NCBI GenBank assembly: GCA_023957215.1
Contig: JAMLHH010000009.1
Coordinates: 1 to 64,000 of the forward strand
Length of the DNA: 64,000 nt
Source: Chitinophagales bacterium
GTDB lineage: Bacteria > Bacteroidota > Bacteroidia > Chitinophagales > JADIYW01
Reading direction: 5' to 3'
Part shown: positions 1 through 64,000 of the stretch, in pieces
Position numbering within the stretch: position 1 is the stretch's first letter
How the letters are laid out: each line of letters starts with the position of its first letter
Made by a program: the position numbers and the translations under genes
Notes under the pieces: generated by a model
The model's database searches: none
The model's input: the letters and a program-made list of their open reading frames with translations, nothing else
Told to the model about the DNA's origin: nothing

Positions 1-177
1 GATGAATATAAGACCTTTTTATAAATAAATATTTATTTATCGAATGAAAACTATAACTCAAAGGGATGTGTATCTGTAAAAAAGACTGATTTTGCTTTGG
101 GATATTACACACTTTTGGGGACACTATCAAAACTTTTTGCAGAAACAGACTTTTAGCCTGACTTGTGATGATAAAAA

Positions 178-204
178 CAAAAAAATAGCCCCGTTTGGGG
201 CTAT
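178..204 (-). terminator. Rho-independent terminator after the toxin/immunity operon
   Basis: An 8-bp perfect stem (ATAGCCCC / GGGGCTAT, 185-204) with a GTTT loop is followed, read on the minus strand, by a run of T. It lies 38 bases past the stop of the 250-residue gene and probably ends the leftward transcript. Confidence 0.75.
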
Positions 205-242
205 CACTATTTTATTGATTGTATGTTCTTCTATCAATTGTC

Positions 243-995
243 TTATAAAACCAGATTGGATTTATAAAATATGCTTCTTGCTCTTTTCAGCTCATCTTCA
301 TTTAATATCCAACTGTATAAATCGTCTATTATATGATTTAGCTGTCCTAAATTGTTTTCATCTATTATTTGATGAACTGATTTACTTGCTATTTCTTTTT
401 TTAGATGCGTTTGACTGATAATATTTGTTGCAAAAATGTCTCTATAATATCCATCTTTCACCATGTGTCTTTCCTTATTCCATTTTGCTATATCTTCTTC
501 TGATGTTTTAGTTGTCCCTTTAACATATTTGGAATATTGACCTGAACCAATAGCAAATATTTCTGGGTATTTATCCTTTCTCCCGTAATACATGTAGCCG
601 TATTCAATACTGAAATAACTATGTATATATTTGGTGAAATCTGACATGCTGAAATCAATCAATCCATGATTGAAGTATATCATAATTCCTTGATTATAAC
701 CAAATGCTATATCCACACTTAGTTCAATTTCTTCATTGGCATTTCTACGTGTGATATTTAGATATACATAGCTTATATTTTCTCTGATTTTCTTTTTAAA
801 GGAGTCAATTTTTCCATCGTAGTCTTTGTAAGTTGAAGTTGTATATCCTCCATGTGTAAATTTTATATCCTTAGCAGAAAAGTAATCCTCTATTTCTTTT
901 ACTAAAGCAGATACAGATAATGTAGTTTTCGTTATTTCCGTACAAATAACAAAACAGTCTCTATCGACCTTTTTCTTAAATAAATCTAAGAGCAT
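243..995 (-). CDS. Hypothetical protein, probable immunity partner of the adjacent Rhs tip
   Basis: This 250-residue cytosolic-type protein has no signal peptide, no membrane segment and no family I recognise. Its ATG shares one base with the stop codon of the preceding Rhs tip (TAATG), so the two are translationally coupled. In polymorphic-toxin loci the gene directly after the toxin tip normally encodes the cognate immunity protein, which neutralises the toxin in the producing cell. The immunity role is therefore inferred from position only. The C-terminal part is acidic and mostly helical-looking, while the middle is rich in Tyr, Ile and Phe. A terminator follows at 178-204. Confidence 0.55.
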   Translation of the reverse strand: MLLDLFKKKVDRDCFVICTEITKTTLSVSALVKEIEDYFSAKDIKFTHGGYTTSTYKDYDGKIDSFKKKIRENISYVYLNITRRNANEEIELSVDIAFGYNQGIMIYFNHGLIDFSMSDFTKYIHSYFSIEYGYMYYGRKDKYPEIFAIGSGQYSKYVKGTTKTSEEDIAKWNKERHMVKDGYYRDIFATNIISQTHLKKEIASKSVHQIIDENNLGQLNHIIDDLYSWILNEDELKRARSIFYKSNLVL

Positions 996-2200
996 TACTT
1001 TAAGTTGAGTATTTGAAAAATTTTCAATGGGTCTTTAACATCTACAGAACCGGTTATCCCTTTCAAATTTTGAAAATTTGCGTTCCTATAAATTAATCTT
1101 GCTGGAATATCCGTTTTGGACTGTACTTCAATAGCTTTTACAGCTCCTCCTTTATACAAAACTCCCACATCCGGTCTCGGACCATATTTATAAGGAACTC
1201 TGCCGACTGCTCCAAGTTTTTTATACCCTAAATCAAGAGTAACTTTTTCAACTTTTGGGTTTAAAGCATATCTAAATGCCCAATAATAGCTTGTAGTAGC
1301 GTGACCTGCTGTACCTGTTTGCTGGGCTGTACCTACTATTTTTGAGGGAGCTGTTGCTACTCTATAAGCTCCTGCTCCTCCGAAAAAGCCTAAGCCGATA
1401 TCTCCTGTTGTTGCAATGGCATTTGCTGTGTTATCACTCGCACCCATTACTTTTGCTGTAGAAGACAATCCTTGGTATGTAAAGCTTTCTGTACTTTTTC
1501 CTGTAAATAATTGACGTATTCCTGATTGAAAATCATCAGCCCCATGTGATAGAGCAATAGCTCCTCCTACTTTAGTCAACATGGTTGGTTCTGGTGTGAG
1601 TAGTAGTCCTACTCCTCCTACCATCTGTAGGGTTCCAGAGGCTGCTTTTAAACCTCCTGTAAATCTATTTACTAAGCTACTATTCGAGTTATTATCCTCA
1701 CTACTACTCTCTCCTCCCTCACCATTTTCATCTATTTCAGAGATAGGACTATTCGCATAATAAGCATATGTACTCTGCCATACATATTCACTTTCTCTTG
1801 GGTCTGGTGAGAACATTCTGCCTATCTTAGGATTATACATCCTCGCTCCTAAATCGTAAGTCCCAAACCTGCCATATATCTCGTCTATGTTTTCTGCCCC
1901 GTTCCAGGCATACCTATACCCTCCTCCCTCCGCATACTGCGCTCCATCCGGGCAGACCATCTGCTTGATCCAGCCCTCTCTCAGCTCAAAGTCGTCTATA
2001 AAATAGTGGTTGGGAGACAGCTTAGACTCACCTATAATCAGTATAGGAATCGAAGACTCCACAGCAGTGAAGCGCAGTGACACACTATCGCTGATATCCA
2101 AACTGTCTATCGTCATGCCGGTATAACTCAGATACATATATGAAAGATAAGGATTTTGTTTGGATATTATACGCTTTTTTGTCATCACAAATAATATCAC
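995..2200 (-). CDS. Orphan Rhs C-terminal fragment with PD-(D/E)XK-like nuclease tip (tip A)
   Basis: This is the 3' end of an Rhs/YD-repeat toxin without the large upstream shell. Residues ~70-165 match the end of an Rhs core: a YRYAWNG box, then a YDLGARMYNP-type motif, then a PDP and a YAYYANSP motif. After an ENGEGG junction comes a variable Ser/Gly/Ala-rich segment (~165-300) and a compact C-terminal domain. That domain has Asp344 in RPDVGVLY and Glu358/Gln360/Lys362 in EVQSK, spaced as in PD-(D/E)XK-type toxin nucleases, so DNA or RNA cleavage is a reasonable guess. The annotated ATG lies inside DNA that is shared with tip B, so the start is uncertain and the gene may be a silent cassette. 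The core part is richer in GC than the tip. The downstream immunity candidate overlaps by one base. Confidence 0.7.
   Translation of the reverse strand: MILFVMTKKRIISKQNPYLSYMYLSYTGMTIDSLDISDSVSLRFTAVESSIPILIIGESKLSPNHYFIDDFELREGWIKQMVCPDGAQYAEGGGYRYAWNGAENIDEIYGRFGTYDLGARMYNPKIGRMFSPDPRESEYVWQSTYAYYANSPISEIDENGEGGESSSEDNNSNSSLVNRFTGGLKAASGTLQMVGGVGLLLTPEPTMLTKVGGAIALSHGADDFQSGIRQLFTGKSTESFTYQGLSSTAKVMGASDNTANAIATTGDIGLGFFGGAGAYRVATAPSKIVGTAQQTGTAGHATTSYYWAFRYALNPKVEKVTLDLGYKKLGAVGRVPYKYGPRPDVGVLYKGGAVKAIEVQSKTDIPARLIYRNANFQNLKGITGSVDVKDPLKIFQILNLK
2121..2169. repeat. Direct repeat at the 5' edge of Rhs tip A (partner at 4133-4181)
   Basis: These 49 bases match 4133-4181 at about 46 of 49 positions and lie at the same place relative to the two Rhs tips. 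Both copies encode an ISKQ-x-PYLSYMY-x-SYT peptide on the minus strand. Similarity stops abruptly beyond the ISKQ codons, so this may be a recombination edge of the displaced cassettes. A second, almost identical block (~1905-1995 and ~3650-3740) lies inside the two genes. Confidence 0.75.
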
Positions 2201-2287
2201 TTATCTCCATGTTCTTAAAGTCACTTATTATCTACTTATTTTTCTAACAAAATCATGGGAGTTGTGGGGCTAATCCATCATACGTAT

Positions 2288-2725
2288 TTATTTGGCTTCC
2301 CTATGCTTTCCATCAGGTTTATAGTACTCAATTTCTAATAACCATTTGATTGCAGTATCCTTCTCTATCAAATCATCACAACTATCATCAAGCAATAGAT
2401 CTGAATTTTTATAATTACCTTCTTCAAATATTACCTTATATACTTTACCTACACACCATGGATTATCAGGCGTACAATTAGAAAGCTCGTTTTTATCTAA
2501 TCCTATAAGACCTTTCACATAACTACCATTTAAATAAAAAACGTATTGAATATCTCTATTTCCTCTTGTAGAAATACTGACTTTTGATATTACTGCACAT
2601 TTATATACTGGTGCATTTAATCGTTTATTTTTCAATCTATTTTGATTTAAATATGCAGCAGCAAAAAATAAAACTCCAAAAATAAGGGCAAGTAAAACTT
2701 TTGTATTTTCTGTAAAACTCTTCAT
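2288..2725 (-). CDS. Small membrane-anchored protein, probable immunity partner of Rhs tip B
   Basis: This 145-residue protein has one N-terminal hydrophobic segment (about residues 10-26) followed by a soluble domain with three Cys residues (in NCTPDNPWC and DDSCDD) and a GKVYKVIFEEGN motif. I recall similar small single-span proteins next to polymorphic toxins in Bacteroidota, but I cannot name a family. It starts two bases after the stop of Rhs tip B, so it is co-transcribed with it and is the natural candidate for its immunity protein. The membrane anchor suggests it acts at the cytoplasmic membrane. Function is inferred from position. Confidence 0.5.
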   Translation of the reverse strand: MKSFTENTKVLLALIFGVLFFAAAYLNQNRLKNKRLNAPVYKCAVISKVSISTRGNRDIQYVFYLNGSYVKGLIGLDKNELSNCTPDNPWCVGKVYKVIFEEGNYKNSDLLLDDSCDDLIEKDTAIKWLLEIEYYKPDGKHREAK

Positions 2726-2727
2726 TT

Positions 2728-4149
2728 CTAGTCTTCTTTTGTCTTGCCTTCTCCTATTTTATTTACAATCACTTCTTTAATAAAATCTTGCGTAACATTT
2801 GTTAACTCTGGTAAAAGCTTCTTGAACATTTCTGGATCGGTATCTTTTAATGCACCTTGAAGTTGCTTAGCGTGTTTATCCATTAAAAAGGAAGCAGCCA
2901 TCGCTGATAGGGCTTCTGCGCTTGAAGCCGTAAAATCTTTACCTGCAAAAGTAGTCGTGAAATTTCCATCTTTAAAGTCAACACCCGCTGATAACATATC
3001 CAAAATAATATTGCCAAATAATCCCTTCACAGGTAACATATCTAAACCAGCATCGACAAAATCTATTTTGGAAATATCTCCACCACTCAGGCTGTAGTGT
3101 TTGAATGCTGCATAAAGAAATGTAGCTGTATATCCACTAACACCTAACAACGGTGTAGCCAGTACTACTTCCGCAACGCCTCCAAGTTTGTCGGCAGCAG
3201 CATAATAGGGAGTAGGGTCATACGAGTCAGGGTTAGGTGTAAAATTATGCCATCCTGGCTTAACCTCTCCTTTTATAATATTTGCAGGAATGGTCTTGTC
3301 GGTATAGTACATATAGTTATTCCCATTCTTATTAATCCACCAGTATTTCTTTGTGATATGGTCATAAATATAGAAAGTAATTGAGTTGTTAGATTCGGTT
3401 CTTTGGTATCCTTTACCAGTATATCTTGTCCATCTTTTTGGTCCTGCCAATGGCTGATTTCCATCTTCATCAGTAAAATAAACTGGGTTGTTAAAATGAG
3501 TAGAATAGGATGAAAGGAATGGAAATTTATTTATATAAGGCTCTATATTCCAACGTTTTCCTAATCTCGAATCATAGCCAAAATCTCCAAAAGACAAGTG
3601 CCTTCCTTTGCCTTTTACTTCGTCATCGTTTTCATGTCCATTAAACCCATACCTATACCCTCCTCTCTCCGCATACTGCATCCCATCCGGGCAGACCATC
3701 TGCTTGATCCAGCCCTCTCTTAGGCTATAATCGTCTATGTAGAAATGATAAGGAGATACTCCCGACTTTCGTCCATTGATAGCCAGTATTAACTCAGGCT
3801 CTGTAGCGATAAATACCAGACTGAAAGTATCTGATATATGGCTTGATACCGTAGCTGTATCTGGATATAAAAACCCCTGATCAAATAGAGAGGAGCGCAA
3901 CAAAACAGTCTCTACCGAATCTAATTCGCTGATTCCAGCCGTTTGCAATACGTACTGTATCCGATACGGCTTACCTACTTTTAAATTAGATAATCGTCGA
4001 TAGACAGCCCCACTCATCATTAAAGAATCATCCTCCTCCCAAGATTCCACCATATCCACCCGCATCCTCTCGCCATTCGCATCATAAGAAAGAACGCCCG
4101 TATAAAGGGTGTCTCCCTGATGACTCATGCTAGTATAACTCGGATACAT
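2728..4149 (-). CDS. Orphan Rhs C-terminal fragment with an unknown tip (tip B)
   Basis: This 473-residue fragment belongs to the same Rhs lineage as tip A. It retains more of the shared upstream part: a SYDANGERMR motif, a beta-rich segment of about 130 residues and the REGWIKQMVCPDG block. The core ends differently, with a FDFGYDSRLG-like motif and an NPVYFTDEDG junction near residue 232. The tip (~233-473) has a Tyr/Trp/Asn-rich part, then Ala/Gly-rich hydrophobic stretches (~315-345 and ~365-390) and a Lys-rich helical C-terminus; I see no catalytic motif. The shell and any secretion signal are missing, and the first ATG lies in the repeat shared with tip A. Whether it is expressed as drawn is unclear. 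Confidence 0.65.
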   Translation of the reverse strand: MYPSYTSMSHQGDTLYTGVLSYDANGERMRVDMVESWEEDDSLMMSGAVYRRLSNLKVGKPYRIQYVLQTAGISELDSVETVLLRSSLFDQGFLYPDTATVSSHISDTFSLVFIATEPELILAINGRKSGVSPYHFYIDDYSLREGWIKQMVCPDGMQYAERGGYRYGFNGHENDDEVKGKGRHLSFGDFGYDSRLGKRWNIEPYINKFPFLSSYSTHFNNPVYFTDEDGNQPLAGPKRWTRYTGKGYQRTESNNSITFYIYDHITKKYWWINKNGNNYMYYTDKTIPANIIKGEVKPGWHNFTPNPDSYDPTPYYAAADKLGGVAEVVLATPLLGVSGYTATFLYAAFKHYSLSGGDISKIDFVDAGLDMLPVKGLFGNIILDMLSAGVDFKDGNFTTTFAGKDFTASSAEALSAMAASFLMDKHAKQLQGALKDTDPEMFKKLLPELTNVTQDFIKEVIVNKIGEGKTKED

Positions 4150-4181
4150 ATATGAAAGATAGGGATATTGTTTGGATATTA
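4133..4181. repeat. Direct repeat at the 5' edge of Rhs tip B (partner at 2121-2169)
   Basis: This is the second copy of the 49-base sequence described at 2121-2169, again at the 5' edge of an Rhs tip. From 4182 to 4430 there is no credible gene; the region is T-rich on the plus strand. At about 4360-4378 it carries a partial copy of the left arm of the next terminator (AAAGAGGCTGTCCGAAA). Confidence 0.7.
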
Positions 4182-4430
4182 CATGCGCTTTGGGGGAGGA
4201 TATCTTTTTGAGGTTTTCCCTACTCGGTTTTCAGGGCTTCATTTTTCATTTATTTTCGGCTCTTTTTCGCTTTTTTCGAGGACTTTTTATTGCTTTGGCA
4301 GAGCCACACCATTTTTTTACCCCTTTTTTTTGCTGCGAAGTAGTGAGAGAATGAAAAAGAAAGAGGCTGTCCGAAAAGTAAAATGAAAGCGATGAGAATT
4401 GCATAAACGAAATCTAACTCCATCACCTAC

Positions 4431-4477
4431 CCGAATAAAAAGAGGCTGTCCGAAATGGACAGCCTCTTTTTATTCGG
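4431..4477. terminator. Long perfect bidirectional terminator
   Basis: Two perfect 21-base arms (left arm CCGAATAAAAAGAGGCTGTCC at its core AGAGGCTGTCC) surround a GAAAT loop, with A-runs and T-runs inside the arms so that it can end transcription in both directions. It directly follows the M23 peptidase gene, which stops at 4494 on the minus strand. Confidence 0.85.
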
Positions 4478-4493
4478 ATTTTAAGTTTTAAAA

Positions 4494-5783
4494 TTAATTT
4501 GCCTTCGCAAAAAGGCGGTCGGAATGGGAGTAATTGTTGATAGGATGCAGAGTTGTTAACTCTTGATTGATGATACTAAATTGTGACAGATAATCAGATT
4601 TTTCAATGCCTTTTAAAGCTCTTGCAAATCGAAGATTCTCATTAAAAGGATTGACTTGTACTCCATTTTTCCAAAAACGATAACAAACATGTGGTCCGGT
4701 AGCCAATCCGGTCGAACCAACATAACCTATCACTTGCCCTTGTTTTACCCGAGTGCCGTTTTTAATACCTTTGGCAAATCTTGACATGTGCAAATATTGT
4801 GTTGTATAAACATTATCATGTTTGATTTTGACAAAATTTCCATTGAATTTGGTAAAAGTTGCCGCTATTACCACACCATCCGCAGTTGCCAAAATAGGTG
4901 TTCCCTGTGGTGCTGCAAAATCAGTACCCAAATGTGCCTTGTTGGTTTTCAAGATGGGGTGAAATCTGTTCTTATTGTACTTAGAAGAGATACGACCATA
5001 CTTCAATGGCTTCTCCAAGAAACCCCTTTCTAAAGAATTTCCTTCATTATCGTAATAACTTCCTTTGTCACTTTCATCTATTTTATGAAAAATTGCGTAA
5101 TGTCTTTTACCACCGTTCGATAGGACACACGCCTGAATGCGATTTGCCCTCACTGCGACACCATCTAAGGTCTGCTCTTCATATTTTATACGAATGGTAT
5201 CACCTTCACGTAATTTGTATAGATTAAAAGTGTATTTATAAATTTTATCCATTTGGTAAATCACACTCTTGGGAATATCCATCTCTTTAAAAGTGCTATA
5301 CAAGTCTCCTTTGATAATCCCTGCTACTTCCCTATCTTCCGTTACTACTTCTTTTTCTTGAATATTGGCATTTGGATTTTCCCGATCAAGATCCAAAACG
5401 ACAAATTCCCTGTAATTTTTTTTCAGAATGGCATATTTTAATTCGCCACTATTATTTTTAATCAGAGTCGTTTCTAATCCGGCAATGCTATAATTTAAGT
5501 TGACGATTAAAATGGCCGCTTTTCTCACCTTTTCATATAAGGTGTTACTTACCCCATTTTTTAATAGGACATTTTTGAAAGATTCTCCTTTTTTGGGGTA
5601 ATAAGTTGTCATTGACAGAGTATCGATTCTGATGCCCATATAATAGGTCGCATTATCACAAACGGGATTTACATAAGGTAAATATGCTATCTCGATATTG
5701 TTGAAGATTTTAAATGCTGAGGAAATCAGAAAGAACATTGTTAAGACAGAAAACAGCTTGAAAAGACTTTTTTTAGTGCCCAA
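4494..5783 (-). CDS. M23-family peptidoglycan endopeptidase (LytM domain)
   Basis: This 429-residue envelope protein should cut peptide cross-links in peptidoglycan or activate a cell-wall amidase. A hydrophobic segment at about residues 8-26 is either a signal peptide or an N-terminal anchor. The middle (~50-250) resembles the N-terminal domains of MepM-like M23 proteins. The LytM domain lies at ~262-380. It has HxxxD (H284, D288) and the G-T-x-V-K-x-G-Q-V-I-G-Y-V-G-x-T-G stretch that precedes the second motif. The usual HxH reads H365-V-C367, so a Cys stands where a zinc-ligand His normally is. A GPHVCYRFWKNG arrangement is, as far as I recall, a recurrent Bacteroidota variant and need not mean inactivity. 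It is a single gene with its own terminator. Confidence 0.85.
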   Translation of the reverse strand: MGTKKSLFKLFSVLTMFFLISSAFKIFNNIEIAYLPYVNPVCDNATYYMGIRIDTLSMTTYYPKKGESFKNVLLKNGVSNTLYEKVRKAAILIVNLNYSIAGLETTLIKNNSGELKYAILKKNYREFVVLDLDRENPNANIQEKEVVTEDREVAGIIKGDLYSTFKEMDIPKSVIYQMDKIYKYTFNLYKLREGDTIRIKYEEQTLDGVAVRANRIQACVLSNGGKRHYAIFHKIDESDKGSYYDNEGNSLERGFLEKPLKYGRISSKYNKNRFHPILKTNKAHLGTDFAAPQGTPILATADGVVIAATFTKFNGNFVKIKHDNVYTTQYLHMSRFAKGIKNGTRVKQGQVIGYVGSTGLATGPHVCYRFWKNGVQVNPFNENLRFARALKGIEKSDYLSQFSIINQELTTLHPINNYSHSDRLFAKAN

Positions 5784-6055
5784 AATGATGCAGTTTTAGT
5801 TGATTGATAATTGATTGGGCATAAAAGTAGTAAATTGTCTTTTTGGAGGAAAGCTCCAAGCTGTTAAATAAATCCTAAAAAATTAACGGCTTCTAAACAT
5901 AGAAACCATGATAATTTAAAAGTAAATGACAACTATCAAATTATATATGAAACCTTGATAACCTGAAAATTGTAATTCTCACCTAAGAAAATTCACTTGC
6001 AGATGTCTTTAGCATACACTTATTTTTTTTACATTAGCAAAAAACTAAACAAACG

Positions 6056-7333
6056 ATGAAATACGGAATAGATGCTCAAAAAGAAATATACTTACAAGGC
6101 ATGAGCGGTATCAAACCGATAGTACCTACTATATATGAAGATCTGGTCAAGGAAGCCAAAGAAAAGATGTCAGCGGAAGGTTTTGCTTATATCGCAGGAG
6201 GTGCAGGCATGGAAAAGACCATGAAGGCCAATTTGGATGCCTTTGACCATTATAAGTTGAATGCTCGTATGATGCAGGGATCTGTCAATATAGACATGAG
6301 TATCCACTTATTGGGTAAAAAGTATGATACTCCCATTATGGCTGCACCAATAGGGGCTTTAGAATTAGCACATCCAATAGCTGAAAAAGCCGTAGCTACG
6401 GCTTGCCGAGAACTTAATATACCCATGATATTTTCTAATCAGGCTTCTGTCAAAATGGAAACTTGTGCATCAGAATTAGGTTCTACGCCGCGATGGTTTC
6501 AACTCTACTGGAGTAAATCTGACGATTTGGTACAAAGTTTTGTCAGTCGTGCCGAAAAATGTGACTGTGAAGCCATTGTTGTCACTTTAGATACAACTAC
6601 TTTGGGATGGCGTACCAGAGATTTGGATTTGGGCTATTTACCTTTCTTGAGAGGTGAAGGTTTGGCTCAATATAGCAGTGACCCTATTTTTAACGCCATC
6701 GTTGAAGAAAGAATGAAAAATAAAGTAGGAGCAAATGATCCCAAACCTCCTATCACGCTGACGACGATAGAAAATTTATTCAAAGTCTGTAAAAACTATC
6801 CGGGTGGATTTTTAAACAATTTGACTTCCGGTAAAGCTTTGGCGGCCGTCAAAACTTTTATTGATATTTATATGCGTCCGGAATTGGAATGGGCTGATAT
6901 CAAGAGATTGAGAAAAATGACAAAACTACCTATTCTCGTCAAAGGGATTCACCATATTGAAGATGCAAAAATGGCGATAGATGCCGGTGTGGATGGTATG
7001 ATTATTTCCAACCACGGAGGGAGACAAGTCGATGGAGGAGTAGGCGCATTGACGGCTTTGGATGAGATTGCTTTAGAACTCAAAGGAAAAGCAGCCCTTT
7101 TGTTTGATAGTGGTATTCGTAGTGGTGCAGATGTCATCAAAGCTTTGGCACTTGGTGCAGATGCGGTATTGATTGGTCGCCCTTTTGCCTTTGGTGTGGC
7201 TATTGCACAAGAACGAGGTGCGACAGCAGTCTTTAAGCACTTCTTGTCTGAGATTGAAATTCAATTGTCTTTGATGGGTATCAAGAGTATCAGCGAACTC
7301 AATCGGAATGTCTTGGCGAAAGACTCTGAGTAG
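6056..7333 (+). CDS. FMN-dependent alpha-hydroxy-acid oxidase/dehydrogenase, lactate oxidase-like
   Basis: This is a 425-residue TIM-barrel flavoenzyme of the family that holds lactate oxidase, lactate 2-monooxygenase, L-lactate dehydrogenase LldD and glycolate oxidase; it oxidises a 2-hydroxy acid to the 2-keto acid with FMN. Visible family marks are an N-terminal YIAGGAGMEKT segment, a substrate-side QLYW motif, the catalytic His320 in SNHGGRQVDG, and the FMN-phosphate motif DSGIRSGADV followed by ADAVLIGRPFAFG. An insertion of about 60 residues between the QLYW region and the catalytic His (~195-260) recalls lactate 2-monooxygenases, but I cannot fix the substrate. No SD sequence is visible. 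A TACATTAG box just upstream may be the -7 promoter element. A membrane protein follows after 33 bases. Confidence 0.88.
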   Translation: MKYGIDAQKEIYLQGMSGIKPIVPTIYEDLVKEAKEKMSAEGFAYIAGGAGMEKTMKANLDAFDHYKLNARMMQGSVNIDMSIHLLGKKYDTPIMAAPIGALELAHPIAEKAVATACRELNIPMIFSNQASVKMETCASELGSTPRWFQLYWSKSDDLVQSFVSRAEKCDCEAIVVTLDTTTLGWRTRDLDLGYLPFLRGEGLAQYSSDPIFNAIVEERMKNKVGANDPKPPITLTTIENLFKVCKNYPGGFLNNLTSGKALAAVKTFIDIYMRPELEWADIKRLRKMTKLPILVKGIHHIEDAKMAIDAGVDGMIISNHGGRQVDGGVGALTALDEIALELKGKAALLFDSGIRSGADVIKALALGADAVLIGRPFAFGVAIAQERGATAVFKHFLSEIEIQLSLMGIKSISELNRNVLAKDSE

Positions 7334-7366
7334 GACTTTTTATTTCTCTTTAGATTAGATGAAAAT

Positions 7367-8179
7367 ATGCGAACGAGAAGACCTGTTATATTTATTGTTC
7401 CAAGCATAGTCGCCTTACTTTCGTTAGGACTTTTGGGTGTTTCTGTCTGGTATCACTGGATGGGTGAATCTTCGGGTGTCGGTTCGATATTTTGTGAAGT
7501 GAGTGATGGAATTATCAAACAACCGGTCAATACTTATAGCAATATTGGATTTATTGTAGTCGGATTGTTGATAGCATGGACACAATATCGTGGCGTGAAT
7601 ATACACAATAACAATTTGCTCACGCAAGGATCATTTTTTGCAACTTTCTTTGCTACGCTCAGTGTTTTATTAGGACCGGGTTCTATGGCGATGCATGCTA
7701 CTGAGACGCATACCGGCGGATTTTTGGATATGTTGTCCATGTATCTTATCGCTTCCTTTATTTTCACTTCCGCTTTGATTAGATGGTTGCGCTTGGGCAA
7801 TCTTGCTTATCTCTTTGGTTTTTCCTTCACTCTGGGCATACAGCTTTATGTACATTGGTTGCCCTACAATGATCTGCCGATAGTAGGTTTTATCGGTAGT
7901 TTATTTTTTGCTCTCTTCCTGATACTCGCTTTTATTATTGAGATCATTGCATATCAAACTTCTAAAAAGACGATTGCCCTCCGTTATGGCATATTTGCAA
8001 TCCTTTCTATGATACTCGCATTTTCCATTTGGCAGATGTCATTGACCGGTCGCCCTTGGTGTGTGCCGGACTCTTTTTGGCAAGGACATGGTGCATGGCA
8101 TTTGTTGTGTGCATTGGCTTTGTTTTTTATGTATTTGTTTTATGCTTCCGAGGACTTCCTGAGTGCTGCCATTCGATAA
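7367..8179 (+). CDS. Ceramidase-like (CREST superfamily) seven-helix membrane hydrolase
   Basis: This 270-residue integral membrane protein has about seven hydrophobic segments. It carries the marks of the alkaline ceramidase/CREST superfamily: a CE-x-(n)-PVNTYSNIGF motif (~45-65), a GSMAMHATE...GGFLDMLSMY block (~105-130) and a C-terminal WCVPDSFWQGHGAWHLL block (~230-247). The conserved Ser, Asp and His residues form the metal site in this superfamily. The substrate may be a ceramide-like sphingolipid or another lipid amide; several Bacteroidota make sphingolipids, which makes this plausible. It is 33 bases downstream of the hydroxy-acid oxidase and may be co-transcribed. The ATG at 7367 gives a normal membrane-insertion start. 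Confidence 0.78.
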   Translation: MRTRRPVIFIVPSIVALLSLGLLGVSVWYHWMGESSGVGSIFCEVSDGIIKQPVNTYSNIGFIVVGLLIAWTQYRGVNIHNNNLLTQGSFFATFFATLSVLLGPGSMAMHATETHTGGFLDMLSMYLIASFIFTSALIRWLRLGNLAYLFGFSFTLGIQLYVHWLPYNDLPIVGFIGSLFFALFLILAFIIEIIAYQTSKKTIALRYGIFAILSMILAFSIWQMSLTGRPWCVPDSFWQGHGAWHLLCALALFFMYLFYASEDFLSAAIR

Positions 8180-8194
8180 ATTATTTTCTTTTTT

Positions 8195-8216
8195 GGTAGG
8201 CGTTCCGTCGCCGACC
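8195..8216. repeat. Hairpin repeat, family GGTnGGyGTTCCG
   Basis: A short imperfect palindrome (GGTAGGCG-TTCCGT-CGCCGACC) directly after the ceramidase-like gene. It is a degenerate member of the hairpin family also seen at 9301, 9351, 10295 and 40583. Confidence 0.5.
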
Positions 8217-8220
8217 ATCG

Positions 8221-8402
8221 CCCACGACTAAAGTCATGGGCTAATGGTACATCACTACATCACTACATCATTACGTCGGTACATTCACCTCATTATCCCA
8301 CGATTAGAGTCATGGTCTAATGATTATGTCATTGGTATATTGCTACATCATTACATCGTCACATTCACCTCATTATCCCACGACTAAAGTCATGGTCTAA
8401 TG
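8221..8402. repeat. Three copies of a ~25-base interspersed repeat in a gene-free stretch
   Basis: The sequence CCCACGAYTARAGTCATGG followed by KCTAATG occurs at 8221-8245, 8297-8322 and 8377-8402, the last two both preceded by ACATTCACCTCATTAT. Between them lie short ACATCA/TACATC-type repeats. The 8180-8590 stretch has no gene. The core is an imperfect palindrome (CCCACGAC / GTCATGGG), like REP elements. Confidence 0.7.
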
Positions 8403-8565
8403 ATTTTGCATTGGTACATTGATACATCGTTATATCGGTACATAGATACATAGATACATTCTCACATTTAGAACTGTGTTCTATTACCATCCTACAAAAC
8501 TCGTACTTTGAACTTTTAATTTTGCACTTTTATTTAACACGTGTGTAAAAACAAAATGTAATACG

Positions 8566-8590
8566 TATATTTGTATAAAACGAAGGAGAG
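8566..8590 (+). promoter_or_regulatory. -7 promoter box and strong ribosome binding site of the antitoxin/PIN operon
   Basis: TATATTTG (8566-8573) fits the Bacteroidota -7 consensus TAnnTTTG, with GTG instead of TTG twenty bases upstream (8543-8545). AAGGAG (8583-8588) is a real Shine-Dalgarno sequence, unusual in this window, and it fixes the ATG at 8591. Confidence 0.5.
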
Positions 8591-8845
8591 ATGAGCACGA
8601 AGTTGACATTGACTATGGAGAAAGAAGTAATAGCTATTGCTAAAGAATATGCTAAAGAGAAAGGTCAAAGCTTATCTGAAATAGTAGAGAACTACTTCAA
8701 GTTTGTAACTTCGGATAAACAAAGACCGAAAGTAAAAAAACTATCTCCAAAAGTAAAAAAACTTAGAGGTATTATAAAAACCGATGAGAACTTAGACTAC
8801 AAGAAAATCTTGGAAGAAGAGCTTGCGAAAAAGTACGATGTATAA
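8591..8845 (+). CDS. Antitoxin (DUF6364-like) of a PIN-domain toxin-antitoxin pair
   Basis: This 84-residue basic protein has an N-terminal beta-strand/helix-helix pattern (TKLTLTMEKEVIAIAKEYAKEKGQSLSEIVENYF) typical of ribbon-helix-helix DNA-binding antitoxins. A Lys-rich linker and an acidic C-terminal tail probably bind the toxin. It overlaps the PIN gene by eight bases in the usual antitoxin-first order. By analogy it represses its own promoter and blocks the RNase. The SD sequence at 8583 supports this start. Confidence 0.8.
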   Translation: MSTKLTLTMEKEVIAIAKEYAKEKGQSLSEIVENYFKFVTSDKQRPKVKKLSPKVKKLRGIIKTDENLDYKKILEEELAKKYDV

Positions 8846-9263
8846 ACTTTTTGTAGATACAGATGTGGTGATTGATTTTTTCACTGACAGAGAGCCACAC
8901 GCTAGTCCTGCTAGTGAACTTTTTGAATTAAATGAGCAAGGTAGTGTTCAACTCTATGTTTCCGCTATTAGTATTAATAACATTTATTACATCGTCAGGA
9001 GGTTTTTAGGTCATCACAAAACGCTTGAAGTCATAGAAACACTCACTGAAATAACGGAAATAGTAGGAACTACAAAAACAGAAATCTTACAAGCACTCAG
9101 AAATGATTTTTCAGATTTTGAAGACTCTATACAATACTCCACTGTACTCACATTGGGTGATATAGATGCCATCATCACAAGAAATATAAAAGATTACCGC
9201 AAATCTTCTATTCCTGTCATGATGCCCCTGACTTTCTTAAAATTAAGGGAGAGAGGATTGTAG
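8838..9263 (+). CDS. PIN-domain toxin (VapC-like RNase)
   Basis: A 141-residue PIN-domain ribonuclease, the toxin of the pair with the gene just upstream. I chose the ATG at 8838, which overlaps the antitoxin stop by eight bases; a TTG at 8823 would add only five residues. The acidic metal-binding positions are visible: the N-terminal VDTDVVIDFF strand (D7, D9), the DFEDSIQ motif (~95-101) and the late GDIDAIITRN motif (~112-121). The usual mid-domain Glu is not evident; the equivalent position reads SINNIYYIV, which I recall in this PIN subfamily. Free toxin would cleave RNA, as VapC toxins do. The gene looks intact. Confidence 0.82.
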   Translation: MYKLFVDTDVVIDFFTDREPHASPASELFELNEQGSVQLYVSAISINNIYYIVRRFLGHHKTLEVIETLTEITEIVGTTKTEILQALRNDFSDFEDSIQYSTVLTLGDIDAIITRNIKDYRKSSIPVMMPLTFLKLRERGL

Positions 9264-9300
9264 GGTTATCGTTATAATCTAAAATCTTATTTCCCCCCCC

Positions 9301-9443
9301 GTGGTCGGTATTCCGGCACCGACCACTTTCATACACCGACAACTACCCCAGTGGTCGGTGTTCCGCCACCGACCACTCAGACACCGACTACTTTTAGTAG
9401 ATTATATAGAAGAACTATATTGGTTGGTGACGGAATACCAACC
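9301..9443. repeat. Composite hairpin element, long copy
   Basis: The element holds two strong hairpins, 9301-9326 and 9351-9376, each with arms GTGGTCGGT / ACCGACCAC. It ends in a third palindrome (GGTTGGT ... ACCAACC, 9422-9443). A shorter copy lies at 10295-10389, lacking about 48 bases with the second hairpin. The two copies flank the parDE pair. Reading frames through it are by-products of the repeat. Confidence 0.75.
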
Positions 9444-9516
9444 CAAGAAGCGAAAACTTAGCTTGAAAAGTTTGTTGATTTACCAAAAACTGGTAAATTT
9501 GAAGAAAGAATAGAAA

Positions 9517-9771
9517 ATGAAAAATACATCAATATCATTAGGAGATTATTTTGAACAATTTGTCAGAAGTCAAATATCAATAGGTCGTTATAAAAATGTT
9601 AGTGAAGTTGTCCGTGCAGCACTTAGACTTTTAGAAGACGAGGAAAGTAAGGTTGTTGCTTTAAAAGAAGCTATTCAAAAAGGAATTGACAGCGGAATTG
9701 CCCATGATTTTGACTCTGTAACCCATCTTCAACAGTTAAAAGCAAAAAAGCAAAGGAATGGCGAGATATAA
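9517..9771 (+). CDS. parD: ParD-family antitoxin
   Basis: An 84-residue ribbon-helix-helix protein: the strand ISLGDYFEQFV, then IGRYKNVSEVVRAALRLLEDEE, which is the ParD/CopG-like signature. The C-terminal half is the toxin-binding tail. It precedes a ParE-like gene and overlaps it by 14 bases, as in most parDE operons. The protein should bind the operon promoter and neutralise the ParE toxin. The pair is bracketed by hairpin elements at 9301-9443 and 10295-10389. Confidence 0.85.
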   Translation: MKNTSISLGDYFEQFVRSQISIGRYKNVSEVVRAALRLLEDEESKVVALKEAIQKGIDSGIAHDFDSVTHLQQLKAKKQRNGEI

Positions 9772-10057
9772 ATTAACGAACGAAGCCGTTGAAGATTTGA
9801 CGAAGATATGGAATTATACTTATGAGGAATGGTCAGAAAAACAAGCTGACAAATATTATGGTATGTTGATAGAAAACTGTCGACACATTGCGGATAATTC
9901 TGCAATGGGAAGAAATTACGATGGAATTAGGAAAGATCTTTTTGGTTTAAAATCAGGTAAACACATCATTTTCTATCGAATATTAAATGAAGGTTATATT
10001 GAAATAACAAGAATTCTACATGAACGAATGGATTTAAAAAGAAAGTTAAGCGAATAA
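9758..10057 (+). CDS. parE: ParE/RelE-superfamily toxin
   Basis: A 99-residue protein with the RelE/ParE fold pattern: an N-terminal strand (YKLTNEAVEDL), two helices with the W-x-Y-T-x-E-x-WS motif, a GxxxDGIRKDLFGLKSGKHIIFYRI hairpin and a final ILHERMDLKRKL. ParE toxins inhibit DNA gyrase, and relatives cut ribosome-bound mRNA; pairing with a ParD antitoxin favours the gyrase type. The gene overlaps the antitoxin by 14 bases and is full length, so the module is probably functional. Confidence 0.85.
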   Translation: MARYKLTNEAVEDLTKIWNYTYEEWSEKQADKYYGMLIENCRHIADNSAMGRNYDGIRKDLFGLKSGKHIIFYRILNEGYIEITRILHERMDLKRKLSE

Positions 10058-10294
10058 AAGACAGCCCCCCAACCAAACGGCTTGCCAAAAGTGGCAATAA
10101 TCGCTTCGATTTAAGGGTTTTTTTATATTTACACTTGTGTTCCGTGCTTGAGTTTATCGTTAAAATCATTCCCTCGCCAGGTGCCAGACCGAAGATGGAA
10201 TAATTGTGAGAAGCGTCTGAGGATGCTCCCGTCCCGAGTGACACAATACCCTTTTCCGAATTTTCAAAGAGGAACGACAGTCGAACTTCCCCCC

Positions 10295-10389
10295 GTGGTT
10301 GGTATTCCGGCACCGACCACTTTCATACACCGACTACTTTCAGTAGATTATCTAGAAGAACTATATTGGTTGGTGACGGAATACCAACC
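10295..10389. repeat. Composite hairpin element, short copy
   Basis: This copy matches 9301-9443 but lacks the internal second hairpin. It starts with a hairpin (10295-10320, arms GTGGTTGGT / ACCGACCAC) and ends with GGTTGGT ... ACCAACC (10368-10389). The surrounding 10058-10526 stretch contains no gene, only this element and short low-complexity sequence. Confidence 0.7.
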
Positions 10390-10526
10390 AAAGGAGCGAC
10401 ACTGATCTAATTTGCTAATTAGTTAATTCGAGAATGTAGCAATGTACCGATGCAGCACCGGACATTGAGGTTTGGTCATTGAGCTTGTCGAGATGCTCGA
10501 AATGTCAAGGTGCGAATACACCAATG

Positions 10527-10808
10527 CTATATTAAATCATTCATGGTGATAACATCTATTTCACTAACAATTTTTAATCGATGATCATTCGTTAAAAAAT
10601 AGTCTGCTCCGACTTCTAAACAAGTAGCCAGTTGTATGCTATCAGGTGTTCTTAAATTATATTTAGCTCTTAATTGAGCTGCTTGATCTGCAACCTTAGA
10701 TGACACATCGTATAATTCTATACTTGGTGCGGTGGTTAAAATATTTTTGTAATGCAAGGCTATTTCATCTTGTTTCTCACGATATGACTTTACTAAAACT
10801 TCAAGATA
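10527..10808 (-). pseudogene. Truncated vapC-like PIN toxin
   Basis: The open frame encodes only the C-terminal two thirds of a PIN RNase. It contains the RTPDSIQLATCLEVGADYFLTNDHRL block, with the two late acidic residues of the active site. The N-terminal strand with the first catalytic Asp is missing. In this frame a TGA lies just before codon 10806-10808 and no proper start codon follows; the first TTG is at 10757. The frame runs back into the end of the antitoxin gene, which suggests a deletion that removed the toxin start. It should be non-toxic. Confidence 0.7.
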
Positions 10809-10972
10809 TCACTACCGGTGTCAGCTAATGAAGTTAAACTAACGGACTTATTCTTTTTGTGTTCATTTCTTTTCAGTAAATAAGCCATCTTTTGAAGAAG
10901 TACATACTGTTCTTCTTTATCAAGTTTTTTTACTTGTGAAAGTATCTCGTTTATAATCAATGATGTTGCCAT
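10793..10972 (-). CDS. Antitoxin remnant of the truncated vapBC pair
   Basis: A 59-residue protein starting at the ATG at 10972 (MATSLIINEIL); the frame is open further upstream but without a better start. It resembles the small helical antitoxins that precede PIN toxins: helix EILSQVKKLDKEEQYVLLQKMAYLLKR followed by a Lys-rich, Ser/Thr-rich tail. The tail may have been changed by the deletion that destroyed the start of the downstream toxin. Expression and function are unknown. Confidence 0.5.
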   Translation of the reverse strand: MATSLIINEILSQVKKLDKEEQYVLLQKMAYLLKRNEHKKNKSVSLTSLADTGSDILKF

Positions 10973-11209
10973 AAATACTTTTATCAAAATTACATAAAAA
11001 ATTGAATATACCAATGTACCAATTATCAATGTAGCGATTTGACCACAGACGATGGTTTGACAGGCTCACCAATCACTGACGACAGACCACAGACGACAGA
11101 TCACCGTTTTTGTTGATGTGGTGAACTCTCTTTTTTATTTCTTAAAAAGATTGAATTAGATAATTTATTTTTAAAAAGCCGTATTTTAACCTACTTAAAA
11201 CTTTTTTCT

Positions 11210-14095
11210 ATGTTTAAGCCAAAGAACGTCTTATTATTTATCTTGATTTTTGCCGGAGTTTTGACGATTTGGAGCTGCTCTTCTTCCCAAAAAAACACTA
11301 AGCAAATTTCTCCTTTTGAGACTAATACTGAAAGTAAATACCAAGAGCAAAAGCAGCAAGCAATTGCATTACAAGAGAAATTGCCTTTGGATCCCAATGT
11401 CATACACGGCACGCTGCCTAACGGAATGCAATATTTTATCCGGAAAAACACAAAGCCTGAAAATAGAATGGAGCTGAGACTAATGGTCAATGCCGGTTCT
11501 AACCAAGAAGATGATGACCAAAAAGGTCTTGCCCACTTTTTGGAACACATGGCATTTAACGGCAGTAAGAATTTTGAGAAAAATGACTTAGTGAATTATG
11601 TGGAAAGTATAGGAATACCATTTGGTCCGCATTTGAATGCATAGACCACTTTTGATGAAACCGTCTATATGTTGCAAGTGCCTACCAATCAAAAAGACAT
11701 GATAGACAAAGGTCTGTTGATACTTCAAGATTGGGCTGACGGACTGACCATTCCACAGGAAGAAGTGGTCAAAGAAAGAGGTGTCGTTTTTTCAGAATGG
11801 AGAAGTTCTCTCGGTCCGCAAGAACGCATGATGAAACAATATATGCCTGTATTGTTTAGAGGTTCCAGATATACGGAAAGATTGCCCATTGGTGATACTT
11901 CCATTATCAAAAATGCCAATCGGGATGCAATAGAAAGATTTTATAAAGATTGGTATCGACCTGATTTGATGGCAGTTGCCATTGTAGGTGATTTTGATCC
12001 CAAAGAAATAGAAAAAGAAGTGATCGCCGGATTTTCAACAATACCGTCTGTAAAAGATGAAAGAGAAAAGAAAATATATGAAGTACCGCCACATCAAGAG
12101 CCTTTGGTAAGCATTATTACGGACAAGGAAGCTCCATATACCCAAATTATCACATTTGAAAAACATCCTGCTGAAAGTAATGACAATATGATAGGTTATA
12201 GAGATTATTTGAAATACAGTATCATCAATAATGTTTTGAATGAGCGCTTTAAAGAGAAATTGCAACAACCGAATCCGCCCTTCTTCATGGCAATGGCAGA
12301 TTACGACAATCAGGTGAGAACTTTGGATGCATTTACAGGCTTTGCCATAGGAAGTGCCGATAAAACGGAAGATATGCTCAAAGTACTTTATGAAGAAATA
12401 TATAGAATCCGAAAATTCGGTATCACGCAAGGAGAATTAGATAGAGCCGTTGCCGATATAAAAAACAATTATGAAACGGCACTCAAAGAAAAGGATAAAA
12501 CGGAATCTTCTGTTTATGCGGATGAATATGTTAATTACTTTCTGAAAGGGGATGCAGCTCCGGGTATAGAAATTGAAAACCAGTTGGTACAAATGCTGTC
12601 AAATACTTTTTCATTGAATGAAATCAATAATACGGTTAAAAAGTTGATTACCGGAAACAATTCGGTGGTTATTATTACGGCACCTGAAGCTGACAAAGAT
12701 AAATTGCCCTCCGAAAAGAGAGTTTTAGAAATCCGGCAGGAAGTCGCTCTTTCCGATATTCAGGCTAAAACGGAAGATGCGGTTTCTACCCAACTGATTG
12801 ACAAAACACCGGATGCAGGTGCAATCGTGTCAAGAGAAAAAGATACACACTATAATATAGATATCTGGACATTGAGCAATGGAGCAAAAGTGTATATCAA
12901 ACCGACTGATTTTCAGAATGATGAAATCCTCTTCCAAGCTTACAGCCCGGGAGGAAGTTCTTTGTATAGTGACAAGGACTATTATACAATCTCTAATACG
13001 TCTCCAATTATTAATCAAAGCGGGTTTGGAAATTTTAATGCTTTGCAATTGAATAAAGCTTTATCGGGCAAAAATGTAAAATCTACCTCTTTTATTAGTG
13101 ATTACAGTGAGGGAATTTCTGCTTCCTCTTCACCCAAGGATCTCGAAACTTTGTTTCAGTTGGTCTATCTTAATTTTACCGCTCCAAGATATGATTCTCT
13201 GATTTTTCAGTCTTATATTAGTAAAAACAAGTCACTATTTTCAAATCTTTTGGTCCATCCTTCTTATTATTTCCAAAAAACATATATCGATGCCCTTTAT
13301 GACCATAATTTGAGAAAGAGCTTCCCGAATACAGAAGATTTTGACAAGATAGAATTAGATAAAATTGTTGCTTTTTATAAAGAAAGATTTGACAATGCTT
13401 CAGATTTTAACTTTATTATAGTGGGGAATGTAAATGAAGATTCATTAGAGACGTTTGTTAAAAAATATTTGGCGTCCTTACCTGCAACACAGCAAAAAGA
13501 AAACTGGAAAGACACCGGTATCAGATTAGCCGCCGGCAAAACCGATGTAGAAGTTGCCAAAGGTGCTGCCCCTAAGACCAATGTGCTTTTTGCATATAAT
13601 GGTACTGAATCTTGGAGCAAAGAAAATGATATTTTATTGGATATGCTGTCTTCCGTATTAAATATTAAGTTGAGAGAAAGTTTGCGTGAAGACAAAGGAG
13701 GCGTCTATGGAGTAGGAGTGAGAGGTAGTTTTAGCAGAATACCCACCTCCGAATACAGCCTTTTGATTAACTATAATACCGATCCCGATCAGGCAGAAGA
13801 TTTGGAAAATGAGACTTTGAAGGTGATAGAAGAGGTAAAAGACAAAGGTGTGGATGATGTCACTTTAAACAAAATAAAAGAACAAATCAAAAGGGGGATA
13901 GAAGTAGATTTGAAAACCAATGAATTTTGGGTAGGTGCAATAAAAGAATCTATCGTTTATAAAGAACCTATTGAAAATACGGACGAATATTTAAAAGCTA
14001 TTCAAGCGGTGACTTCTGATGATATCCAAAAAGCAGCTAATCACTTCATCAATGAAAATAGAAAAGTAAGAGTAGTCATGTCACCGGAGAAATAA
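11210..14095 (+). pseudogene. M16-family zinc peptidase lipoprotein interrupted by one amber codon
   Basis: Read through, this is a ~960-residue double M16 (pitrilysin/insulinase-type) peptidase of the outer envelope, which degrades peptides. The N-terminus is a lipoprotein signal with lipobox IWSC (Cys24). The zinc motif HFLEH is at 109-113, within the first peptidase domain. Codon 145 (11642-11644) is TAG, exactly where family members have Tyr in the LNAYTTFDETVYM segment. The frame then continues intact for more than 800 residues without another lesion. A second, inactive-type M16 half follows in the C-terminal part. One base change (TAT/TAC to TAG) explains the break, so either the gene is a very young pseudogene or the base is a sequencing error. 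As it stands, only a 144-residue stub or a downstream piece would be made. Confidence 0.85.
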
Positions 14096-14115
14096 TAATT
14101 TTTTGCGTTGAGATT

Positions 14116-14147
14116 AGAGGCGGTTTAATTTGAACTGTCTCTTTTTT
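14116..14147 (+). terminator. Rho-independent terminator after the M16 gene
   Basis: A 10-bp stem with two G-U pairs (AGAGGCGGTT / AACTGTCTCT) is followed by a run of T. Confidence 0.6.
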
Positions 14148-14196
14148 CATATTAATGCACTCTTTTATATACTTTTGTAGTTGAAACTTATCCATC

Positions 14197-14775
14197 ATGA
14201 TTTTTAGATTTATTTTTTGGTTGATTTTTAAGTTAAAAGGCTGGGCTATTGAAGGAGAAATACCGCCTGAGACTGACAGATGTGTGTTGGTCGCCATTCC
14301 ACATACAAGTAATTGGGACATCATTTTCGCATCAGCTGCTTTCTATATAATGAAAGTACCCATGAAGTTTACGATTAAAAAAGAGTGGTTTAGATTTCCT
14401 TTCAACTTAATCATCGGTCCACTCGGTGGAATAGCTATTGACAGAAGTCCTAAAAAACCGGGAGAGAAGCGCAAAAGCATGGTGGAAGCAATGGCGCATC
14501 TCTTTGAAGAAAGAGATTCATTAGCTGTAATGGTCACACCCGAAGGTACGCGAAAACGTACAGACGCCTTAAAGACCGGTCTATGGCATGTAGCCAAAGA
14601 AGCCGGTGTGCCAATATGCATTGGTTATTTGGACTACAAGAAAAAAAGAGCCGGTGTAGGGATGGTGATATGGCCCAAGGATGTGGATGAAGACATGAAG
14701 GCGATTGCTAAATTTGGGCAGACTGTCACACCGAAATATCCTGAAAACTTCGGCTGTGAGAAGTTGTTAGAGTAA
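14197..14775 (+). CDS. PlsC-like 1-acylglycerol-3-phosphate acyltransferase
   Basis: This 192-residue enzyme of the PlsC/LPLAT superfamily transfers an acyl chain to a lysophospholipid-type acceptor at the membrane. The catalytic H-x4-D motif reads H36-TSNW-D41. The glycerol-phosphate motif is PEGTRKR, and a GGIAIDRS block stands between them. An N-terminal hydrophobic stretch anchors it. The HTSNWD and short length place it in the subgroup near 192-210 residues common in Bacteroidota, so it may act on a lipid other than lysophosphatidic acid. A small membrane-protein gene follows after 21 bases, probably in the same transcript. Confidence 0.82.
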   Translation: MIFRFIFWLIFKLKGWAIEGEIPPETDRCVLVAIPHTSNWDIIFASAAFYIMKVPMKFTIKKEWFRFPFNLIIGPLGGIAIDRSPKKPGEKRKSMVEAMAHLFEERDSLAVMVTPEGTRKRTDALKTGLWHVAKEAGVPICIGYLDYKKKRAGVGMVIWPKDVDEDMKAIAKFGQTVTPKYPENFGCEKLLE

Positions 14776-14796
14776 GTTTATCAATAACCTCTTATC

Positions 14797-15273
14797 ATGG
14801 ATGAAAAACTGATATATACTAATCGTCGTGGCATTTTGCTTCATGTCATCAGTATAGGCTCAATGGCTATCAGTATTTATCTGTTGTATCTTCTATTTGG
14901 AAATATCCATGATTTGGTTTCCGAATTGCCCTCTAAAAACTTCGGGTATTTTATCGTCGTATTGTTAACGCTGCTGGTGTTTGTGATACCGGTATTTATC
15001 ATCTGGTTGCATGGTCGATATGTACTCAAAATTATAAAAACAGTCTATCCCAATGAAATTGCTGTCACCACTTGGTCTTTTTTTGGCAACTATCGCACCA
15101 AGAAATATCCTGAAGATATTTTCTCTCAAGCAAAGTACAAAAAAGGGAAATACCTCAATCCCGACGGAGTCAGCGTCGATGCACCTTGGTTAAAAATTAC
15201 CACTCCTGACAACAAAATTCTAATCATTGATTTGCAGGGAGATATTATGGATGACAAGATTTTGAAGTACTAA
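14797..15273 (+). CDS. Hypothetical two-span membrane protein
   Basis: A 158-residue protein with two hydrophobic segments (about 15-35 and 48-70) and a soluble C-terminal domain that looks like a small beta-rich PH-like module (YRTKKYPEDIF...WLKITTPDNKILIIDL). I do not recognise a named family. It lies 21 bases after the acyltransferase gene and may be in the same operon. The C-terminal domain should face the cytoplasm if both segments span the membrane. Confidence 0.6.
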   Translation: MDEKLIYTNRRGILLHVISIGSMAISIYLLYLLFGNIHDLVSELPSKNFGYFIVVLLTLLVFVIPVFIIWLHGRYVLKIIKTVYPNEIAVTTWSFFGNYRTKKYPEDIFSQAKYKKGKYLNPDGVSVDAPWLKITTPDNKILIIDLQGDIMDDKILKY

Positions 15274-15445
15274 AATAAAGTTTTCAACCACAAAGTCCAC
15301 AAAAAAACCACAAAGTTCACAAAGAAAACTCGTACCTCGTCTCTCTAACTTTGTACTTTATAAAATAACCACATAGGCACATAGGAATCATAGATGTTTA
15401 TTTATACTGAAACCATTTTGAAATCTTGCTTTAAATTTATTATAT

Positions 15446-15857
15446 ATGATAACAAAAAGCTTTTTAGATGAATTAACTTATGAAGTATTGGGAGCTGCGA
15501 TTGAAGTGCATAAAACAATTGGACCAGGATTGTTAGAATCTGTTTATCAAAAGTGTCTAATTGAAGAGTTAAACGAAAGAGAAATTTCCTATCAAACCGA
15601 ATTAATTGTTCCAGTCCATTATAAGAATTTAAAGATTGATGCAGAGTTACGATGTGATTTGTTTATAGAAGAATGCTTGGTTGTTGAATTAAAGTCAGTT
15701 AGAGAGATGCTTTCTGTTTATGAAGCACAATTATTAACCTATATGAATCTATTAAATGCTCTGAAAGGAATTGATTAACTTTTTTTGTAGCAATCTATTT
15801 AAAGAAGGACAAAAGACGTTTGTAAACGAAATCTTTAAGAAATTACCTGATGAATAA
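15446..15857 (+). pseudogene. GxxExxY protein, frameshifted near the 3' end
   Basis: The first 110 codons encode a GxxExxY-family protein, named for the GPGLLESVY motif, of the PD-(D/E)XK nuclease superfamily; function unknown. The frame ends early (LLNALKGID-stop at 15778). The next frame carries the normal C-terminus: FFCSNLFKEGQKTFVNE and on to a stop at 15857. Adding two bases (TT) between codons GGA-ATT and GATTAAC would restore a normal KGILINF join. It is either a recent pseudogene or a sequencing error. The preceding 15274-15445 has no gene, only CACAAAGT-type repeats. Confidence 0.8.
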
Positions 15858-15858
15858 A

Positions 15859-16007
15859 CTTATTCAGCGAAATACACATCAACAAAGCTCTATGTGATGA
15901 CCTATGATTCTATGTGTTAAAATAAAAAACATATCATATAAGCGACCGACTATTATTTGAAAACTCAGTTAATTGAATCACTTATTCAGTGAAATGCACA
16001 TCAACAA
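15859..16007. repeat. Pair of 27-base direct repeats upstream of argH
   Basis: CTTATTCAGCGAAATACACA-TCAACAA at 15859-15885 and CTTATTCAGTGAAATGCACA-TCAACAA at 15981-16007 differ at two positions. They are about 120 bases apart in the otherwise empty stretch before argH. Confidence 0.7.
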
Positions 16008-16119
16008 GTTTTTATTTTTCCCCTCTATCCATGCGTTAAAACAAAGGCAAGTAGAATATCCTATACAATCATTCCCGATTTCTGATAAAATCTTTGTTCT
16101 TTTGCATAAAGTCTGAAAT

Positions 16120-17472
16120 ATGCAGGAGAAACTTTGGCAGAAAGGAAATTTAAGTCATTCTGAATTAGCACAACAGGTAGAAAGATTTACCGTAGGGAAA
16201 GATAGAGAGCTAGATTTAAACCTTGCACCATTTGATGTTTTAGGCTCATTGGCTCATATCCAGATGCTGACAGAAGTAGGTTTGTTAGAAAAAAGTGAAT
16301 TGCCGATTTTGCAAGCTGAACTTCGGAAAATCTATGAAAGTACGGTTGATGGAAGTTTTACTATCGATGAGTCAACGGAAGATGTGCATTCTGAAGTGGA
16401 ATTTAGACTGACCAAGGCTTTGGGTGAAGTCGGGAAAAAAATTCACAGTGGGCGCTCGAGAAATGATCAGGTTTTGGTGGATTTGAAGATGTATTCACGT
16501 TATGAGATTGAAGAAATCGTTAAAAAAGCGGATTGGCTGTTTCATCTTCTCATTGGGAAAGCGGATGAGTACAAAGAGATATTACTACCCGGCTATACGC
16601 ATTTGCAGATAGCGATGCTTTCGTCTTTTGGATTGTGGTTCAGCGCGTATGCAGAAAGTTTGGTGGATGACATCAATTTGTTGTATGGAGCTTTTAGGGT
16701 TGCAAATAAAAACCCTTTGGGTTCAGGAGCGGGATATGGTGGTTCTTTACCTCTCAACCGTAAACGGACGACGGAGCTTTTAGGTTTTGAAAATCTCAAT
16801 TACAATGTTGTTTACGCACAAATGAATAGAGGAAAAACTGAAAAAACCGTTGTTTCTGCACTTGCCTCTATGGCAGCTACACTCAGCAGAATGGCAATGG
16901 ATATGTGTCTGTATATGAATCAAAACTTTGGCTTTGTGAAGTTCCCGGATGTATTGACGACAGGGTCGAGCATCATGCCGCACAAGAAAAACCCGGATGT
17001 TTGGGAGTTGATACGTGCAAAATGCAACCGCTTACAGAATCTTCCTGCTCAGTTTAACAGTATCATGACTAATCTTCCGAGTGGTTATCACAGAGATATG
17101 CAGTTGATCAAAGAAGACTATATTCCTGCTTTTCAAATCATCAAAGATTGTTTGGATATGGCGCATGTGATGTTGAGTCATATAGAAGTGAAAAAGCACA
17201 TCCTTGATGATGAAAAATATCTCTATATGTACAGTGTGGAAGTCGTCAATGATTTGGTCAAAAAAGGCATGCCGTTTCGTGAAGCGTATATACAAGTCGG
17301 ACAAAATATAGAAGCGGGCAAGTTTTCAAAACCTGAAACTGTCCATCATACGCATGAAGGAAGTCTGGGGAATCTGTGTTTGGATGAAATCGCCAAAATG
17401 AAAGATGACGCTTTAGCGCAGTTTCCTTTTGAGCATATACACCAAAAATTTGATGAGTTGTTAGGAAAATAA
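16120..17472 (+). CDS. argH: Argininosuccinate lyase
   Basis: This 450-residue enzyme splits argininosuccinate into arginine and fumarate, the last step of arginine synthesis; it works as a cytosolic tetramer. It matches the fumarase/aspartase superfamily along its whole length: an N-terminal region with DVHSEVEFRLT (~87-97) and HSGRSRNDQV (~108-117), the TPGYTHLQ-like LPGYTHLQIAM (~155-165), and the signature loop GSSIMPHKKNPDVWE with its catalytic Ser at about 283. No other arginine gene is nearby, so it stands alone here. A weak -7 box (AATCTTTG, 16089-16096) precedes it. Confidence 0.95.
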   Translation: MQEKLWQKGNLSHSELAQQVERFTVGKDRELDLNLAPFDVLGSLAHIQMLTEVGLLEKSELPILQAELRKIYESTVDGSFTIDESTEDVHSEVEFRLTKALGEVGKKIHSGRSRNDQVLVDLKMYSRYEIEEIVKKADWLFHLLIGKADEYKEILLPGYTHLQIAMLSSFGLWFSAYAESLVDDINLLYGAFRVANKNPLGSGAGYGGSLPLNRKRTTELLGFENLNYNVVYAQMNRGKTEKTVVSALASMAATLSRMAMDMCLYMNQNFGFVKFPDVLTTGSSIMPHKKNPDVWELIRAKCNRLQNLPAQFNSIMTNLPSGYHRDMQLIKEDYIPAFQIIKDCLDMAHVMLSHIEVKKHILDDEKYLYMYSVEVVNDLVKKGMPFREAYIQVGQNIEAGKFSKPETVHHTHEGSLGNLCLDEIAKMKDDALAQFPFEHIHQKFDELLGK

Positions 17473-17570
17473 TTAAAAGCTTTGCAATACGGCAATTTTA
17501 GGATATAAATTGAAAAATTAAAGACGTTTGTAGTATTGACTAAAAAAACTAACTTTACAAAAAAGCAGAC

Positions 17571-18227
17571 TTGAAAAAAGGAATTTTCATTTTATTATTT
17601 TTGACTGCCTATACAGTATTTGCTCAAAATAAAGGCACGGTCAAGCTCGGTTTGCTCAAATACAATGGAGGAGGAGATTGGTATGCTAATCCGACTTCTC
17701 TACCTAATCTTGCAGAATTTTGTAATCAAAATCTCAACATGAATATTAGCAAGGATATTCAAGAAGTAGATCCCAGTAGCCCACAAATTTTCAACTATCC
17801 TTTCATACATATTACAGGACACGGAAATGTCGTCTTTTCACCACAAGAGGTAAGAAACATTCGTGCTTATTTGATAAGTGGAGGATTTTTGCATATTTCA
17901 GATAATTATGGTTTGGACAAATTTATCAGAAGAGAGATGAAAAAAGTTTTTCCCGAGCTTGATTTTGTAGAGCTTCCTTTTTCTCATCCTATCTATCATC
18001 AGAAGTTTGACTTTCCAAATGGATTGCCTAAAATACATGAACACGATAATAAGCCACCACAGGGGTTTGCATTAATCTATAAAGGGAGAGTGGTGTGTTT
18101 TTATGATTATGAAACTGATCTCGGAGATGGATGGGAAGACCAAGTCGTACACAATGATCCTTATGAAATACGGTTGAAAGCTTTAAAAATGGGTGCTAAT
18201 ATTATACAATATGCACTGACGGAATAG
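17571..18227 (+). CDS. Secreted DUF4159-domain protein
   Basis: A 218-residue protein with a cleavable signal peptide (MKKGIFILLFLTAYTVFAQ) that begins with a TTG codon at 17571. The rest is a DUF4159 domain, recognisable from LKYNGGGDWYANPTSLPNL, ITGHGNVVFSPQE, GGFLHISDNYG and the late GDGWEDQVVHND. The domain resembles class I glutamine-amidotransferase-like folds used in gliding and surface systems of Bacteroidota; no enzyme activity is known to me. Its gene ends two bases before the convergent DUF202 gene. Confidence 0.8.
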   Translation: MKKGIFILLFLTAYTVFAQNKGTVKLGLLKYNGGGDWYANPTSLPNLAEFCNQNLNMNISKDIQEVDPSSPQIFNYPFIHITGHGNVVFSPQEVRNIRAYLISGGFLHISDNYGLDKFIRREMKKVFPELDFVELPFSHPIYHQKFDFPNGLPKIHEHDNKPPQGFALIYKGRVVCFYDYETDLGDGWEDQVVHNDPYEIRLKALKMGANIIQYALTE

Positions 18228-18228
18228 A

Positions 18229-18627
18229 CTATATCAATTTAAAATTAATCAGTAAATCATATAGAATAATAGCACCTCCCGACATGACCAAAAATACGAC
18301 GATAAAAAGTAGCCAACCATAAGAATTGTATTTGTTGTTGAGTCTTTTTTCAACCATTTGATAACCGATAAAAGATAAAAAGACAGTAATGACTCCCGAA
18401 AAAACCAAAATGACACTGACTATCAAAGATATATTGCCGGTAGCCGGATAAGAATCATTTAAAAACTCATAATTAAACTCTCTCAAAAAGAGTATAAACT
18501 TATTGATACCGAAACCAAAACCTATCAAGGATAATCCCGCTCTTATCCAAGCCAAAAATGTCCTTTGATTGGCCAAATGAGTACGTTCCTCGGCCAATTC
18601 TAAATTCCTGTCTATCCTTTCAGTCAT
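18229..18627 (-). CDS. YidH/DUF202-family inner-membrane protein
   Basis: A 132-residue protein with an N-terminal LAEERTHLANQRTFLAWIRAGLSLIGFGFGI motif, the DUF202/YidH hallmark. It has three membrane segments (about 27-50, 63-90 and 102-125). Function is unknown in the family. It is convergent with the DUF4159 gene, with only one base between the two stops. Confidence 0.85.
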   Translation of the reverse strand: MTERIDRNLELAEERTHLANQRTFLAWIRAGLSLIGFGFGINKFILFLREFNYEFLNDSYPATGNISLIVSVILVFSGVITVFLSFIGYQMVEKRLNNKYNSYGWLLFIVVFLVMSGGAIILYDLLINFKLI

Positions 18628-18828
18628 TTCAGTAAAATTAATGAATTGAATAAGATATACCTAATGATACCTATTTTGAAGTGAAACATATAAATATAGC
18701 CACCTTAAACATAACTATATTTTTATCCTTATTTAATATTATTTTTAAAATTGTACATAAACAACCAGTTTTTTCTTAATAATGTTTATATTGTGTTAAT
18801 ATTAGCCTATCAACTAAACTTCTACAAT

Positions 18829-21800
18829 ATGAAAACAGTAAAATCTACCTACCTGAAAGCTATCTTTTTCTTTTTGGGTTATTTATCTTTTTCGCATGGT
18901 CTCACACAAGCTCAAAATTTATGCGGATTCGACCAAATCTATCAAAAAGAATTGTTAGAAAATCCTGACTTTAGGAGAAATGTTGAAAATTTTGAGCTGT
19001 CGTGGCAAAAAATCCAAGAGGATTTGCAAACCGGCAAAATCAGATTGGATAACAATGATACAATCTACGAAATACCTTTGGTTTTTCATGTTATTCATTT
19101 AGGTAGTGCAGTGGGGACAAAGTATAATCCTTCCATGGAAAAACTAACCGGAGTAGTTGATTACATGAATCAAACATTTGCTGCGACTTGGTCGGCTTAT
19201 CCGGATGTCAATAATGGCGGTGTCAATATACCCATTCGTTTTGTACTGGCTAAAAGAGATCCAAATTGTAGTCCGACGGATGGCGTAAACCGTATTAATG
19301 CTTATGATGTGTTTAGTAGCGCAAAAGCAAGTACCTATAATACTTATGGAGTTAAACGTAGTGGAAGTAATGGTTTGGAAGATAGTGACATAAAAAGTAT
19401 CGTACAATGGGATCCTTCACTTTATTATAATATCTATGTGGTAAGTAAAATAGATGGATGGGATGGCTATGTATCCGGTAGTGGCGTTGTGGGATATGCA
19501 TACTTTCCGGGAGGAAATCCTATCAATGACGGCACCGTTATTATGGAAGCATTTAATAAAGCAGGAGAAAATACATTGCCTCACGAGTTGGGACATGCTT
19601 TTGGTTTATACCACACTTTTCAAGGAGGATGTGCTACCGGTAATTGTTTGACAACCGGTGATATGGTTTGCGATACAGATCCACATACACAACCTACTTT
19701 AGGCACTTGTCCTTCAGGTAACAACTCTTGTACAGGTCAACCGTTTGGAGCAGTTTCTCATAATATAATGAATTATACAAACTGTCCGGATCGTTTCACT
19801 CAAGGGCAAAAGGAAAGAGCTATTGCATCATTATTATCAATGAGATATAGCCTATTACAATCTAATGGTGCGACACCTATTGGTGTAGATAATTCTTATC
19901 CTGAACCACCACTTTCTCAAAACTGTATTCCTTTAAGTATTGGAAACCCCGGCAATCCTAATGGAATGGGCCCGACATCAATGAAAATAGGTACATGGAC
20001 TTATAATACCGGAACATACACGAGTGATAATGAATTTTATATAGATCATGCTGCTAATTCATGTTTAATAGAAGCAATTCCTCCTATTCAGTTAATCAAA
20101 GGAGAAACATATCCTGTGGAAATAGGCACTCAGACCAATCCACAAAATGTCAGAATATGGTTAGATTATAATGGTGATGGAGAATTTAGTGAAACAAGTG
20201 AGCTTGTTTTTTCAAGCAACGGTCAAAGTGGAGACAAAACGAGAATCCATAGTGGTAATATCACCATTTCTACTAATGCATTATTAAATACACCTTTGAG
20301 GTTAAGAATTTTAGCGGATTATTATAGCGGATTTGCAAATCAAGCTTGTGGAAGTGGTTTGAGATATGGTCAATACGAAGATTTTTCTGTTATAATTCAA
20401 AATGAAAATCAAGAATGTCCGACTATTGAAGATAATGAAATTCATGTAAATATATGTCGCGGAGATGCTTACTTGTTACCTAATGGACAAAGTGTAAACC
20501 AGACCGGAACTTATCCTGTCACTTTACAGACCACAGCAGGTTGTGACAGTACAATTATTACTTATTTGACGGTACATCAACCCACAAATGATATTACTCA
20601 TGTAAATATTTGTCAAGGTGCTACATATACACTTTATGATGGGACGGAGGTGAGTGTTTCAGGAACTTATATATCCACTTATAATGATAATTATGGATGT
20701 ACAGATACAATTACTACTGTTCTTACTGTAAACCCTGTTTATGAAATGACCAACCAAGTCAGTATATGTCAAGGCGCATCATATACATTGCCTAATAACC
20801 AAACCGTCAGTCAATCCGGAACTTATCCTGTCACCTTACAATCCTCAGCTGGTTGTGATAGTACTATCATAACAGTATTAACAGTGAATCCTATCTACGA
20901 AAAATCTGAACAAATTGTCATCTGTCAAGGGACAAGTTATGAATTGCCGAATGGTCAAAGTGTGAGTGATGAGGGTGTTTATACAGTTAAGGTGTCATCT
21001 TCCACCGGTTGTGATAGTACAGTTACAATATATTTGTATAATTATCCCACATACAATGATACGGTTTATGCCGATATCTGTCAGGGAGAGATTTATCAAC
21101 TGCCCAACGGTCAAACGGCAAACGAATCCGGGGCTTATCCTTACACATTTACAGATGACAACTACTGTGCAAATTCAATTTTAACTTATTTGACCGTTCA
21201 TCCGGTTATAGATGACTCTGTTTATGTAAATATATGCCAAGGTGATTCGTATCTATTGCCTAATGGTCAGAGTGTCAGTCAATCAGGTGTTTATCCATAT
21301 TCATATTCCGACAACAATAGTTGCATAAATAAAATTACGACTTTCTTAACGGTCAATCCTATTATCTCTGATTATATCAACGCAGGTATTTGTCAAGGAT
21401 CAACTTATGAACTACCTAATGGTCATATCGTCAATGAAGAAGGAGTTTATCCTATTACACTACAATCAAGTGTAGGATGTGATAGTATTATTACCGTTTA
21501 TTTAGCAGTTTATCCTACTAATAATGATACAATTTATGGAGAAATCTGTCAAGGGGCATCTTATGAATTACCCGATGGAGTGGTAGCGACAGAATCCGGA
21601 ACTTATCCATATACTTACACGGATAACAATGGCTGTACCAATACACTTGTTACTGTTCTAACGGTAAATCCTACTTACGAGAAAGTCAACCAAGTGAATA
21701 TCTGTCAAGGTACATCTTATACCTTACCGAATGGAGAAAGTGTCAGTGAAGCAGGTACATATCCTGTCACCTTACAATCCTCAGCAGGTTGTGATAGTAC

Positions 21801-23091
21801 AATCGTTACTTATTTAACTGTAAGCGAAGTAATTGAAGAAACTGTTCATGCAAGTATCTGTCAAGGGGCATCTTATGAATTACCCGATGGAGTGGTAGCG
21901 ACAGAATCCGGAACTTATCCATATACTTACACGGATAACAACGGCTGTACCAATACACTTGTTACAGTTCTAACGGTAAATCCTACTTACGAGCAAGCCA
22001 ATCAAGTGAATATCTGCCAAGGTGCAAGTTATACCTTACCCAACGGTCAAAGCGTGAGTGAATCCGGAACATATCCTGTCACCTTGCAATCCACAGCAGG
22101 TTGTGACAGTACGATTATCACTTATTTAACTGTAAGTGAAGTTGTAAACAATGAAGTTCATGCAAGCATCTGTCAAGGTGCATCTTACGAATTGCCTGAT
22201 GGAACAACAGTAAGTGAAGCCGGCACTTATATCGTTACAATGAATGATAATGAAACTTGTTCAAAAATCATTACGACAGTGTTAACAGTAAATGTAGTTA
22301 CTCAAAGAAATATTTATGTGGAAGTATGTTTGGATAATGGCTATATTTTACCTGATGGGTCAATGGTTTATGAATCAGGTATTTATCCTGTAACTCTAAG
22401 CTCAAGTGCAGGTTGTGATAGTACGATTATCACCAATTTGACTATCCATGATGTAGTAGAAACGATAGTCTATGCAAGTATCTGTCAAGGTCAAAACTAC
22501 ATGTTACCAGATGGTAAAGTGGTTACGCAAGCCGGTACTTATTCTACGGCGATAACTTCTCCTTCTATCTGTGATAGTATAGTAACAACTATTTTGACCA
22601 TCTTTGAATTACTGGAAAGACCTGTTATTACACAAGTAGGTAACATTTTGATTTCTAATTACAATGACGGTAATCAATGGTATCTGAATGGAGTGTTGTT
22701 GGAGGGTGAGAATAATCCAACGTTAGAGATTACCGTTTCAGGTACTTATACATTGTCTTATCAAGATGAAAACGGTTGTGTACAGATATCAGATGAATTA
22801 AATGTAGTTGCAACAGGAATACAGAACCAACAATTAGGTCTTGAAGATTTTAGAGTATATCCAAATCCTAATAACGGTTACTTTACGATAGAAGTGATTT
22901 CAACAAAAGATATGGATGCCACTTTAGAAATTGTAAATACAGTCGGACAAGTAACTTCATCAAAAATATTGAAAAACCTATTGGGCAAAAGGAGTTTACA
23001 GATAGATATGGGTAATTATCCGAAAGGAATATATTTCATCAATTTATCTTACGATGGACATATAAGTAATAGGAGAGTAGTGCTTCAATAA
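18829..23091 (+). CDS. T9SS-secreted M43 metalloprotease with 14 adhesin-like repeats
   Basis: A 1420-residue secreted protein. The ATG at 18829 gives a normal signal peptide (hydrophobic ~9-29); an upstream in-frame ATG would add 26 unlikely residues. Next is a propeptide and an M43/pappalysin-type zinc protease domain (~75-350) with HELGHAFGLYH (252-262) and the Met-turn MNYTNC. A GEVED-type beta domain (~420-525) follows, with GLRYGQYEDFSV. Then come fourteen ~52-residue repeats (~530-1260), each with (I/V)CQGxxYxLPxGxxVxxxGTYPV, a GCDST-type Cys and a YLTV end. A linker domain and a type A sorting domain (~1338-1420, VYPNPNNG...) end it; the T9SS removes the latter while exporting the protein. 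The 3' part is duplicated downstream (23520-26024). Confidence 0.9.
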   Translation: MKTVKSTYLKAIFFFLGYLSFSHGLTQAQNLCGFDQIYQKELLENPDFRRNVENFELSWQKIQEDLQTGKIRLDNNDTIYEIPLVFHVIHLGSAVGTKYNPSMEKLTGVVDYMNQTFAATWSAYPDVNNGGVNIPIRFVLAKRDPNCSPTDGVNRINAYDVFSSAKASTYNTYGVKRSGSNGLEDSDIKSIVQWDPSLYYNIYVVSKIDGWDGYVSGSGVVGYAYFPGGNPINDGTVIMEAFNKAGENTLPHELGHAFGLYHTFQGGCATGNCLTTGDMVCDTDPHTQPTLGTCPSGNNSCTGQPFGAVSHNIMNYTNCPDRFTQGQKERAIASLLSMRYSLLQSNGATPIGVDNSYPEPPLSQNCIPLSIGNPGNPNGMGPTSMKIGTWTYNTGTYTSDNEFYIDHAANSCLIEAIPPIQLIKGETYPVEIGTQTNPQNVRIWLDYNGDGEFSETSELVFSSNGQSGDKTRIHSGNITISTNALLNTPLRLRILADYYSGFANQACGSGLRYGQYEDFSVIIQNENQECPTIEDNEIHVNICRGDAYLLPNGQSVNQTGTYPVTLQTTAGCDSTIITYLTVHQPTNDITHVNICQGATYTLYDGTEVSVSGTYISTYNDNYGCTDTITTVLTVNPVYEMTNQVSICQGASYTLPNNQTVSQSGTYPVTLQSSAGCDSTIITVLTVNPIYEKSEQIVICQGTSYELPNGQSVSDEGVYTVKVSSSTGCDSTVTIYLYNYPTYNDTVYADICQGEIYQLPNGQTANESGAYPYTFTDDNYCANSILTYLTVHPVIDDSVYVNICQGDSYLLPNGQSVSQSGVYPYSYSDNNSCINKITTFLTVNPIISDYINAGICQGSTYELPNGHIVNEEGVYPITLQSSVGCDSIITVYLAVYPTNNDTIYGEICQGASYELPDGVVATESGTYPYTYTDNNGCTNTLVTVLTVNPTYEKVNQVNICQGTSYTLPNGESVSEAGTYPVTLQSSAGCDSTIVTYLTVSEVIEETVHASICQGASYELPDGVVATESGTYPYTYTDNNGCTNTLVTVLTVNPTYEQANQVNICQGASYTLPNGQSVSESGTYPVTLQSTAGCDSTIITYLTVSEVVNNEVHASICQGASYELPDGTTVSEAGTYIVTMNDNETCSKIITTVLTVNVVTQRNIYVEVCLDNGYILPDGSMVYESGIYPVTLSSSAGCDSTIITNLTIHDVVETIVYASICQGQNYMLPDGKVVTQAGTYSTAITSPSICDSIVTTILTIFELLERPVITQVGNILISNYNDGNQWYLNGVLLEGENNPTLEITVSGTYTLSYQDENGCVQISDELNVVATGIQNQQLGLEDFRVYPNPNNGYFTIEVISTKDMDATLEIVNTVGQVTSSKILKNLLGKRSLQIDMGNYPKGIYFINLSYDGHISNRRVVLQ
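20413..22610 (+). repeat. Fourteen tandem ~156-bp coding repeats
   Basis: Each unit codes for about 52 residues. The units are diverged in the first half and nearly identical in units 8-11, where units 8 and 10 and units 9 and 11 alternate. That pattern points to recent duplication of a two-unit block. Confidence 0.85.
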
Positions 23092-23117
23092 AAAATAATT
23101 TAGTCTAAGAAGAAAAC

Positions 23118-23145
23118 GCCTACAGATTTTTCTGTGGGCATTTTT
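23118..23145 (+). terminator. Terminator of the M43 adhesin gene
   Basis: A 9-bp stem (GCCTACAGA / TCTGTGGGC, one G-U pair) with a TTTT loop and a T-run after it. The group II intron 5' sequence begins shortly downstream. A second copy lies at 26053-26080. Confidence 0.8.
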
Positions 23146-23159
23146 GGTTTGCTATGCAT

Positions 23160-23519
23160 GTTCATTATCTATAGGGTTAAAGTCCCGATCGGGCTTATTT
23201 TGACGAGAACCGTTAGTTGAGGGCAAGGGTGTTTGCCGTGAGGTAAAATCTGAAAGAAGCCTAAAACAAAAGTTGGTACTGACCCTTCGGCAAGCTCAGG
23301 ATAAACCTACGCAGAAACTGCATACTAAGGCTTACCCGGAGGGTCATGTGGCAATGGACACAGACGCCCGAAAGTCATCCGTAATCCGGGGTAGTAAATG
23401 CAGTAGTATTGACTGGAAGATAATGAACTTAACGTAGGAGGTCTCCAACCTGAGAGGGTCGGAGAAGTCAGCAGAAGCCATAGTACCGCTATAAATATTG
23501 GGTAACGCCAATACAGGGA
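23160..23519 (+). mobile_element. Group II intron, 5' ribozyme fragment (duplicated copy)
   Basis: This stretch matches 26098-26456 almost base for base, apart from small differences. It includes the sequence GTCGGAGAAGTCAGCAGAAG, a typical segment of group II introns just before the ORF. It stops at CAGGGA, where it joins the 3' part of the adhesin repeat (junction 23518-23520, with GA shared by both parents). There is no reverse transcriptase here. It is a dead left part produced by tandem duplication. Confidence 0.75.
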
Positions 23520-26024
23520 AGAAACTGTTCATGCAAGTATCTGTCAAAAGGGGCATCTTATGAATTACCCGATGGAGTGGTAGCGACAGAATCCGGAACT
23601 TATCCATATACTTACACGGATAACAACGGCTGTACCAATACACTTGTTACTGTTCTAACGGTAAATCCTATTTATGAGAAAGTCAACCAAGTGAATATCT
23701 GTCAAGGTACATCTTATACCTTACCGAATGGAGAAAGTGTCAGTGAAGCAGGTACATATCCTGTCACCTTACAATCCTCAGCAGGTTGTGATAGTACAAT
23801 CGTTACTTATTTAACTGTAAGCGAAGTAATTGAAGAAACTGTTCATGCAAGTATCTGTCAAGGGGCATCTTATGAATTACCCGATGGAGTGGTAGCGACA
23901 GAATCCGGAACTTATCCATATACTTACACGGATAACAACGGCTGTACCAATACACTTGTTACTGTTCTAACGGTAAATCCTATTTATCGAGAAAGTCAAC
24001 CAAGTGAATATCTGTCAAGGTACATCTTATACCTTACCGAATGGAGAAAGTGTCAGTGAAGCAGGTACATATCCTGTCACCTTACAATCCTCAGCAGGTT
24101 GTGATAGTACAATCGTTACTTATTTAACTGTAAGCGAAGTAATTGAAGAAACTGTTCATGCAAGTATCTGTCAAGGGCATCTTATGAATTACCCGATGGA
24201 GTGGTAGCGACAGAATCCGGAACTTATCACTATACTTACACGGATAACAACTTGGCTGTACCAATACACTTGTTACAGTTCTAACGGTAAATCCCTACTT
24301 ACGAGCAAGCCAATCAAGTGAATATCTGCCAAAGTGCAAGTTATACCTTACCCAACGGTCAAAGCGTGAGTGAATCCGGAACATATCCTGTCACCTTACT
24401 GCAATCCACAGCAGGTTGTGACAGTACGATTATCACTTATTTAACTGTGAGTGAAGTTGTAAACAATGAAGTTCATGCAGCATCTGTCAAGAGTGCATCT
24501 TACGAATTGCCTGATGGAACAACAGTAAGTGAAGCCGGCACTTATCCATATACTTATACGGACAACAACGGTTGCACCAATATACTTGTTACAGTTCTAA
24601 CGGTAAATCCTACTTACGAGCAAGCCAATCAAGTGAATATCTGCCAAGGTGCAAGTTATACCTTACCCAACGGTCAAAGCGTGAGTGAATCCGGAACATA
24701 TCCTGTCACCTTGCAATCCACAGCAGGTTGTGACAGTACGATTATCTTATTTAACTGTAAGTGAAGTTGTAAACAAATAAGTTCATCAGCATCTGTCAAG
24801 GTGCATCTTACAGGTGCCTGATGGAACAACAGTAAAGTGAAGCCGGCACTTATCCATATACTTATACGGACAACAACGGTTGCTCAATACAACGCATTAC
24901 AGTTCTAACGGTAAATCCTACTTACGAGCAAGCCAATCAAGTGAATATCTGCCAAGGTGCAAGTTACCGCCACCTTTGGTCAAAGCGTGAGTCCGGAACA
25001 TATCCTGTCACCTTGCAATCCACAGCAAGGTTGTGACAGTACGATTATCCTTATTTAGCTGTAAGTGAAGTTGTAAACAATGAAGTTCATGCAAGCATCT
25101 GTCAAGGTGCATCTTACGAATTGCCTGATGGAACAACAGTAAGTGAAGCCATCGCTTATATCGTTACAATGAATGATAATGAAACTTGTTCAAAAATCAT
25201 TACGACAGTGTTAACAGTAAGTGTAATTTAACTCAAAAGAAATATTTATGTGGAAGTATGTTTGGATAATGGCTATATTTTACCTGATGGGTCAATGGTT
25301 TATGAATCAGGTATTTATCACCTTGCTCTAAGCTCAAGTGCAGGTTGTGATAGTACGATTATCACCAATTTGACTATCCATGATGTAGTGAAACGATAGT
25401 CTATGCAAGTATCTGTCAAGGTCAAAACTACATGTTACCAGATGGTAAAGTGGTTACACCAAGCCGGTACTTATTCTACGGCGATAACTTCTCCTTCTAT
25501 CTGTGATAGTATAGTAACAACTATTTTGACCATCTTTGAATTACTGGAAAGACCTGTTATTACACACACAAGTAGGTAACATTTTGATTTCTAATTACAA
25601 TGACGTGTCAATGGTATCTGAATGGAGTGTTGTTGGAGGGTGAGAATAATCCAACGTTAGAGATTGCCGTTTCAGGTACTTATACATTGTCGTATCCAAG
25701 ATGAAAACGGTTGTGTACAGATATCAGATGAATTAAATGTAGTTACCTTGGGAATACAGAACCAACAATTAGGTCTTGAAGATTTTAGAGTATATCCAAA
25801 TCCTAATAACGGTTGCTTTACGATAGAAGTGATTTCAACAAAAGATATGGATGCCACTTTAGAAATTGTAAATACAGTCGGACAAGTAACTTCATCAAAA
25901 ATATTGAAAAACCTATTGGGCAAAAAGGTTTTACAGATAGATGTAAGGTAAATTATCCGAAAGGAATATATTTCATCAATTTATCTTGATGGACATATAA
26001 GTAATAGGAGAGTAGTGCTTCAAT
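23520..26024 (+). pseudogene. Duplicated, frame-broken 3' part of the M43 adhesin gene
   Basis: The copy begins in repeat unit 10 of the upstream gene (equivalent to ~21835) and runs through extra repeat units, the linker and the T9SS sorting domain to the end. It has no signal peptide and no protease domain. Up to about 23980 it is nearly perfect; afterwards it is broken many times by 1-10 base insertions and deletions (for example near 23990, 24175, 24250, 24400, 24480, 24780 and 24970-25040), while substitutions are few. Small open frames remain at 23577-24059, 24004-24207, 24318-24764 and 25664-25951. It could serve as donor DNA for repeat variation, be a decaying duplicate, or be a misassembly. 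Confidence 0.8.
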
Positions 26025-26052
26025 AAAAATAATTTAGTCTAAGAAAGAAAAC

Positions 26053-26080
26053 GCCTACAGATTTTTCTGTGGGCATTTTT
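26053..26080 (+). terminator. Duplicated adhesin terminator
   Basis: This is the second copy of the hairpin at 23118-23145, at the same distance from the sorting-domain stop and from the intron 5' end. Confidence 0.7.
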
Positions 26081-26097
26081 GGTTGCTATGCATGTTC

Positions 26098-27545
26098 ATT
26101 ATCTATAGGGTTAAAAGTCCCGATCGGGCTTATTTTGACGAGAACCGTTAGTTGAGGGCAAGGGTGTTTGCCGTGAGGTAAAATCTGAAAGAAGCCTAAA
26201 ACAAAAGTTGGTGCTGACCCGCTCAACAGCTCAGGATAAACCTACGCAGAAACTGCATACTAAGGCTTACCCGGAGGGTCATGTGGCAATGGACACAGAC
26301 GCCCGAAAGTCATCCGTAATCCGGGGTAGTAAATGCAGTAGTATTGACTGGAAGATAATGAACTTAACATGAGGTCTCCAACCTGAGAGGGTCGGAGAAG
26401 TCAGCAGAAGCCATAGTACCGCTATAAATATTGGGTAACGCCAATACAGGGACAGGCTGAATTTTCAATTAAGGAGTCCCGAATACTCGGGACAAATTGT
26501 AACAACTATGAAGAAGCCATGAAAATACGAGAACTTTCAGATGGGTCTTTTTGACGAATGGGAGAGTAGCCAAAAGGTGAAAGGCACTGACGTATTTAGT
26601 GCAGGAAGCGGATTGGTACGGCAAGAGTGGTTGTCAAGGTGCAGAAAAGAACGAGCCTTAACCCAAGATTTGATGAGTGAGATAGCGGACTTAAAGAATC
26701 TTGAATCCGCACTGCGGAAAGTAATCAGTAACAAGGGCAGTGCAGGCATTGGCGGAATGAGGGTTGAAGAACTCAAGTCGTGGTTTTCCACACATTACCG
26801 GGAACTTCAACATCAGTTAATGACAAACACCTATCAAGTTACAGTAGTTAAAGAGGTACTGATACCTAAGCCGAATGGCGGTAAACGCCCACTCGGTATT
26901 CCCACTGTCAAAGACCGCTTGGTACAACAAGCGATAAGTCAAGTTTTATCAAAACGCTATGATTCCACATTTTCAGACCACAGCTATGGTTTTCGCCCGA
27001 AGCGCAACGCTCATCAAGCCTTGCACAAAGCAGGCGAATATGTAGCCGAAGGCAAGAATTGGATAATTGATATTGACTTGGCAAAATTCTTTGACGAGGT
27101 AAACCACGACCGTTTGCTGTGGCAGTTAAGCACCCGTATTGGTGACAAGAAAGTGCTTAAATTGATTGGCAAATTCCTTCGGGCAGGAATGCTAAGTGGA
27201 GGGATGACTAATCAGCGGGTAAAAGGAACGCCACAAGGCAGTCCGTTATCCCCGTTACTGTCTAATATCGTTTTAGACGAATTGAATAAGGAGTTAGAGC
27301 GAAGAGGACATCGTTTTGTGCGATATGCCGACGACATTATTATAATGGTTGGAAGCGAACTGGCATCAGAACGAGTGATGAAAAGCGTTTCAGAATTTAT
27401 CGAAACCCGAATGCGGTTAAAGATAAATCAAGAAAAGAGCCAAATCATCCGCCCTTATCAACTTAACTTTCTTGGACATAGGATTTTAAAGGATGGAAGT
27501 TTGGGTCTAAGTCAAAAGAGCACACAACGCTTTAAGGCGAAATCT
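26098..27545 (+). mobile_element. Group II intron, truncated at its 3' end
   Basis: The ribozyme 5' domains (26098-~26520) lead into a reverse-transcriptase gene, the normal layout of a bacterial retroelement intron. Homology stops at ~27545, inside the ORF, where an IS1182 fragment begins. Domains V and VI and the 3' splice site are not seen downstream, so the intron cannot splice in cis. It sits just past a terminator hairpin, a site preference described for class C introns; I have not established the class of this one. Confidence 0.75.
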
Positions 27546-27566
27546 ATTTTTAACTTGTTTATTTAA
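26541..27566 (+). pseudogene. ltrA: Group II intron reverse transcriptase/maturase, C-terminally truncated
   Basis: 341 residues remain of a protein normally over 400. The RT domain is well kept: KPNGGKRPLGIPTVKDRLVQ, SYGFRPKRNAHQAL, the IDIDLAKFFDEVNHD motif with its Asp, the GTPQGSPLSPLLSNI block and the catalytic RYADDIIIM (YADD). After residue ~333 (QRFKAK) the sequence turns into unrelated residues and stops. Thumb/maturase domain X and any endonuclease domain are lost, so splicing help and retrohoming should not work. The ATG at 26541 is the normal start; it follows the intron's 5' domains directly. Confidence 0.85.
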
Positions 27567-27602
27567 TTGGTTGTCAGGACATTGTATGGTAATTCAATAA
27601 AA

Positions 27603-27967
27603 ATGAGCAAAGTATCTTTTAAAAGCCTTCCACTTCATTCTCCATCACTTTTCCCTGAAGATATCTTTGATAGGATAGCAGAAAACCATCCTGTACGATT
27701 AGTAAGTGCCGTAGTTGATGCTTTGGATATAAACAACATATTAAAAATATATAAAGGAGGTGGCTGTTCTGCATATCATCCAAGAATGATGATTAAAGTG
27801 CAGTTTTACGCCTATTTATCCAATATTTATTCTTGCAGAAAGATAGCAAAGCCCTTACCGAAAATATTCATTTTATGTATATTGCAGGGAACTCTACTCC
27901 TGATTTTAGAACGATTAACGACTTTAGAGGAAAAATATTAAAAGAGCATATCAAAAATTTGTTTGCA
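27603..27967 (+). pseudogene. IS1182-family transposase, N-terminal fragment with frameshift
   Basis: The ATG at 27603 begins a typical IS1182 N-terminus: FDRIAENHPVRLVSAVVDALDI, YKGGGCSAYHPRMMIKV and FYAYLSNIYSCRKIAK. One missing A near 27850 shifts the frame. The correct continuation (ALTENIHFMYIAGNSTPDFRTINDFRG) is then read in the frame opened at 27833. The fragment ends around KEHIKNLFA (27967), where IS91-type sequence begins. Only about a quarter of the transposase is left. Confidence 0.8.
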
Positions 27968-28582
27968 AAATACTTAGGCGGCACACCGGGCATCATCAGC
28001 ATTTTGCATACCAACGGACAAGACTTGACCTTTCATCCACACATCCATTGCATCGTGAGTGGTGGCGGACTTTCAAAGGATGGTAAGTGGAAAAAGGAAA
28101 AGCGTAAGAACGGTAATTTTCTATTTCCAAGACGGGCGATGGAAAAGATTTTCAAGGGTTATTTTTTGGAAAAGTTGCAAGCATTATCCTCATCAGGAAA
28201 GTTAGAAATAGCGGATGAAACATCGTTTTTCAAAACCTTAGAAGAGGTACAATTTATCAAGTGGAATGTGTATGCGAAAGCGCCCTTTGCAGGACCACGC
28301 CAAATTATGGAATACTTGGGCAGATATACGCACAAGGTTGCAATCACTTCACATCGGATATTGGAAATAACCGATACAACCATCACCTTCAAATACAAAG
28401 ATTACCAAGATGGGAACAAGCAAAAAGAAATGCCCCTGAGTCACGAAGAGTTTTTGCGCAGGTTTGAACAACATATCCTGCCCAAGGGATTTGTGAAGAT
28501 ACGGCACAGTGGTTTTTTATCTCATCAAAACAAAAACGAACGTTTATCTTCTATTTGCAGCGAATTGGACCTCCTGTTTTGA
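27968..28582 (+). pseudogene. IS91-family transposase fragment fused to the IS1182 piece
   Basis: The frame runs without a stop from the IS1182 fragment into IS91-type sequence. It shows KYLGGTPGIISILHTNGQ, then the HUH motif in HPHIHCIVSGGG, then VYAKAPFAGPRQIMEYLGRYTHKVAI and an LPKGFVKIRHSGFL block. Both ends of a normal IS91 transposase are missing, so it is inactive. Loss of IS flanks on both sides points to an insertion or deletion junction between two elements. The 28583-28790 stretch after it carries only a weak hairpin (28656-28704) and a promoter. Confidence 0.8.
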
Positions 28583-28746
28583 GAAGAATGTCTAATTTTA
28601 TCCACGGTACATATTTTTAGTGTCGTAACTTTAAATATACACCTTTTAGATGAAACCTAAAAGTCTTGCAGTCCTTTTATTTTAAAGGGATTGCAGAGGT
28701 TTTTGTTTTTCTGTTGCGATTATTGGGCATAAGTACAATAGCGACT

Positions 28747-28763
28747 TTGGCATAGTTTTGGCA
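28747..28763 (+). promoter_or_regulatory. Possible sigma-54 (-24/-12) promoter
   Basis: TTGGCATAGTTTTGGCA has GG and GC separated by exactly ten bases, the sigma-54 spacing. It deviates from the TGGCAC-N5-TTGCA consensus at two positions. Transcription would start near 28774, just before the ATG at 28791. Confidence 0.4.
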
Positions 28764-28790
28764 CTATCTCGCTAAATAAAAAGTATAAGT

Positions 28791-29477
28791 ATGAAAAATT
28801 TATTCTTAGTCTTATTAGGACTTGTCTCCTTTACTTTTAATGCCAATGCACAATTGTTTAAAGCAAATGATGTAGCCAAGGTGGCTGATTATGTCGTCAA
28901 TGAACTAAAAATCAGTGGGAAGACTGCTGAAAGCGTTAAGTCTATTTATGCAGATTATGGTAGTCAGATGAAAGCTGTCATGGACAATCGCGGAAAGGGA
29001 TTGCCTGTCAAGCAAAAAGAACTACAGACTTTAACAGACAAAATGGATGGTGAAGTGAAAGCGATACTCCCCAAAGATAAACTGAGTGACTATGATACAG
29101 TCGTAGCGCATTATAGAAAGAAAGGCATCGGCACAAGTGCTTTGAATATCGGTGACAATACTACCCAAATAACGAATGATCAAGTACAAAAACTACAAAA
29201 GGTCGATGGTTCAAGTGAATTGGGTAATCAATTGAAACAAGAGTTTAAAGATAAATTAAATGTGACTGACACTCAAGCTGATCAATTGGTGAAAATTACT
29301 TTTGAACACAACTTAAAAAAGAAACTTATCAATCAAACTTTAAAATCTGATGCGCCGGCAAGAGCGGCAAAAATGAATGAATTAAACACTGATACCAATA
29401 ATCAAGTACGTAAAATTCTCAATCCGCAACAATATAAGGCCTTCTTAGGTATCTTAATCCAAAGTGCAAAAGAATAA
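28791..29477 (+). CDS. Secreted helical protein with an internal duplication
   Basis: A 228-residue protein with a clear signal peptide (MKNLFLVLLGLVSFTFNANA). Two helical halves of about 90 residues resemble each other: DVAKVADYVVNELKISGKTAES...EVKAIL and DQVQKLQKVDGSSEL...DTNNQVRKILNPQQYKAFL. Helix-rich periplasmic proteins of this general shape occur in stress systems, but I cannot assign a family. It follows a sigma-54-like box and lies just past the IS debris, so it is probably a native gene. Confidence 0.6.
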   Translation: MKNLFLVLLGLVSFTFNANAQLFKANDVAKVADYVVNELKISGKTAESVKSIYADYGSQMKAVMDNRGKGLPVKQKELQTLTDKMDGEVKAILPKDKLSDYDTVVAHYRKKGIGTSALNIGDNTTQITNDQVQKLQKVDGSSELGNQLKQEFKDKLNVTDTQADQLVKITFEHNLKKKLINQTLKSDAPARAAKMNELNTDTNNQVRKILNPQQYKAFLGILIQSAKE

Positions 29478-29534
29478 CAGAAAATAGTATCTGAATAGAT
29501 GAAAAGGAGCTGTCCAAAAAGGTCAAGTTTTTTA

Positions 29535-32240
29535 TTATTGCTTTATAAATTGTAGTGGTGATGAATATCCATCTATATCCAATAAATACAGATTTGATGG
29601 TAGTTGACTGATTTCTATTCTGTTACTACCATTTTCTAAAGAACCTGTCTGGAGTGTCTGACCTTGCAAATTCATAATGCTATATAATAGTTTTTCTTGT
29701 GAAGATCTAATAATATTTAAAGTTGTTTGAACCGGATTGGGAAAAATTCTGATTTCATCAGATTGATGGGATTTGATTGTTGTAGGTACTCCGGAATCTT
29801 CTTTGAAATGTGCTACTAAATAAGTATCTGTTTCAAACTTTGTCGTAAAATGAGAAGGAGTGCCTTCGGGCATATTTTCCCAATAATCAAATTGATAACC
29901 GGGAGTCGGAATGGCACTTATTTCTACTGTTAAGCCCGTAAAGTAATTTCCACTCCAAGGATACGTATCACTATTGACTCCCACTGTACTCGTATCAATT
30001 TTTATCGTGTTGACTTTTATCCTGTGATTTAGCTCCTTGTTGTCAACATCTAAAGTTAATTGGTAGATTTCTCCCAAAGAAAAATAATTTCTGAGATGTT
30101 TAAACATTTCATTTCTTCTACATTGTACATAAGCTTTTGATCTATCATTTGCTTTGGTAAATGCTTCTTTATCAAAGCCCCATCTTTTGATATGGTCATC
30201 TATATAAGGTCTGAGTACAGAAGATTGCTGTTCAATGATATTTAATAATCTGTCAGGTAAAAAAGTGGTATTGAGCAAGTCGGCAAAACGACTAATGAAA
30301 TTTGCTTTGAAATCTTGGTTTTTCATCAGATTAGAAAGTAAAATCTGATAATCTTGTTTCCCATTTCCAATAGCAGTTGAGAGGGTATTGTTTGTACAGA
30401 GTGTCTTGTCCACCAATCCAAAAGCATAATCTAAATCAAATAACATCCATCTCCATTTTCCATCGTGACCATAAGAGGTTTGATTATTTATTCCATCGCT
30501 TTGATATCTCCAACACGAGACATTGTTTGTAATCCAATCTGTGTTACCTGAAAAAATTTCGGCTACATTGTAATCAATATAATTTTCTATATCTATCATT
30601 CCCTTGACGTCCTCATAATTTTGATTATTGGTCAAAGGATTCTTTTTGACAAAATTTATCATCTGGTTATAGTTATTGATAGTTCCTGCTTCCACGATGG
30701 AGTTATTTGAAATAATATCTACCTTGTCTTTATCCACTCCATATTTTCTCTCCAAATAGAACTCATCAAAACGTTCTTTTAACTCAAACATGCCAAAATA
30801 TTCTCCATTCAAATAAGTGATAATAGGTCTATCTATACGTACATCCATTTTTAAATGTCTGACCATTGCCGAAAAGAAGGAATCTCCAAATCTTCGTCCA
30901 TACAAACTTCTCATATCCAATCTTTTGTAGGAAGGATTTTCATCGTTTGGGAAAAAGCTGTACTTTAACTTTGACTTGCCGTATTCATCTCTTGCGTAAA
31001 GCTTGATTCCCTTTTGTGGCTGTATTCTTGTAGATTTCCCTTGCGTTCTGAACCCTAAAGTCTGTTGTAATACTTTAGATTTTGTTTGACTTTCAAACAT
31101 TTCAAAAGTTAGAGGAAATTCATTTTCCCTGCCTCTTCTATTATAATTCGCCGGCCTACTGGGATTGACAGGACTCAATGCATCTTTTTTTCTCCAATCT
31201 TCAAAATCAACACCTGCTACGTAAATACCGTTGTCAAAATCAAAAAAATGAGTGTCGTTTGTACTGATAGAAACGATAGAAATCGGATTGGAAAAAGTTT
31301 GTTCATTTTCTATAAAGTAAGTATGACTTATAACTTCACTTTCTATACCATCCTTATATGCAATAGCTTTTATGATAGCACATTTAGGTAGGTTATAAGT
31401 AGGAAAATAGGTAGGATGAGCATTGTAAGTAGTAGATATATTGGCTATACTATTTCCTCTTTGTACGATTTCTTGGATATTGATATCTCCTTGATAAACA
31501 AGACTTTGATATTTGCCCTCCAATAAGTCGCCACTTTTATCTAACAAAGTCTCTTTGTATTCATTTTTGTAGGTGTATATCTGACCATTAATATGTTCAA
31601 CAGATGGCTCCGAACCGTCAATTGTGTATATAATCACTGCACCAGCATCCGGATGTGAAAGTTTTAATTTAAAATTATTATTATAGAATCCACTTTCATC
31701 TGAAAAAATAGGAGCCTGAATAAAATCACTGGAAGGAATATTGACCTTTGACGGAGTAGGGATGTCTGATATTTGCCAGTTGCCGACACCATTTGGCAAC
31801 CTCGCATATACAAAATCTTTATTTAGAAAAGGCACAGATACGGAATCAACCAAAAGGCCTGACTGATTTGACAGCGAGAGCGACTCTCCATCTTGATCTA
31901 TCTTGAAGTTGGTGTGTATTTCTCCATTTTGGGTATATCTGTCTTTTGAAGATGCAAATACAATGACATAGCCTTTAGCCGGAATATATACTGAAGGAAA
32001 TTGCCACTTAAAGATATTTTTTTTGCTATCGGATAAATAATAATTTTCCAGATTAATCTCTTCGTCACCTGTGTTGTATAGCTCTATCCAATCTGAAAAA
32101 TCCCCGTCTATATCTTGGAAAGTAGTAGAATTGGAAGACATGACCTCATTGAATACAATATTTGAGAAAACAACATGATGAAAAAAAAGAGTAATAAATA
32201 AACTTAAAAATATGCGCTTTCTTGGTAAATGGTTCGGCAT
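29535..32240 (-). CDS. T9SS-secreted CotH-kinase protein with lamin-tail domain
   Basis: A 901-residue secreted protein. After the signal peptide (hydrophobic ~10-26) comes a lamin-tail (LTD) domain (~27-140, FNEVMSSNSTTFQD, DWIELYNTG), then a chitobiase C-terminal-like beta domain (~174-225, YTIDGSEPSVE). The CotH domain (~395-640) follows: GFRTQGKSTRIQPQKGIKLYAR, the DMRSLYGRR segment, YFGMFELKERFDEFYL and WMLFDLDYAFGL with its metal-binding Asp residues. CotH proteins are atypical protein kinases. Residues ~832-901 are a type A T9SS sorting domain (IFPNPVQTTLNI...). Proteins of this architecture are surface-exposed in Bacteroidota; their substrate is unknown. Confidence 0.88.
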   Translation of the reverse strand: MPNHLPRKRIFLSLFITLFFHHVVFSNIVFNEVMSSNSTTFQDIDGDFSDWIELYNTGDEEINLENYYLSDSKKNIFKWQFPSVYIPAKGYVIVFASSKDRYTQNGEIHTNFKIDQDGESLSLSNQSGLLVDSVSVPFLNKDFVYARLPNGVGNWQISDIPTPSKVNIPSSDFIQAPIFSDESGFYNNNFKLKLSHPDAGAVIIYTIDGSEPSVEHINGQIYTYKNEYKETLLDKSGDLLEGKYQSLVYQGDINIQEIVQRGNSIANISTTYNAHPTYFPTYNLPKCAIIKAIAYKDGIESEVISHTYFIENEQTFSNPISIVSISTNDTHFFDFDNGIYVAGVDFEDWRKKDALSPVNPSRPANYNRRGRENEFPLTFEMFESQTKSKVLQQTLGFRTQGKSTRIQPQKGIKLYARDEYGKSKLKYSFFPNDENPSYKRLDMRSLYGRRFGDSFFSAMVRHLKMDVRIDRPIITYLNGEYFGMFELKERFDEFYLERKYGVDKDKVDIISNNSIVEAGTINNYNQMINFVKKNPLTNNQNYEDVKGMIDIENYIDYNVAEIFSGNTDWITNNVSCWRYQSDGINNQTSYGHDGKWRWMLFDLDYAFGLVDKTLCTNNTLSTAIGNGKQDYQILLSNLMKNQDFKANFISRFADLLNTTFLPDRLLNIIEQQSSVLRPYIDDHIKRWGFDKEAFTKANDRSKAYVQCRRNEMFKHLRNYFSLGEIYQLTLDVDNKELNHRIKVNTIKIDTSTVGVNSDTYPWSGNYFTGLTVEISAIPTPGYQFDYWENMPEGTPSHFTTKFETDTYLVAHFKEDSGVPTTIKSHQSDEIRIFPNPVQTTLNIIRSSQEKLLYSIMNLQGQTLQTGSLENGSNRIEISQLPSNLYLLDIDGYSSPLQFIKQ

Positions 32241-32405
32241 CGAAAAAGATACTATTAGGTGTTATAAAAAATGACAATTTGCAAATTAATAAAATTTCGT
32301 ATATATTTTCAAATTCCTTGTCCAATAAATTGTCTTAATAGAGCAGTTTGGCTTTGATTCAAAAATATTGGTACTATTTTAGCAGTCAGTATTAAAATTT
32401 CTAAT

Positions 32406-33617
32406 TTGAAAAACCTTTTTAGCCTTTATCTCTTATCTATTTCTTTGTTCAGCAATTTTGCATGGAGTCAGACAACGGATGAACTATTGAAAAACAAGCA
32501 GGAAAGCTTAGAAGTCCAACAAGAAAAAGTAAGTGAAATCTTAGATGAAATAGAAGATTTAAAACTGCAAAGACTGAGGGAGGTATTGGAAAAGTATATA
32601 CCGCAAGATCCACAGAAATATGAAATAGTCACTCATTCTGCCATGATTTTGAGCTATAATGAAAAACATGAACAGGCTAATTGGGTGATGCATATTATAC
32701 CAAAAGATGTCATAGTCGGAACAGTTACTCGGACCAATGATTTCAGACAGGACTCGTCTGTCAGTACCGGTACAGCAAATGTTGATGATTATTGGGAAAG
32801 TGGTTATGACAGAGGTCACTTGGCTGCATCGGCAGATTTTAGATGGAGTAAAAAAGCTTTGAGTGAATCTTATTATTATAGCAATATGAGTCCGCAAGTG
32901 CCGGGACTCAATAGAAATGCATGGAGTGATTTGGAAGCACAAGTAAGAGAATGGGTGGTAGATTATGGCGATTTGATAGTGATTACAGGACCGGTTTTAA
33001 ATGACACGCTACCCAAAATTCCCCAAGGTTCACATCGTGTGAGTATTCCTACTGCTTTCTTCAAAATAATCGTTGATATGAACCAAGTAACACCAAGAGC
33101 GATTGCATTTCTCTTTCCGAATAAAAATGTTTCTTATCAGCCGAATAAATATGTAGTCACTATTGACAGTATTGAAAATCTCACAGGTATCAATTTCTTC
33201 CCCAATCTTCCTGATGCAGAAACTTTTGAATCGCAATCAGACTTGAGCAAGTGGAAATTGAGTAATACAAAACTCAATCAAGCACCACAAGTCGTTTATG
33301 ATCTAGATCATGTCCCTACAAGACAAGCTATCTATTTTTTGGGTAAAGAATGCAATGTATGCGGTAAAGTGATTGCTACAAGATTTAACAAGTCCACTAA
33401 GACACAAATTACCTATATTAATTTTGATGAGCCATATCCCAATACACCTTTTACAGCCGTTATTTTTGGAAAAGATCGTATCAATTTTACTTACGAGCCG
33501 GAAGTTTATTTGAAAGACAAAATGATTTGTGTGTATGGTATGGTACAAACTTATAAAGGTAAGCCACAAATTATCGTCAACGACGAAAAACAATTTTCTA
33601 TCTATAAGACGAAATGA
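32406..33617 (+). CDS. Secreted DNA/RNA non-specific endonuclease with a C-terminal extra domain
   Basis: A 403-residue protein starting with TTG (32406) and a signal peptide ending in AWS. Residues ~25-65 form a charged coiled-coil-like helix. The betabetaalpha-metal nuclease domain (~70-270) has the catalytic YDRGHLAASADF motif with His138, then SNMSPQVPGLNRNAW. Such enzymes cleave DNA and RNA with a metal ion. The C-terminal ~125 residues hold a small beta-barrel-like domain (ITYINFDEPYPNTPF...YGMVQTYKGKPQIIV) that resembles an OB fold and could bind nucleic acid; that is an inference. The gene is divergent from the CotH gene. It may help use extracellular nucleic acids. Confidence 0.85.
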   Translation: MKNLFSLYLLSISLFSNFAWSQTTDELLKNKQESLEVQQEKVSEILDEIEDLKLQRLREVLEKYIPQDPQKYEIVTHSAMILSYNEKHEQANWVMHIIPKDVIVGTVTRTNDFRQDSSVSTGTANVDDYWESGYDRGHLAASADFRWSKKALSESYYYSNMSPQVPGLNRNAWSDLEAQVREWVVDYGDLIVITGPVLNDTLPKIPQGSHRVSIPTAFFKIIVDMNQVTPRAIAFLFPNKNVSYQPNKYVVTIDSIENLTGINFFPNLPDAETFESQSDLSKWKLSNTKLNQAPQVVYDLDHVPTRQAIYFLGKECNVCGKVIATRFNKSTKTQITYINFDEPYPNTPFTAVIFGKDRINFTYEPEVYLKDKMICVYGMVQTYKGKPQIIVNDEKQFSIYKTK

Positions 33618-33737
33618 AACAGGTGATTTCACCGCCTATGTAAGAAGTTTTTATGATCTCTGAAATATTGTCAGTGCGATAAAAGACAAGACTTCATTAC
33701 TTATATTTCCTTTATGACAATTTGACTATTTACCGCA

Positions 33738-33754
33738 TTGGCACACTTCATGCA
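33738..33754 (+). promoter_or_regulatory. Sigma-54 (-24/-12) promoter of groES-groEL
   Basis: TTGGCACACTTCATGCA matches TTGGCAC-N5-TTGCA at all but one position. GG (33740-33741) and GC (33752-33753) are separated by exactly ten bases. It starts 60 bases before the groES ATG, giving a leader of about 33 bases. No TAnnTTTG box and no CIRCE element (TTAGCACTC inverted repeat) were seen in this intergenic region. Confidence 0.6.
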
Positions 33755-33797
33755 ATAGAGTACACGTAATTTTTAAAACAACTAAAACTTTTATATT

Positions 33798-34082
33798 ATG
33801 GCGAAAAAAACTTTAAATATCCTGCCCTTAGCTGATAGGGTGGTGGTAGAGCCTGCAAAAGCAGAGCAAACGACGAAATCGGGTATTATTATTCCTGATA
33901 CTGCAAAAGAAAAACCTCAAAGAGGAACTATCGTAGCAGTCGGTAGAGGTAAAAAAGATGAACCGATGACAGTGAAAATAGGAGATACTGTTCTTTACGG
34001 GAAGTATAGTGGAACAGAAATCAATGTGGAAGGTAATGATTACCTGATTATGAAAGAGTCTGACATATTTGCAATTGTTTAA
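33798..34082 (+). CDS. groES: Co-chaperonin GroES
   Basis: A 94-residue lid protein of the GroEL chaperonin. It has the [32 protein letters not shown] core with the mobile loop (about 18-32), [11 protein letters not shown] and a [11 protein letters not shown] end. It binds as a heptamer to GroEL and closes the folding chamber. groEL follows after 24 bases, the usual operon. Confidence 0.97.
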
Positions 34083-34106
34083 TTTTAAAGTAAAAATCAT
34101 AAAGAA

Positions 34107-35744
34107 ATGGGACATAAATTAATTAATTACGGAACTGATACTCGTGATAAGCTAAAAGTGGGTATCGATACTTTGGCCAATGCTGTAAAAGTAACATTAG
34201 GTCCAAAGGGTAGAAATGTTATCATCGACAAAAAATTTGGTGCACCTCAAATTACCAAAGATGGTGTGACCGTAGCAAAAGAAATCGAATTAGAAGATCC
34301 ATTTGAAAATATGGGTGCGCAGCTTGTCAAAGATGTTGCTTCAAAAACAAATGATATTGCCGGTGACGGTACTACAACTGCGACTGTTTTGGCACAAGCA
34401 ATTGTAGGTCCCGGACTAAAAAATATCACTGCCGGTTCTAATCCATTGGATTTGAAAAGAGGTATTGATAAAGCAGTTGTCGCTGTAATTGCCGAATTGA
34501 AAAAAATATCTACGGTTGTAGGTAGAGATTATAGTAAAATAGCTCAAGTAGCTACAGTTTCTGCAAATAATGATGAAACTATCGGTCAGTTGATTGCTGA
34601 TGCAATGGAAAAAGTTTCTACTGAAGGAGTTATTACTGTGGAAGAAGCAAAAGGTACTCAGACCGAAGTAAAAGTGGTAGAAGGTATGCAGTTTGATAGA
34701 GGTTATCTCTCTCCATATTTTGTGACCAATGCAGAAAAAATGGAAGCGGAGTTAGAAAAACCTTTTATTTTATTGTATGATAAAAAAATATCTACTATGG
34801 CTTCTCTACTTCCTATTTTGGAAAAGGTTGTCCAAACAGGCCGTCCTCTTTTGATCATTGCTGAAGATGTAGAAAGTGAAGCACTTGCCACTTTGGTTGT
34901 TAACAGATTGAGAGGTTCTTTGAAAATAGCCGCTGTAAAAGCTCCCGGTTTTGGAGATAGAAGAAAAGCGATGCTTCAAGATATTGCAATCTTAACCGGT
35001 GGTCAAGTGATATCCGAAGAGTTGGGCTACAAATTAGAAGATGCCACAATGGATCAATTGGGTGTCGCTGATAGAGTTAGCATCGACAAAGACAACACTG
35101 TTATTGTTGACGGTGCCGGTAAAAAAGATGCGATTAAAGCAAGAGTGAGTGAAATTAAAGCTCAAATTGAATCTACTTCATCAGATTACGATAGAGAAAA
35201 ATTACAAGAACGTTTGGCTAAATTGAGTGGTGGCGTAGCTGTATTGTACGTGGGTGCTCCTACAGAAGTAGAAATGAAAGAGAAAAAAGACAGAGTGGAT
35301 GATGCACTTCATGCTACACGTGCAGCAGTTGAAGAAGGAATTATCCCCGGTGGTGGAGTTGCTTTAATAAGAGCTATTCCTGCATTGGATAAAATCAAAG
35401 GTGAAAATGATGATGAGCAAGCAGGTATTGATATTATTAGAGTTGCATTGGAAGCTCCTATTCGTCAAATCAGTGAGAATGCCGGCGTAGAAGGTTCTAT
35501 TGTGGTATTCAAAGTGAAAGAAGGTAAAAAAGACTTTGGCTTTAATGCCCGTACTGATAAATATGAAAACTTATTGGCAGCTGGAGTTATCGATCCTACT
35601 AAAGTAACGCGTGTCGCATTGGAAAATGCAGCATCTATTGCAAGCATGATTTTGACTACGGAATGTGCTATTACTGATGCACCGGAAGATAGTCCTGCTC
35701 CTATGGGTGGCGGAATGCCGGGCGGTATGGGTGGTATGATGTAA
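34107..35744 (+). CDS. groEL: Chaperonin GroEL
   Basis: A 545-residue chaperonin that folds proteins in an ATP-driven double ring. Family marks: [10 protein letters not shown], the ATP-binding [19 protein letters not shown], and a C-terminal tail ending [12 protein letters not shown]. The length is normal. It is co-transcribed with groES behind the sigma-54-like promoter at 33738 and ends at the strong terminator at 35766. Confidence 0.98.
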
Positions 35745-35765
35745 TATCATACAGAAACCTTAAAT

Positions 35766-35804
35766 AAAAAAGAGGCGGTTTCATTTGAAACCGCCTCTTT
35801 TTTT
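35766..35804. terminator. Bidirectional terminator between groEL and the superoxide dismutase gene
   Basis: A perfect long stem (AGAGGCGGTTTC / GAAACCGCCTCT, extended by A- and T-runs) with an ATTT loop. It serves both convergent genes. Confidence 0.9.
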
Positions 35805-35820
35805 ATGTTGCTATTGAAAA

Positions 35821-36432
35821 CTACTTGGTAGCAGCTTCAAACTTTTTAGCGACTGCATCCCAATTTACTACATTCCAAAAAGCTGAAATATAATCAGGTC
35901 TTCTGTTTTGATAGTTGAGATAATAAGCATGCTCCCAAACATCTAAACCTAAGATGGGAGTACCTTTGCATTCTGCAACATCCATCAAGGGATTGTCCTG
36001 ATTAGGTGAAGAAGTAGCGCAAAGTTTTCCGTCGCTACCTACTGCTAACCATGCCCAACCCGAACCAAATCTTGTAGCAGCTGCTTTTCCGAAATCAGCT
36101 TTAAACTGTTTAAAACTTCCAAAGTCTCTGTCAATTGCTACTGCCAAAGATCCTGTAGGTGTGCCGCCTGCATTAGGACCCATGATCTCCCAAAACAAGC
36201 TGTGGTTGTAAAATCCACCGCCATTATTTCTTACTGCTGTAGAAGCTTTTGAAACATTTGCTAAAATATCTTCTATACTTTTATCAGCCCATTCAGTCCC
36301 TTCGATAGCTGCATTTAGGTTGTTAGTGTATCCTGCATGGTGTTTGCCATGATGGATTTTCATAGTTTGTGTGTCAATGTGCGGTTCTAACGCATCATAC
36401 GCATACGGTAAATCTGGTAATTTGAAAGCCAT
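35821..36432 (-). CDS. Superoxide dismutase, Fe/Mn family
   Basis: A 203-residue enzyme that turns superoxide into oxygen and peroxide. The four metal ligands are visible: H27 (IHHGKHH), H77 (NHSLFW), and D164 and H168 ([11 protein letters not shown]). Both domains are complete. No signal peptide is present, so it works in the cytoplasm. The sequence alone does not tell iron from manganese. It is a single gene with a shared terminator. Confidence 0.95.
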
Positions 36433-36483
36433 TTTAAATAAGTTTTATGTATGAATTAATATATTTTCAAGAAAGTAAACATT

Positions 36484-37719
36484 CTAAGCCACTTTTAGTT
36501 TATCGAAGTCGGCATTATTTAACTTTTTCTCTGCATATTCCCTTGTCAATTCAAATTTCTTGATATCTTTTTGTGACGGTATTTCAAACATTGCATCGTT
36601 CATAATGCTTTCCATGATGGCTCTTAGACCTCTTGCACCCAAGTTATTTTCCAAAGCTTTTTCTACCACTAAGTCCAAAGTATCATCGTCCACCGTTAAT
36701 TTGACATTTTCCATCTCGAAAAGTTTTTCATACTGTTTGATGAGTGCATTCTTTGGTTGGGTCAAAATGTTTCTCAATGTCTCCTTATCCAAAGGATCTA
36801 AATAGGTAAGTATCGGCAGACGACCTAATAATTCGGGTATCAGCCCAAAAGCTTTCATATCGGCATGAGTGACATATTTTAGAATATTGTCTTTGTCAAT
36901 ATTTTGCTCTTCACCATGACTTTTAAAACCGATGGCATTTCTTTTCATCCTTTTACCTATCACTCTTTCAATCCCGTCAAATGCTCCTCCACAAATAAAT
37001 AAAATATCTTTGGTATTGATTTTGACCAACTTTTGGTCAGGGTGTTTTCTTCCACCTTGAGGAGGTACTAATACTTCTGTCCCTTCTAACATTTTGAGAA
37101 GAGACTGCTGTACACCTTCACCGGAGACATCTCTTGTGATAGACGGATTATCACTTTTTCGGGCGATTTTGTCAATTTCATCTACATAGACGATTCCTCT
37201 TTCAGCAGCTTTTACATCATAATCACAAACTTGTAGTAATCGGGTCAAAATACTTTCTACATCCTCACCCACATATCCTGCCTCGGTAAATACGGTTGCG
37301 TCCACGATAGAAAAAGGTACATTCAGTAACTTCGCAATGGTCTTTGCAATCAAAGTTTTTCCCGTACCTGTTTTTCCGGTTAAGATGATATTTGACTTTT
37401 CTATTTCTACATCATCTTCCTTAGGTTTGAATTTCAATCTCTTATAGTGATTGTATACAGCTACAGATATAACCTTTTTAGCTCTATCTTGTCCGATAAT
37501 ATAATCATCTAAAAATGCCTTGATATCTTTAGGTTTGAGATTCTCTGATAATTCAAAATCCAATTTTTTCTCCAAGTGGTGTAATTCCTCTTGTACGATT
37601 TGATACGCTTGCTCTACACATTGGTCACAAATATGAGCATCAATGCCTGCGACCAAAATAGTCACTTCATTTTTTTCTCTTCCACAGAAAGAACAACGCT
37701 GTCCATTATTTTTAGCCAT
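36484..37719 (-). CDS. clpX: ATP-dependent Clp protease unfoldase ClpX
   Basis: A 411-residue AAA+ unfoldase. It has an N-terminal zinc-binding domain (CSFCGREK...HICDQC), Walker [13 protein letters not shown], Walker [12 protein letters not shown] and the IGF-type loop for ClpP binding (within ~265-275, RNAIGFKSH). It unfolds tagged proteins and feeds them to ClpP. It follows clpP on the same strand with a gap of ~135 bases, giving the order tig-clpP-clpX. Confidence 0.97.
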
Positions 37720-37854
37720 TCAACTATATTTTTATTTGATAGCAATAACACTATACAAAGTATAAAGTTAGCTATTGTGAGCATTTATATTGAATGCTTA
37801 TACCTATAAAGATATAAGTTTCAAATTTAAAACGTAAGAGTGAAAGAGAGTTGT

Positions 37855-38535
37855 TTACTTCTCTTTATTTCTTACTAAGACTTCATCTATCATTCCGTAT
37901 TCCAAGGCTTCATTGGACATCATCCAATAATCTCTATCTGAATCAGCTTCCACTTTTTCAATAGTTTGTCCAGAATGGTTAGCTATAATTTCGTATAACT
38001 CTTTTTTCAATTTTAGAATTTCTTTCAAGGTAATCTCCATATCAGATGCTTGACCTTGTGCGCCACCCATTGGTTGGTGTATCATCACTCTACTGTGTTT
38101 GAGAGCTGCTCTTTTACCTTTAGCTCCAGCACATAGAAGTACAGCACCCATAGAAGCCGCCATACCTGTACAGATTGTAGCTACATCCGGGTTGATATAT
38201 TGCATAGTATCATAGATGCCTAGGCCTGCATGTACACTACCGCCCGGGCTGTTTACGTATATTTGAACATCTCTTTTAGGATCAGTAGAGTCTAAGAAAA
38301 GAAGTTGCGCAGTAATAATGTTTGCAACATAATCATCTATCGGAGTACCCAAAAAGATAATTCTATCCATCATTAATCTTGAGAAAACGTCTAATGCAGC
38401 TACGTTCATAGGTCGCTCCTCTATAATGTTAGGAGTCAAGCTGTTGATTTGATATTTTTTATAGTCATCAAAAACGTGACTTGAGATCCCTTTGTGCTTG
38501 ATAGCGTAGTCTCTAAATTCTTTTGAAAAATCCAT
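37855..38535 (-). CDS. clpP: ATP-dependent Clp protease proteolytic subunit ClpP
   Basis: A 226-residue serine protease that forms the barrel of the ClpXP complex. The catalytic triad is Ser128 (GMAASMG), His153 (HQPMGG) and Asp202 (RDYWM). An N-terminal extension of about 25 residues beyond E. coli ClpP is probably the removed propeptide. It lies 12 bases downstream of tig and upstream of clpX. Confidence 0.97.
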
Positions 38536-38547
38536 AATTTGTTTTGT

Positions 38548-39903
38548 TTAAGCTTTAATAAAATCATCCAAACTTACTAATTCATCTTCAATAGTAAGCT
38601 GACTTTTGATAGCATTAAACAATTTTTGTTCCATAACAGCATCGTATGTCTTTTTGACATGGTCTTCTTTTCCTAACATACTATTATTGAAACTTTCTAA
38701 GTCATCATCAGAAAATGCCATTCCGCCGGTAGCATATTGAGTCAATTGTTTTCTTAAATCTTCTTTGGATCTTTCTTTCACTTCTTCGAAAGTTCCTTTG
38801 AGGTCGTTATCAGCAGTAATTTTATTTACGATGAGTGTCCATTTTAGATTTCTTGCAAAATCAGGATACTCTTCTTCTAATATCTCATCCGTAATAGGTT
38901 TTTCATTAGAAACTTTTATCCATTTCTTTAAAAACTCATCCGGCAATTCAATGGAAGTTTGATCTAAAAGGAGATTATAGATTTGACTATTTAACTTACC
39001 TTCCTCACTTTGAGACAAGTAATTATTGAGGTCGGTTTTAATTTTTTCTTTTGCTTCTTCTTCAGTTTTTACGACATCAGAACCAAAGGCTTTGTCAAAA
39101 AATTCTTGATTGATTTCGGAAGGTATCATTCTGGAAATTTTTACCAAATTCAATTCAAATTCAGGGCTTAAATCTTCAGGTTCATTTTCTAAGTTGAGTA
39201 AATGCTTGGAGATATGATGTTTATTCCTGTCCAAAGTTTTGAAAATATCTTTGACTTTAAAAGTATCTCCGAGTTTGGCAGTTTTTAATTTTTTGCTTAA
39301 AGTTTTATCCTTCACCATTTCCAGATTGATAGGCCCTTCACTTTCTGCACCATTTTCTTTTATAGCTCCATCCACCAATTCAGTAAATTTCACCTGTAAC
39401 ATATCTTTTTCTTCGACACCTTCTTCAGGGAAGATCATAGAACCAAAACGCAATCTCATGTTGTCCAATTCTTTGGTCAGCATTTCATCGTCTATGTTTA
39501 CTTTGAGAGCTTTGATGACAGTGTCTTTTTTCAAAGCCGGAATTTCAAATTCAGGACTCAATCCCAAATCAAACTCAAAAGTATAATCTTCAGGATTTTT
39601 GATGTCAAATACTACATCTTTGGTAGTCGGTAAAGGCTGGCCTAAAATTTTCAACTCTTTTTCTTTGATATAATCGTTGATAGATTTGCTGACCATTTTA
39701 TTCACCTCATCCACCATGACACTTTCGCCGTACATTTTTTTGATGAGGCTGATAGGTACCATTCCCTTTCTAAAACCTTTCATGGTCATAGTTTTCTTGA
39801 GTTGAGTAATAGCCTTGTCCACTACAGGAAGATAGTCTTCTTTTTTTAAATTAACGCTGAGTGTAGAATTGAGTGCGTCTTTGTCTATTTTGCTTATTTC
39901 CAC
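38548..39903 (-). CDS. tig: Trigger factor, ribosome-bound chaperone
   Basis: A 451-residue trigger factor: an N-terminal ribosome-binding domain with MKGFRKGMVPISLIKKMYG (~39-57), a middle PPIase-like domain and a long helical C-terminal chaperone domain. The PPIase section is diverged, as is usual in Bacteroidota. It binds nascent chains at the ribosome exit. It forms an operon with clpP and clpX, the common order. Confidence 0.93.
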   Translation of the reverse strand: MEISKIDKDALNSTLSVNLKKEDYLPVVDKAITQLKKTMTMKGFRKGMVPISLIKKMYGESVMVDEVNKMVSKSINDYIKEKELKILGQPLPTTKDVVFDIKNPEDYTFEFDLGLSPEFEIPALKKDTVIKALKVNIDDEMLTKELDNMRLRFGSMIFPEEGVEEKDMLQVKFTELVDGAIKENGAESEGPINLEMVKDKTLSKKLKTAKLGDTFKVKDIFKTLDRNKHHISKHLLNLENEPEDLSPEFELNLVKISRMIPSEINQEFFDKAFGSDVVKTEEEAKEKIKTDLNNYLSQSEEGKLNSQIYNLLLDQTSIELPDEFLKKWIKVSNEKPITDEILEEEYPDFARNLKWTLIVNKITADNDLKGTFEEVKERSKEDLRKQLTQYATGGMAFSDDDLESFNNSMLGKEDHVKKTYDAVMEQKLFNAIKSQLTIEDELVSLDDFIKA

Positions 39904-39920
39904 GTTTAAACTAATTTACT

Positions 39921-39958
39921 AAAAATAAAATGACTTCTCCCAAAAAATGAGAGAAGTC
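39921..39958 (-). terminator. Terminator between tRNA-Leu and tig
   Basis: An 8-bp perfect stem (GACTTCTC / GAGAAGTC) is followed on the minus strand by a T-rich run. It ends the tRNA-Leu transcript just before tig, so tig probably starts from its own promoter within this short gap or by read-through. Confidence 0.75.
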
Positions 39959-39962
39959 TTTA

Positions 39963-40045
39963 TGGTGCGGATGAAGGGAATCGAACCCCCATGGTTGCCC
40001 GCTAGATCCTAAGTCTAGTGCGTCTACCAATTTCGCCACATCCGC
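39963..40045 (-). tRNA. tRNA-Leu (UAG), CCA encoded
   Basis: The minus strand folds as a class II tRNA. The acceptor GCGGATG pairs with CATCCGC. The anticodon stem is CTAGA/TCTAG around the loop CTTAGGA, giving anticodon TAG. The T arm is GGGGG-TTCGATT-CCCTT. The discriminator A is followed by an encoded CCA. Confidence 0.95.
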
Positions 40046-40062
40046 TTCATTTTTTGAGACTG

Positions 40063-40093
40063 CAAAGATAGGTAATTCATATCATTCGACCAA
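40063..40093 (-). promoter_or_regulatory. Promoter of tRNA-Leu (TTG-N20-TATCTTTG)
   Basis: On the minus strand, TTG (40093-40091) and TATCTTTG (40070-40063) are exactly 20 bases apart. This fits the Bacteroidota -33/-7 consensus and provides a reference promoter for this window. Confidence 0.7.
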
Positions 40094-40278
40094 GAATTAG
40101 TTTTTAATATTTTATTTTTTGTAAAATTTATTTTTAAACTACAAAAATGAAAATAAAGAAATAGACAATTGAAGTTGATTTTTATGAGGATAGATATAGG
40201 TTTTTGGTACTTGTGATTGAAAAATAAAAAATATCATCAAAAAAATTGACTCGCTATTTTTTAGAAAGAATAATATAC

Positions 40279-40286
40279 TATCTTTG
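40279..40286 (+). promoter_or_regulatory. -7 box of tRNA-Ser
   Basis: TATCTTTG, the same sequence as the tRNA-Leu box, six bases before the mature tRNA end. The -33 element is weak. Confidence 0.55.
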
Positions 40287-40291
40287 CGCTC

Positions 40292-40376
40292 GGAAGAATG
40301 GCAGAGCGGTTTAATGCGGCGGTCTTGAAAACCGTTGACTGTAACAGGTCCGGGGGTTCGAATCCCTCTTCTTCCG
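40292..40376 (+). tRNA. tRNA-Ser (UGA)
   Basis: GGAAGAA pairs with TTCTTCC, with discriminator G. The anticodon loop CTTGAAA gives anticodon TGA. A long variable arm is present, as expected for a serine tRNA. CCA is not encoded. A terminator follows at 40384. Confidence 0.95.
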
Positions 40377-40383
40377 CATAGAC

Positions 40384-40422
40384 AAAACGCAATTGGTTGA
40401 TCTTTAGCTGATTGCGTTTTTG
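40384..40422 (+). terminator. Terminator of tRNA-Ser
   Basis: AAAACGCAAT pairs with ATTGCGTTTT and a T-rich stretch follows. Confidence 0.7.
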
Positions 40423-40582
40423 TTTCCTTGAAATAGATTGAGATTACACCCATTAATATCTTTTTACGCCTCATTTTTCTGAATATCTAATCTTCAAGAT
40501 TTGTTTTTGGGTGTGTCTTTTGTTAGTAATGAGACTATTCGTATTGAGACTTCTGTCATTCCCTAAATAGACATATTCTCCT

Positions 40583-40607
40583 GTGGCTGGTGTTCCATCA
40601 CCGACCG
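40583..40607. repeat. Hairpin repeat copy in the 40.4-40.7 kb gap
   Basis: GTGGCTGGTGTTCCATCACC-GACC... is another, diverged member of the 9301/10295 hairpin family, far from the toxin-antitoxin island. The rest of the 40423-40733 stretch shows no gene. Confidence 0.55.
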
Positions 40608-40733
40608 TTGCTATTTGTTATAATCATGACAGTCTTTCGGACTTATTTGTGATAAATACTGATAAAACATTATAGTTTAATTGCTGTGGAAAGTGCAAAC
40701 TATGAGTTTTCAAGAGCCAAGATTTGTCCTTTT

Positions 40734-42482
40734 TTAGAAATCAATATTTCTATACAGTATATTCCATCTGACGGATAGATTGGCAAAGTGAGAACTCCTT
40801 GAGCGTTCCTCTATTTCACTTTTGGCTTTACGGTATCTGTAATTGAAATCAAAAGCTATATTATGCCACGGCATGAAAGTGACGATGACATCTGTCAGAT
40901 TCAATTTGGTTCTTACGCCCTGGCCTACAAAATTACCGTATTCTCTTTCTATATCACGATATGAATTAAAGACATCGCCTCCCCAATTGGTGCTATCTGT
41001 GTCTTCACCATATCTGGCTCTGATATGTTTCAGTGTTATAAACCATTTTGCGGCAGGTTGATATCTAAGAATGCTGACAATTTCAGTGAAATTAGCTCCG
41101 AGAGGATGTGCCAAAGGTAAATTATAATTTGTCCATGTAGTGACCTTGTCATCATGAGTATAAGTATAAGGTCTGACTAAGTTTACTTCGATTTGAAAGT
41201 CCAAATTATCCACTCCAAAAACATCTATATATTTCAAACCCAACTGTGTCCCCACTTTTGTTCCCCACCATCTTTTAGGTTTAAAGAGACCTTTGAGTTT
41301 CTGATTGGCAAAGTCAAACTCTTTTCCAATATTCATCTCGTCTAAAAGGAGTTGTCCGTAGAGAGAAAAATGTTTTGCAAAATTAGCTTTGAAATCGAAA
41401 CCTATCATCGCATTATCGGGACTACCAAGTGTCTGTTCTAAAGAGCGATAGAAGATAATAGGATTTAAGTATTGTAGCTCAAAATGATTTTCTCTTGAAA
41501 ATACTACTGCTTCAAATACACCTAAGTTGAGCCACTTGGAAACATTAAAGCTCAGGTGGTGTGCTGCCATGTACTTTTTGTTCAATAGCTTATCTGCACC
41601 TCCGTCATAATTGGCGGTAAGTTCGGCAAAGATATTGGTATAATTGAGCTTCCAAACACGTGTATTGAGTTTTAGAAAAAAGTAATCATTTCCATAATCT
41701 GAAAGAAATAAAGAGCGATATCCGTCACCTATAAAGTTTTTGTCATGTCCAAATTGAATACTGACATATTTTGAAGGTGAAAAAGTGACATAACCTTTGG
41801 CCCGAAAATAGTCATAACCTCCTTTTTTAAATGACTTGTAATATCCTGCTCCCGGGATACCTTTGGTCTCGTTGATTTTATCGGTGATAAAACCTTGATA
41901 AAAGGCTTGCTCAGAGGTGAAAAAGGTATAAAAACTTAATTTGTCTGTAATCTGTCCTCTTACTTCAAAACCTTTGGTGTTGAGTTGTTTGACTTTATTT
42001 CCACTTTTGCTATCTGTATCATAACCTACACTGACTTGTGCTACCGGATTGATGACTGCTTTAAAATTGGGTTTTACTACACTGAGAAAATTGGCAGGTT
42101 GTTTATAAAATACCTTTAAAATAGGTTTTTCGCTGACACGCATTTTCTCTTCGCTAAATTCCATATTGTCACGGTAGAGATAATCTATATTTGCCAAATC
42201 CACATCACTCAATTCACACGTACTGACAGTATCTATGTAACTGACAAATTCCATTGCACCGCGCCTGTCAATCGGTTTATTGACACTATGATACCCTTCC
42301 ATCAATTTACCACATTTGATTTCCAAGCGATCCAGCATGTGATAGGAAGGCGAACCCATCGGAATGGTTGCACTTTGACTATAAGAAAATGAATGAAATA
42401 ATAGAAATGTCAAAGTTGTCAAACATACTTTAACAGATAGAAGACGAGTGAATAAATAATCTTTCATTTGAATATGTATCAA
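40734..42482 (-). CDS. Wzi/RemB-like outer-membrane protein
   Basis: A 582-residue protein with an N-terminal signal peptide (ending ...FSYSQ). It looks like a capsule-assembly Wzi-type or gliding-motility RemB-type outer-membrane barrel: an N-terminal helical part (~40-120), then many amphipathic strands, with the family block FGHDKNFIGDGYRSLFLSDYGNDYFFLKL (~245-275). The last residue is Phe, as in outer-membrane barrels. Wzi binds capsule at the surface; RemB supports gliding. The ATG two codons before MKDYLF is also possible as a later start. Confidence 0.78.
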   Translation of the reverse strand: MIHIQMKDYLFTRLLSVKVCLTTLTFLLFHSFSYSQSATIPMGSPSYHMLDRLEIKCGKLMEGYHSVNKPIDRRGAMEFVSYIDTVSTCELSDVDLANIDYLYRDNMEFSEEKMRVSEKPILKVFYKQPANFLSVVKPNFKAVINPVAQVSVGYDTDSKSGNKVKQLNTKGFEVRGQITDKLSFYTFFTSEQAFYQGFITDKINETKGIPGAGYYKSFKKGGYDYFRAKGYVTFSPSKYVSIQFGHDKNFIGDGYRSLFLSDYGNDYFFLKLNTRVWKLNYTNIFAELTANYDGGADKLLNKKYMAAHHLSFNVSKWLNLGVFEAVVFSRENHFELQYLNPIIFYRSLEQTLGSPDNAMIGFDFKANFAKHFSLYGQLLLDEMNIGKEFDFANQKLKGLFKPKRWWGTKVGTQLGLKYIDVFGVDNLDFQIEVNLVRPYTYTHDDKVTTWTNYNLPLAHPLGANFTEIVSILRYQPAAKWFITLKHIRARYGEDTDSTNWGGDVFNSYRDIEREYGNFVGQGVRTKLNLTDVIVTFMPWHNIAFDFNYRYRKAKSEIEERSRSSHFANLSVRWNILYRNIDF

Positions 42483-42566
42483 AAGTAAAGTTTTTTAACT
42501 ATAAAAGAAAAGTAGAAATGAAGATTGGCTTGTTTTCATTTTCCTTTATCCAATAATTCAAATCCA

Positions 42567-43834
42567 TTACACGGCATCATTGTCCGCATATTCGGATTGA
42601 TACCCTTTGGTGGCGTAATAAATCAAAAATAGCCATGCGGGTATCATAATGAGAAAACCTAACCTTTTAGAGTCCAATGCAAGAGCTAATTGTGTCATTA
42701 ACGGTGGGATAATTGCCCCTCCGACTATCATCATCACCAAGATGGCAGATGCGATTTTGGTGTGTCTTCCTAATCCATTGAGTGCTAAAGGCCATATCAC
42801 CGGCCACATGGCAGATTGTGAAAAACCCAATAATGCAAAAGATATGACAGCAATATATCCGTTTGATACAAGTGCAATGCTTAACAATGCAATACTTAAT
42901 ACGGAAGATAAAATCAGCGCAGTTCTTTGTTTGAGGTATTTGGGTATCAAAATGATGGAAGCAAAATAACCCGACAGCATCGCTATGGCGGTATAGCTTG
43001 CAAATTTTGTTGCTATTTGCTTTGTATATCCCAAACTAATACCAAAATCTGTAAAAGCATCATAACTGATGACTTTATGCCGATGTAACAGAATATTGCA
43101 ACTGCACCCAATACCAAATTTCTATGTCCAAAGACAGAAGATGCTTCTCCGTGTGCGTGTTCGGGATTGTCTTCATCTTCATTTGGTTCGGGCAAATTGA
43201 TATAGATTAATAAAATACCGAGTATGACAAAAAGTATAGTAATTACAATGTACGGATGAATCACTTTATGGGCTAAATCTTGAAGGACTATTACTTTTTC
43301 ATCGGGTGATAATGTTTGAAGTGACTGTTCGATTTCATCTATATTATCCATGAATAAAAATCCTAATAAATGTACTGCGATAAATCCGGCAAGTTTATTA
43401 CAGACTCCCATGATGCTGATACGTTGTGCCGCACTCTCTATCGGTCCTAAAATGGTCACATAAGGATTAGATGCTGTCTGTAAAAGAGCTACACCTGTTC
43501 CCATGATAAACAAACCGGTTAAAAATAATGGGTAATAAATCATTTTTGCAGCAGGAATAAACAAACCGGCACCAACAGCCATGATAAACAGACCTACTGC
43601 CATCCCTTTTTTAAATCCCAACCATTTCAGGATATATGAGCTTGGTATCGACATGAAAAAGTAAGCGGCAAAAAATGCACTTGTAACGAAGTAAGATTCG
43701 GTGTAAGTGAGTTGACAAGCTGTTCTTAAATAAGGTATCAATTGACTATTCGCCCAAGTGATAAAGCCAAAGATAAAAAAGAGAATACCGATTACGGTCA
43801 GCGGGAAGATATAATTGCCGGATTTGTTTGTCAT
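42567..43834 (-). pseudogene. Sugar:proton MFS transporter (FucP/GluP type) broken by one missing base
   Basis: Read as one gene this is a ~422-residue, twelve-segment transporter of the fucose/glucose/galactose:H+ symporter family. It starts MTNKSGNYIFPLTVIGILFFIFGFITWANSQLIPYL and has the conserved GxALLQTASNPYVTILGP block. The frame breaks near 43076 (IGIKSSVM...). Adding one G restores IEVISYDAFTDFGISLGYTKQ, a normal segment-7 region, and the frame at 43034 then continues to the stop at 42567. The N-terminal part alone (273 residues) cannot transport. It is a very young lesion or a sequencing error. Confidence 0.85.
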
Positions 43835-44122
43835 ATAGTCTGTTTACTAAAGTCTTTGACTAATCTAAATAGATTTTTTTTATTTATATACGTGAAAGTC
43901 TGAAAGATGTGAAAATTGTTTTAAAAAATCATGACTATGGCGTTTCCAAATCCGATAAGCCATTTTAATGAATCAAATTTTTCAATACTATCATCTTTGA
44001 TAAACCAAGGAATAATAAGGGGAAATATCTCTTTTTGAGAATTTGTACCGCCTTTTCAAAGATATGGAACTTTCTACTTTTTCTCTTGACTAATATTAAG
44101 AAGCAGGATGATAATAAAGTTG

Positions 44123-44130
44123 TAAATTTG
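44123..44130 (+). promoter_or_regulatory. Possible -7 box of the TlpA-like gene
   Basis: TAAATTTG fits TAnnTTTG but has no TTG at the proper distance. It is so close to the ATG at 44138 that a later ATG (44147) may be the true start. The 43835-44137 stretch has no other visible feature. Confidence 0.35.
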
Positions 44131-44137
44131 CATAAAA

Positions 44138-45244
44138 ATGATGAAGATGAAAAGATATTTGGTGCTTTTTACATTGGTTTTTGTGACTTTTTCTTGTAAG
44201 CCTAATAAAGATGCTTTCGTAATACAAGGAGAACTCGCTGATGGAGGTACACAGGCAATTTATTTGATACATCCCGAAGAAACCGGCGGAAAAGTAGATA
44301 CCATTAGTATGAAAAACGGGAAGTTTAGAATCAAGGGAACCACCACATTGGCGAATGTATATGAGCTGGCTTTTGGAGAGCAATACCCGCCTTTGGAGAT
44401 TATTTTGGAGCCGGGAAAATTTGATGTGAAAGGTAGCCTTAGTGATTTTTATAATATAAAAGTGACAGGTGGTACACTACAAACCGAATACAACGAATTT
44501 ATTGATAAGATGATTCCGTTTAATGATGCTTATACTGTCTTGTATAAAGAATTTTTGAATGCCAAAAGTGACACGAGTGGACTTGCACAAGAAAAACAAG
44601 AACGGTTGTACGATGAGATGGATTCTATCAAATCTGTATATTATGAAGCTGCTTACCAATTTGTAGAAAGTAAGCCTGTCAATATAGTCAGTGCAAAAAT
44701 TATTGATGAAGTGCTGATGTCCAAGCCCGATTTGGATAGATTACAACCGATTGTTAACAAGTTTGACGACCCTATCATTAAATCTTCTTTTGGACAAAGG
44801 ATAGGAAATACTTTGAGTGTCATGCTCAAAACACCCATAGGTAAAGAGGCACCTTTGTTTACGATGAATGATGTAAACGGAAACGAAGTGTCTTTGGAAA
44901 GTATGAGAGGAAAATATGTGTTAATAGACTTTTGGGCTTCATGGTGTCGTCCTTGTAGGGATGAAAACCCACGAATGGTGAGCCTGTATAATAAGTTTAA
45001 AAGCAAAAAGTTTGACATGTTGGGAGTATCAATAGACCAAAATCAAATAAAATGGAAACAAGCTATTATAGATGATCATCTTGCTTGGACACAAGTGATA
45101 GATGAAAAAAGTGTTTCAAGTACCGAATACGGAGTTTTGGCAATTCCTTCCAATATTTTATTGGATCCCAAAGGAAACATTGTGGGGAAAAACTTGTTTG
45201 GCTCAGAACTTGAAAGAAAATTGGAAGAGGTTTTAAATCTATAA
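44138..45244 (+). CDS. TlpA/ResA-like thioredoxin lipoprotein
   Basis: A 368-residue lipoprotein (signal with lipobox TFSC). The N-terminal part is a DUF4369-type beta domain (~25-130). After a helical linker, a thioredoxin domain (~235-368) has the active site WASWCRPC (Cys270, Cys273) and a cis-Pro in LAIPSNILLD. It should reduce or shuffle disulphides in periplasmic proteins, as TlpA relatives do. Three ATGs compete (44138, 44141 and 44147); the last gives the tidiest signal peptide. A tiny lipoprotein-like ORF follows three bases later. Confidence 0.88.
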   Translation: MMKMKRYLVLFTLVFVTFSCKPNKDAFVIQGELADGGTQAIYLIHPEETGGKVDTISMKNGKFRIKGTTTLANVYELAFGEQYPPLEIILEPGKFDVKGSLSDFYNIKVTGGTLQTEYNEFIDKMIPFNDAYTVLYKEFLNAKSDTSGLAQEKQERLYDEMDSIKSVYYEAAYQFVESKPVNIVSAKIIDEVLMSKPDLDRLQPIVNKFDDPIIKSSFGQRIGNTLSVMLKTPIGKEAPLFTMNDVNGNEVSLESMRGKYVLIDFWASWCRPCRDENPRMVSLYNKFKSKKFDMLGVSIDQNQIKWKQAIIDDHLAWTQVIDEKSVSSTEYGVLAIPSNILLDPKGNIVGKNLFGSELERKLEEVLNL

Positions 45245-45247
45245 AAA

Positions 45248-45319
45248 ATGTTGAATAGATATCTGTTGCTATACATGCCGGTAGTGATAGGTTTTCAATC
45301 CTGCAAAAACGAGAAATGA
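45248..45319 (+). CDS. Possible 23-residue lipoprotein-like small ORF
   Basis: ATG at 45248 starts three bases after the preceding stop and encodes MLNRYLLLYMPVVIGFQSC followed by KNEK. The short charged start, hydrophobic core and lipobox-like FQSC form a complete lipoprotein signal, with only four residues after the Cys. It could be a tiny surface lipoprotein co-translated with the thioredoxin gene, or the stub of a lost gene. There is no homology evidence. Confidence 0.35.
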   Translation: MLNRYLLLYMPVVIGFQSCKNEK

Positions 45320-45463
45320 AAATCTGTACAATACTTAAATACTTTTAATCTGACACTAAAAAATCTGTCTAAGAAATCAAGAGATTATTTGTAGATACTC
45401 TTTGATATCTTTTTATTTCACAAATAAGTTTCTTTCTTTTACACATCATATTAGAATGGATAA

Positions 45464-45949
45464 ATGAATACGGTGTTCTTATCATTGGGAAGTAATTTGG
45501 GACTGCGTGAAAAAAATTTAAAAATGGCAGTGGACAGCCTAAAAGCCAACAATTTCACCTTTTTGAGTTTTTCTTCTATTTATGAGACCGAACCTTGGCA
45601 TGTGCCGGATAAGCAACCTAATTTCTACAATCAAGTAATAAAGGTAAAAACAGGTTTATATCCTTTCGGATTATTGACTTTACTCCAAAAGATTGAAAAA
45701 GGTCTGGGTCGGGAAGGGAAAGGAACAATCCAACCACGCTCTATTGATATAGATATATTATTTTTTAACGATTGGAAGATATTTTCACCTCAACTGACAA
45801 TTCCCCATCAGCAATTCAAAGAAAGGATGTTTGTTTTAAAACCACTCAATGAGATCGCACCTGATTGGATAGATCCCAATACACAAAAATCTGTCAGTCA
45901 GCTATATAAAGGGTGTTTGGATACACTTTTGGTAAATAAGATCAGCTAA
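45464..45949 (+). CDS. folK: 6-hydroxymethyl-dihydropterin pyrophosphokinase
   Basis: A 161-residue enzyme of folate synthesis that moves pyrophosphate from ATP to 6-hydroxymethyl-7,8-dihydropterin. Family blocks are LGSNLG-x-REKNL, SSIYETEPWH, NQVIKVKT, the GRGKGTIQPRSIDIDILFF-type end (here LGREGKGTIQPRSIDIDILFF) and the IPHQQF motif. The stop codon directly abuts the ATG of the next kinase gene, so the two are co-translated. Confidence 0.95.
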   Translation: MNTVFLSLGSNLGLREKNLKMAVDSLKANNFTFLSFSSIYETEPWHVPDKQPNFYNQVIKVKTGLYPFGLLTLLQKIEKGLGREGKGTIQPRSIDIDILFFNDWKIFSPQLTIPHQQFKERMFVLKPLNEIAPDWIDPNTQKSVSQLYKGCLDTLLVNKIS

Positions 45950-46594
45950 ATGCATTATAAATATATCTCTATAGAAGGAAATATCGGAGCAGGTAAAACC
46001 ACATTGGCACAATTACTTTCAGAAGCTTATCAAGGTCGTTTGATTTTGGAAGAGTTCAATGACAATCCTTATTTGCCAATGTTTTACAAAGAGCCGGATA
46101 AGTTTGCATTACAGTTAGAGATGTCTTTTCTGCTTGATAGATACAAACAGCTAAATTCTATTTTAAGTGAACCGAATATCTTTAACAATTTTATAATTTC
46201 AGATTATATGTTGGCAAAATCCTTACTTTTTGCTAAAATTAATTTGAATCAGGGAGATTTTAAATTGTATTCTTCCTTCTTTCATTTGATACAAAAACGT
46301 CTGCCGAGACCTGAAGTTATTTTTTACTTACATGCAAATGCCGACCAACTAAAAAAGAATATTCAAAAAAGAGGCCGCTCTTATGAGCAAAATATCAATA
46401 AAATGTATTTATGCAAAATAGAACGTTATTATTTTGAGTTTTTCAAACAACATCCTGATTTAAAGGTTGTCATTATTGATGTCAACAATCGCAACTGGAT
46501 ATCGGATATGTATGCTTATGAAAGTATGATGAAGGTTTTTGAACAGGACTATCAGCAGGGTATTAATTATATTCAATTAGAACATAATGTTTAA
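45950..46594 (+). CDS. Deoxynucleoside kinase
   Basis: A 214-residue kinase of the dNK family (deoxyadenosine/deoxyguanosine/thymidine-kinase-like), used to salvage deoxynucleosides. It has a P-loop GNIGAGKTT (10-18), an LEEFNDNPYL motif, FLLDRYKQL and the lid-region RGRSYEQNI. A folK-dNK pair is, to my knowledge, common in Bacteroidota. The ATG comes immediately after the folK stop. Substrate preference cannot be read from the sequence. Confidence 0.9.
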   Translation: MHYKYISIEGNIGAGKTTLAQLLSEAYQGRLILEEFNDNPYLPMFYKEPDKFALQLEMSFLLDRYKQLNSILSEPNIFNNFIISDYMLAKSLLFAKINLNQGDFKLYSSFFHLIQKRLPRPEVIFYLHANADQLKKNIQKRGRSYEQNINKMYLCKIERYYFEFFKQHPDLKVVIIDVNNRNWISDMYAYESMMKVFEQDYQQGINYIQLEHNV

Positions 46595-46681
46595 AATTAT
46601 CATAAAAACTTTCACTATATAGGTGTTATTTCATCCAAAACATCTAAATTAGACGACTAAAACAAACAAAAATTTAAACTT

Positions 46682-47242
46682 ATGAAAAAATCAATTTTAG
46701 CTATTATGCTATTGGCGGTTTTCGCCACTACCTTTACTTCTTGTAAAAAAGACAAAGACAAGGATGAGGATGAAGTCGTTAATTTGGATAATAATAAATG
46801 GGATGTTGACGGAACGGTAGTTTCAGGATTAGGAGGAATGGTTCAAGATAGTATCCTATTTAGTCTATCTCAAAATCCTATCTCTGTTATAGGTGTGAAA
46901 TTTGGAACAAATCCTACTAATGGAAGCTATGATATTACAGGAATTAATTTACCTGAATTGCCATCTGACCTCGATCCAAGTACAATGACACCTGAAGAAT
47001 TACAAGACATTTTAAATTCATTACAAAATGGAGAAGCCGGTCTAAATATAGGTGTTAACCAATGTGTAGTTCTTCTACTTCAAGACAATAAACTTTATGT
47101 GAGTGTGCCCGATAGTGGCAAAAAAGTCAAAGTTACCGTTGAGAATGGTAAAGTAAATGCTTTAGTACCATCTGTTTCATTGAAAGAGCTTGGCGGTGCT
47201 ACTTCTATTACCGTGAGTGCAAATATTATTCAAACTTTATAA
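46682..47242 (+). CDS. Hypothetical lipoprotein
   Basis: A 186-residue protein with a lipoprotein signal (lipobox TSC; Cys ~21) followed by an acidic/basic KKDKDKDEDE linker. The remainder is beta-rich with an insertion rich in Pro, Glu and Leu (PELPSDLDPSTMTPEEL). I do not recognise a family. It ends at a strong terminator and stands alone. Confidence 0.75.
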   Translation: MKKSILAIMLLAVFATTFTSCKKDKDKDEDEVVNLDNNKWDVDGTVVSGLGGMVQDSILFSLSQNPISVIGVKFGTNPTNGSYDITGINLPELPSDLDPSTMTPEELQDILNSLQNGEAGLNIGVNQCVVLLLQDNKLYVSVPDSGKKVKVTVENGKVNALVPSVSLKELGGATSITVSANIIQTL

Positions 47243-47257
47243 AAGAAATGATTTTAT

Positions 47258-47298
47258 GTCAAAAAAGAGGCTACAAATTGTAGCCTTTTTTTTTGACA
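47258..47298 (+). terminator. Strong terminator after the lipoprotein gene
   Basis: GGCTACAA / TTGTAGCC with flanking GTCAAAAAA and TTTTTTGAC arms and a long T-run. Confidence 0.9.
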
Positions 47299-47503
47299 TC
47301 TTCGTCAGCCATCTATATTCTCCCTGATAGGTCGCTCCCCGGCAGAGCCTATTTCCGTTTATACAGACATTACAAAGGCCTTAAGACTTTGAATTTGTAC
47401 AGCTATTTTGTCCATTACGACAATATTTCTAAATTAGTGGCGGAAAATTTATTTAGTAGAGTAGAATACTGATGACAGTTCATCATTTATTTTTTCCCAT
47501 TGA

Positions 47504-49372
47504 CTATGACATCATTATTTTCAAGTTGATTTCAGTACCGGTTTCAGTATTAGATTCTATGGTGATTGTACCACTCATTTCCTTGACTCTCTTTTCCATA
47601 TTATTAAGTCCGTTGCCTCTTTCAATTTTTTCTTTGTCAAAACCATTTCCAAAATCTTTGATAATAAGATGAAGCTGTTGTCCTTTTTGCGATAAGTGAA
47701 TGTTGATTTTATTGGTTTTACTGTATTTTCTGGCATTGTTAATGGCCTCTTTGAAAATCATAATGATATTCTTTCTTTTATTGGGGAGTATTTTTACTTC
47801 TTGTTGATCAATCTGAGTGTCAAAGATTAATTGTATTTCACTTGTACCAATAATTTCTGTAGCGACCTTTCTCAAATGCTCGACTAAAGCCTGTATTGTA
47901 TCATTGCTTGGATTGACAGACCAAACAATCTCTCTGATGTTATTGGCTATTTTATTGGTGAGATTGGAGACTTGCTGTAAAGTGGCTCTTATATCCTTGC
48001 CTTGCTCACTCTGCTTGATAGCCAAATCGCTGAAGATTTTTATACTGGATAGGGTAGAACCTATATCGTCGTGTAAATCTCCTGCAATATCACTACGCAT
48101 CTTTTCAAGTTGCTCTCTACGTTTGATACGTTGTTGGGTTTTGGTTCTATTGATGGCCACCATTGCAAAAGCTATCAGAAAAATGGCAATGCTGAGATAG
48201 ATATACATTTTGATTTTATACGACTTGGCAATGTTTTCTTTTTCTGTCAATTCTAATCTATGATTGAGTGAATCGACCTTTGCTTTTTGCTCGAAATCAT
48301 AACGGATACTAATTTTTTGATTTTCTATATCTAAAGATTCTTTAATTGAACTATCTTTTACAGCAAGTAATAAATTGAGATTTTCATAAGCTTTCTTATA
48401 ATCACCAACTTTAGAATAGTATAGACTCAAAAAATTGTAGTGATTGAGTGCATAATTAGCAAAATCCAAATACTCTTTACAACGGCTGCAAAGCTCTATA
48501 TATTTTTTGGCTTCTTTTATTTCATTTGCCTTGACCAAGGTATAGCCGAATGTTGAAACCATGCTACAATAGTAGTAATCGTGAAAATTGGGTTGATCAT
48601 AAGATTGTATGGCTAAATTTCCATAATATAATGCCGAGTCATATTTTTGCACCTCTTCATAGACCATGGATAAATTAGAAAGGCTGGAACTTAGTAAGTT
48701 TTTATTACCCATTTTCCTATGTAAACCAATAGCCAGCAGAAAGTTTTTAATAGACAAAGGATATTTTTCAGAATCTTTATAAGAATTTCCAAGATTATTA
48801 TAAAGCATAGCCATATTGGTACTATTGTTAATTTTTTTGGAGATTTCTAAAGCCTTGTTGATATACTTTAATTCATTTTCAGAATCTTTGATATCATTAT
48901 ATGCTATGCTGATATTGGTATAAAGATAAGAAAGTGCTTCCAGATTATTGCTTTCTTCAGCTAATCTCACTCCTTTAAACATGGTCTCCAAAGCCGGCTT
49001 GTATTGATTGAGGAATGTATAACAATACCCTATATTAGAGTAGCATCTGATTTCCTTTTCCTTATCCAACTTTGAATACAGCTGGGCTGCCTGACCACAT
49101 AACTTGATAGCATCATCATACATTGAATGACCAAAAAGTGTTACACCTTTGTCCAACAAAGCGTCTGCTTGCGAAAAATATAGTTTTTTACTTTTAGCTA
49201 CATCAATAGCTTGATCGAAAAGCTTTATTGCAGCACCAAAATCAGTTTGAGCAGTATCTGTAGCCTCCAAAACTAAATTTTTGATAAATAGGGAGTCTTT
49301 TTCATTTGCTTTTAAATTAAAAAATGAAAAGAGGATAAAACAAATAAAAGAAAGAGGTCTAAAAAATCTCAT
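47504..49372 (-). CDS. Periplasmic-TPR sensor histidine kinase (HisKA_3/NarX type)
   Basis: A 622-residue kinase that signals to the response regulator encoded just upstream. A signal peptide (~1-22) leads into TPR repeats (~45-350), each of about 40 residues, facing the periplasm. One membrane segment lies at ~385-405. The dimerisation/phosphoacceptor box is GDLHDDIGSTLSS, with His434. The ATPase has FKEAINNARKYSK (N box), DFGNGFD (D/G1) and RGNGLNNMEKR. This is the HPK7-type layout common in Bacteroidota. The ligand of the TPR domain is unknown. It is the second gene of the RR-HK operon, 70 bases after the regulator. Confidence 0.9.
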   Translation of the reverse strand: MRFFRPLSFICFILFSFFNLKANEKDSLFIKNLVLEATDTAQTDFGAAIKLFDQAIDVAKSKKLYFSQADALLDKGVTLFGHSMYDDAIKLCGQAAQLYSKLDKEKEIRCYSNIGYCYTFLNQYKPALETMFKGVRLAEESNNLEALSYLYTNISIAYNDIKDSENELKYINKALEISKKINNSTNMAMLYNNLGNSYKDSEKYPLSIKNFLLAIGLHRKMGNKNLLSSSLSNLSMVYEEVQKYDSALYYGNLAIQSYDQPNFHDYYYCSMVSTFGYTLVKANEIKEAKKYIELCSRCKEYLDFANYALNHYNFLSLYYSKVGDYKKAYENLNLLLAVKDSSIKESLDIENQKISIRYDFEQKAKVDSLNHRLELTEKENIAKSYKIKMYIYLSIAIFLIAFAMVAINRTKTQQRIKRREQLEKMRSDIAGDLHDDIGSTLSSIKIFSDLAIKQSEQGKDIRATLQQVSNLTNKIANNIREIVWSVNPSNDTIQALVEHLRKVATEIIGTSEIQLIFDTQIDQQEVKILPNKRKNIIMIFKEAINNARKYSKTNKINIHLSQKGQQLHLIIKDFGNGFDKEKIERGNGLNNMEKRVKEMSGTITIESNTETGTEINLKIMMS

Positions 49373-49442
49373 GCCAATTTTATCTTATTAAAATTAGTAT
49401 TAAAATTTAGATATTTTAAGAATTGTACAAGAATATTTTTAA

Positions 49443-50078
49443 CTATATAATATTCTCTTTCAAAGTTTTACTGACAGCTTCAGCTTGTGAATGAACATCT
49501 AATTTTTCATAAATCCGTTTAATATGTGTCCTGACTGTGCCGTCTGCTATTCCTAAGATGTTTGCCACCATCTTATAACTATTGCCATCAGTCAAGGATT
49601 GTAAAATCTCTTTTTCTCTATTTGTTAGCTGATAATCTTTTTTCTGTCTATTGGACTTTGAGATATGTTTTAACACCAAGGATGCTACCAAAGGGGACAT
49701 CGGTGCGCCACCTTCTAAAGCTTCGTGTATCGCATCTGAAAGACGTGAAGAAAGGTGTTGTTTGAGGATATATCCCGTCGCCCCATTCTGTATGGCTTCT
49801 ATAATATGTTTGTTGTCTTCAAATACAGTCAGCATCACTACCGGTATGTTATTATCGACTTTTCGTACTCTTTTTAATCCCTCAATTCCATTTACGATAG
49901 GCATATCTATATCCATTAAAATCAAGTCAGGGTCAAACATTTTCAAGTGAGACTCTATACCTTCACAATTAGGGAAAGATGCTAAAAGCTTAAATTCATC
50001 AGAGAAGCCCAATAGAGCTGAAAGGCTGAGACGTAGTTCCTGATTGTCTTCATAAAGCAGTATTTTTATCGTTCCCAT
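49443..50078 (-). CDS. NarL/FixJ-family response regulator
   Basis: A 211-residue regulator. I place the start at the ATG at 50078 (MGTIKILLYEDNQELR), not at an upstream ATG, because the receiver domain begins there and the inverted repeat and promoter lie just before it. The receiver (1-120) has the phosphoacceptor Asp56 in DLILMDIDMP. The C-terminal LuxR-type HTH (~145-205) has LTNREKEILQSLTDGNSYKMVANILGI...VRTHIKRIYEKL. The partner kinase gene is next. An inverted repeat upstream (50138-50155) recurs before the surface operon at 61585, so autoregulation together with control of that operon is likely. Confidence 0.92.
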   Translation of the reverse strand: MGTIKILLYEDNQELRLSLSALLGFSDEFKLLASFPNCEGIESHLKMFDPDLILMDIDMPIVNGIEGLKRVRKVDNNIPVVMLTVFEDNKHIIEAIQNGATGYILKQHLSSRLSDAIHEALEGGAPMSPLVASLVLKHISKSNRQKKDYQLTNREKEILQSLTDGNSYKMVANILGIADGTVRTHIKRIYEKLDVHSQAEAVSKTLKENII

Positions 50079-50107
50079 ATTATGACTTTTTGTATTTAAT
50101 GATAATA

Positions 50108-50155
50108 CAAATCTTGGTAAATTAAATTTTAAAAACAATACCCAATATAGGGTAT
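50108..50155 (-). promoter_or_regulatory. Inverted-repeat operator and -33/-7 promoter of the response-regulator operon
   Basis: On the minus strand the sequence ATACCCTATATTGGGTATTG (50155-50136) holds a perfect 6-6-6 inverted repeat (ATACCC / GGGTAT). Its last T begins the -33 TTG. Exactly 20 bases later comes AAGATTTG (50115-50108), near the TAnnTTTG consensus. Transcription should start around 50101, 23 bases before the ATG at 50078. The same sequence and spacing occur at 61645-61692. Confidence 0.7.
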
Positions 50156-50313
50156 GATTTGGGTGATCCCTTTTCAGGTCGGGCTATTTGCTTGTATTTT
50201 TAGTATTGAGACCACTTGTATTGAGTATAGAGACTTTTGTCGTCGCTTTTTGATTGTGGGCTTGTCTATATGAATGGAAGTCTATTGGGATCATGCATTT
50301 CTCCAGTCTCAAT

Positions 50314-50442
50314 ACTCACTACTCATTACTCACTACTCACTACTCATTACTCACTACTCACTACTCATTACTCACTACTCACTACTCATTACTCATTACT
50401 CACTACTCACTACTCACTACTCACTACTCACTACTCACTACT
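50314..50442. repeat. Eighteen tandem 7-bp repeats (ACTCACT / ACTCATT)
   Basis: The array runs 129 bases with a period of seven. Two unit types alternate in the order C,T,C,C,T,C,C,T,C,C,T,T and then six of the C type (C = ACTCACT, T = ACTCATT). It lies between the stop of the FN3 gene and the regulator promoter, about 160 bases upstream of the operator. Plus-strand reading frames through it are artefacts. Confidence 0.9.
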
Positions 50443-50474
50443 AAAACATATCGCTTCTATCCCTATCGCAATCA

Positions 50475-52679
50475 TCAGTACTTCACCTTTACTTCTTCGC
50501 TCAGGTTTGATTTTAGTTCTCCATGGTCTTGCTTAACTTCTATGGCGTATCTATATGTATTACCCTTTGTTATATTTTTATCATTGATAATTAACTGAGT
50601 CTTATCAACAGCATCCCATATCGTTAAAGGGTCATCATTTTCAGCTTTGTAAATGACAAAGTAGTAATTTTTATTCTTTGGAATATATTGCCAAGAGATT
50701 TGTATTGCATTGTCTTTTTTTACTAGGGCAGCATTCAGAGAATTTATTTCAGGTAACAAATTGATATCATAGTTCATCGCCCAGACTGGAAAGGATACTT
50801 TAGAACGCAAACCGGTACTATCTACAGTACTAGCCGCATACACATATTTGAGATTTGGATGTATAGACGCATCATTGACATAGAAATTAATATTTTTTGG
50901 CTCTCTTGGAATCCAAGCTATCGTATCCCATTGGCTGGCATCTTTGATTTTACGGTAAATTTCATAGCCCCACACTCCTTCACTTTCACTGCCTATCCAT
51001 TCGCTGTATATTGCTCCGTCTTTTGTGTCAATAGATTTGTTCACAGGAGCAGTAGGCGGTATTATAATAGGTTTAAGAACTTCGATAGCATTAGAAAATT
51101 TAGAATGATTTCCATTTTGATCGACTGCGACTATCTTATAATAAACTTTCCTATCGCGTGATCGAGTATTGATACTATCTAAGAAATAGGTTTCCTCGAC
51201 AAATCTTCTAGATACAATACTATAAGGTCCTTCTATATTATATGAAATATAAACACTATATCCTTTGACATCCGCCTCAGGACTTTTTTTCCAAAATAGA
51301 GCGATATAGCCGATGGAATCCATAATGCCTTTGATAACCTCAGGAGCTGTCGGTGGGATACTGTCTGTCAATATACCTCTCCGAGGTATCGAATAGGAAT
51401 AGTTTTGTACAGTATCCACCGAAACGATAGTATAATAATTAGGATGTAAAGCATCAGCGGTCGTATCGATATAGCTACGAGTACCCTTATTTAATAATTC
51501 TTGATGAAGTGGAAAAAATGGTCCCGCTGCATCAACACCTCTATTGACATAATAGCCTTTTAGATCGCCTTCAGTATCTGTATCTACCCAAGTGATTTTG
51601 ATATGATTGAGTTGGATATTAGTGACACTATCAATAGTTGCAGGTGAAGGAGCAGTTAGATCTATTCCGTGTACTATCAGTGTATCAGAATAAGCGCTCA
51701 AGTCTGCAAAGGCATCAATACCGATAATTCTATATTGATAATCATAATAGTTTTTAGGAATAGTATCAAAAAACACATGGTAGTCTTTTAGAATATTATT
51801 GATTTTATACTCAGGACTGTTTTCGTCATAACTGATGTCAGGTTGATAGGTGGATTGATAGGCTATTTCATTGAGTCGATGAAATGTCTTGCCGTTGTCA
51901 TCACTGCGGTCTATATAATATGTTGTAAAATTTCCGATTTGTTTTCTATCCCATTGTAATTCTATCTGTTTGTCTCTGGCGTAAGCTTTCAAATGATGAG
52001 GAGCAAGTGATTCGTAATAATTGATAATATTGGTATATCCGACTGTCATTGTATAGGCAACGTCTATGGTATCACAATAGATATAATAATCATACATTTT
52101 TCCTTTTTCCACGTTTTTATCGACATATCTCAAGCCTAATGCATTTGCAGCATTGATAGAGAGGTCGGCAGACTGCAATGCAAAGTAATACCTCATTCTA
52201 AACATATCACTGGCACTTTGTATCTGTTCGATTTCGCTCAATTGCTCGTCTGGGTTTGACATTGAAAAGTTTTGTCCATACATGGCTTGTGCTGCAAGTC
52301 CCATATATTGGTCTTCTTTTTTGCCGATGGCTTTGATTTGATTGGGAGTCATGGGCATGATAGCCTGATTAGTCAGTGCTAATGTATCTCTTGTCCCATT
52401 TTTGTTGAGTTCTACACGAACCAAATGATACCCTTTCTCTCTTCCCATGATCCAGCCGATAGGTGTTGTAGGAGCCCATCGTAGGACGACAGAATCTCCA
52501 TATGCTTTAGCATGTATAGGAATATCAATTTCCTTTATATTGGCTTTATGTTCTCCATCTACAAGAGTATCTTGAGTGATTGTATTTTGACTATAGCCAA
52601 TAGTTGGCAGTAGCATAATGAGACCAACAAAGAATTTCTTTGTGAGCAGGAACTTGAAATAATGATGGATACTATTCAT
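50475..52679 (-). CDS. Secreted fibronectin type III-like surface protein
   Basis: A 734-residue protein with a signal peptide (hydrophobic ~15-30, ending YSQ). The rest appears to be a series of beta-sandwich domains of about 90-100 residues. Several carry fibronectin type III marks such as W-x-DTD...L-x-GYYVNR, LFWKKSPEADVKGYSVYIS and WGYEIYRK (six or seven units judged by eye). The C-terminus is not a type A T9SS sorting domain. It is the third gene of the barrel-giant-FN3 operon, 26 bases after the giant gene. It probably binds its partners at the surface; no binding partner can be read from the sequence. Confidence 0.8.
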   Translation of the reverse strand: MNSIHHYFKFLLTKKFFVGLIMLLPTIGYSQNTITQDTLVDGEHKANIKEIDIPIHAKAYGDSVVLRWAPTTPIGWIMGREKGYHLVRVELNKNGTRDTLALTNQAIMPMTPNQIKAIGKKEDQYMGLAAQAMYGQNFSMSNPDEQLSEIEQIQSASDMFRMRYYFALQSADLSINAANALGLRYVDKNVEKGKMYDYYIYCDTIDVAYTMTVGYTNIINYYESLAPHHLKAYARDKQIELQWDRKQIGNFTTYYIDRSDDNGKTFHRLNEIAYQSTYQPDISYDENSPEYKINNILKDYHVFFDTIPKNYYDYQYRIIGIDAFADLSAYSDTLIVHGIDLTAPSPATIDSVTNIQLNHIKITWVDTDTEGDLKGYYVNRGVDAAGPFFPLHQELLNKGTRSYIDTTADALHPNYYTIVSVDTVQNYSYSIPRRGILTDSIPPTAPEVIKGIMDSIGYIALFWKKSPEADVKGYSVYISYNIEGPYSIVSRRFVEETYFLDSINTRSRDRKVYYKIVAVDQNGNHSKFSNAIEVLKPIIIPPTAPVNKSIDTKDGAIYSEWIGSESEGVWGYEIYRKIKDASQWDTIAWIPREPKNINFYVNDASIHPNLKYVYAASTVDSTGLRSKVSFPVWAMNYDINLLPEINSLNAALVKKDNAIQISWQYIPKNKNYYFVIYKAENDDPLTIWDAVDKTQLIINDKNITKGNTYRYAIEVKQDHGELKSNLSEEVKVKY

Positions 52680-52705
52680 AATCTTAAAATCTATAAGTTA
52701 ATAAA

Positions 52706-55700
52706 TTATCTTTGCCCTACAATTGGAGGCCAAAGAACTGGAGGTGGGGGAGTGTTGTAAATAACATTGGATTGTGTGCTAACATTGCCATGGTTTATTG
52801 GAAGTGTCGCTCCAGTACCACTATTGTTAGTGTTGCCAGTTGTGCTTGGTATCGTGATTTTTACATCATTATCAAGTAAGACACCGAAATTTATTATAGC
52901 CTCCTTTTTCTCTCTCATTTCTTGTGAACTGATTAGTTTGACCTTTTTATTAATTGAAGGTCCATTAATTGGAAATATAGGATAATTATTAAAATCAAAT
53001 CCTAATTTGAGATTCCCGTTTTGGTCTTTATTGTTCCCACCATTATATTCCCATAAATCAGAAAATTGGGAATGTCCATATTCTATGTATATAACATTAT
53101 CATATTTATTAGAGACTTTGTAATCTAATAGCCGTACACTTTCCATTAATTTATGAGATCTCATCCCTATCCAAAAACTTTGGGCATACTTTACTTTGTC
53201 TTCAAAAGTTACTTTATTATCTAATACATTTACACTGATAGAGCCACCTGCATAAGTCGCTAATGTTTTATTATATGGTTTTAATATTAAATCCTTGAAT
53301 TTAAAATAATTTGGATCGACCAAATAGTTGAAAAAAGTAAAGTCCACCTTGTCATAATATGATTTTAATTCTTTTCTTCCTTTAGCATATCTTTTTTCTG
53401 CTTCTTTGAATAAATAAAAATCAGTAGCTACAATCGAAGGAGATTGGTCGATGATACTCATACTTATACTGGAGTTTGTTCCTGCTGAATTGCTTGTACC
53501 CTCATCATTTAATAGAGTGAAGTAAGTACATTCATTTGACATCTTGTATGGATTTCGCGGAGTATCGTAAGTATTAAATACTTCTTTTGCCGGATTATAA
53601 CTATAATCTGTTTTTGTACCTCTGATATATGGATTGGAGAAAACGATATGTAAAAAATTGCTATCAATTAAAGTTTTAGAAATAGAATACATGGGCATAT
53701 CATAGTGAATATCTGCTGATAGTCTAGGTTGAGCATAAGCATGTAAAGTGAAATCAGTTTGAAATTTATTTGGATTGACTTTTAGTAAAGGAGGGATGGT
53801 ATAATCAAATAGATGCGACTTGTCATATCCTACTTTCCTTTTCATTCCTTTGATTTCAAACTCGTCAAAAAGCTCTCCTGTGTTAAATATTGGAATTTCA
53901 ATGTCATAAACGTTCGTAGCTTTAAAGACTGTTGCAATATCATATTTGTCCGGATTGTCTTTTACATCATAGTACCAAAGGTTAAAGATGTCTTTACTTG
54001 GAGTTTCAGCTGCATCTATCTCGGATCCTAAGCTTGCCATTTTATCTTTAAAAGAATTATACTTACTCGTTCTGAAGATGCTAGAGTATATGATTCTTCC
54101 TGATTCTGGCTGAAACACCTCTGTAGTATGACCTAATAGAGCTAAGGTATCTCCTTCTGACACAATATTGTCTTTATTAATGATCAAAGCATCTTGAAAA
54201 GCCTTGGGATTGGCGATGATATTAGACTTATCCAAAGCAGTAGAAGGGGAGCTTGGCGTTTGAGGTGTATTCGCATAAGGGTTGACAAGTTGATAGTTAT
54301 TAGTATTTACCGATATGTTTGAAGCGGTACCTTTTGGGGTGCTAGTGTTAGGTACTACACTAGATATATTTCCAGATATTATAGGGTTGGCTGGTGTAGT
54401 ACTATTGGTTTTGCCTTCAATGCTAATACTATTAGAAACAGCTTTTGTAGCATCATTGATAGTAAGGTTGACTCGTCCATTTTTATAGCGCAAATCTTTA
54501 TCATCTATTTTTATTTTAGCAGTTAAACCTTTTGCATGATTTTTATCCTCTACGGTGAAATATACTTGATAGACGGTTTCGTTCTTTAGACTAGAAGGAA
54601 TATCAAATGTAATATGTTGAGTTGGGTCAGCATAAAAAGTAGAATTAATTCTTGCTCCAGTGTTTTTTTCTACAAATGTGAGCTTCAACTCCGGTACAGT
54701 AGCATCTTCAAATGTAAAGTAGGATTTTGAATACTGATATAATAAAATTTTCCCCTTTCTATTAAATTCATTTTTCAATAAGAAATTTTGACCTTTCATA
54801 GGATAACTATTGACCACTGCATATTCGTCTATTACTCTTGGAGCTTTGCCGGTATTGAAGTAGATAGTAGAGTCTTGTGTAAATCCTTGAGGATGCTCTT
54901 TAGGATTTTTCCATTTATCACCAATTTTTTCAAAAGCTCTTCCTTTGATATAAGCACCATATAATCGTAGCTCATCGAAAGCATTTAGTCCTTTATTGAT
55001 AAAGGATGCAGCATAGCCATTTTCGCTATATTGAAGTTCGATATTGCTTACTGCTGAAGAAGATGAACTTTTGTCGTTAGTAGCAAACTTTAAAATTTTA
55101 GCATCAACGACTTCAAATTTGTAAATACGTGAGATGATGACCGGCATATCGTTATCATCTAACACTTCCTTACCTTTACTATCTGTTTTAGGCACTTGAA
55201 ATTCCACTTCAATAGGATCATATAGATTGTTGTTAGACATTGGTATGCTAAAAGTAGCATAAGGATTTGCGAAGATGCTGACATCTTTTTCAGCAGGTCC
55301 AAATTCTGAAATCATCTGAATATTTTCGAGTGGGTCGTCCCCGACAGAACATTTTGTACCCAAACTAAATCTCGCACTTGTATTGACACGGATTAGCCCG
55401 TTGAGCACTTCTCCTTGTATCCTGATACGACCATCCATCCAAGTCGGATTAGGTAGTCCAGCTTCCAAGGCGGCACCTATAGCTAATTTGACCAAGCTCA
55501 CTTCTCCGGACCAGAACCACAAATCCAATATAAATCCTACATCCATCGTAAAGAAAGCATAGATTTGCCCATTGGCATACCACCCATTCATGCCAAAATC
55601 TGTCGGATAATCCTTTTTTTCTTTTAAGTCAACAGCTCCCCCACAAGGAGATTTTGTGAAATATCTAAAAGCGACATCAAATCCTATTTTTGCACTAGCT

Positions 55701-58700
55701 CTGGCATAAAATATTCCTAGTTGCAATTTGAGCCCTCCATCTACTGCTGCTCCAAACATAAACCCTGATTGACCTCCTCCTATATCTGAAAGCATTTTGC
55801 TCATACTAGAAGATTTGTCTCCTAAAAACTCATTGACTTCGTTGGGTAAAGGTGGAAATTGGGGTAGTTTGGTTCCAGCACAGAAATAGGCACTTGCTTT
55901 CAAATACACTTTGAGAACACTAGTGTTGATATCTATAAAAGTAAGGGTGATACGACGATATGCTTCTCCCATAGCACCTTCCGAACTTTCTTGTTTTGCA
56001 GGGTAGCCTAAGTAGAGCCAGTATTGATAGTCTTCTTTGTCCTTGTCGATATGTACCCATATCGGAATATCTGCGTTAGCTATAAACATTTTAACATTCG
56101 CACCTACATACATGTCAAAACGATCTTGAGCAAACTCTAAAGCAAGCTTGGCATTGACTATGCCTTGGCTCTTTTGTTTGCCGTCAGATATGACATTTGC
56201 CCATCCATTGATCATTATTTTATCAAACCCACCACTGCTATTGAGTTGTAAAGTAAATCCGGCATTGGCTTTAACCATTTCAGCTCGAATATAAGTGAGA
56301 TCTAAACTCACATTAAAAGCCATTGTCCCTTTCTTTGGTTTAAAACTAAAAGGCCTGTCCCAGTTGTTTGTGTCACCAGCTATAAGATATAGATTTTGGT
56401 AGTATCCTCCTCCAAAACCATTGATGACCAATGGACCTATAGGGATAATGCCTGATTGCATATAGAGAGAAGCGCCAAATCCGAAATATTTATAATCGGA
56501 TTTAGAACCAAAGACAACCGTAGCAGATATTTCTATTCCCATTGGAAAGGTTACATCTCCCTCTCCAATGACACCTTGTCCCCATTCATCGTCATTTTTA
56601 AACTCCAAAGTGGCTTTGGCACTTATGGCTTCACCAAAATTGCCATCTATAGAAACTTTATTTAGTTCCACTGTAGGATAACTATCTTTAGCAGTAGGTT
56701 TTAGAGCGGTTCCTCCCATGACTCCCCATACTGTAAAAGAAGTTTCACCGTTTAACTGTATGGCATCTGTACCTAATCTCAAACCTACTCCAAATTCAAG
56801 ACCGACTGCAAAATGTCCATCTTTGGTAGATATCTTAGGACTAAAATTTTTAGGTTCAAAACCAAATCCACAAACGGTGTTGTCCTTAGATGCAGACCCT
56901 TCAGAGGAATTGCCATCAGGTCCGGGATAAGGTCCTCTTGCATATAATAGATCATTATTTTCATCCTCTGGGAATAGCATGCCTGTGCTATTGCTTTGCC
57001 CTCCACTTCTGGACAGCGTAGCAAATTTAATGTCACCGGAATAGAAATAAAATTCACCAATTTTTTGTTTGCTAATATTGCTTTCCTTCATGTTGTAGTT
57101 GGCGATTTGCATTCCTTGAATATCAACGGCATTGAGGATAACTTTAGGCTTATTACTGATGTCAATACTCAGTAGCAGATTCAAATCAGCACCTACTTTC
57201 AGTTTTGCATCTTTTTCTTTCACAATCTGAATACTTGTACCAGCCCCCAAAGTTGCATCTGCAATCCACATAGGTATTTTGTAATTTCCTACAGTGGAGA
57301 TATTGAAGTTGTAATTGATATGACCATCTACAGTATTGAGCCCACATGAGTATGATAAAGTGTCATCACTGATAGGTAAGGCTACCACCCCTGACATAGC
57401 AGCACCGCGAGGTATCCATTTTTTGATAGGGATATTAATCTTATCTATACTAAATAACCAGCCTCCAAGATCTCCTTTCCCGAAATCGAGTAGCTTGTTG
57501 GCAGATATGTCCGCCCATAGACCATTTTCACTATTGATAAATAGATTTTCAATAAGGATAGTAGGTAAAGTTGTCGTAGAGCTTCCAGCAAAATCTTTTG
57601 GTAGATTCATTTCTAAGCCTTTCATGTAAAAACCTTTGTAGGTGTTACCTTCTTTTCCTTTAAATTTGATATCATCAGCATCTGTAGGCCAAGTAAGATT
57701 ATTAGGATTGGCTTCTATAGAGTGGTCATAAAAAATTCCTGCTTTTGGATTGATGACAAATCCTGGAAGTCCTTCAATGGAAAATCTTGAATCAGTATTG
57801 AGATTAGCTATCCATTTCTCCCATTCTTTAAAATCAAATCGGGTATCCAATGATACTTGTCCACCTATTTCATTGCCTAAAGAATCTACTGGCTTGACAT
57901 CTTTTGGTAAAGTAACAGATGCTTTTATATATACCCGTTCAAAACCATCTGTGCTATTCCATTTCACATAGGAGGTATTGCTTGAGTCTCCCAAAAAGCC
58001 ACCTCTTAGTTTAAAGGCTACACCTCCACCCATATCAATACTTCTGTCGTTAGGTAAATACAATATACCATCAGCCACAGAAAATGTATTAGGATGAATA
58101 CAAAATCCTGCTCCAGCAAGAGAGAGCCATTCATTTCCATCTCCTGCCTCAGGGATTTTCATTGTAAATAATATTCTGGCATCAGCACCTTTGGGAGTAA
58201 AGATGATACCCATGATGGCCAAAGTTGATTTTACACCTGCTATATTCTTGTTGTCTAGACCCAAAGGGAAATCCACAGGGCTATTGCCTGTAAGTTGGTT
58301 CAATGGTTTTAAAGCACTGTTGGCCTTACTAACGATTGCATCTGCTTTATCTTTTAAGTTGCCTACTTGATTTAAGAATTCAGGGACACTCACATTAATC
58401 ATATTGATATCTTCTATAGCACTCGTTGTGATAATTTTTCCTGAGATGACTTCTTTTTTGCTGTTAAGAGTGATGTTGTCATATTTGACATTCATCATGA
58501 TAGGACGAGAATAAGGTGACCAAGTAATCTCTCCTGTTCCCTTGAAGGAGTTTTCACTTTTAGTAGCATTGAGAACTTTCATTTCAAATTCTCCAATTTT
58601 GATAATATCTCCATTGCTAAGAGTGCCGGTAAATGTAGTTGAATTGTCAACCGTTGGCAATCCACAATCAATTGGCAAGTCAGGTATATCTCCTGACATG

Positions 58701-59869
58701 ACAGTAGGTGTTGGTATTGGAGGAAGAGGAGGGTCTATGATGGTAATTCCACCTGGAAGAGTAGGGATATTGACCCCTGGAAACCCTGTTGGAGGTGTTG
58801 TTATAGTTGGATTTTGAGGATTTACGAATACGCTGGGTCTTGTGCCACCGCTATAGATAATAGGTGGATTAGAATTGGTTTTTGGTTGATATTTAAAAGC
58901 GATAATTTCACTATAACCTTGATTGCTTATTTCAAGTGGATTGTTGGGATTGTATTGTGTATTAGCTTTGACTTTAGCAATATAGCTTTTGCCGGATTTC
59001 AATACATTTCTATATAAAAGGGTGTCTAAAATAAATAAGTTGGTAGGAATATTTTCTTTTCTAAAAACATAGACATTATTTCTTGCGTCATTGATAGTTT
59101 GTCCGGGATAGAGTTCTCTGATTTCAAATTCATAGGTAATAAATCCGAGTGGAAACCCACAAGTGGTGGTAGGAGCCATCCATGCAAACTGTATTTGATT
59201 AGACATAGGTGCCAGTGTTTCAAAATCTCTACCTTGCATCATAATGGATGAAAACGGCATAGTAAACTGTGGAGCTGATGCGCTATAACAGATATTGAAC
59301 GTAGCACAACCATACCCCATTGGAATGGTTTGTCCCAAATCATTGAAATCATAAGCAGTCACACAAAGCCTATACATTCCTTCGGGTAGTTTATAATTTA
59401 ATGCGTTTTGTTTCAGAGATTTATAATCCATGTTGTCAAAAATCAATTCTTTTTTGGAAAATCCGCCAAATGCAGCATCTACCATTGCTCTATCTACACG
59501 TATCACCTGATTAGGTGCCATCAAGATGGGATTGGAAGGTTGATAGTTGGGATTGAGAGATATTGAGCCGTAGGTAGGACTTAATCTTTCTAATTTTGCA
59601 CTCAGTTTGATTTGTCTTTGCTCAGGAGAGAGATTATGCAGATTGATGATAATCTTATCTTTTAGAGTGGAACCATTGGTGCCGAGTTGTCCTTGCTGTA
59701 TCTCATTGACCAATTGTGGCAAATAAGGAGACATAGGCTGCATGACCATGACATTCACATTCACATTTTGCTGTCCCAATGCATTAGACATAAAAGCCAG
59801 ATATGTAAGGATGCTGAAAGTAATTGTCTTTAGGATATTGCTTATTTGGATTTGATTTTTCATAGCCAA
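52706..59869 (-). CDS. Giant 2387-residue surface protein with a TANFOR-like N-terminus
   Basis: After a signal peptide (to about 33) come a TANFOR-like beta domain (~34-165: VNVNVMVMQPMSPYLPQL, then LHNLSPEQRQIKL) and a second beta domain (~195-325). A Pro/Gly/Thr linker (~335-410) has TTPPTGFPGVNIPTLPGG and PPLPPIPTPT. The main body (~410-1790) is beta-rich with many GxGxxF turns. A Thr/Ser/Asn/Pro linker (~1800-1875) leads to a C-terminal part ending YNTPPPPVLWPPIVGQR, without a recognisable sorting domain. Roughly 260 kDa by length. It follows the barrel gene by six bases and precedes the FN3 gene by 26. It probably forms a large surface structure anchored by the barrel; that role is an inference. 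Confidence 0.82.
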   Translation of the reverse strand: MAMKNQIQISNILKTITFSILTYLAFMSNALGQQNVNVNVMVMQPMSPYLPQLVNEIQQGQLGTNGSTLKDKIIINLHNLSPEQRQIKLSAKLERLSPTYGSISLNPNYQPSNPILMAPNQVIRVDRAMVDAAFGGFSKKELIFDNMDYKSLKQNALNYKLPEGMYRLCVTAYDFNDLGQTIPMGYGCATFNICYSASAPQFTMPFSSIMMQGRDFETLAPMSNQIQFAWMAPTTTCGFPLGFITYEFEIRELYPGQTINDARNNVYVFRKENIPTNLFILDTLLYRNVLKSGKSYIAKVKANTQYNPNNPLEISNQGYSEIIAFKYQPKTNSNPPIIYSGGTRPSVFVNPQNPTITTPPTGFPGVNIPTLPGGITIIDPPLPPIPTPTVMSGDIPDLPIDCGLPTVDNSTTFTGTLSNGDIIKIGEFEMKVLNATKSENSFKGTGEITWSPYSRPIMMNVKYDNITLNSKKEVISGKIITTSAIEDINMINVSVPEFLNQVGNLKDKADAIVSKANSALKPLNQLTGNSPVDFPLGLDNKNIAGVKSTLAIMGIIFTPKGADARILFTMKIPEAGDGNEWLSLAGAGFCIHPNTFSVADGILYLPNDRSIDMGGGVAFKLRGGFLGDSSNTSYVKWNSTDGFERVYIKASVTLPKDVKPVDSLGNEIGGQVSLDTRFDFKEWEKWIANLNTDSRFSIEGLPGFVINPKAGIFYDHSIEANPNNLTWPTDADDIKFKGKEGNTYKGFYMKGLEMNLPKDFAGSSTTTLPTILIENLFINSENGLWADISANKLLDFGKGDLGGWLFSIDKINIPIKKWIPRGAAMSGVVALPISDDTLSYSCGLNTVDGHINYNFNISTVGNYKIPMWIADATLGAGTSIQIVKEKDAKLKVGADLNLLLSIDISNKPKVILNAVDIQGMQIANYNMKESNISKQKIGEFYFYSGDIKFATLSRSGGQSNSTGMLFPEDENNDLLYARGPYPGPDGNSSEGSASKDNTVCGFGFEPKNFSPKISTKDGHFAVGLEFGVGLRLGTDAIQLNGETSFTVWGVMGGTALKPTAKDSYPTVELNKVSIDGNFGEAISAKATLEFKNDDEWGQGVIGEGDVTFPMGIEISATVVFGSKSDYKYFGFGASLYMQSGIIPIGPLVINGFGGGYYQNLYLIAGDTNNWDRPFSFKPKKGTMAFNVSLDLTYIRAEMVKANAGFTLQLNSSGGFDKIMINGWANVISDGKQKSQGIVNAKLALEFAQDRFDMYVGANVKMFIANADIPIWVHIDKDKEDYQYWLYLGYPAKQESSEGAMGEAYRRITLTFIDINTSVLKVYLKASAYFCAGTKLPQFPPLPNEVNEFLGDKSSSMSKMLSDIGGGQSGFMFGAAVDGGLKLQLGIFYARASAKIGFDVAFRYFTKSPCGGAVDLKEKKDYPTDFGMNGWYANGQIYAFFTMDVGFILDLWFWSGEVSLVKLAIGAALEAGLPNPTWMDGRIRIQGEVLNGLIRVNTSARFSLGTKCSVGDDPLENIQMISEFGPAEKDVSIFANPYATFSIPMSNNNLYDPIEVEFQVPKTDSKGKEVLDDNDMPVIISRIYKFEVVDAKILKFATNDKSSSSSAVSNIELQYSENGYAASFINKGLNAFDELRLYGAYIKGRAFEKIGDKWKNPKEHPQGFTQDSTIYFNTGKAPRVIDEYAVVNSYPMKGQNFLLKNEFNRKGKILLYQYSKSYFTFEDATVPELKLTFVEKNTGARINSTFYADPTQHITFDIPSSLKNETVYQVYFTVEDKNHAKGLTAKIKIDDKDLRYKNGRVNLTINDATKAVSNSISIEGKTNSTTPANPIISGNISSVVPNTSTPKGTASNISVNTNNYQLVNPYANTPQTPSSPSTALDKSNIIANPKAFQDALIINKDNIVSEGDTLALLGHTTEVFQPESGRIIYSSIFRTSKYNSFKDKMASLGSEIDAAETPSKDIFNLWYYDVKDNPDKYDIATVFKATNVYDIEIPIFNTGELFDEFEIKGMKRKVGYDKSHLFDYTIPPLLKVNPNKFQTDFTLHAYAQPRLSADIHYDMPMYSISKTLIDSNFLHIVFSNPYIRGTKTDYSYNPAKEVFNTYDTPRNPYKMSNECTYFTLLNDEGTSNSAGTNSSISMSIIDQSPSIVATDFYLFKEAEKRYAKGRKELKSYYDKVDFTFFNYLVDPNYFKFKDLILKPYNKTLATYAGGSISVNVLDNKVTFEDKVKYAQSFWIGMRSHKLMESVRLLDYKVSNKYDNVIYIEYGHSQFSDLWEYNGGNNKDQNGNLKLGFDFNNYPIFPINGPSINKKVKLISSQEMREKKEAIINFGVLLDNDVKITIPSTTGNTNNSGTGATLPINHGNVSTQSNVIYNTPPPPVLWPPIVGQR

Positions 59870-59875
59870 AAGATT

Positions 59876-61585
59876 TTAAAATTGATAAGAATAATTGACC
59901 CCCGCCGAGAAGTTTTTTGTATTGACAGAATAAGGAACGATTTCTAATTTATTGAGTGGGTTGAGATCGATAGGTGGCGTAATCAGATAACTGCTGAATA
60001 GACCAAAGCTATGTTTTTTGGCACTCATGTTTGCATTTAGATTAAAACTGATATTATTACCGGCTTTTTCACCATTAGAACGGTTGAAAAAGTAACCAAC
60101 GCTTCCTTGTAAACCTAACTGATGTTCTTTTAATAATTGGGTATTGGCTCCCACATTAATACCGGTAGAGTGATACCTGAGGTTTTTTTGTCCATAGACA
60201 CTATAATTGACTCCGGTGTTGATACCTGTAAAAGCTTTTAGAAACTGTATTGTATAATTACCGGATACATTGATATTATTGCCTTGTACTTGATCGGCAG
60301 TAGCAGGATTCTTGTCGTATAAATTAGTGTAAGTGGCCGTGGTGTTGACATTGTGCTGTATATTATCGGAACTGAATGTCAGATTGGGAGATACCATATA
60401 AGAGACCATCATTTGGTTCATTTTGACACTGTCACTTAATTCGATGATACCATCCTTTTGTTCAACTTTTGCCAATGTTCCGTTTCCACTGATATTAAAA
60501 TGTTTTCCAAGATTGGCAAAAATATTTAGATTCCCCACACGTGACTGTACTTCTGAAATTAGTGATTTGCTGAGATTGTTGTGCTGGTTGTTAAAAGCTC
60601 CGTTGAGATTTAGTTTTCCTTTGAATAGGGTAGTAGAGGCCGTCGCACTATAAGTTTCTACGTCATTGACTGTATAAGGCATTCCGAGAGAAACATAATC
60701 GGGTTGTATTCTTTGATAATTGACAGCTAATTTGATGGGTTTTAGACTCAAGCTGATGCCTGTTCTACCGGCAAAGCTGAAAGTAGTGGTCGCATTGGAA
60801 CTATTTAATTTGGAAACAAAGCCGGGCATCCCCAAATCTGTGGAGGCATCTGTTTCCGGATAAAAGGAGTTTCTATTTAACATACTCACCCCTATATTTC
60901 CTGTGAATGATAAAACTTTCCCTATTGAAACTGACCAATTACTACCTATCACAGTGTTTTCTTGAGGGAAGATGGTATTAAGGGTGTCTATAATAGTTTT
61001 GACAGATTTTTCATTGTCTTTGGCGTGAAAGAGCTGCACTCCAAAAGAGCCGTGACTTCCCTCATAAGCTGCTTTAATCCCATAACCAACTCTTGAATAT
61101 TGAGGTTCTACGCGCCTGTCGGCAGTCGTATCTTCACTAACAGCTTTATTGAGTCTGCCATAAAATCCGCCTATTTTAAATTTACCGGGACTTAATTCTA
61201 CCCCGCCACCAAGAAAAGTCTGTCCATCAAAAACAAATGGATTGAGCGACATGGTACGATATCCTACATGGACTTTTATCCATTTATAAGTAGGACTCAT
61301 ACCGAGCTGTGTAAATGGTACTGTATAACTGGTACTGAATTGTGCTACACTGAAAGAAAAAGGAAGCTCGAAGCCGTAGATTTTCATGTTGACATTTCCG
61401 TACAAATTCCAATTAAAAGGGTCTCTTGATTTGTAAGTTTCATTAGATGCATAGAAATTCGTTCCTGCACCTACACTACCTGAGATTTCAAAAGGCTTTT
61501 TTTCTTTTATGTCTGTAAAATCCTGAGCAGTCAAGTTTTTACAAAACAGAAGAAAAACGATGATGTAAATGCTTTTTGCTTTCAT
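59876..61585 (-). CDS. Outer-membrane beta-barrel protein of the giant-protein operon
   Basis: A 569-residue protein with a signal peptide ending LTAQ. Many alternating-pattern strands follow, for example FSFSVAQFSTSYTV, VNYQRIQ and INTGVNYSVYGQ. The last residues are GVNYSYQF, with a terminal Phe as in outer-membrane barrels. I recognise no named family. It is the first gene of the operon and lies directly upstream of the giant surface protein, so it may be its outer-membrane anchor or partner. The promoter carries the inverted repeat also found before the response-regulator gene. Confidence 0.75.
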   Translation of the reverse strand: MKAKSIYIIVFLLFCKNLTAQDFTDIKEKKPFEISGSVGAGTNFYASNETYKSRDPFNWNLYGNVNMKIYGFELPFSFSVAQFSTSYTVPFTQLGMSPTYKWIKVHVGYRTMSLNPFVFDGQTFLGGGVELSPGKFKIGGFYGRLNKAVSEDTTADRRVEPQYSRVGYGIKAAYEGSHGSFGVQLFHAKDNEKSVKTIIDTLNTIFPQENTVIGSNWSVSIGKVLSFTGNIGVSMLNRNSFYPETDASTDLGMPGFVSKLNSSNATTTFSFAGRTGISLSLKPIKLAVNYQRIQPDYVSLGMPYTVNDVETYSATASTTLFKGKLNLNGAFNNQHNNLSKSLISEVQSRVGNLNIFANLGKHFNISGNGTLAKVEQKDGIIELSDSVKMNQMMVSYMVSPNLTFSSDNIQHNVNTTATYTNLYDKNPATADQVQGNNINVSGNYTIQFLKAFTGINTGVNYSVYGQKNLRYHSTGINVGANTQLLKEHQLGLQGSVGYFFNRSNGEKAGNNISFNLNANMSAKKHSFGLFSSYLITPPIDLNPLNKLEIVPYSVNTKNFSAGVNYSYQF

Positions 61586-61644
61586 GTAAGAGTTTTAAAG
61601 GGTACAACAAATCAATAAATTATTTTAAATCTTATTAACTTATG

Positions 61645-61692
61645 TAAAGTTAAACAAGTTGTTTTTGGGATTCAATACCATAAATAGGGTAT
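61645..61692 (-). promoter_or_regulatory. Inverted-repeat operator and -33/-7 promoter of the surface operon
   Basis: On the minus strand ATACCCTATTTATGGTATTG (61692-61673) matches the regulator's operator at 17 of 20 positions. It again ends in the -33 TTG, and 20 bases later comes TAACTTTA (61652-61645), one base off TAnnTTTG. The start codon at 61585 lies 60 bases past this box. Confidence 0.7.
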
Positions 61693-61729
61693 ATTGGTTA
61701 AGAGTTAAGTGGTTCAAAATGTATAAAAA

Positions 61730-61764
61730 AATATGAAAGGCTGCTTTTAGGACAGCCTTTCCTT
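61730..61764 (-). terminator. Terminator of the collagen-like fibre gene
   Basis: On the minus strand, AAAGGCTG pairs with CAGCCTTT around a TCCTAAAAG loop and is followed by a T-rich run. It separates the fibre gene from the surface operon. Confidence 0.75.
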
Positions 61765-61790
61765 TACAAAACAGTTTTAACGATAGTGGT

Positions 61791-64000
<2,210 letters not shown>

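Follow-up and report, generated by a model that had tools for sequence, protein, structure and literature searches.

A shared inverted-repeat operator predicted to couple a NarL-type two-component system to its own promoter and to adjoining surface-protein genes in a Chitinophagales bacterium

A sensor kinase and a NarL-type response regulator encoded as a two-component system (47504-50078) in a Chitinophagales bacterium very probably switch on themselves and their neighbours in this uncultured organism, since a shared palindrome is present at three promoters of the locus and the arrangement is repeated in distant relatives with variants of their own. In the reading that we hold with considerable confidence, the phosphorylated regulator would act through an 18-bp inverted repeat to activate the promoter of its own gene together with a surface regulon that is strictly local. 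The sites, their positions and spacing, their exclusivity within the genome, their conservation and their lineage-specific co-variation are directly observed in the DNA. The stretch analysed, referred to here as the window, comprises 64,000 nucleotides, and the features below lie on its minus strand unless stated otherwise.

The sequences ATACCCTATATTGGGTATTG (50155-50136) and ATACCCTATTTATGGTATTG (61692-61673) are identical at 17 of 20 positions, as a preliminary description of this DNA had stated and as direct reading of the sequence confirms. Operator 1 (50136-50155) lies 5' of the response regulator gene and consists of an 18-bp inverted repeat (ATACCCTATATTGGGTAT, 50155-50138) with NarL-type TACCC-N6-GGGTA geometry, together with a -33 TTG. 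Operator 2 (61673-61692), likewise an 18-bp inverted repeat (ATACCCTATTTATGGTAT, 61692-61675) with a -33 TTG, lies 5' of an operon encoding an outer-membrane beta-barrel, a giant protein and an FN3-type protein (barrel-giant-FN3). One base is common to the repeat and the TTG in this genus. The -7-like box reported exactly 20 bases after the TTG is indeed present at both sites, as AAGATTTG (50108-50115) at the regulator promoter and TAACTTTA (61645-61652) at the surface operon promoter, and both repeats stand 22 nt upstream of this Bacteroidota -7 box. The same TTG-N20 spacing, also claimed earlier, was recovered at the tRNA-Leu promoter of the window, with the box TATCTTTG. Apart from operator and box, the two operator promoters are not evidently similar; one does not seem to have been copied recently from the other, nor are they a duplicated segment. 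A third operator, missed by the preliminary description, lies past the window edge (contig 66836-66883), 5' of a small ORF bearing a T9SS sorting tail and of a collagen/YadA-head/S74 gene.

These sites are exceptional in the 2.88-Mb genome, where only operators 1 and 2 fall within one mismatch of ATACCC-N6-GGGTAT; the hundreds of scattered copies that would have spoken against a dedicated operator were not seen. A compound pattern (operator-TTG-N20-WANNTTTR, up to three mismatches allowed), built with the collagen-gene sites left out, gave three matches in the genome, namely both window promoters and the collagen-gene site, and the reversed pattern used as control gave none. Across about 9 Mb from three congeneric genomes the compound pattern was matched at seven sites, all in this locus, again with no control match. 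Furthermore, the joint statistic on the two window promoters was reached by none of 400 Markov-randomised pairs. The motif alone, at three mismatches, was found 14 times in the 64-kb window against 8.5 expected, which is not significant; what makes the sites significant is that the copies are near-perfect, stand at promoter positions and are conserved. Scored with a matrix from distant homologues, operator 1 is moderately significant, with about eight sites expected per genome at that score, and scoring of the window with the matrix only was rejected as a detection approach, being too weak alone for operator 1.

The response regulator gene (49443..50078, ATG at 50078) encodes a NarL/FixJ-type protein in which a REC domain (Pfam PF00072, 1.9e-21) is followed by a LuxR/GerE HTH (PF00196, 3.4e-17) with the recognition helix TVRTHIKRIYEKL. 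The phospho-acceptor aspartate, judged by eye, is present in an LILMDIDMP motif. NarL is the best NCBIfam match, at 136.8 bits against an equivalog cut-off of 250, and the protein is not a NarL orthologue; among PDB sequences the best match is VraR (5hev, 2.7e-29), with NarL second. The sensor histidine kinase (47504..49372) has an N-terminal signal/TM, TPR repeats, a second TM near residues 388-408 and HisKA_3 and HATPase_c domains, with a DLHDDIGS H-box. Its TPR region lies between the two membrane segments, a FimS-like layout (topology judged by eye), and it scores 54.3 bits against the NCBIfam FimS model, far under the equivalog cut-off of 600.

The first gene of the surface operon (59876..61585) encodes the barrel, of 569 aa and about 26 strands in the structural model (pLDDT 84). 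It is followed, after a 6-bp gap, by the gene for the giant protein (52706..59869, 2387 aa), which is probably secreted or surface-located, and, after a further 26-bp gap, by that for the FN3-type protein (50475..52679, 734 aa). Neither barrel nor giant is matched by any Pfam or NCBIfam model, and a PDB sequence search gave no match for the barrel. A fold search with the barrel returned generic large barrels only (MtrB, FimD and LptD, TM up to 0.50), and for this reason no function is claimed for it. A barrel homologue is present in 92 of 398 sampled genomes of the order, and barrel-giant-FN3 (52706-61585 and loci in relatives) is a recurrent, unannotated gene set of the order. The collagen-like/YadA-head/Peptidase_S74 gene (61791..64000), whose unit carries the third operator, runs past the window edge. 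This unit looks damaged at about 64.7-66.4 kb of the contig, where the T9SS-tail portion of the small ORF is broken by a transposase-like insertion; close to the beginning of the collagen-like gene the frame is shifted beside an ATCA tetranucleotide repeat, possibly reflecting phase variation or decay. The copies in congeners are uninterrupted.

Two genomes of the same genus (Chitinophagales MAGs; JAMLHI010000006.1 and JAMLHJ010000010.1) have the gene order of the window, with the collagen-like gene, barrel, giant, FN3, regulator and kinase in succession. In both, TACCYTATTTATGGTATTG-N20-TAACTTTA is conserved 5' of the barrel gene amid diverged flanks, and the operator is also present at the collagen unit. 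The congener regulator is 85% identical to that of the window. An operator was looked for before the regulator gene in both congeners and is absent, and autoregulation is consequently not conserved within the genus. The regulator gene there lies about 150 bp downstream of FN3, suggesting that it may be transcribed by read-through from the surface operon. In the window, the gap between FN3 and the regulator is enlarged by a 7-bp microsatellite (CTCACTA x19; 50308..50442, plus strand), which is absent from both congeners, and here the regulator gene is preceded by an operator. One site in the congener represented by JAMLHJ010000010.1 (G002:C17), resembling the operator of a more distant genome described below (G054), was dropped as lying inside a coding frame.

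Beyond the genus, a two-component system adjoins a barrel operon in three further lineages of the order, and in each an operator peculiar to that lineage is found at the regulator promoter as well as at the surface-operon promoter. In G054, where the operator is ATTACC-N6-GGTAAT, the regulator site is ATTACCCTAAATGGGAAT-N22-TAGTTTTA and the barrel site ATTACCATAAATGGTAAT-N22-TAGGTTTG, the latter being the sole perfect copy in that genome. G347 has a CTCCCAT-N4-AKGGGAT type (CTCCCATAAACAGGGGAT at the regulator, CTCCCATGATTATGGGAT at the surface operon), with only these two sites within one mismatch genome-wide. In G317 (RTAACCC-N4-TGGGTAT) the regulator site is ATAACCCCAATTGGGTAT-N22-TACATTTG and the barrel site GTAACCCTTTTTGGGTAT-N22-CACTTTTG, with no further compound site in 7.8 Mb. 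Because the patterns for these lineages were derived from the very sites they match, what counts is the absence of any other match in those genomes. Of 24 permutations, the one that joins regulator and target operators of the same lineage was the best. Most barrel loci inspected have no adjacent two-component system of this type, and the operator is essentially confined to those that do: a generic operator was found at five of six surface-operon promoters adjoining the system (the filter misses one true site, in G317) versus three weak matches at 35 promoters without it (Fisher p = 4e-4).

The same class of motif extends to the regulator family. De novo searching of the regions upstream of 48 regulator homologues, mostly from Bacteroidota and without use of the window motif, recovered, in about 35 cases, an 18-bp palindrome resembling ATCMCATGATTATGGGAT (LLR 255 versus 33-43 for shuffled sets); about a quarter of the genes have no such motif upstream. 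The recognition helix TVRTHIKRIYEKL is shared by these regulators, with small changes. The -7 box score peaks at a spacing of 22 nt after the palindrome (3.5 versus about 1.6). Within 10 kb, 43 further copies of the operator belonging to the respective locus were found, in 21 of 34 loci (controls 0-6), and 41 of these have a box at 21-23 nt. The genes downstream of them encode collagen-like, FN3, LGFP, Kelch, T9SS-tail, peptidyl-arginine-deiminase-like and LytTR proteins, and in one case an extracellular contractile injection system (eCIS) operon. Scanning 80 relatives with the distant-homologue consensus plus box gave almost no matches, which fits operators that are lineage-specific. In Spirosoma terrae (L072:5664, 9903, 12873), the regulator is surrounded by three identical operators, ATCCCCCTTTTATGGGAT, in a span of 7.3 kb, one of them 5' of a collagen-like gene. 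In the Bacteroidota MAG KLAP56 (L065:9928-18983), a family regulator has its operator, and a second copy comes after it, immediately 5' of the eCIS operon, which encodes Pvc16_N, sheath and tube proteins and baseplate.

The preliminary description also suggested that both promoters are activated by a single regulator, with the NarL-type protein encoded next to one site as the candidate. Sequence comparison supports this through the surface-operon operator kept in the congeners, the three lineages with operators at both promoters, the operators upstream of most homologous regulators and the NarL half-site and geometry, with the correction that the congeners lack the regulator's own operator. 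A dimer of the regulator would bind the 18-bp inverted repeat in NarL 7-2-7 geometry, with the core TACCC-N6-GGGTA. As the -7 box TAnnTTTG occupies -12 to -5 in flavobacteria (PMC9723704), the window operators would be centred near -43.5, where they either immediately precede the -33 element or take its place, and the bound regulator would replace the -33 contact in class II activation. The earlier observation that the repeat ends at a -33 TTG stands for both window sites but not as conserved architecture, since the TTG is present at the operator end in only 4 of 34 homologous regulator promoters; its absence from the other 30 is expected of activator-dependent promoters in which the regulator replaces that contact. 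The predicted regulon is strictly local and would comprise the regulator's own promoter, giving positive feedback, the barrel-giant-FN3 operon, and the small T9SS-tail ORF with the collagen-like gene.

From these patterns we infer the regulator as the binder, phosphorylation dependence of binding and activation as the effect, and other explanations must be weighed on the first and last points. A different transcription factor, encoded elsewhere, might bind the operators and govern the surface genes as well as the two-component system, as could be argued from the congeners, in which the regulator gene has no operator and the surface genes keep theirs. This is improbable, however, because across four lineages the operator variant changes together with the regulator beside it, the motif class recurs upstream of homologous regulator genes, mostly in Bacteroidota, and NarL geometry suits this HTH family. 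Slightly less probable still is that the regulator binds these sites as a repressor that keeps RNA polymerase from the -33 element; the one-base overlap with the TTG would allow this, but a centre at about -43.5 with a fixed 22-nt spacing is the position of a class II activator, and the 30 of 34 homologous promoters that lack the TTG would be too weak to need repression. That the two repeats reflect chance, or a recent promoter duplication with no regulatory meaning, is hardly credible: the window holds just two sites and its loose motif scan is not significant, yet the dissimilar flanks, the conservation in congeners and three other lineages, the failure of all 400 randomisations and the restriction of compound matches to this locus all count against it. 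Activation by the adjacent regulator is the preferred reading.

The closest known parallel is the FimS/FimR system of Porphyromonas gingivalis, which also pairs a TPR-containing periplasmic-sensor kinase with a response regulator; the FimS model is among the NCBIfam matches of the window kinase, far under its cut-off. FimR is an activator of surface fimbriae that directly binds two promoters, that of mfa1 and that of the gene heading the fimA cluster, according to the parts consulted of PMC1974823 and PMC11053733, in which no defined FimR operator or autoregulation site was found. FimS/FimR acts on an adjacent surface-structure cluster, and activation of the adjoining surface operon is predicted here from the shared operator; the targets differ, being fimbriae in one case and the barrel-giant-FN3 operon and a collagen-like protein in the other. 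By analogy, adhesion or matrix interaction is a plausible role for the barrel-giant-FN3 system. Escherichia coli NarL prefers inverted heptamers 2 bp apart, an engineered high-affinity 7-2-7 site being TACCCCTAAAGGGGTA; its activation of napF relies on a 7-2-7 site at -40/-49 (PMC4549865). The TACCC half-site, the N6 gap and a position near -44 are shared with NarX/NarL (high-affinity 7-2-7 site, napF/yeaR; PMC4549865), whereas sensor, targets and promoter type differ, the window promoters being of the -33/-7 type. VraR/LiaR-type regulators have the same REC and LuxR-HTH layout as the window regulator. They belong to cell-envelope stress systems of Firmicutes, with other targets and other sensors. 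The mechanism is of a known kind, and the operator family, its fixed spacing and the regulon appear to be undescribed; no described operator of this kind was found in the open-access literature, which is not proof of absence.

To our knowledge, and as our literature searches, which found nothing, also suggest, transcription control in Bacteroidota is poorly mapped outside Bacteroides and Flavobacterium, and NarL-type binding sites there are hardly known. We lean, with less assurance than for the window itself, towards the view that the TVRTHIKRIYEKL NarL-type clade provides portable local switches across the Bacteroidota, each activating itself and an adjacent surface or secretion machine through an 18-bp operator placed 22 nt before a -7 box, their targets including barrel-giant-FN3, collagen-like proteins and, in a single MAG, an eCIS. 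Operator and regulator would co-diverge, making the wiring readable from sequence. A defined operator at a fixed distance from the -7 box would permit prediction, from sequence only, of the surface and secretion loci under a given two-component system, including those of uncultured species, and barrel-giant-FN3, a system to which neither a function nor a family match could be assigned, gains a first regulatory handle.
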